Origin: a virus
Reading direction: 5' to 3' (one strand)
DNA length: 20,314 bases
Virus record (IMG/VR): IMGVR_UViG_3300028025_002051
Span: 1 to 20,314 of that record
Positions within the stretch are counted from its first letter, which is position 1, and each line of letters starts with the position of its first letter. The translations under genes and the position numbers were made by a program. The notes under the pieces were generated by a model. It was not told where the DNA came from, did no database searches, and saw nothing but the letters and a program-made list of their open reading frames with translations. Below are positions 1 to 20,314 of this stretch, piece by piece.

Positions 1-744
1 TGGCAGACAACCTTGCCATCAATGCGCTCTTTCTTCCTAGAGACAAGCGACCCACGCAATGCATCTACCTTCACTGAGAAGGTACAGAACAAGATGTCAA
101 CCATTGCCGCTAAGTTGGATACTCTTGGTATCTCAGCAATGTCAACTGACCCAAAGACTGGCAAGTTAATTGACAACTCAGAGTTCATCAAAGGTCTTGC
201 TATGCAGACCATCCAGAACAACTGGGATGATTCACAACTAGAAGATTTCCTTGCAACAAAGTCAACAGTTATGTTTACAGGTGGCGGAACCCTTGGTTCT
301 ACACTTGAGAAGGTTAAGAACCAGGCATACATGTATGGCATTAAGATTGATGCTGCCCTTGAAAAAGAAATTAACTTTTCACTTCTTGACCCTAACGATG
401 GCAGAGATGCTAACTACTGGCTCTACTCTGTTAAGCAGCAGGCAATGGATAGCCCAACATACAAACCGTTCGCTGAGTCTTTAAAGGCTGGGCGTAGCCT
501 ATATGAAGTAACTAATAACTACCGCCAACAGATGGCTAACTTGCTTGAGGTTGACTCAACAGCAATCACATGGGATGACCTCATGGGCAAAGTTGTTGAC
601 AACACAACTGGTAATGCCCGTACTTTTGCTGACTTCACTAAGCAAGTTAAGCAAGACAAACTATGGCAGTATACAAAAAATGCAAAGGAAACATACAGCA
701 ATATGGCTCTTGACCTTGCACGAACATTTGGGTTTAGCGGATAA
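1..744 (+). CDS. C-terminal part of a probable internal virion (ejection) protein, 5' end outside window
   Basis: The reading frame is open from the first base (W-Q-T-T precedes the TTG at 13), so this is the C-terminal 247 residues of a longer protein and not a complete gene. It is hydrophilic and helical with no signal peptide or membrane segment. The last 60 residues (WDDLMGKV, DFTKQVKQDKLWQYTKNA, then LARTFGF at the very C-terminus) resemble the conserved tail of large virion proteins I recall from actinobacteriophages, just before an Ala-rich partner as here. It ends in TAATG, sharing one base with the next gene, which implies translational coupling. Its place just before the scaffold and capsid genes, in a genome lacking a tape-measure gene, suggests a protein carried inside the head or ejected with DNA. 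That role is inference. Confidence 0.55.
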   Translation, partial: WQTTLPSMRSFFLETSDPRNASTFTEKVQNKMSTIAAKLDTLGISAMSTDPKTGKLIDNSEFIKGLAMQTIQNNWDDSQLEDFLATKSTVMFTGGGTLGSTLEKVKNQAYMYGIKIDAALEKEINFSLLDPNDGRDANYWLYSVKQQAMDSPTYKPFAESLKAGRSLYEVTNNYRQQMANLLEVDSTAITWDDLMGKVVDNTTGNARTFADFTKQVKQDKLWQYTKNAKETYSNMALDLARTFGFSG

Positions 745-2249
745 TGGCAATAGACGACTCAGACCGCAGACTCATGCAGCAAGCCCGTGATGCAGCAGCA
801 GCCAGGCGTGCAGAAACAGAACGCGAAAATGCTCGCGCTGCAGCAGCAGCGGCGGCAACAGCGGCGGCAACAACAGCATCCCGTGCTGCTCTTACAAAAT
901 TAACTTCTGGTGCAACGCTTACTAACGCAGAACGCGCTGCTCTTAACATGACTCCAGCACCACAGTCAAACTTTACTTATGGTGCAGGAAACCCTATGTC
1001 TGGTGTTACACCACCTACACCTACGCCTACAACATTTCCAGCAGCAGGAACTTTTGTTGGTTGGGATTATCAAGGTAATACCCAGACAACAGGAACCTTA
1101 AGGCGCAAGATTGTTGCCGATGGCAAGGGTGGAACTAAAGTTGACTTTGGTTCGGTTGAAAAGAATCCTGATTATGTTTCAGGAAGTCGTGGTGGTGGAA
1201 CGGGTACTGGTGGCAACACTGGCAGCGGAAACACTGGCAGTGGTAACCAAACCTTTACATGGACAGACCCAGATACTGGGCAAGTAAGAACATTTGCATC
1301 TGCAGCAGAACTAAACGCATTTGTTACAACTTGGTCTACAAAGAAGTCATCTGATTCATCCACTGCAGCAGCCGCTGCAGCAGCAAAGGCTAAGGCTGAT
1401 ATAGAGGCACAAGCAAAAAGAACTGCGCAACAGGACTTTAAAGCCGCTCTCACTGAAATGGGTCTTGCTGATTTAGCAGACACAGTTGATGAGATGATTC
1501 GCCAAGACTTTACTGCATCACAAATTAAACTTGAACTACCTAAGCAACCAGCATATAGATTGCGCTTTCCTGGTATGCAGGCTTTGCGAGATGCAGGTCA
1601 GGCTATCAATGAGGCTACATATATTTCAATGGAAAGAGGCTACCTTCAAACTTTAGGAGCCTTCGGTTTAGATGCTGGAGTATTTGGTACCCGCGCTGAA
1701 CTAGGTAAGTACATTGCTAATATGGTTTCGCCACGCGAATTTGAGGAGCGAGTAAATATCGCTAAGACTCGCGTTGCAGATAACTCAGATGTAGTTAAGC
1801 AACTCAAGGGTTATTACCCAGAGATTGACGACTCAGCCGTTGTTTCATATTTGCTCAATCCTACAAAGGGTATGGACATCATCAAGAAGCAGGTTCGTGC
1901 TGCTGAGATTGGTGCTGCTGCTACCTTCGCTGGGTTCTCTGACCTTGGCGGTAAGGGTGCAATGGGTACAGGTTATGCCGAGTCACTCATCGGAGCCACT
2001 GGTACTGCAGATTTGGCAGCGCTTAAGAAAGACTTTGGGCAGGCTAAGACACTTGCTCGTACACAGTCACGCCTTGCAGGTATTGAAAGCCAGGCTTACA
2101 ACGAAACAGAAGCAGTCAATGCAGCCATCGCTCAAGAGCAGGCTTCAATCCTTGCTTCACAACGCAGAGCCGAAAGAGAAACGAAGTTCCGTTTCGGTGG
2201 CACAAGCGGCGTTGGTGCTACTTCACTAAGAAGCACTACAAACCAATAA
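744..2249 (+). CDS. Ala/Gly-rich probable internal virion protein, partner of the upstream gene
   Basis: 501 residues starting at the ATG that overlaps the upstream stop (TAATG). Residues 1-50 form an Ala/Arg-rich helix with an eight-Ala run. Residues 65-190 are low-complexity Pro/Thr and Gly/Ser/Thr linker (GTGTGGNTGSGNTGSGN). A second Ala/Lys helix lies near 205-230. The C-terminal 270 residues form a helical domain (PAYRLRFPGMQALRDAG, SMERGYLQTLGAFGL, MVSPREFEERV, SYLLNPTKGMDIIKKQ) ending in GATSLRSTTNQ. I recall the 'RFPGM...EAxYxxxER...VSPxEfxxRV' pattern from actinophage virion proteins, but know no function for it. Position before the scaffold suggests an internal or ejected protein. 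There is no transmembrane segment and no visible enzymatic motif. Confidence 0.6.
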   Translation: MAIDDSDRRLMQQARDAAAARRAETERENARAAAAAAATAAATTASRAALTKLTSGATLTNAERAALNMTPAPQSNFTYGAGNPMSGVTPPTPTPTTFPAAGTFVGWDYQGNTQTTGTLRRKIVADGKGGTKVDFGSVEKNPDYVSGSRGGGTGTGGNTGSGNTGSGNQTFTWTDPDTGQVRTFASAAELNAFVTTWSTKKSSDSSTAAAAAAAKAKADIEAQAKRTAQQDFKAALTEMGLADLADTVDEMIRQDFTASQIKLELPKQPAYRLRFPGMQALRDAGQAINEATYISMERGYLQTLGAFGLDAGVFGTRAELGKYIANMVSPREFEERVNIAKTRVADNSDVVKQLKGYYPEIDDSAVVSYLLNPTKGMDIIKKQVRAAEIGAAATFAGFSDLGGKGAMGTGYAESLIGATGTADLAALKKDFGQAKTLARTQSRLAGIESQAYNETEAVNAAIAQEQASILASQRRAERETKFRFGGTSGVGATSLRSTTNQ

Positions 2250-2257
2250 ATAGAATC

Positions 2258-2349
2258 CTGAACGGACCCACCAGCCCCGTCAGCGTAACAGTCTGGTAGC
2301 GATAGCCGACATGGTTTCCCCGAACCGTGTTTGTGGATTGCGAATACAA
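2258..2349 (+). promoter_or_regulatory. Structured leader: tandem stem-loops before the scaffold-capsid genes
   Basis: The 120-base gap between the Ala-rich virion gene and the scaffold gene folds by eye into consecutive hairpins. P1: 2258-2265 with 2277-2283 (CTGaACGG / CCGTCAG, one bulged A, 11-base loop). P2: 2291-2298 with 2303-2310 (GTCtGGTA / TAgCCGAC) closing a GCGA tetraloop of the GNRA class. P3: 2310-2316 with 2323-2329 (CATGGTT / AACCGTG, one G-U, loop TCCCCG). A weaker P4 is 2331-2334 with 2346-2349 plus ATT/AAT. The scaffold ribosome-binding site (GGGAG) follows about ten bases after P4. Coding genes here usually overlap or sit within about 35 bases of each other, so a gap this long and this structured stands out. 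It could be a 5' UTR control element, an RNase processing site or a small RNA. I recognise no named family. Confidence 0.45.
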
Positions 2350-2369
2350 CTAACAAGGGAGATAGGTAG

Positions 2370-2819
2370 ATGGCTACCAATTACGAATACGATGACGAAG
2401 ATGACTTCACCGAAGAAGGTGGAGATGTCGTTAAGCAACTACGCAAGGTAAACCGTACGCTCGAAAAGCGTTTAAAGGAACTTGAGGCAGAGGCTAACAC
2501 TCTGAAAATTCAGACTCGTCAGCGTACAGTCAAGGATGTACTTACAGCAAAGGGTATCAACCCAAAAATCGCAGCGTTTATCCCACAAGATATTGAGGGA
2601 GAAGAAGCAATCTCAGGATGGCTTAACGAATACGGCGATGTCTTTGGAGTTACCCAGCCAGAAGAAGCAAAACAAGACAGCGAAGATGTATCTGCTGCAA
2701 AACGAATCGCCAACACAGTCAACAGCGCAGCAGCGCCAACGATTGATGAAGATGCATTAGCAAAGATTCTATCCGCAGAAGGTCCCGCTGCTTTGAACGC
2801 CATCCTTGGAATCAATTAA
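2370..2819 (+). CDS. Head scaffolding protein
   Basis: 149 residues, acidic and helical. It begins with a very acidic stretch (YEYDDEDDFTEEGGD), followed by a coiled-coil segment around residues 20-55 (VVKQLRKVNRTLEKRLKELEAEANTL in heptad-like pattern). The middle holds GINPKIAAFIPQDI and EEAISGWLNEYGDVFGV, and the C-terminus is an Ala-rich helix. Small acidic coiled-coil proteins placed directly before the major capsid gene are the usual form of tailed-phage scaffolds, which hold the capsid subunits during procapsid assembly and then leave or are degraded. No protease gene is visible in the window. The ATG follows GGGAG and AGG elements about 5-15 bases upstream. The identification rests on composition and position. 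Confidence 0.75.
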   Translation: MATNYEYDDEDDFTEEGGDVVKQLRKVNRTLEKRLKELEAEANTLKIQTRQRTVKDVLTAKGINPKIAAFIPQDIEGEEAISGWLNEYGDVFGVTQPEEAKQDSEDVSAAKRIANTVNSAAAPTIDEDALAKILSAEGPAALNAILGIN

Positions 2820-2841
2820 CTTACAAACTACCAATCACCAT

Positions 2842-2850
2842 AGGAGGTGA
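2842..2850 (+). promoter_or_regulatory. Perfect Shine-Dalgarno of the capsid gene
   Basis: AGGAGGTGA is a full complement of the bacterial 16S rRNA 3' end and ends five bases before the ATG at 2856. Most other genes in the window have only four or five matching bases, so this site should give the capsid gene the highest translation rate in the late operon. It also fixes the capsid start. Confidence 0.8.
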
Positions 2851-2855
2851 ACTAG

Positions 2856-4031
2856 ATGGCATATACAGACACAACTGCGGTTGCTGGTCTTATCAAGACA
2901 GCGTATGACCGCTATGTTGAGTTCGCTCTGCGCAGCCAGCCAATGATTCGTTCAGTGGCAGACAAGCGCCCAGCACAGCAAGCCATGCCAGGTTCAACCG
3001 TTGTATTCTCACTTTACAACGACTTGGCTGCTGCTACTTCAACACTCGGCGAGACAACAGATGTCACAGCCGTAGCACTACCAGATGTATCAACCGTTTC
3101 TGTCACACTAGAAGAAAAGGGTAACGGCGCACTTGTTACACGCAAGTTGCAGTTGTTCTCACTTTCAGATGTTGACCCAGCAGTTGCAGACATCATTGCT
3201 TACAACATGGCAGATTCTATTGACCAGATTGCAATGTCAGCACTTAACGGCGGAACTTATGTTCAGTACGCAGGTGCAACAGCAACATCAACAGCAACTG
3301 TCACAGCGGCAGCAGCAGTTGATTCTGCAGACATCCGCAAGATTGTTGCAAAGTTGCGTTCACGCAAGGCTGTTCCACGCGAGGGTAACCTCTACTGGAC
3401 AGGTATCCACCCAGAAGTTTCACACGACCTTCGTGCTGAGACTGGCAATGTGGGCTGGCGCGATGTTCACTCACTCACAGATTCAGGTCAGGGTAACCTC
3501 TGGGCTGGAACTATCGGAACATACGAAGGTGCTTTCTTTGTTGAAACAAACCGTATGTTCTCTGCTAAGTCAGGCGCAGACCAGACAGCACTCGCAACAA
3601 CAGCAGTTACAGTAGCAGGAACATCAGCAGGATTCACACTCGGCGTTGCTTCATCTTCTGTTATTGCATCACGCGCTGAAGTTGGCGATAAGATTTCAGG
3701 AACAGGCATCGCTTCTGGTGCAAAGATTTCTGCTATCGCAACATCAGGTTCTACAACAACAATCACTGTTAACACAGCACACTCTGCTGCAGTAACAGTT
3801 TCAACTGTTGTTACAGTAACTCCAGTAACCCGCGTATTCAGCACAATCGTTGCTGGAAAGCAGGCACTTGCAGAGGCTGTAGCAGTCGAGCCAAATGTTG
3901 TTATCGGACCAGTCACCGATTCACTCATGCGTTTCCGACCAATCGGTTGGTACGGCGTACTTGGATTTGCTCGCTACCGCGAAGAATCCCTATACCGCAT
4001 TGAATCAGGTTCTTCAATCGCAGCATTGTAG
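2856..4031 (+). CDS. Major capsid protein, N4-gp56-like (HK97 fold), with an inserted beta domain
   Basis: 391 residues. The body resembles the N4-gp56 major capsid family: TAYDRYVEFALRSQPMIRSVADK at 16-37, then GSTVVFSLYNDL, LGETTDV and VSVTLEEKGNGALVTRKL, followed by DPAVADIIAYNMADSIDQIAMSALNGG near 107-133. The family C-terminal element (TRVFSTIVAGKQALAEAV, then RPIGWYGVLGFARYREESLYRIE) follows. Between residue 240 and about 323 sits a Thr/Ser/Val-rich segment with VGDKISGTGIASGAKISAIA and TTTITVNTA, a pattern typical of small beta domains in phage surface proteins, which interrupts the capsid core. It probably projects from the shell as a built-in decoration. The gene has the strongest ribosome-binding site of the window and is followed by a very stable hairpin. 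Capsid role near certain; exact family likely. Confidence 0.88.
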   Translation: MAYTDTTAVAGLIKTAYDRYVEFALRSQPMIRSVADKRPAQQAMPGSTVVFSLYNDLAAATSTLGETTDVTAVALPDVSTVSVTLEEKGNGALVTRKLQLFSLSDVDPAVADIIAYNMADSIDQIAMSALNGGTYVQYAGATATSTATVTAAAAVDSADIRKIVAKLRSRKAVPREGNLYWTGIHPEVSHDLRAETGNVGWRDVHSLTDSGQGNLWAGTIGTYEGAFFVETNRMFSAKSGADQTALATTAVTVAGTSAGFTLGVASSSVIASRAEVGDKISGTGIASGAKISAIATSGSTTTITVNTAHSAAVTVSTVVTVTPVTRVFSTIVAGKQALAEAVAVEPNVVIGPVTDSLMRFRPIGWYGVLGFARYREESLYRIESGSSIAAL

Positions 4032-4038
4032 TTGCAAC

Positions 4039-4066
4039 GGGGGGCAGGGCTTCGGCTCTGCTCCCC
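4039..4066 (+). terminator. Very stable C(UUCG)G hairpin after the capsid gene
   Basis: A 12-bp stem (4039-4050 with 4055-4066, two G-U pairs) closes a TTCG tetraloop with the favoured C-G closing pair. It starts eight bases after the capsid stop. The downstream sequence is TCTAACTAAGG, with no T run, so it is not a classical intrinsic terminator. It could pause or attenuate transcription, so that capsid mRNA exceeds that of the following head genes, or protect the capsid mRNA 3' end after processing. The hairpin is seen directly; its role is inferred. Confidence 0.6.
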
Positions 4067-4084
4067 TCTAACTAAGGACATAAC

Positions 4085-4339
4085 ATGTATAGATTTACAA
4101 CACCAACAGTTGAAGAAACCCCAGCAGGTGGCGGTCCTTTGTTTTCTCGTATGACTTTACATCAGGGTATTTCAGTTCTCCGCACGCAGGGTGTGTATTC
4201 TTCCTACAGATACCCATCGCTTACGGAAATTTTAGCAGCAGAAGAAGTTTATTTAGGCGGGCATATCTACGAAGTAGATGACACAGCCGCAGTCCGTTTA
4301 ACCGCAGCAGGTTACGGAGAGTTCCTGGAGGAAATTTAA
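4085..4339 (+). CDS. Small head-region protein of unknown function
   Basis: 84 residues. The ATG at 4085 follows AAGGA about eight bases upstream. The sequence opens YRFTTPTVEETPAGGGPLFSRMTLHQGISVL, a pattern I recall for short proteins right after the capsid gene in actinobacteriophages ('YxxxTPTVxExPxGxGxLF...GxSVL'). The middle contains Y-rich SSYRYPSLTEI and the C-terminus is VRLTAAGYGEFLEEI. No cysteines, no membrane segment. It ends in TAATG, overlapping the next gene by one base. By position it may be a head-completion or capsid-associated protein; function is not known to me. Confidence 0.6.
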   Translation: MYRFTTPTVEETPAGGGPLFSRMTLHQGISVLRTQGVYSSYRYPSLTEILAAEEVYLGGHIYEVDDTAAVRLTAAGYGEFLEEI

Positions 4340-4611
4340 TGGCATGTAGAACAGGCTGTCCAACGCAAGACCACGCTAATTGGGGCGAGTGTCTGCGAGC
4401 ATCGAACCTAGAGTTCGGGACAGGCGATGCAAACTCATCAGCGAGTATGCCTAAGAAAAAGTTTGAAGCAGAATTGCAAGCGTATAGAGATGCTAGAAAG
4501 CAAGGCATCCAGCCAACTGGTACATCCATGGCAAAAATACAAGCAGCAGTAGACATTTCCAACAAGGTGGGTAAAGCCTTTGATGGAGACACAAACTCAT
4601 TTAAAAACTAA
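4339..4611 (+). CDS. Small head-region protein with N-terminal Cys pair, unknown function
   Basis: 90 residues. GGAGG at 4327-4331 lies seven bases before the ATG, inside the upstream gene, and the ATG shares a base with that gene's stop. N-terminal MACRTGCPTQDHANWGECLR carries Cys3, Cys7 and Cys18 with His12, a possible metal-binding knot. A helical basic middle follows (KKKFEAELQAYRDARKQGIQPTGTSMAKIQAAVDIS). I recall similar 'CPTqdHaSWgeClr' proteins in actinophage genomes next to capsid genes, without an assigned function. The C-terminus (FDGDTNSFKN) is polar. Confidence 0.6.
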   Translation: MACRTGCPTQDHANWGECLRASNLEFGTGDANSSASMPKKKFEAELQAYRDARKQGIQPTGTSMAKIQAAVDISNKVGKAFDGDTNSFKN

Positions 4612-4622
4612 GGGAGGAAACC

Positions 4623-4871
4623 ATGGCAGCAAAAAAGAAACCTGTCGTAAGACAGAAAAAAGTTATAGACTTAGATACTTATTCTGCCCTTGATGCCTAC
4701 GCGATTTCCCTCAATGAGTATTACAAGTCGTTAAGAAAAGCAGGATTCTCAGAGACTCATGCCTTCTGGCTTATGTCAGATAGAGAGAGTTACCCAGATT
4801 GGATTCTTCCAGTTAAGCCGTTAGAAAAAATATCAGGCAATGACTACGAAGATGATGAAGAAGATGACTAA
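4623..4871 (+). CDS. Small protein with basic N-terminus and acidic tail, unknown function
   Basis: 82 residues; GGAGG lies at 4613-4617, five bases before the ATG at 4623. The first 15 residues are basic (AAKKKPVVRQKKV). The centre is helical and aromatic (YAISLNEYYKSLRKAGFSETHAFWLMSDRESYPDWILP). The C-terminus is strongly acidic (NDYEDDEEDD). 'LRKAGFSEThAFWLM' is a pattern I recall from short phage head-region genes. No catalytic motif is visible. The charge-polarised build recurs in its neighbours and suggests protein or DNA packing contacts inside the head, which is inference. Confidence 0.6.
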   Translation: MAAKKKPVVRQKKVIDLDTYSALDAYAISLNEYYKSLRKAGFSETHAFWLMSDRESYPDWILPVKPLEKISGNDYEDDEEDD

Positions 4872-4891
4872 CAACTAACAAGGAGAAAACA

Positions 4892-5023
4892 ATGCCAATG
4901 GTAAACGGAAAGAAATTTTCATACGACAAAGCAGGAAAGATGGCAGCCATGAAGGAAGCCAAGAAGTCAGGCAAGCCAGTAAAGAAGGCTGCTAAGAAGG
5001 CTCCAGCAAAGAAGATGAAGTAA
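4892..5023 (+). CDS. Lys-rich micro-protein (43 aa)
   Basis: 43 residues beginning MPMVNGKKFSYDKAGKMAA, with AAGGAG at 4880-4885 about six bases before the ATG. Fifteen of 43 residues are lysine, including PVKKAAKKAPAKK at the C-terminus, which is histone-tail-like. The stop overlaps the next ATG (TAATG). No cysteine or hydrophobic core. The strong ribosome-binding site and conserved-looking operon spacing support it as real. A DNA-binding or condensing head component is a reasonable guess, nothing more. Confidence 0.55.
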   Translation: MPMVNGKKFSYDKAGKMAAMKEAKKSGKPVKKAAKKAPAKKMK

Positions 5024-5157
5024 TGTGTAAAGAGTGCAACTGCTATGGAGCAAAGCATCCATACGGCATCGGCGGTAGCGCCGTAAACAAGCCAGCAAAC
5101 GCATCAGTACCTCCAACAAAGAAAATGGAGATGGAGTCAGAAGATGAAGATGACTAA
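5023..5157 (+). CDS. Cys-cluster micro-protein with acidic tail (44 aa)
   Basis: 44 residues: MCKECNCYGAKHPYGIGG, then a Pro/Ala/Asn linker, then MEMESEDEDD. Cys2, Cys5, Cys7 and His12 form a CxxCxC...H group that could bind zinc. The acidic tail mirrors that of the gene at 4623-4871. The start overlaps the upstream stop by one base and the 3' end overlaps the next gene by 14 bases in another frame, so three consecutive tiny genes look translationally coupled. Function unknown. Confidence 0.5.
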   Translation: MCKECNCYGAKHPYGIGGSAVNKPANASVPPTKKMEMESEDEDD

Positions 5158-5302
5158 GAAGGCTGCAAAGGTCAAGAAAGTTATGGGCGAATACAAGCGT
5201 GGAACCCTTCACTCAGGTAAAGGTGGACCCGTTGTTAAGTCAAAGAAGCAAGCAGTTGCTATCGCAATGAGCGAAGCAAAGATGGCAAAGAAGAAGAAAT
5301 AA
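5144..5302 (+). CDS. DUF6496-like Lys-rich protein (52 aa)
   Basis: 52 residues: MKMTKKAAKVKKVMGEYKRG, then TLHSGKGGPVVKSKKQAVAIAMSEA, then a KMAKKKK tail. The core VMGEYKRGTLHSGK...VKSKKQAVAIAMSEA matches the pattern I know for DUF6496, a short family with the signature KVMxEfkxGkLhSGs...VkxrkQAIAIAlSEA, common in bacteria and phages. Sixteen of 52 residues are lysine. The ATG lies within the upstream gene and the stop overlaps the next ATG (TAATG). Function unknown; the QAxAIAxSEA helix with basic flanks suggests nucleic-acid contact. Confidence 0.65.
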   Translation: MKMTKKAAKVKKVMGEYKRGTLHSGKGGPVVKSKKQAVAIAMSEAKMAKKKK

Positions 5303-5559
5303 TGGCAGACCCAAGACTAAAGCGAGCAGGAGTATCAGGGTTTAATAAACCAAAGCGTACGCCTAACCATCCAACAAAGTCACATGTAGTTGTGGCTAAG
5401 TCGGGTGACCAGGTTAAGACTATTCGCTTTGGTCAACAGGGTGTCAGTGGTGACAAGAAGCCAACGGCTAGACAGGCATCATTTAAAGCACGCCATGCAA
5501 AGAACATTGCCAAGGGCAAGATGAGCGCAGCGTACTGGGCAGATAAGGTGAAGTGGTAA
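5302..5559 (+). CDS. Conserved basic phage protein ending in SAAYWADKVKW
   Basis: 85 residues. N-terminus DPRLKRAGVSGFNKPKRTPNHPTKSHVVVAK, middle KTIRFGQQGVSGDKKPTARQASFKARHAKNI, end GKMSAAYWADKVKW. The second half (IRFGxxGvxG...R..FKARHxkNIxxGkxSAxYWAdkvkW) is a motif I have seen in many marine and freshwater phage genomes among the small head genes. It is strongly basic, with no membrane segment or cysteine. It shares single-base overlaps with both neighbours. The role is not established as far as I know. The conserved W, R and H residues suggest a folded RNA/DNA-binding or structural protein rather than a disordered tail. Confidence 0.7.
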   Translation: MADPRLKRAGVSGFNKPKRTPNHPTKSHVVVAKSGDQVKTIRFGQQGVSGDKKPTARQASFKARHAKNIAKGKMSAAYWADKVKW

Positions 5560-5717
5560 TGAAGAAGAAAGCATTTTGGGATAAGAAGAATCCAAACAAG
5601 AAGTCAACTCCTTTAACGCCAGCCCAAAAAAGCAAGGCTAAGGCAATGGCAAAGAAGGCTGGGCGACCATACCCAAACCTAGTAGACAACGCAGCAGCAA
5701 AGCGAAAGGCTAAGTAA
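5559..5717 (+). CDS. Lys-rich micro-protein with AGRPYPNLVDN motif (52 aa)
   Basis: 52 residues: MKKKAFWDKKNPNKKSTPL, then TPAQKSKAKAMAKKAGRPYP, then NLVDNAAAKRKAK. Fifteen lysines. The AKKAGRPYPNLVDN element is one I recall from short phage proteins of unknown role near head genes. Start and stop both overlap the neighbours (TAATG at each end), so it is embedded in the coupled series 4892-5983. It is probably a DNA-contacting head component by charge, which is inference. Confidence 0.6.
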   Translation: MKKKAFWDKKNPNKKSTPLTPAQKSKAKAMAKKAGRPYPNLVDNAAAKRKAK

Positions 5718-5983
5718 TGGCAACAGGAGCAGCAGGAAGCACGCTAGTCGGTGAACTCAACCGTCTCGCTGGCATCACAGACAAGGCAGCCTTTAAAGGG
5801 CTTCTGGGGGCTGCTAATGCCTATGCAGGAACAACTGGCAAAGGGTTGCTAGGGGCTTTGAACTACAAAGTAAGCAGCACCCGTACCCCAGACAACTTCA
5901 AGGGTTTGACCGCAGTATGTAACGAACTGGCTGGAACCACAGGCAAGTCTGCCGTGGATGCCCTAAGGAGTATTGACCTATGA
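5717..5983 (+). CDS. Small repeat protein (LAGTTGK repeats), unknown function
   Basis: 88 residues with three imperfect copies of a short repeat: LNRLAGITDKAAFKGLLGA, NAYAGTTGKGLLGALN and CNELAGTTGKSAVDAL. Similar 'AGTTGlgxxgALN' units occur in phage structural proteins I recall, often before connector or fibre genes. It is rich in Ala, Gly and Leu with one Cys. It overlaps the connector gene by four bases (ATGA), so it is very likely co-translated with it. Possibly a small neck or fibre-associated component. Confidence 0.55.
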   Translation: MATGAAGSTLVGELNRLAGITDKAAFKGLLGAANAYAGTTGKGLLGALNYKVSSTRTPDNFKGLTAVCNELAGTTGKSAVDALRSIDL

Positions 5984-6885
5984 GTACATTTAATGATTTG
6001 GCAGAGCGCGTAGATACGCTTCTCCATGGATACTCCATTGCTACAGAGGCAAGCACATGGCTCACCACCTCTGCTACTAGCACTTCGACAACTCTTACCC
6101 TTCACGAAGTAGGAATCCTTGGTCGCGGGTATATTCAAATTGACGATGAGATTCTCTATGTTCACTCTATTGACCCAGCCAATAGCCAGGTAACTATTGC
6201 CCCTTGGGGTAGAGGACAGCGCGGTACCACCAAGGCAGCACACGATGCCAATGCAAAAGTAACCGTTGCTCCGCTATTTCCACGCAATGAAATCAAGCGT
6301 GCTATCAACGATACAATCAATGCAATGTATCCAAATGTATTTGCAACAGCGCAGACAGAGTTTACTTATGTCGCCAACCGCACAACATACGATTTGCCAG
6401 ATGCAGCAGAGCAGATTCTTAACATCACACATGAACTTATTGGACCATCTAAAGAGTGGCTACCAGTTCGTTCATTTAATTTTGACCGTATGGCTAACCC
6501 AACAGCCTTCGGTACAGGTGGCAATATCGGAAAGAGTGTAAGCGTTCTCAGTCCAATTATGCCAGGGCGTAAAGTCAATGTGGTTTACGGCAAGCGCCCA
6601 ACAGTATTCACCGCTGGTGACCAGGAGTTCTCAACATGGACAGGGTTGCCTAACTATGCAGAAGATGTGGTTATCTATGGAGCAGCGTTCCGCATGATTT
6701 CCTTTATTGACCCATCACGCCTAGCACCGCAGTCAGCATCAGCAGATGCTCTTGACATGCAGCAAGGCGCTCGCACAGGTGAATCAACTTCACGCTTCTT
6801 GTTTAATGTTTATCAACAGCGTTTAAATGAAGTTGCTGAAAATCAACGCCGTCAATATCCAACTCGTTCCCACTATCAAAGATAG
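5980..6885 (+). CDS. Probable head-tail connector/adaptor protein with inserted beta domain
   Basis: 301 residues. An N-terminal helix (MSTFNDLAERVDTLLHG) is followed by a beta domain at about 28-100 with IDDEILYVHSIDPANSQVTI, RGQRGTTKAAHDANAKVTV. Then comes a helical-beta body: NEIKRAINDTINAMYPNVFA, YDLPDAAEQILNITHE, MPGRKVNVVYGKRPT, PNYAEDVVIYGAAFRMISF and a long C-terminal helix. 'AIN..i...P' followed by 'DLP....i..I' and a terminal helix is typical of adaptor proteins that plug the portal ring to the tail. The beta domain resembles one near the N-terminus of the next gene, the fibre at 6894. Position between head and fibre genes supports the role; the exact family is not named. Confidence 0.65.
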   Translation: MSTFNDLAERVDTLLHGYSIATEASTWLTTSATSTSTTLTLHEVGILGRGYIQIDDEILYVHSIDPANSQVTIAPWGRGQRGTTKAAHDANAKVTVAPLFPRNEIKRAINDTINAMYPNVFATAQTEFTYVANRTTYDLPDAAEQILNITHELIGPSKEWLPVRSFNFDRMANPTAFGTGGNIGKSVSVLSPIMPGRKVNVVYGKRPTVFTAGDQEFSTWTGLPNYAEDVVIYGAAFRMISFIDPSRLAPQSASADALDMQQGARTGESTSRFLFNVYQQRLNEVAENQRRQYPTRSHYQR

Positions 6886-6893
6886 GTAAATAA

Positions 6894-8744
6894 ATGGCAG
6901 CAGGCGACCCAGGTACACTTAAGAGGAATTATTCAGCCATTGCAGTAGAGACAACTCTCAGTGCTGCTATTTCCTCACAAGCATCAGGTGACTCAAACAC
7001 TTCTTTTGTAGTGGCATCCGTATCAGGATTCCCTTCAACTTTTCCATATACACTTCTTGTTGACCCTGATACAAACAAAGAAGAAGTGCTTACTGTATAC
7101 GATGGAACTGGAACATCACTTAAAGTTTATCGTGGACAAGATGGAACATCAGCGCCTGCTCACTCTGCTGGCGCAACAGTTCGTCACGGTATTTCGGCAC
7201 GCGAGTTTAAAGAACTACAAACCCACATTGCTGCTCGCGGTTTTGCTTCTGACTCAGGCATCCTATCTGGCGTAGATACACATGTTCACGGCATTGCTAC
7301 TGGTGAAGGTGATGTAGTAGGTACACTCAAGACTCAGACTCTTACCAACAAGACTCTGACAAGCCCTACAATTAACACACCTACAGTCAGCGCTTTAACA
7401 CTCAGCGATGCAAGCATTATCTTTGAAGGTGCTACTGCCGATGCTTTTGAAACAACTCTTACAGTAGTTGACCCAACATCAGATAGAACCCTTACTCTAC
7501 CAAATGCTACAGATACTTTAGTTGGTCGTGCAACAACAGATACTCTTACCAACAAGACTTTAACTAGCCCAACAATCAATGGCGGTACTATTGCTACCGC
7601 TACTGTAACCAGCGCAACCATTGCATCTGGAACTCTTAGCACTGACTTAGTTGCTGGTGGCTATAAGGTAACTGGACTAGGTACACCATCTAGCACAGGC
7701 GATGCTGCCACTAAGGGTTATGTAGATACACAGGTTGCAAACCTTGTGGCATCGGCACCTTCAACTCTTGACACTCTTAATGAGTTGGCTGCTGCTCTTG
7801 GCAATGATGCAAACTACTCAACAACTATTACCAACGCATTGGCTGCAAAGTTGTCACTATCTGGTGGCACAATGACTGGCGCTATTGCAATGGGTACAAA
7901 CAAGATTACTGGTCTTGGTACACCTACATCTTCTGCTGATGCTACAACAAAGAATTATGTAGACGGCATCTTAGGTTCAGCAACTTCTGCTGAGGCTTCT
8001 GCTACCGCTGCAGCAAGCAGCGCTGCTGCTGCTGCAACCTCAGCATCTGCTGCTGCCTCGTCAGCAAGTGCTGCTGCAACATCTGCTACAGCAAGTGCAT
8101 CGTCTGCCAGTGCTGCTGCTACAAGCGCAAGCAACGCTCTAACAAGCCAAACCGCAGCAGCAACCTCAGCAACTAATGCTGCTGCTAGTGCAAGCGCTGC
8201 ATCAACTTCCGCAACCAATGCTGCTGCATCAGCAAGTTCTGCTGCTACTAGCGCAAGTGCTGCTTCTACAAGTGCAAACAATGCTCAGACATCATCAGCC
8301 TCTGCTGCTACAAGCGCAAGTTCTGCTGCGATAAGTGCATCATCTGCTGCAGCCAGCGCAACTGCTGCTGCTACATCAGAGACAAACGCTGCAGCATCTG
8401 CTGCAAGCGCTGCCACAACATACGACAACTTTGATGACCGCTATCTTGGCGCTAAGACATCGGCACCAACAGTAGATAACGATGGCAACACACTTCTAAC
8501 AGGTGCCATTTACTTCAACTCAAGCACAGGCATTATGTCAGTGTGGTCTGGAAGCGCATGGGTAGCGATTAACTCTGCTTCTTCATACTCAGCGCCTACC
8601 CTCGGTAGCACACTGATTTCTTCTGGAACAACAGTAACAACTATCAATGGCTTTACAAAGTTAGTCTCAGCAACATACGCATCTCTCGATGCAAACAGTA
8701 AGGAACGCAACATCGAACTCATGCAAATCATGGGCGCAATCTAA
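6894..8744 (+). CDS. Tail fibre/appendage protein with Ala-Ser heptad stalk
   Basis: 616 residues. Residues 1-115 contain a beta domain (LLVDPDTNKEEVLTVYDGTG, YRGQDGTSAPAHSAGATVRHG) like the one in the connector, a likely attachment module. Fibre repeats follow: LTNKTLTSPTIN occurs twice, and the pair KVTGLGTPSSTGDAATKGYVD and KITGLGTPTSSADATTKNYVD is typical of phage fibres. Residues 361-508 are a 7-residue Ala/Ser/Thr repeat forming an extended or coiled stalk, comparable in style to lambda-type side tail fibres. The C-terminus (LLTGAIYFNSSTGIMSVWSGSAWV) is a short beta unit common near fibre tips. It is preceded by AGATAGGTAAATAA with a modest ribosome-binding site. Confidence 0.85.
   Translation: MAAGDPGTLKRNYSAIAVETTLSAAISSQASGDSNTSFVVASVSGFPSTFPYTLLVDPDTNKEEVLTVYDGTGTSLKVYRGQDGTSAPAHSAGATVRHGISAREFKELQTHIAARGFASDSGILSGVDTHVHGIATGEGDVVGTLKTQTLTNKTLTSPTINTPTVSALTLSDASIIFEGATADAFETTLTVVDPTSDRTLTLPNATDTLVGRATTDTLTNKTLTSPTINGGTIATATVTSATIASGTLSTDLVAGGYKVTGLGTPSSTGDAATKGYVDTQVANLVASAPSTLDTLNELAAALGNDANYSTTITNALAAKLSLSGGTMTGAIAMGTNKITGLGTPTSSADATTKNYVDGILGSATSAEASATAAASSAAAAATSASAAASSASAAATSATASASSASAAATSASNALTSQTAAATSATNAAASASAASTSATNAAASASSAATSASAASTSANNAQTSSASAATSASSAAISASSAAASATAAATSETNAAASAASAATTYDNFDDRYLGAKTSAPTVDNDGNTLLTGAIYFNSSTGIMSVWSGSAWVAINSASSYSAPTLGSTLISSGTTVTTINGFTKLVSATYASLDANSKERNIELMQIMGAI
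7978..8420 (+). repeat. In-frame 21-bp (7-residue) Ala/Ser/Thr repeat tract
   Basis: About twenty degenerate heptads such as SAAATSA, SAAASSA, TASASSA, SNALTSQ, TNAAASA and SAASTSA run through the fibre stalk. At DNA level the units are degenerate GCTGCTGCTACAAGCGCAAG-like, so the conservation is at protein level. Such tracts change length by slippage or recombination, which would change fibre length. Confidence 0.8.
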
Positions 8745-8759
8745 GGAAGGTAGTAACTA

Positions 8760-9074
8760 ATGGCTACAACAACTAAGGCTCTCGCTCGTACAGCAGCAGC
8801 CACTTCAAGCGGAACACTATACACAGTGCCAGATACAAGCACACTTGCCATCGTTACCAACATTGTGTTGGCTAATGCAGCAACAAGTGCATCAACTGCA
8901 ACTATTGCTATTGATGGAATTGTTATTGTGCCTGCTGTATCTATCCCTGCCAACTCTGTAGTTGGGTTTGACATGAAGCAGGTTATCCCTGCCAATGCAA
9001 CTCCTAAGACAATTACAGGTTTTGCATCAACAACAGATGTAAAGATTCACATCAGCGGAGTGGAGATTAACTAA
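8760..9074 (+). CDS. Small beta-sandwich virion protein between fibre genes
   Basis: 104 residues, almost entirely alternating hydrophobic/Thr/Ser strands: GTLYTVPDTSTLAIVTNIVLANAAT, TATIAIDGIVIVPAVSIPANS, KQVIPANATPKTITGFAST, DVKIHISGVEIN. The pattern 'lyTVP.gt.a.v..ivlaN....atvtiaidG......vsIPa....dmkqvi.a...I.a......v..h.SGvEi' recurs beside fibre genes in many phages I know. The SD (AAGGAAGG) spans the gap to the upstream stop. It ends in TAATG with the adhesin gene. Probably a small capping or adaptor piece of the tail appendage. Confidence 0.6.
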   Translation: MATTTKALARTAAATSSGTLYTVPDTSTLAIVTNIVLANAATSASTATIAIDGIVIVPAVSIPANSVVGFDMKQVIPANATPKTITGFASTTDVKIHISGVEIN

Positions 9075-10621
9075 TGACATTTCAGCAATATCCTCAAAAG
9101 GGTGGTATCCCAAGTGGTAGCACTGCTGCTCGCCCAGCAGGTGCTGTAGAAGGTGATACTTTTTACAATGGCGAACTAGGGCTTCTTGAGATTTATTCAG
9201 ACGGAGTATGGATTCCATGTTCTGCTCCTGCTGGTATTCCAACAGTAGTGGGAACTGATGTTGGAACATCTCGCGCATATACAAGCGGTGCGATTGCTTT
9301 TACATTTACTCCAGGAACAAATGGAGGCGCACCTTATGGGTTTACTGGAATTGCATCATTGAGTGGTTCTTCATATAACTCAACAAGCACATCAACAGCA
9401 ATCACTTTGTCTGTTGGTGGACCAGGTGATTATACATATACTGGAAATGCATACAATGGTTTCGGAACAAGCCCAAATAGCGCAAGTCAAAATATAACTG
9501 TTACAACAGTTCCACAAGCACCTACTATTGGAACAGCATCAACATCTACAGTAACAACAGATGTATCCGTAACTTGGACTAATGGTGCAACTGGCGGAAA
9601 AGTATTATCAGCAATTAAAGTTCGAGCATATAGTGGCGCTACTCTTGTTTCAACTACAACTGCTGCTACAACATCATCTACATCGGCAACAATTACTGGT
9701 TTAACAGCAGCAACTTCTTATACATTTAAAGTATTTGCAACAAACGCAAATGGTGATTCTGCTGAAAGTTCAGCATCAAACTCTGTAACAATTCCAACAC
9801 TTTCAACTATTAACTACTTAGTTGTTGCAGGTGGCGGTGGAGGCGGAGGAGAAACTGTAGGTGGAGGAGGCGGTGGTGGTGGCTTCCGTAGCGGAAGTTT
9901 CTCTGTTGCTGCTGGTTTTGTATTTACTGCAACTGTAGGTAGTGGTGGTCGCGGTAGTGGAGAAAGCGTTGGAATAGCACAGGCTGGCGGAACTTCATCT
10001 ATTGCTGGAAGTGGTCTAACCACTGTTTCTTCTTCTGGTGGTGGAACTGGCGGAAACTATGGTGGTGGTCCATTTGGCGGAACAACAGCAGGTGGTGCTG
10101 GTGGTTCTGGCGGTGGTGCTGGAGATACAAGCAAAGCAGGTGGCGCTGGAAACAATGGAGGATACACACCAGTAGAAGGTTATGCTGGTGGAGGTTCTGG
10201 ACCACAGTGGTCTGGCGGTGGCGGCGGTGGCGCTGGTGCCGTTGGTGCTACAGCAACATCTAGTGGCGTTGGTGCTGCTGGTGGTTCTGGTGCATCATCA
10301 TCTATTACAGGTACTTCAACCTTCTACGGCGGCGGCGGTGGTGGTTGTGGTGATTCCTCTGGCGGTGCAGGTGGCGCTGGTGGTGGCGGTTTTGGAGGGT
10401 ATGGTGCTAGCAATGGTGGCGACCCAGGTACAGCCAATACTGGTGGTGGTGGCGGCGGACAACGCGATGCTAACAACGGAGAAGGTCGAACAGGTGGCTC
10501 TGGGGTTGTAATTCTAAGCCTTCCATCTCAGGCTGCATCTACAACTGGCTCACCAACATATACAACATCTGGCGGTAGACATATTTATAAGTTTACTGGC
10601 AACGGCACATTAACAGTATAA
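9074..10621 (+). CDS. Receptor-binding adhesin: FnIII domains plus poly-glycine domain
   Basis: 515 residues. Residues 1-50 carry a short beta unit (DTFYNGELGLLEIYSDGVWIP). Two Ig/FnIII-like domains follow: 54-146 (AFTFTPGTNGGAPYGF ... YTGNAYNGFGTS) and 148-242 (TSVTWTN-type strand, ITGLTAATSYTFKVFATNANGDS). From 248 the glycine-rich domain starts with YLVVAGGGGGGG and runs to about 475, dominated by GGGG, GGAGG and GGGGFGGYG runs. The C-terminus (SGVVILSLP ... SGGRHIYKFTGNGTLTV) closes it. NYLVVAGGGGGG...GVVIL...YxFTGxGtxtv is a well-known bacterial/phage surface architecture, and poly-Gly sandwiches form host-recognition tips in T-even-like adhesins. It is the likely receptor-contacting protein and expected to vary fast. 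Confidence 0.8.
   Translation: MTFQQYPQKGGIPSGSTAARPAGAVEGDTFYNGELGLLEIYSDGVWIPCSAPAGIPTVVGTDVGTSRAYTSGAIAFTFTPGTNGGAPYGFTGIASLSGSSYNSTSTSTAITLSVGGPGDYTYTGNAYNGFGTSPNSASQNITVTTVPQAPTIGTASTSTVTTDVSVTWTNGATGGKVLSAIKVRAYSGATLVSTTTAATTSSTSATITGLTAATSYTFKVFATNANGDSAESSASNSVTIPTLSTINYLVVAGGGGGGGETVGGGGGGGGFRSGSFSVAAGFVFTATVGSGGRGSGESVGIAQAGGTSSIAGSGLTTVSSSGGGTGGNYGGGPFGGTTAGGAGGSGGGAGDTSKAGGAGNNGGYTPVEGYAGGGSGPQWSGGGGGGAGAVGATATSSGVGAAGGSGASSSITGTSTFYGGGGGGCGDSSGGAGGAGGGGFGGYGASNGGDPGTANTGGGGGGQRDANNGEGRTGGSGVVILSLPSQAASTTGSPTYTTSGGRHIYKFTGNGTLTV
9829..10495 (+). repeat. GGN-rich low-complexity tract coding the poly-Gly domain
   Basis: Dense GGTGGC/GGCGGT/GGAGGC triplets encode runs of Gly with interspersed Ala, Ser and Thr. 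The synonymous Gly codons are mixed, so selection acts on the protein. The opposite strand shows long spurious open frames because of the repeat. Confidence 0.75.
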
Positions 10622-10630
10622 GGAGAAATC

Positions 10631-11017
10631 ATGGCACATTTTGCAGAGTTAGATAAAAACAATAATGTTATAGCAATTCATATAGTAGCCAATGATGAAC
10701 TTATTGTTGATGGTGTTGAAGTAGAACAAAAAGGTATTGATTTCTTAAAAGATTTTTTTAAGAATCAAAATGCTACATTTATTCAAACATCATACAATGG
10801 AACATTTAGAAAAAGATATGCAGCAGTAGGAGATATTTACGATTATGTTCGTGATGCTTTTATCGGACCTAAACCATATCCTTCTTGGTCATTTAATGAA
10901 GAAACTTGTGGTTGGACTCCACCTAAACCAAAACCTCCGTTTCTTGAAGGAACTGTATATCTTTGGGATGAGATTACACAGGATTGGCTTGGCGTAACAA
11001 GAATCCCTCAAGCATAG
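10631..11017 (+). CDS. Cyanophage-like conserved protein in AT-rich DNA
   Basis: 128 residues: MAHFAELDKNNNVIAIHIVANDE, GIDFLKDFFKNQNATFIQTSYNG, YAAVGDIYDYVRDAFIGPKPYPSW, ETCGWTPPKPKPPF. I recognise this pattern (MAHFAxix.nnxVxxxivv...., GxxFL......w.QTSYNg..rknyA.iGy.YD..rDAFi.pkPy.SW.....t..W..P.P.P) from marine cyanophages and other aquatic phages, often near tail genes; its function is not known to me. The 360 bases from 10621 are about 32% GC by my hand count, against 38-47% in other 60-base segments I counted, and codons end in A/T. This suggests recent acquisition from a low-GC phage. The SD AAGGAG sits at 10620-10625, six bases before the ATG. Confidence 0.7.
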   Translation: MAHFAELDKNNNVIAIHIVANDELIVDGVEVEQKGIDFLKDFFKNQNATFIQTSYNGTFRKRYAAVGDIYDYVRDAFIGPKPYPSWSFNEETCGWTPPKPKPPFLEGTVYLWDEITQDWLGVTRIPQA

Positions 11018-11027
11018 TGATTACACC

Positions 11028-11060
11028 TGAGCATGTGTTTAAACGGCTCATTATTTTTTT
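11028..11060 (+). terminator. Possible weak intrinsic terminator
   Basis: TGAGC (11028-11032) pairs with GCTCA (11046-11050) across a 13-base loop that itself contains the palindrome GTTTAAAC, followed at once by TTATTTTTTT. The stem is only five base pairs, so termination would be partial. It sits right after the AT-rich gene. Confidence 0.35.
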
Positions 11061-11069
11061 GGAGTAACT

Positions 11070-11156
11070 ATGCCTAGAAACGAAGGCACTTGCACATCAG
11101 AGCCTACTCGCACCATTGACGATGCGATAGACGAAGCAGAACTTTTACCATACTAA
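11070..11156 (+). CDS. Micro-ORF of 28 codons between tail genes
   Basis: Reads MPRNEGTCTSEPTR then TIDDAIDEAELLPY. GGAG at 11061-11064 lies five bases before the ATG, and the stop TAA merges with the AAGGAG of the next gene, so spacing looks like a real coupled gene. It is short, acidic and has no recognised homologue. It may be a leader peptide or a relic that keeps ribosomes running to the next start. Confidence 0.35.
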   Translation: MPRNEGTCTSEPTRTIDDAIDEAELLPY

Positions 11157-11165
11157 GGAGCAATA

Positions 11166-13136
11166 GTGGCAAGAAGAAGTCGTGCGCCCCATATTACCGA
11201 GCGCCCAGTCATTGACCTATCTGGTTCCGTATCTCAGTATTACGAAATCACAAGCAATGCATTTGATATTGCTATTGCAGGTCTGCCATTTGTTTTTGCT
11301 ATTACCGACTCAACACCTTACCGCCGACAGACCGCAGAGTTTCGTACTCAGCGCTTTGACAACGGGCGCGACCCAGGTGAACAGTCACTCTCTGGTTCAG
11401 GTTACTGGATTAGAAGCCAATCATCTTTCCATCTGGGGCAAGGCATTAACTATGCCGAACCACTTGAAGGAGATGTAGAACAGATTAAGTTCCGCTACAA
11501 ATCATCCGTAGGTATTGACCCTTGGACTGCTGGAGAACTTAAGTTGCTACGCAAGGCTACTCTCCAAGAAGGTTCAGCCTCACGCTCTGGTGTGTTTTCT
11601 ACCACTATCAATGGCGCAGACTTTCTTATCAAGGTAACTGGTGCATCTACTGAAACCATCCGTGTGCTTAAGATTGCAACTAATGGTACAGAAACTACTG
11701 TCTTAAACAATACTGACATTACCGAAAACATTTTGTATGCCGCCATGGGTGGTAATGACCTGTTTATTGTTACCCCTACAAAGGTGTGGCGCTATTCTTT
11801 CGATGCAGCATCTCCTGCTTTGCACCAAGACTACACAATTAACACAGCCAACGCAGCAACTGCGCACATTGGTTATGTCAAACAACGATTTATTCTTGCC
11901 TATACAGATGTCAATAAGAATACTTTTGTATATGAACTAGCCCGCAACACTGGCTCATCTATCAACCTCAGCACGCTTACTGCAGTTAACGGTTCAACCA
12001 CACTGCCTATTGGCTTTCGATTCATGGCTGTTACTGAGTCAAGTAACGCTATTTATGTTGGTGGGTTTTCAGGAGACGAAGGCTTCCTCTTTAAGATTAC
12101 AGTAGATGCAACTGGTGCGCTTAGCACCATGGTGCGTACAGTAATACTACCTAAAAGCGAAATCCTTACGGCAGCCTACGGCTACCTTGGTGCCTATGTA
12201 ATGATTGGAACTAACCGAGGCGTACGCGTGGGTGTTGTAGATACAGAAGGCAACATCACATACGGTCCACTTGTTTTTGAAAAAAGCGGCGGTGTCTACG
12301 CATTTGCTGCTGCCAATAACTATGTATGGGCTGGCGTGGATGCTGGCGTAGGTGGAGCATCTGGCTTAATACGCATTAACCTGGGTGCGCCATTGACCAA
12401 TGGTGGTTATGCTTATGCAACAGACCTAGAAGCAACGGCAACTACTGGTGCTGTATGGTCTATAGCAATTTTTAACAATGGTCGCAAAGCATTTACTGTT
12501 GAAAACTCTGGCTTATGGCTAGAACATACAACGGATTTGGTTGAATCTGGAACCATTGATACTGGTCTTATTCGTTTTGATACGCTTGAGAATAAAGCAT
12601 GGAAGCGTTTGCGCCTTCGCCATCCAGAAATCTTGCAAGGAGATATTCAAATTGCCCGTCTTAAAGAAGCAGTTGCAGACTCACTCACTACTATTGCAGA
12701 AGGTAACATTGAACAATACGACTACGACCTTGCTGTTGTATTTGCGGATGTATCACCTGATGCTGCGTTCCGCTTCAACCTCTACCGTAACTCAACGACT
12801 GCTTCGACTGGCGCTGTTATGTATGGTTATTCCGCTAAGGCTTTGCCTACTCCTACACGCGCTCGCGTTATCCAAATTCCAATCCTTCTTTTCGACAAAG
12901 AAACGGACAAACTAGGTAACATAATTGGCTTTGATGGCTACGCAAGACAGCGTTTAAATGCACTAGAAACAGTAGAAGGTGCTGGAGAGACAGTTATTAT
13001 CCAAGACTTCACTGCAGGCGGTGAACCTATTGAAGCAGTTATCGAACAGGTTACCTTTACTAGAACTACACCACCTAAGAGTGGCTTCACTGGATACGGT
13101 GGAGTTGCCCAAGTCATTGCTAGAACGGTGGTGTAA
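11166..13136 (+). CDS. Large beta-rich tail protein (probable nozzle/hub or minor tail protein)
   Basis: 656 residues from a GTG at 11166, set by AAGGAG at 11155-11160 five bases upstream. Residues 1-140 open with ITERPVIDLSGSVSQYYEIT and GIDPWTAGELKLL. From about 145 to 460 a series of blade-like repeats appears (ILYAAMGGNDLFIVTPTKVWRY, VKQRFILAYTDVNKNTFVYEL, FMAVTESSNAIYVGGFSGDEGFLFKI, AYGYLGAYVMIGTNRGVRVGVV, YAFAAANNYVWAGV), consistent with a beta-propeller. Residues 465-656 form a beta domain (RFDTLENKAWKRLRLRH, FRFNLYRNS, RARVIQIPILLFDKE, YARQRLNALE, VTFTRTTPPKSGFTGYGGVAQVIARTV) like C-terminal parts of distal tail proteins. It is the only large tail candidate here, so a podovirus-type nozzle is likely. 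Confidence 0.6.
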   Translation: MARRSRAPHITERPVIDLSGSVSQYYEITSNAFDIAIAGLPFVFAITDSTPYRRQTAEFRTQRFDNGRDPGEQSLSGSGYWIRSQSSFHLGQGINYAEPLEGDVEQIKFRYKSSVGIDPWTAGELKLLRKATLQEGSASRSGVFSTTINGADFLIKVTGASTETIRVLKIATNGTETTVLNNTDITENILYAAMGGNDLFIVTPTKVWRYSFDAASPALHQDYTINTANAATAHIGYVKQRFILAYTDVNKNTFVYELARNTGSSINLSTLTAVNGSTTLPIGFRFMAVTESSNAIYVGGFSGDEGFLFKITVDATGALSTMVRTVILPKSEILTAAYGYLGAYVMIGTNRGVRVGVVDTEGNITYGPLVFEKSGGVYAFAAANNYVWAGVDAGVGGASGLIRINLGAPLTNGGYAYATDLEATATTGAVWSIAIFNNGRKAFTVENSGLWLEHTTDLVESGTIDTGLIRFDTLENKAWKRLRLRHPEILQGDIQIARLKEAVADSLTTIAEGNIEQYDYDLAVVFADVSPDAAFRFNLYRNSTTASTGAVMYGYSAKALPTPTRARVIQIPILLFDKETDKLGNIIGFDGYARQRLNALETVEGAGETVIIQDFTAGGEPIEAVIEQVTFTRTTPPKSGFTGYGGVAQVIARTVV

Positions 13137-13138
13137 AG

Positions 13139-13339
13139 GTGACACCTACAGATTGGGCTGCCCTTGCAGTCTCCATTGCTACCATCATTGGTGCTTTTAC
13201 AGCAGCAGTGCGATGGTTAGTTAAACATTATCTTTCTGAATTAAGACCTAACTCTGGGTCAAGCCTCCGCGATTCCGTTGACAGACTAGAGGAACGCGTT
13301 GACCGTATCTATGAAATTTTGTGTGAACGCAAAAACTAA
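13139..13339 (+). CDS. Small membrane protein with coiled coil (holin-like)
   Basis: 66 residues from GTG at 13139, two bases after the upstream stop. One hydrophobic helix (WAALAVSIATIIGAFTAAVRWLV, about residues 6-28) precedes ELRPNSGSSLRDSVDRLEERVDRIYEILCERKN, where 44-62 form a short amphipathic coiled coil. 'WLVKHYLxELrPNxGsSLRDxVdrLExrvDri' is a pattern I know from actinobacteriophage membrane proteins next to lysis genes, sometimes annotated as holin or DUF2746-like. The N-out/C-in layout could also fit an envelope accessory protein. It opens the lysis cassette. Confidence 0.6.
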   Translation: MTPTDWAALAVSIATIIGAFTAAVRWLVKHYLSELRPNSGSSLRDSVDRLEERVDRIYEILCERKN

Positions 13340-13352
13340 TTGAAAGGTACAA

Positions 13353-14888
13353 GTGAAACTTCCCCGTTTACTTGCAGTATCGTTCCTCACATTAGGAACT
13401 TCTTTCTTCTTTACACCCTCAGCCCAAGCAGCACAAGCAAACGCAACTATTATCTGTGGTAAGACAGATGGAACTCAACAATCATTTCAAGTTGGGTGGG
13501 ATAATAGCCAGCAGTTCTTTGCTGATAAGGGATACATCCCTCGCTTGTTCTGTGAAGGTGGGTATGCACAAGGGCATAACATCTATGTTAGTGACAACCT
13601 TAGTGATACTACTTTGGGTTACTACAACGGTGTACCAGTAGGACCAGCGCCAACCCCAACACCAACCCCTGAGCCAACTCCATCACCTACTGCAAGTCCC
13701 ACTCCAGAGCCTTCTGTGTCACCATCGCCTTCGAGTGAGCCAAGTCCAACGCCATCTCCAACTCCGACTGTCGAAGCATCGCCTTCTCCAGCGCCAAGTG
13801 AGCCTGCGCCAACTGAGTCTCCTTCTCCACAACCAAGTCAGAGTGATGGTTCAACTGTAACATCCACTCCCGTACCTGAGACTCCCACTGCTCCAACCGA
13901 GACTTCGACTGTGACAAGTAGCGATACTGCGACAGCGACCAGCCCGCAAGAAACAACAACAGCGCCTGTAGAACCTGTCCCATCGGCTCCTACTCCTTCT
14001 CCTGAACCAGTGCCAAGCGTGCCTTCCACGCCGCCTGCGGTAGAGCCTGAACCAACTCCTGTACCTCAGCCTCAACCTGAGCCATCTCCGCAACCAGTGC
14101 CAGAACCTCAGCCTCAGCCAGTGCAACCCGCACCTGAGCCTGCACCCGTTCCAGTGCCAGAGCCAGTTCCACCTGCGCCTGAGCCAGTGCCTGTTCCAGT
14201 GGAGACTGCTCCGCCTGTAGAAGAACCTGCTCCACCAATCGAGGAGCCTGCTCCTCCTGTGGAGGAAGCCCCTCCTGCCGAGGAACCATTACCTGAACCT
14301 ATCCCAGACCCAGTACCAGAGGCGGAGGTACCACCTACCGAGCCTGCTCCTGAGCCTGTTGATGAAGCGCCTGCGCCTACCCCTGTTGAGCCTGAACTTC
14401 CAGAAGAAGTCGCTCCACCAGTTGTTGAACCTGTTGATGATGTCGTTGAAGAATCCCATACTCCCATCGTAGCAGATAAGAACGCAACCGAGGAAGAAAA
14501 GGCTGCAGTTGCAGAAGCAATTATTGAAGCAGCACAGGGAGAACCAGTTACAGCACAGGCTATCCAAGATGCAGGTCTTACTTATGCCGACTTGCCACCT
14601 GATACCCCAGTTGAAGTTCGTCAAGATGAGAACGGTAACGAAGTTGTTATCACAGCAGAGGTAGCAGCAGCCCTTGTTGTACTTGAAAACCCAGCAGCAT
14701 TTGTTGAAGCAATCTTCTCTGACCCAGGACAAGCACTACTTGCATTGGCAAGTATCGGTGCTGATATGTCAGAAGAAGAAAGAGAAGAAGCAGAAAAGAT
14801 TATTGTCGCATCAGTTATTGCTGGGCAGGCTGCAGTTAATGCAGCGGGCATGGCAGGAGCAGCAGCAGCCTATAGGAGAAACCCATGA
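13353..14888 (+). CDS. Exported proline-rich, probably wall-spanning protein
   Basis: 511 residues from GTG 13353 after GAAAGG. Residues 1-29 are a Sec signal peptide (MKLPRLLAVSFLTLGTSFFF, then PSAQAAQA) with a signal-peptidase I type AxA site. A small N-terminal domain (30-95) carries Cys35 and Cys67, likely a disulfide. Residues 100-361 are PTPTPEPTPS, PEPVPVPV and PPVEEPAPP repeats, an extended rod of the kind that crosses Gram-positive walls. The C-terminal 130 residues are helical (EEEKAAVAEAIIEAAQGEPV, AEVAAALVVLENPAAFVEAI, EEREEAEKIIVASVIAGQAAV) and end in a weakly hydrophobic Ala/Gly helix and YRRNP. There is no LPXTG motif. It lies between membrane proteins and the endolysin, so it may act in lysis like a Gram-positive spanin analogue, or remodel the host surface. 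Role unknown. Confidence 0.7.
   Translation: MKLPRLLAVSFLTLGTSFFFTPSAQAAQANATIICGKTDGTQQSFQVGWDNSQQFFADKGYIPRLFCEGGYAQGHNIYVSDNLSDTTLGYYNGVPVGPAPTPTPTPEPTPSPTASPTPEPSVSPSPSSEPSPTPSPTPTVEASPSPAPSEPAPTESPSPQPSQSDGSTVTSTPVPETPTAPTETSTVTSSDTATATSPQETTTAPVEPVPSAPTPSPEPVPSVPSTPPAVEPEPTPVPQPQPEPSPQPVPEPQPQPVQPAPEPAPVPVPEPVPPAPEPVPVPVETAPPVEEPAPPIEEPAPPVEEAPPAEEPLPEPIPDPVPEAEVPPTEPAPEPVDEAPAPTPVEPELPEEVAPPVVEPVDDVVEESHTPIVADKNATEEEKAAVAEAIIEAAQGEPVTAQAIQDAGLTYADLPPDTPVEVRQDENGNEVVITAEVAAALVVLENPAAFVEAIFSDPGQALLALASIGADMSEEEREEAEKIIVASVIAGQAAVNAAGMAGAAAAYRRNP
13647..14436 (+). repeat. Proline-rich degenerate repeat tract
   Basis: The DNA encodes alternating Pro with Thr, Ser, Glu, Val or Ala (PTPTPEP, PSPSSEPSPTPSP, VPVPEPVPPAPEPVP, PPVEEPAPPIEEPAPPVEE). 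The unit changes from Thr/Ser-Pro near the N-terminal side to Val/Glu-Pro near the C-terminal side, which suggests two successive expansions. Confidence 0.75.
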
Positions 14889-15058
14889 AAAAGATAATGA
14901 AAGATATGGTTGAACAACTGTGGACTCTACTAGGCATGTTCATTGCCTGGGTTGTCCTTGATGGTTCAGCCAAGACAGTAGTTGGTTATGCCATTGCAGG
15001 CACGCTTATTGCTTGGGCAATTACTTATCCGCTACGCAACCCAAAGGATGATGAATAA
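14885..15058 (+). CDS. Small two-helix membrane protein (holin candidate)
   Basis: 57 residues: MKKIMKDMVEQLWTLLGMFI, AWVVLDGSAKTVVGYAIAGT, LIAWAITYPLRNPKDDE. Two hydrophobic segments (about 12-26 and 31-50) with a short Asp/Ser/Lys turn, a basic N-terminus and a charged C-terminus, all features of small class II holins. The ATG overlaps the upstream TGA (ATGA), and the TAA overlaps the next ATG (TAATG), so it is translationally locked to both neighbours. Confidence 0.6.
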   Translation: MKKIMKDMVEQLWTLLGMFIAWVVLDGSAKTVVGYAIAGTLIAWAITYPLRNPKDDE

Positions 15059-15300
15059 TGGATACATTTAAAAATGTAATGATGAGAATCTTTGCTGTTA
15101 TCGCAGCAGAATCTCTCGGAGTTATTGGTGCTGGCTCACTGGTAGGTATTGAAGTATGGCAGGCAGCAACACTTGCTGGCGCACTAGGTGCAGCCCGCGT
15201 GCTTGAGGCTTTAGCCCGCTTCTATCTAGCAGACGGAAGCCTGACATCAGAAGAAATCAACGCAGCCTTTGCTAAGGTTGATAAGAAAGCGAGTGAATAA
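15058..15300 (+). CDS. Holin-like membrane protein upstream of endolysin
   Basis: 80 residues. Hydrophobic stretches at about 7-28 (VMMRIFAVIAAESLGVIGAG) and 33-55 (VWQAATLAGALGAARVLEALAR) precede a polar C-terminus (LTSEEINAAFAKVDKKASE). Overlap of its stop with the endolysin ATG (TAATG) is the usual holin-lysin arrangement. Holins form membrane lesions that time lysis and, for a lysin without a signal peptide like the next one, let it reach the wall. Which of the membrane proteins in this cassette is the timing holin cannot be told from sequence. Confidence 0.65.
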   Translation: MDTFKNVMMRIFAVIAAESLGVIGAGSLVGIEVWQAATLAGALGAARVLEALARFYLADGSLTSEEINAAFAKVDKKASE

Positions 15301-15812
15301 TGGGACAAAGAGCAGACTTTATTGCAGTAGCAAGAGGTGAACTCGGAGTTATCGAAGGTCCAAAGGACAACGAAACTAAGTACGGTGCTTTCACTAAGGC
15401 AAACTTCTTGCCATGGTGTGGGTCATTTGTTAACTGGTGTGCTAACGAAGTAGGACTCAAGATTCCTAACTGCGTATCAACAGTTGCAGGTGCCAAGGCA
15501 TTTGAAAAGAAAGGTCAATGGGAGTTGGCAAGCGATACCGCTACACCACTACCAGGAGACATCGTGTTCTTTGACTTCCCTAACGATGGAGTAGACCGCA
15601 TCTCCCATGTTGGCATTGTTGTCAAGGACAACGGAGATGGCACAGTCACCTGCATTGAAGGCAATACAGCACCAGATAAGAAGGGCAACCAGCGCAATGG
15701 TGGTCAAGTCTGTCTTAAGGTACGAGCCTTCAAGAAGAAGAACGGTTCCAAACTACGCAAGTCACAAGCAGTAACAGTGGTTGGCTTCGGCAAGCCAGTG
15801 TTTAAGTCATAA
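15300..15812 (+). CDS. CHAP-domain endolysin
   Basis: 170 residues, essentially one CHAP domain (cysteine/histidine-dependent amidohydrolase/peptidase). Visible features: FLPWCGSFVNWCAN with catalytic Cys40, the PGDIVFFDF turn at 85-93, HVGIV with His103, and CIEGNT with Glu120/Asn122 as the third polar residues. Such enzymes cut peptidoglycan peptide bonds or the amide to muramic acid. There is no signal peptide and no separate wall-binding domain; the basic C-terminal tail (RAFKKKNGSKLRKSQ) may bind the anionic wall instead. It overlaps the holin-like gene by one base and is followed by another small membrane protein. Confidence 0.85.
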   Translation: MGQRADFIAVARGELGVIEGPKDNETKYGAFTKANFLPWCGSFVNWCANEVGLKIPNCVSTVAGAKAFEKKGQWELASDTATPLPGDIVFFDFPNDGVDRISHVGIVVKDNGDGTVTCIEGNTAPDKKGNQRNGGQVCLKVRAFKKKNGSKLRKSQAVTVVGFGKPVFKS

Positions 15813-15821
15813 GGAGAAACA

Positions 15822-16010
15822 ATGGACATCAAAACCCTTAAGCAAGTTGCTCTCACCTATGCTCGCGCAGCAGGTGCAGCAGTAGTAGCGTTGTATATGG
15901 CAGGAGAGCATGACCCAAAGGTGTTGGCTTATGCCTTCATCGCTGGATTCGTAGGACCTGCTGCTAAGTATCTTGATAAGTCAGCGAAAGAGTTTGGCTT
16001 AAAGAAGTAA
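15822..16010 (+). CDS. Small membrane protein after endolysin (holin candidate)
   Basis: 62 residues: MDIKTLKQVALTYARAAGAA, VVALYMAGEHDPKVLAYAFI, AGFVGPAAKYLDKSAKEFGLKK. Two hydrophobic helices (about 12-27 and 33-50) are joined by GEHDPK, with charged ends. 'AxxAaxxalylaGexdpkaLAyAfiAGfxgPaxkyLd...FG' is a pattern I recall for actinobacteriophage holin-like proteins. AAGGAG lies at 15811-15816, six bases before the ATG, overlapping the lysin stop. Last gene of the late + strand operon before the terminator. Confidence 0.65.
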   Translation: MDIKTLKQVALTYARAAGAAVVALYMAGEHDPKVLAYAFIAGFVGPAAKYLDKSAKEFGLKK

Positions 16011-16030
16011 GTCTTAAGACATAAAGAAAA

Positions 16031-16069
16031 GACCCGCCCTGGATTTTATTCCGAGGCGGGTCTTTTTTT
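16031..16069 (+). terminator. Bidirectional intrinsic terminator between convergent operons
   Basis: GACCCGCC (16031-16038) pairs with GGCGGGTC (16055-16062); the stem extends past one mismatch by a T-G and two G-C pairs around the loop ATTTTATT. Seven Ts follow on the + strand, and AAAGAAAA precedes, which reads TTTTCTTT on the other strand. It therefore ends both the lysis operon and the minus-strand zinc-protein operon that converges on it. Confidence 0.9.
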
Positions 16070-16114
16070 GTTTTATATCCCGAAGCAACCTTCCCCTAAT
16101 TGCAACGGAATTCT

Positions 16115-16291
16115 TTATCCCCCAGTTTTATAGAAGCCTGGACCTTTGAACTGAATCGCAGGAGGTGTATACACACGCTTCATATCTGCCCCGCACAATG
16201 TACACGGTGGAACTGTATCACTTTCCGTGATAGCAAGTAGCAACTCTTGCACAATGTTGCAAGCGTTACATTGAAAATCATACTTGGGCAT
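16115..16291 (-). CDS. FmdB-type zinc-ribbon protein
   Basis: 58 residues starting MPKYDFQCNACNIVQELLLA. Cys8/Cys11 and Cys30/Cys33 form two CxxC knuckles of a zinc ribbon. The C-terminus IQFKGPGFYKTGG is the FmdB-family signature (FKGSGFYxTD). FmdB-like domains are small putative regulatory or nucleic-acid-binding proteins common in actinobacteria. I chose the ATG at 16291 over the upstream in-frame ATG at 16300, because GAGG of a ribosome site lies between them at proper spacing and family members start MPxYxYxC. It overlaps the upstream minus-strand gene by 14 bases and runs toward the bidirectional terminator. Confidence 0.8.
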   Translation of the reverse strand: MPKYDFQCNACNIVQELLLAITESDTVPPCTLCGADMKRVYTPPAIQFKGPGFYKTGG

Positions 16292-16517
16292 AGTCCTCAT
16301 CCGCTGGGCAGGGTACTGTTACAAGCGCCCCACATAGGGCGCACTCCGCATCCGTGAACCAGAGCGAAATCTCTTTATCTTCAAACATGCATCTAACTAA
16401 AAACAGTGTGCTTCCGCAAAGACACGCATGTGTTGGTGTGCCACGCAGGTCTAAGGACCTGCTACGCTGTGGCTTCCATCGCTTGCGTAGTCGGTAGAGT
16501 ATTCCCTTGTTCTGCAC
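16278..16517 (-). CDS. Small Cys-rich probable zinc-binding protein
   Basis: 79 residues from GTG at 16517. A basic N-terminus (LYRLRKRWKPQRSRSLDLRG) precedes ACLCGSTLFLVRCMFEDKEI and ECALCGALVTVPCPADED. Cys32/Cys34 and Cys59/Cys62 can form a CxC...CxxC zinc site, with Cys43 and Cys70 extra. 'CLCGS...f.d.ei.lwf.da.CalCG...tvP.P.de' resembles small actinophage proteins of unknown role. There is no clear ribosome site before the GTG, but a TACACT box sits seven bases upstream, so the mRNA may be leaderless, as is common in actinobacteria. It shares its 3' end with the FmdB-like gene. Likely a DNA/RNA-contacting accessory or regulator. Confidence 0.6.
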   Translation of the reverse strand: MQNKGILYRLRKRWKPQRSRSLDLRGTPTHACLCGSTLFLVRCMFEDKEISLWFTDAECALCGALVTVPCPADEDYAQV

Positions 16518-16523
16518 GAACAG

Positions 16524-16529
16524 AGTGTA
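16524..16529 (-). promoter_or_regulatory. Possible -10 box for a leaderless minus-strand transcript
   Basis: On the minus strand TACACT fits the actinobacterial TANNNT -10 consensus and ends seven bases before the GTG at 16517. That is the spacing at which transcription would start at the start codon itself. No good -35 is seen at the usual distance. Confidence 0.3.
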
Positions 16530-16542
16530 ACCAGATTTTTTG

Positions 16543-16577
16543 TTGAAATTCTTAAGACACGCCGTGGTTTATATCCT
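16543..16577 (+). promoter_or_regulatory. Possible promoter of the replication operon
   Basis: TTGAAA at 16543-16548 resembles a -35 box, and TTTATA (16568-16573) or TATCCT (16572-16577) could be the -10. The spacers (19 or 23 bases) are long, so this assignment is tentative. The region must hold a + strand promoter because the operon on the right starts here, after a terminator and an antisense cassette. Confidence 0.3.
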
Positions 16578-16580
16578 GCA

Positions 16581-16610
16581 TAGAGGAGACTTTGCGAGTA
16601 CACTCCTCTA
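16581..16610 (+). promoter_or_regulatory. Perfect 8-bp inverted repeat before the first replication gene
   Basis: TAGAGGAG (16581-16588) and CTCCTCTA (16603-16610) are exact inverted repeats separated by 14 bases. The right arm ends four bases before AAAGGA, the ribosome site of the gene at 16625. It may be a repressor operator overlapping the transcription start or an mRNA hairpin controlling translation. The left arm contains a Shine-Dalgarno-like GAGGAG that the right arm would sequester. Confidence 0.5.
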
Positions 16611-16624
16611 TTGAAAGGAAGTAA

Positions 16625-17482
16625 ATGACTACATTAGAAAATCTAACTGGCAGAAACTATGTTTCCCACAGCGCCATGACAACTTGGCTAAACTGTGGTT
16701 GGAACTTTTATCTTAGCCGTGTTCAAGGCGTGCCAGAGAATCCATCCTACTGGTTAGTAGGTGGCAAGGCTCTGCATGTTGGTACAGAAGTCTATGACCT
16801 AGCATCTCCTGATGCACAGGCAAACTTTGATTCTACTTTAGTATTTAATACAGAGTGGAAGAAAGAGTTTAGCCTTGCTCTTGAGAGCGGAAAAGAATTC
16901 CGTGCTGGTGGTCGTGCTACTAAGGCATATCCAAACAAGGAAGATGCTTCATGGTGGTTAGACAATGGACCAAAGATGCTTGACTTCTGGGTTCAATTCC
17001 GTCAGGACAGTGGATTCCAACTGTACCTATTACCAGATGGCAAGCCAGCAGTTGAAACAGAACTGCTCCAAACAGTCAATGGCGTGAACATGCGTGGGTT
17101 CTTAGACCGACTCATGGTGTCACCTGATGGTGAACTTACTGTCGTTGATATTAAGACAAGTGCTAAGGAACCAGCATCGCATACGCAGTTGGGTACTTAC
17201 GCAACGCTAGTAGAGAAAACATTTGGTATCCGCCCAAGCAAGGGTGCTTACTGGATGGCAAGAACGGGAGAACTATCCGACCTCTTTGACTTGTCTCACT
17301 ACACAGAACAACGCCTCGGCGTGCAAGTGGCAGGGTTTAAAGCGGCTGTAGAGAACAACATCTTCATCCCAAACCCAGGCTTCATGTGTGGTACTTGCTC
17401 AGTAAATGCAGCATGCTATGCAGTGAACGGCAAGGACTCACACAAATATCCCGAACTAACAGGAAGCGAAGAAAATGAGTAA
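16625..17482 (+). CDS. Cas4/RecB-like PD-(D/E)XK nuclease with Fe-S cysteines
   Basis: 285 residues; AAAGGA lies five bases before the ATG. Motifs: His51 in LHVGTE, Asp161 in MRGFLDRL, Asp175-x-Lys177 in VVDIKTS, and QxxxY at 188-192 (QLGTY), the order of RecB-family PD-(D/E)XK nucleases. Cys24 (WLNCGWNF) together with Cys255, Cys258 and Cys264 (CGTCSVNAAC) matches the one-plus-three arrangement that binds a 4Fe-4S cluster in Cas4 and AddB. Cas4-like enzymes are DNA exonucleases; in phages they usually serve recombination or genome end processing. No cas1/cas2 or CRISPR array is in the window. First gene of the replication operon; overlaps the next by eight bases. Confidence 0.85.
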   Translation: MTTLENLTGRNYVSHSAMTTWLNCGWNFYLSRVQGVPENPSYWLVGGKALHVGTEVYDLASPDAQANFDSTLVFNTEWKKEFSLALESGKEFRAGGRATKAYPNKEDASWWLDNGPKMLDFWVQFRQDSGFQLYLLPDGKPAVETELLQTVNGVNMRGFLDRLMVSPDGELTVVDIKTSAKEPASHTQLGTYATLVEKTFGIRPSKGAYWMARTGELSDLFDLSHYTEQRLGVQVAGFKAAVENNIFIPNPGFMCGTCSVNAACYAVNGKDSHKYPELTGSEENE

Positions 17483-17891
17483 CGAAGCACCATTTCAGAT
17501 TAACCTTAAGACCCCTGGCGGTACCCTTCTAAACCTCCGTGCTTGGACAGAGCAGGAACTGGACATCTACATAGATGCACTGCAGTTACGCATCCCAGAT
17601 ATTCAGGCACTTGAGCAGGTAGTAAATGCTGGCGGTGCAGCCAACGCTGCAGTTGCCAACCTACAAGCAGCAGGTCTTAATCCACAACCAGTAGCAGCAC
17701 CTGCTGCACCAGCACATAACTATGCACCAACACCACCTGCTCCAGCACCTGCTGCTGGTGCATCACCTAACTGTGACCACGGCATGCCAATGCGCTTCGT
17801 GCCTGCGGGAATCAGTAAGGCTGGAAAGCCATACAAGTCCTTCTATGCATGCGCTCAGCCAAGAGAGTCTGCATGCAACGCTAAGGCTTAA
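17475..17891 (+). CDS. Small protein with Pro/Ala linker and C-terminal zinc finger
   Basis: 138 residues. The N-terminal 65 residues look folded (FQINLKTPGGTLLNLRAW, TEQELDIYIDALQLRIPDIQALEQ). A Pro/Ala linker (about 70-97) leads to CDHGMPMRFVPAGISKAGKP and YKSFYACAQPRESACNA. Cys100, His102, Cys126 and Cys134 give a C-x-H...C-x7-C finger resembling zf-GRF, a single-stranded-nucleic-acid-binding finger. The layout (small domain, flexible linker, finger) and the position between a nuclease and a RecA-fold ATPase suggest a ssDNA-binding or loading partner. That is inference, as I know no assigned function. Confidence 0.65.
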   Translation: MSNEAPFQINLKTPGGTLLNLRAWTEQELDIYIDALQLRIPDIQALEQVVNAGGAANAAVANLQAAGLNPQPVAAPAAPAHNYAPTPPAPAPAAGASPNCDHGMPMRFVPAGISKAGKPYKSFYACAQPRESACNAKA

Positions 17892-17893
17892 TA

Positions 17894-18673
17894 GTGCGCT
17901 TGCTTTCTCGCGCTATTAAGACTGCTTCGCAAGGGGGTGCCACCGTTCCAATCGTGTGGCGCTCTCTTGCAGAGCAGCAAGCCATGTTTAGACATGGTGA
18001 AGTGTCAATGATTGCTGGTCCTCCAGGGGCTGGTAAATCTACATTTGCATTGTCTCTTGCAGTACATGCGAAGGTTCCTACCTTGTACATCTCAGCAGAT
18101 ACTCACTCACATACTATGAGTTTGCGTTTGCTTGCGATGCTAACAGGTAAAGCACAACAAGATGTTGAACCTTTGATGGAAATGGATAGAGACTGGGCAG
18201 CACAGATGTTAAAGCCTGCCGACCACATCATGTGGGAGTTTGATTCTGCACCAACACTTAAGGATATTGAAGATGCAATCCTTGCATCAAGAGAACGCTT
18301 AGGTGAGGATGTCAAGATGATTGTCTTGGACAACGCAGTTGATGTAACCATGGATGGACAAGATGAGTGGGGTGGATTGCGTACCCTTATGCGTGAACTT
18401 AAATGGTGGGCGCGTGAGACAGGTGCTGCAGTAATTGTTTGCCACCATACAAGTGAAGGTGTAGTAGGCAACCCATGTCCACCACGCTCTGCACTGCATG
18501 GCAAGGTAGCCCAGACCCCTTCGTTAATCCTTACTATCCATGGTCAGTTAGCATCTATGGGTGTAGCAGTAGTGAAGAACAGATACGGACCAGCAGATTC
18601 AATGGGTTCATCACCCGTATGGCTGTCGTATAACCCAGCGAGTATGTCTATCTTAGACATGCCACAACCGTAG
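17894..18673 (+). CDS. RecA-fold replicative helicase/ATPase (RepA/DnaB-like)
   Basis: 259 residues from GTG 17894; AAGG lies seven bases upstream. Walker A is AGPPGAGKST (41-50) and Walker B is MIVLDN (142-147). LYISADTHSHTMSLRLLAML (64-83) corresponds to the strand-helix after Walker A in AAA_25/RepA-type ATPases. VIVCHHTSE (180-188) contains the sensor His pair, and VVKNRYGPAD (226-235) carries the Lys/Arg finger expected of hexameric DnaB/RepA-like helicases. The family's hexamers unwind DNA at replication forks. There is no N-terminal primase-interaction domain, so primase or loader functions must lie elsewhere. Sits two bases after the zinc-finger gene's stop. Confidence 0.85.
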   Translation: MRLLSRAIKTASQGGATVPIVWRSLAEQQAMFRHGEVSMIAGPPGAGKSTFALSLAVHAKVPTLYISADTHSHTMSLRLLAMLTGKAQQDVEPLMEMDRDWAAQMLKPADHIMWEFDSAPTLKDIEDAILASRERLGEDVKMIVLDNAVDVTMDGQDEWGGLRTLMRELKWWARETGAAVIVCHHTSEGVVGNPCPPRSALHGKVAQTPSLILTIHGQLASMGVAVVKNRYGPADSMGSSPVWLSYNPASMSILDMPQP

Positions 18674-18681
18674 GAGAAGCA

Positions 18682-19008
18682 ATGAGTAATCAAGATTGGG
18701 AATTAAAGGTAGTAGAAAACGCTGGCGAGATTCCAGCAGAAGATTATCCAGAAGGTATTACTGTCCCCGTGAAGCCTTTACTTTTAGATATTAAGACACA
18801 ACTGATGCTAGTACCTAAGCATTATGTATACACAGTGGGATGGAGAGCGTATGTTTGGCAGAAAAAAGAAGGCGGAATCTTCAAAGACCTCAATGAAGCA
18901 GAGTACAGCGAACTCATTGAGCGAGGCGATGTCACTTACGCCAGAGAAACTGATGGAGATTCTGGAAGCAGCGCCCCTGTCACCAGCGGTGAAGCAAGCA
19001 CTTCTTAA
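18682..19008 (+). CDS. Unknown protein of the replication operon (108 aa)
   Basis: 108 residues; AGGAG at 18672-18676 precedes the ATG by five bases and overlaps the helicase stop. Residues 1-85 appear folded (WELKVVENAGEIPAEDYPEG, VKPLLLDIKTQLMLVPKHYVYTVGWRAYVW, LNEAEYSELIERGDVTYAR). The last 20 residues are Ser/Thr/Gly/Glu-rich and disordered. The last 80 bases are read in a second frame by the next gene. No recognised domain. Confidence 0.6.
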   Translation: MSNQDWELKVVENAGEIPAEDYPEGITVPVKPLLLDIKTQLMLVPKHYVYTVGWRAYVWQKKEGGIFKDLNEAEYSELIERGDVTYARETDGDSGSSAPVTSGEASTS

Positions 19009-19276
19009 TGAACTGCCTGACTTTATAGAAACAGTAGATGAAAATGCTCGGCAGATATTTGACCCGAATCAGATTTGGTTGGAGTCACTGCAGTTTGCTG
19101 ACTATGTAGGACAACTCGGTGAGCATCTCCTTGAGAACCACGGCGATGAGTGCAGGGAAGATATAGCCAATCAACTAAACGCTATGTCAATGGCATGGAA
19201 GTTAATGGCAGAGAACGCAATGACTGTACTTGACCAATCAGAAGGAACATTGGAGTTTAAAAATGCACAGCAGTAA
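18929..19276 (+). CDS. Acidic helical protein overlapping its upstream neighbour by 80 bases
   Basis: 115 residues beginning MSLTPEKLMEILEAAPLSPA. A longer frame opens at 18824, but residues upstream of this ATG (KKKAESSKTSMKQ) look like out-of-frame translation of the neighbour, so I start at 18929; GAGG lies just ahead with short spacing. It is acidic and all-helical (VKQALLNELPDFIETVDENA, ESLQFADYVGQLGEHLLENH, ECREDIANQLNAMSMAWKLM). No motif recognised. Its 3' end overlaps the glycosyltransferase gene by 14 bases. Confidence 0.55.
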   Translation: MSLTPEKLMEILEAAPLSPAVKQALLNELPDFIETVDENARQIFDPNQIWLESLQFADYVGQLGEHLLENHGDECREDIANQLNAMSMAWKLMAENAMTVLDQSEGTLEFKNAQQ

Positions 19277-19997
19277 AGAGACACTGACTGTAGCGTGGTG
19301 CGATAACGGCATGGTTGACGGCAAGTTTGCCGAAGGCTTGGTCTATACCATCGTAACTGCCTACTCAAAGAACATATTGTTTAACAACGCTATGCGTGTG
19401 CAGGGTAACCAGATTGCCCGCCAACGCCAAGCGTTGATTGACAAGTGGTATGACGAGGTTAAGACAGACTGGATTCTATGGGTTGACTCTGACATTGTAC
19501 TTACCCTTGATGTGATGAAGATGATTTGGGATACAGCAGACAAGCACAGCAAGCCTATTGTTAGTGGAGTTTACTTTATATCCAAGCAGAACGAAGGTTC
19601 ACTCATGCAACCTATGCCCGTACTCTTTAATGAGACTGGCGACATACATCAGATGAAGTACATCCACCCATTGCCACAGAACCAAGTCATCAAGATTGAC
19701 AACGCTGGTATGGGATTGGTACTGATGCACCGCTCCGTTGTTACACAACTACGCGAGAAGTTTGGTGCCGATTGCTTCCTCTTTGCAGAGGGTGAAGGCA
19801 CGGGCGATAAGTTTATTGGTGAGGATGTGTCCTTCTTCCGCAAGGTTAAAGAGGTGGGCATCCCTGTCTATGCGCACACAGGTGCAACAGTCAAGCACAT
19901 GAAACGATTTGCGTTTGATTCCAACTACTACAACTTGTACTGGGCAGCAGTCCAGCATGCGGAGAAACAAAATGGCGACACAGCAACAAGCGAATAA
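19263..19997 (+). CDS. GT-A fold glycosyltransferase
   Basis: 244 residues from ATG 19263, chosen because GGAG at 19252-19255 is seven bases upstream; an in-frame TTG at 19230 lacks a site. LVYTIVTAYS near the N-terminus and QGNQIARQRQALIDKW at 47-62 are followed by WILWVDSDIVL, whose Asp75-Ser-Asp77 is the metal/nucleotide-sugar-binding DxD of GT-A enzymes. Later IDNAGMGLVLMHRSV, IGEDVSFFRK (Glu187/Asp188, candidate catalytic acids) and HTGATVKHM fit family-2-like transferases found in actinophages and cyanophages. It would use a sugar nucleotide to modify phage DNA, virion proteins or a host surface glycan; the acceptor cannot be told. It overlaps the next gene by 26 bases. Confidence 0.75.
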   Translation: MHSSKETLTVAWCDNGMVDGKFAEGLVYTIVTAYSKNILFNNAMRVQGNQIARQRQALIDKWYDEVKTDWILWVDSDIVLTLDVMKMIWDTADKHSKPIVSGVYFISKQNEGSLMQPMPVLFNETGDIHQMKYIHPLPQNQVIKIDNAGMGLVLMHRSVVTQLREKFGADCFLFAEGEGTGDKFIGEDVSFFRKVKEVGIPVYAHTGATVKHMKRFAFDSNYYNLYWAAVQHAEKQNGDTATSE

Positions 19998-20314
19998 GCG
20001 TAGGGGTGCAGCGTGGGAGATTGACCTAGCCGATGGGCTGGTTGATGAAGGCTACGAAGCACAACGATTGCCACGGGCAGGGCGCAATGACATAGGTGAT
20101 GTCTTTCTTAAGACAGTAAATGATACCTACATCGTTGAGGCTAAGGCACCAAGGCGTGATGGTCGCATTGACCTGAGCGGATGGTTGCGTGAGGCAGACA
20201 TTGAGGCAGAGAACTATCGCATCTCTAAGAACTTAGCCCTTGCACCTACTCCATTGGTAATCATTAAAGCATCCAACAAAGGAGTGATGGAGGCTTATGT
20301 AGTGCAGAGGCTTA
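19972..20314 (+). CDS. Holliday-junction-resolvase-like nuclease, 3' end outside window
   Basis: 114 residues are visible, still open at the window edge. GGAG lies seven bases before the ATG at 19972, inside the glycosyltransferase gene. The order RGAAWEIDLADGLVDEGYEA (Glu16), RAGRNDIGDVF (Asp43) and TYIVEAKAPRR (Glu56-x-Lys58) reproduces the E...D...ExK active site of archaeal-type Hjc and related PD-(D/E)XK nucleases, with the usual GYxAxRLPxAG strand. Such enzymes resolve branched recombination or replication intermediates before packaging. With the Cas4-like nuclease and helicase it completes a recombination-replication set. Confidence 0.75.
   Translation, partial: MATQQQANKRRGAAWEIDLADGLVDEGYEAQRLPRAGRNDIGDVFLKTVNDTYIVEAKAPRRDGRIDLSGWLREADIEAENYRISKNLALAPTPLVIIKASNKGVMEAYVVQRL

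Follow-up and report, generated by a model that had tools for sequence, protein, structure and literature searches.

We found a conserved structured RNA of about 110-130 nt directly 5′ of the scaffold gene in four groups of phages, at every locus that extends far enough upstream. The element has a secondary structure with a pseudoknot, a fixed position and a single copy per genome, and it is present in cultured Streptomyces phages as well as in hundreds of contigs of aquatic viruses. It is a new RNA family of a known kind of architecture, and it probably acts in cis as a leader that controls translation of the scaffold gene and possibly of the capsid gene too.

The DNA analysed here, hereafter the window, comprises 20,314 nt of the IMG/VR virus record IMGVR_UViG_3300028025_002051. 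A gap of 120 nt (2250-2369) precedes the ORF in the scaffold position (2370-2819), and the capsid gene starts 36 nt beyond the scaffold gene (Table 1). The initial annotation had singled out this gap ahead of the scaffold and capsid genes; it is real and keeps a similar length in the relatives that reach upstream, but its description as the only sizeable non-coding gap was inexact, as counting ORFs of at least 60 aa leaves others of about 150-170 nt at 5560-5716, 11018-11165 and 14889-15057.

Several other features of the window deserve mention. The capsid protein (2856-4031) aligns with the Streptomyces phage capsids in two pieces, with 74% covered, and the extra stretch, rich in T, S, V and A, resembles an inserted surface domain. 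Between the head and tail genes (4892-5302) lie three short overlapping ORFs of 43-52 aa, possibly small DNA-binding or virion proteins; lysine is very abundant in two of them (KKAAKKAPAKK; KKAAKVKKV). At 16115-16517, two minus-strand ORFs with CxxC pairs interrupt an otherwise plus-strand region, and one of them looks by eye like a small zinc-ribbon regulator (FmdB-like).

To define the family, IMG/VR was searched with the scaffold protein (128 related stretches, 80 kept) and with the upstream gene (23 related stretches), and a strict RNA pattern search gave at least 119 matches. The window-like loci are called group 1. A second large group (group 2) was reached through a scaffold protein of 38% identity, and the best 80 of its 423 relatives were kept. 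The cultured Streptomyces podoviruses came from a search with the capsid protein; the element is found in Immanuel3, Manuel, FlowerPower and Abafar, among others, and Abafar has the shape of a podovirus (PMC11536984). A fourth group (group 4), around Caudovirales sp. ct2KA10, is represented by the best 80 of 591 capsid relatives. Groups 1, 2 and 4 are aquatic.

Wherever tested, in representatives of all four groups, the downstream gene is phrog_7813. In most relatives the element begins a few nucleotides past the upstream stop codon. Among the annotated Streptomyces loci examined (L304 66-1856, L306, L307 and others), a long tRNA array ends 2-3 nt before the element. The annotation of Streptomyces phage JXY1 splits the capsid gene (L308, 2025-2893) into two neighbouring genes for a major head protein, likely a frameshift or sequencing error.

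Two coding explanations were rejected. The length of the gap is not fixed (116-126 nt in the first set of relatives), there is no conserved frame, and the window frame has an early stop. Pseudoknot-driven stop-codon readthrough or frameshifting, considered for the spacing just past the upstream stop codon, is rejected on the basis of frames that differ between relatives and of the Streptomyces phages, in which the upstream neighbour is a tRNA array and no protein gene.

All groups share a common architecture. It opens with an H-type pseudoknot, in which P2 (4-5 bp) arises from pairing between the P1 loop and a strand 3′ of P1; P1 itself has 7-9 bp, often with one bulge, and the third pseudoknot loop is purine-rich. 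P4 (5 bp) follows and carries, beyond a conserved AGC/GG internal loop, the hairpin P3 with a C-rich loop that is near-invariant among relatives. In the window, the pseudoknot ends 74 nt 5′ of the scaffold start codon.

Table 1. Features of the leader and its neighbouring genes in the window
Feature	Position	Strand	Remarks
Upstream ORF, 501 aa, phrog_8424 (function unknown)	744-2249	+	stop codon 8 nt 5′ of P1
RNA element, extent according to covariance model R1	2256-2344	+	60 bits, E 4.9e-11; window sequence among the 55 on which R1 was trained
P1 5′ strand, CUGA-(A2262 bulge)-CGG	2258-2265	+	partner 2277-2283; covariation in all four groups
P2 (pseudoknot) 5′ strand, CCAG, within P1 loop	2271-2274	+	partner 2293-2296
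P1 3′ strand, CCGUCAG	2277-2283	+	
L3, purine/A-rich pseudoknot loop	2284-2292	+	relatives typically end AAGA/AAGU
P2 (pseudoknot) 3′ strand, CUGG	2293-2296	+	
P4 5′ strand, GCGAU (supposed GNRA tetraloop)	2299-2303	+	pairs with 2337-2341
Conserved AGCC	2304-2307	+	faces GG 2335-2336: asymmetric internal loop plus CC/GG; near-invariant in A5
P3 hairpin, 2308-2316 with 2323-2331, loop UCCCCG 2317-2322	2308-2331	+	stem covaries
P4 3′ strand, AUUGC	2337-2341	+	
Shine-Dalgarno-like GGGAG	2357-2361	+	complementary to P3 loop
P5 start-codon hairpin, GGUAG-AUGG-CUACC	2365-2378	+	5 bp
Scaffold gene, 149 aa, phrog_7813	2370-2819	+	homologues in phages Dennebes and JPandJE annotated 'scaffolding protein'
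Major capsid protein gene	2856-4031	+	phrog_1357 / PF13252

The evidence for this fold is comparative. Folding the window sequence alone gives no signal (minimum free energy of -27.1 kcal/mol versus -27.9 +/- 3.5 kcal/mol for shuffles, z 0.21), and the three clean hairpins plus a weaker fourth of the initial annotation give way to the fold that covaries, a pseudoknot followed by P4/P3. Its hairpin capped by a GCGA (GNRA) tetraloop is likewise abandoned: both GCGA stretches fall in strands of P4, which is paired in all 198 genomes, the first (2299-2302) within the 5′ strand and the second (2340-2343) made up of the end of the 3′ strand and two unpaired bases. Its more general claim, that the gap folds as a structured RNA, is borne out by a parser for the full architecture, which accepts 153 of the 158 unique sequences and none of 474 dinucleotide shuffles.

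In the four group alignments, pairing reaches 93.8% (n=75), 99.0% (n=65), 99.3% (n=18) and 94.4% (n=43) and drops to 22-50% when the partners are slid by 1-3 columns. Two-sided changes number 181, 228, 71 and 127 against shuffled means of 56, 58, 16 and 40, a 3-4-fold excess, with two of the structures including P5 (group 4) or the P3 loop pairing with the Shine-Dalgarno sequence (SD; Streptomyces phages), weaker parts that add mainly invariant pairs. These shuffles ignore relatedness; pair states were therefore also mapped by parsimony on a tree of the scaffold protein, which is independent of the RNA. By this count, approximate in that it uses a single parsimony reconstruction, P2 underwent about 26 two-sided compensatory changes with 0 unpaired cells in 198 genomes, and its first three pairs changed 7, 8 and 11 times, always on both sides and with the pair preserved. 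P4 underwent 54 two-sided changes, again with none unpaired in the 198 genomes; all five of its pairs vary, four of them with double changes.

The versions of P2 illustrate this variation. The window has CCAG/CUGG, L041 CUAG/CUAG and L235 CCGG/CCGG; group 2 has CUGG/CCAG, and many members of group 4 have UCGG/CCGA. UCAG/CUGA also occurs among relatives, and the Streptomyces phages carry GUCAG/CUGAC or GCUGG/CCAGC. The P2 pseudoknot is therefore supported to the extent that comparative data allow. The initial annotation had named beforehand two outcomes that would speak against a conserved RNA, unrelated sequence in homologous gaps and stem changes without compensation; both were examined and neither was found.

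The element is confined to one place. Of 71 group 4 loci, all absent from the training set of R1 (which did include one relative, L305), the model matches 69, and the two missed loci, L346 and L411, start too near the capsid gene to include the element. All 44 of the 44 whole phage records of this kind hold one copy at the expected place in a covariance-model search, and the sole second match anywhere, in one record, is at chance level (16 bits, E 0.08). In all examined loci reaching far enough upstream, the element lies on the sense strand before the scaffold SD and start. A covariance-model search of Bacillus phage Pascal, which has a distant capsid, found the element absent, and neither the strict group 1 motif pattern in bacterial genomes nor the capsid protein in genome contigs gave a match.

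Database searches agree with the initial annotation, which had recognised no published family. The window matches no family in Rfam 15 at the gathering threshold and none down to E 5, and a tRNA search likewise found none. Against Rfam 15, the loci L099, L304, L305, L306, L335 and L257 match tRNAs only, and the elements of L304 and L405 have only chance-level matches in Rfam (E at least 0.7). The element is unreported in the literature searched, a scope that excludes the Weinberg 2017 survey of 224 candidate RNAs.

A strong fold in one copy per genome, adjoining the head genes and, in Streptomyces phages, the tRNA array, could also suit an RNA that is freed from the late transcript to act in trans or as a structural component. 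Such an RNA might serve in packaging like phi29 pRNA, likewise a structured phage RNA of about 120 nt tied to head assembly. However, pRNA is an independent transcript, whereas the element has no Rfam match, is always fused in cis to the scaffold SD and is followed, by eye, by no terminator-like T run after its stems. We judge this the least probable of the readings considered, and the separate small RNA suggested by the initial annotation is made less likely by the single copy, the fixed cis position and the direct continuity with the SD.

Next to the fold, the initiation region itself is conserved. The SD differs among groups (GGGAG, GGGUGG or UAGGAG), and an SD-like GGGAG/AGGAG is near-invariant inside groups. 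Complementarity between the P3 loop and the SD is present in all groups and exceeds that with shuffled ribosome-binding sites in every one (at the window site, a cognate duplex of -6.9 vs -4.5 kcal/mol shuffled). When loops and SDs are swapped, aquatic P3 loops pair poorly with the Streptomyces SD. The loop:SD contact is compatible with the data, with no clean covariation, and we regard it as suggestive; we leave it unproven because the Streptomyces loop forms good pairs with the aquatic SDs too.

A small hairpin encloses the start codon in the aquatic groups, and its sequence changes from group to group (GGUAG-AUGG-CUACC in the window, UGGCU-AAUG-AGCCA, GGAC-n-UAU-GUCC and GUUGCU-AUG-AGCAAC). 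The last of these, found in group 4 (L338-L417, e.g. L338), pairs perfectly over 6 bp, has the start codon for a 3-nt loop and is invariant across 43 distinct sequences. The hairpin forms with 5 bp in 48 of 48 unique sequence windows of group 1, compared to about 6% of shuffles, and in 17 of 17 of group 4 (about 4% of shuffles). For group 2, the figure of 23 out of 24 with at least 4 bp is little above chance, as about 38% of shuffles reach it, and the Streptomyces phages lack a start-codon hairpin. Conservation extends into the gene: in all four groups, same-amino-acid codons are more often identical at positions 2-10 than in the rest of the scaffold gene (0.75/0.59, 0.91/0.66, 0.99/0.55 and 0.86/0.73). 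Start-codon hairpin and loop:SD complementarity are thus supported, but more weakly than the fold upstream. Through the inverted repeat I1, 2294-2303 could also pair with 2370-2379 at the start and act as a switch; this alternative is not supported, as the variants GGGAGC, GGCAGC and GGAAGC break it without compensation.

We consider a leader for translational control the best explanation because of the exclusive cis position, the contact with the initiation region and the pseudoknot 74 nt upstream. Covariation and exclusive position likewise support the structured leader for the scaffold-to-capsid region that the initial annotation had proposed. The nascent RNA would form the H-type pseudoknot P1/P2 and, 3′ of it, the P4/P3 stem-loop with a C-rich loop complementary to the SD. 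The small hairpin of the aquatic phages would additionally hold the start codon in its loop or stem. Such a fold would limit ribosome access to the scaffold start and could be tuned by a pseudoknot-binding factor, for which free scaffold (or capsid) protein is the most plausible candidate. Scaffold synthesis would then fall when procapsid assembly does not consume the scaffold.

Both the repression of translation and the identity of the regulator, scaffold or capsid protein, are what we infer from this arrangement. The full version, in which the leader is the receptor of virion-assembly feedback and free scaffold or capsid protein binds the pseudoknot to stop scaffold translation through the P3 loop and the start hairpin, is tentative and in our view rather doubtful. 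A Pfam search with the scaffold protein returned no match, and the protein has no recognised RNA-binding domain, which counts against it as the regulator. Translational control in general has against it that the start hairpin is absent in Streptomyces phages and near chance in group 2, and that an enhancer or a stabiliser would yield equal conservation.

An enhancer of translation, with a fold that keeps the ribosome-binding site clear or recruits ribosomes without repression, would fit the bulk requirement for scaffold and capsid late in infection and the near-invariant SD. Nonetheless, an aquatic start codon within a hairpin suggests gating, not opening, and we find an enhancer improbable. 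Slightly more improbable still is a riboswitch, in which the pseudoknot would be stabilised by a small metabolite that thereby gates translation of the scaffold gene: an H-type pseudoknot whose loops are conserved is typical of riboswitch aptamers, and AGCC/GG and the C-rich loop are near-invariant, but the controlled gene is structural with no metabolic link, the element is found with no other gene, and no Rfam riboswitch matches.

The main rival to translational control is a stability or processing element at the mRNA 5′ end. The transcript would be cut just upstream, and the pseudoknot would block a 5′-to-3′ exonuclease such as RNase J or mark a processing site. Compact pseudoknots block exonucleases in plant and flaviviral RNA. 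The start of the element just past the upstream stop codon in most relatives is consistent with such a role, and so is its place directly after the last tRNA in Streptomyces phages: since the array ends 2-3 nt upstream, tRNA 3′ processing would set the extreme 5′ end of the scaffold-capsid mRNA at P1. Protection of an end leaves the conservation into the SD, start codon and first codons unexplained, and we hold this role to be unlikely.

Translational control by a leader has several precedents. In phage P22, unassembled scaffolding protein controls scaffold synthesis post-transcriptionally, the same autoregulatory logic as proposed here, with protein families not demonstrably related. We know of no pseudoknot leader of such kind in P22, and of no such leader previously described at a scaffold gene. 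The MS2/R17 operator also places a start codon in a small hairpin next to the SD, a likeness limited to the aquatic groups; the hairpin here has no known coat-protein binding, differs in sequence per group, is missing in Streptomyces phages and is preceded by a pseudoknot. A pseudoknot also forms part of the translational operator through which E. coli rpsO (S15) acts on its own gene (PMC3014915), a cellular gene with a different architecture.

The closest comparison is gene 32 of T4, whose product gp32 binds a pseudoknot 67 nt upstream of its own start codon and represses its own translation (PMC3014915). Like the element, the gene 32 leaders of T4, T2 and RB69 have an H-type pseudoknot, placed about 70 nt ahead of the start codon for an abundant phage protein (PMC3014915). 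The gene here encodes a scaffold (phrog_7813) and not a single-stranded DNA-binding protein, the A+U-rich UUAA(A) repeats are absent, with window 2297-2369 holding the P4/P3 stem-loop, the fold is larger by that stem-loop and the start hairpin, and sequence and phages are unrelated. We propose that the element would work like the gene 32 leader without being a member of that type, because it precedes another gene and lacks the A+U-rich repeats.

With the element, phage biology gains a widespread RNA family that Rfam lacks, placed at the scaffold/capsid step, at which output must match assembly. A leader that did act as feedback receptor would be, to our knowledge, the first pseudoknot operator of a viral structural protein, with conservation spanning aquatic phages and Streptomyces podoviruses. 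The presence of the element in the culturable Streptomyces phages Manuel, Abafar, Immanuel3 and FlowerPower makes the mechanism directly testable with laboratory strains.
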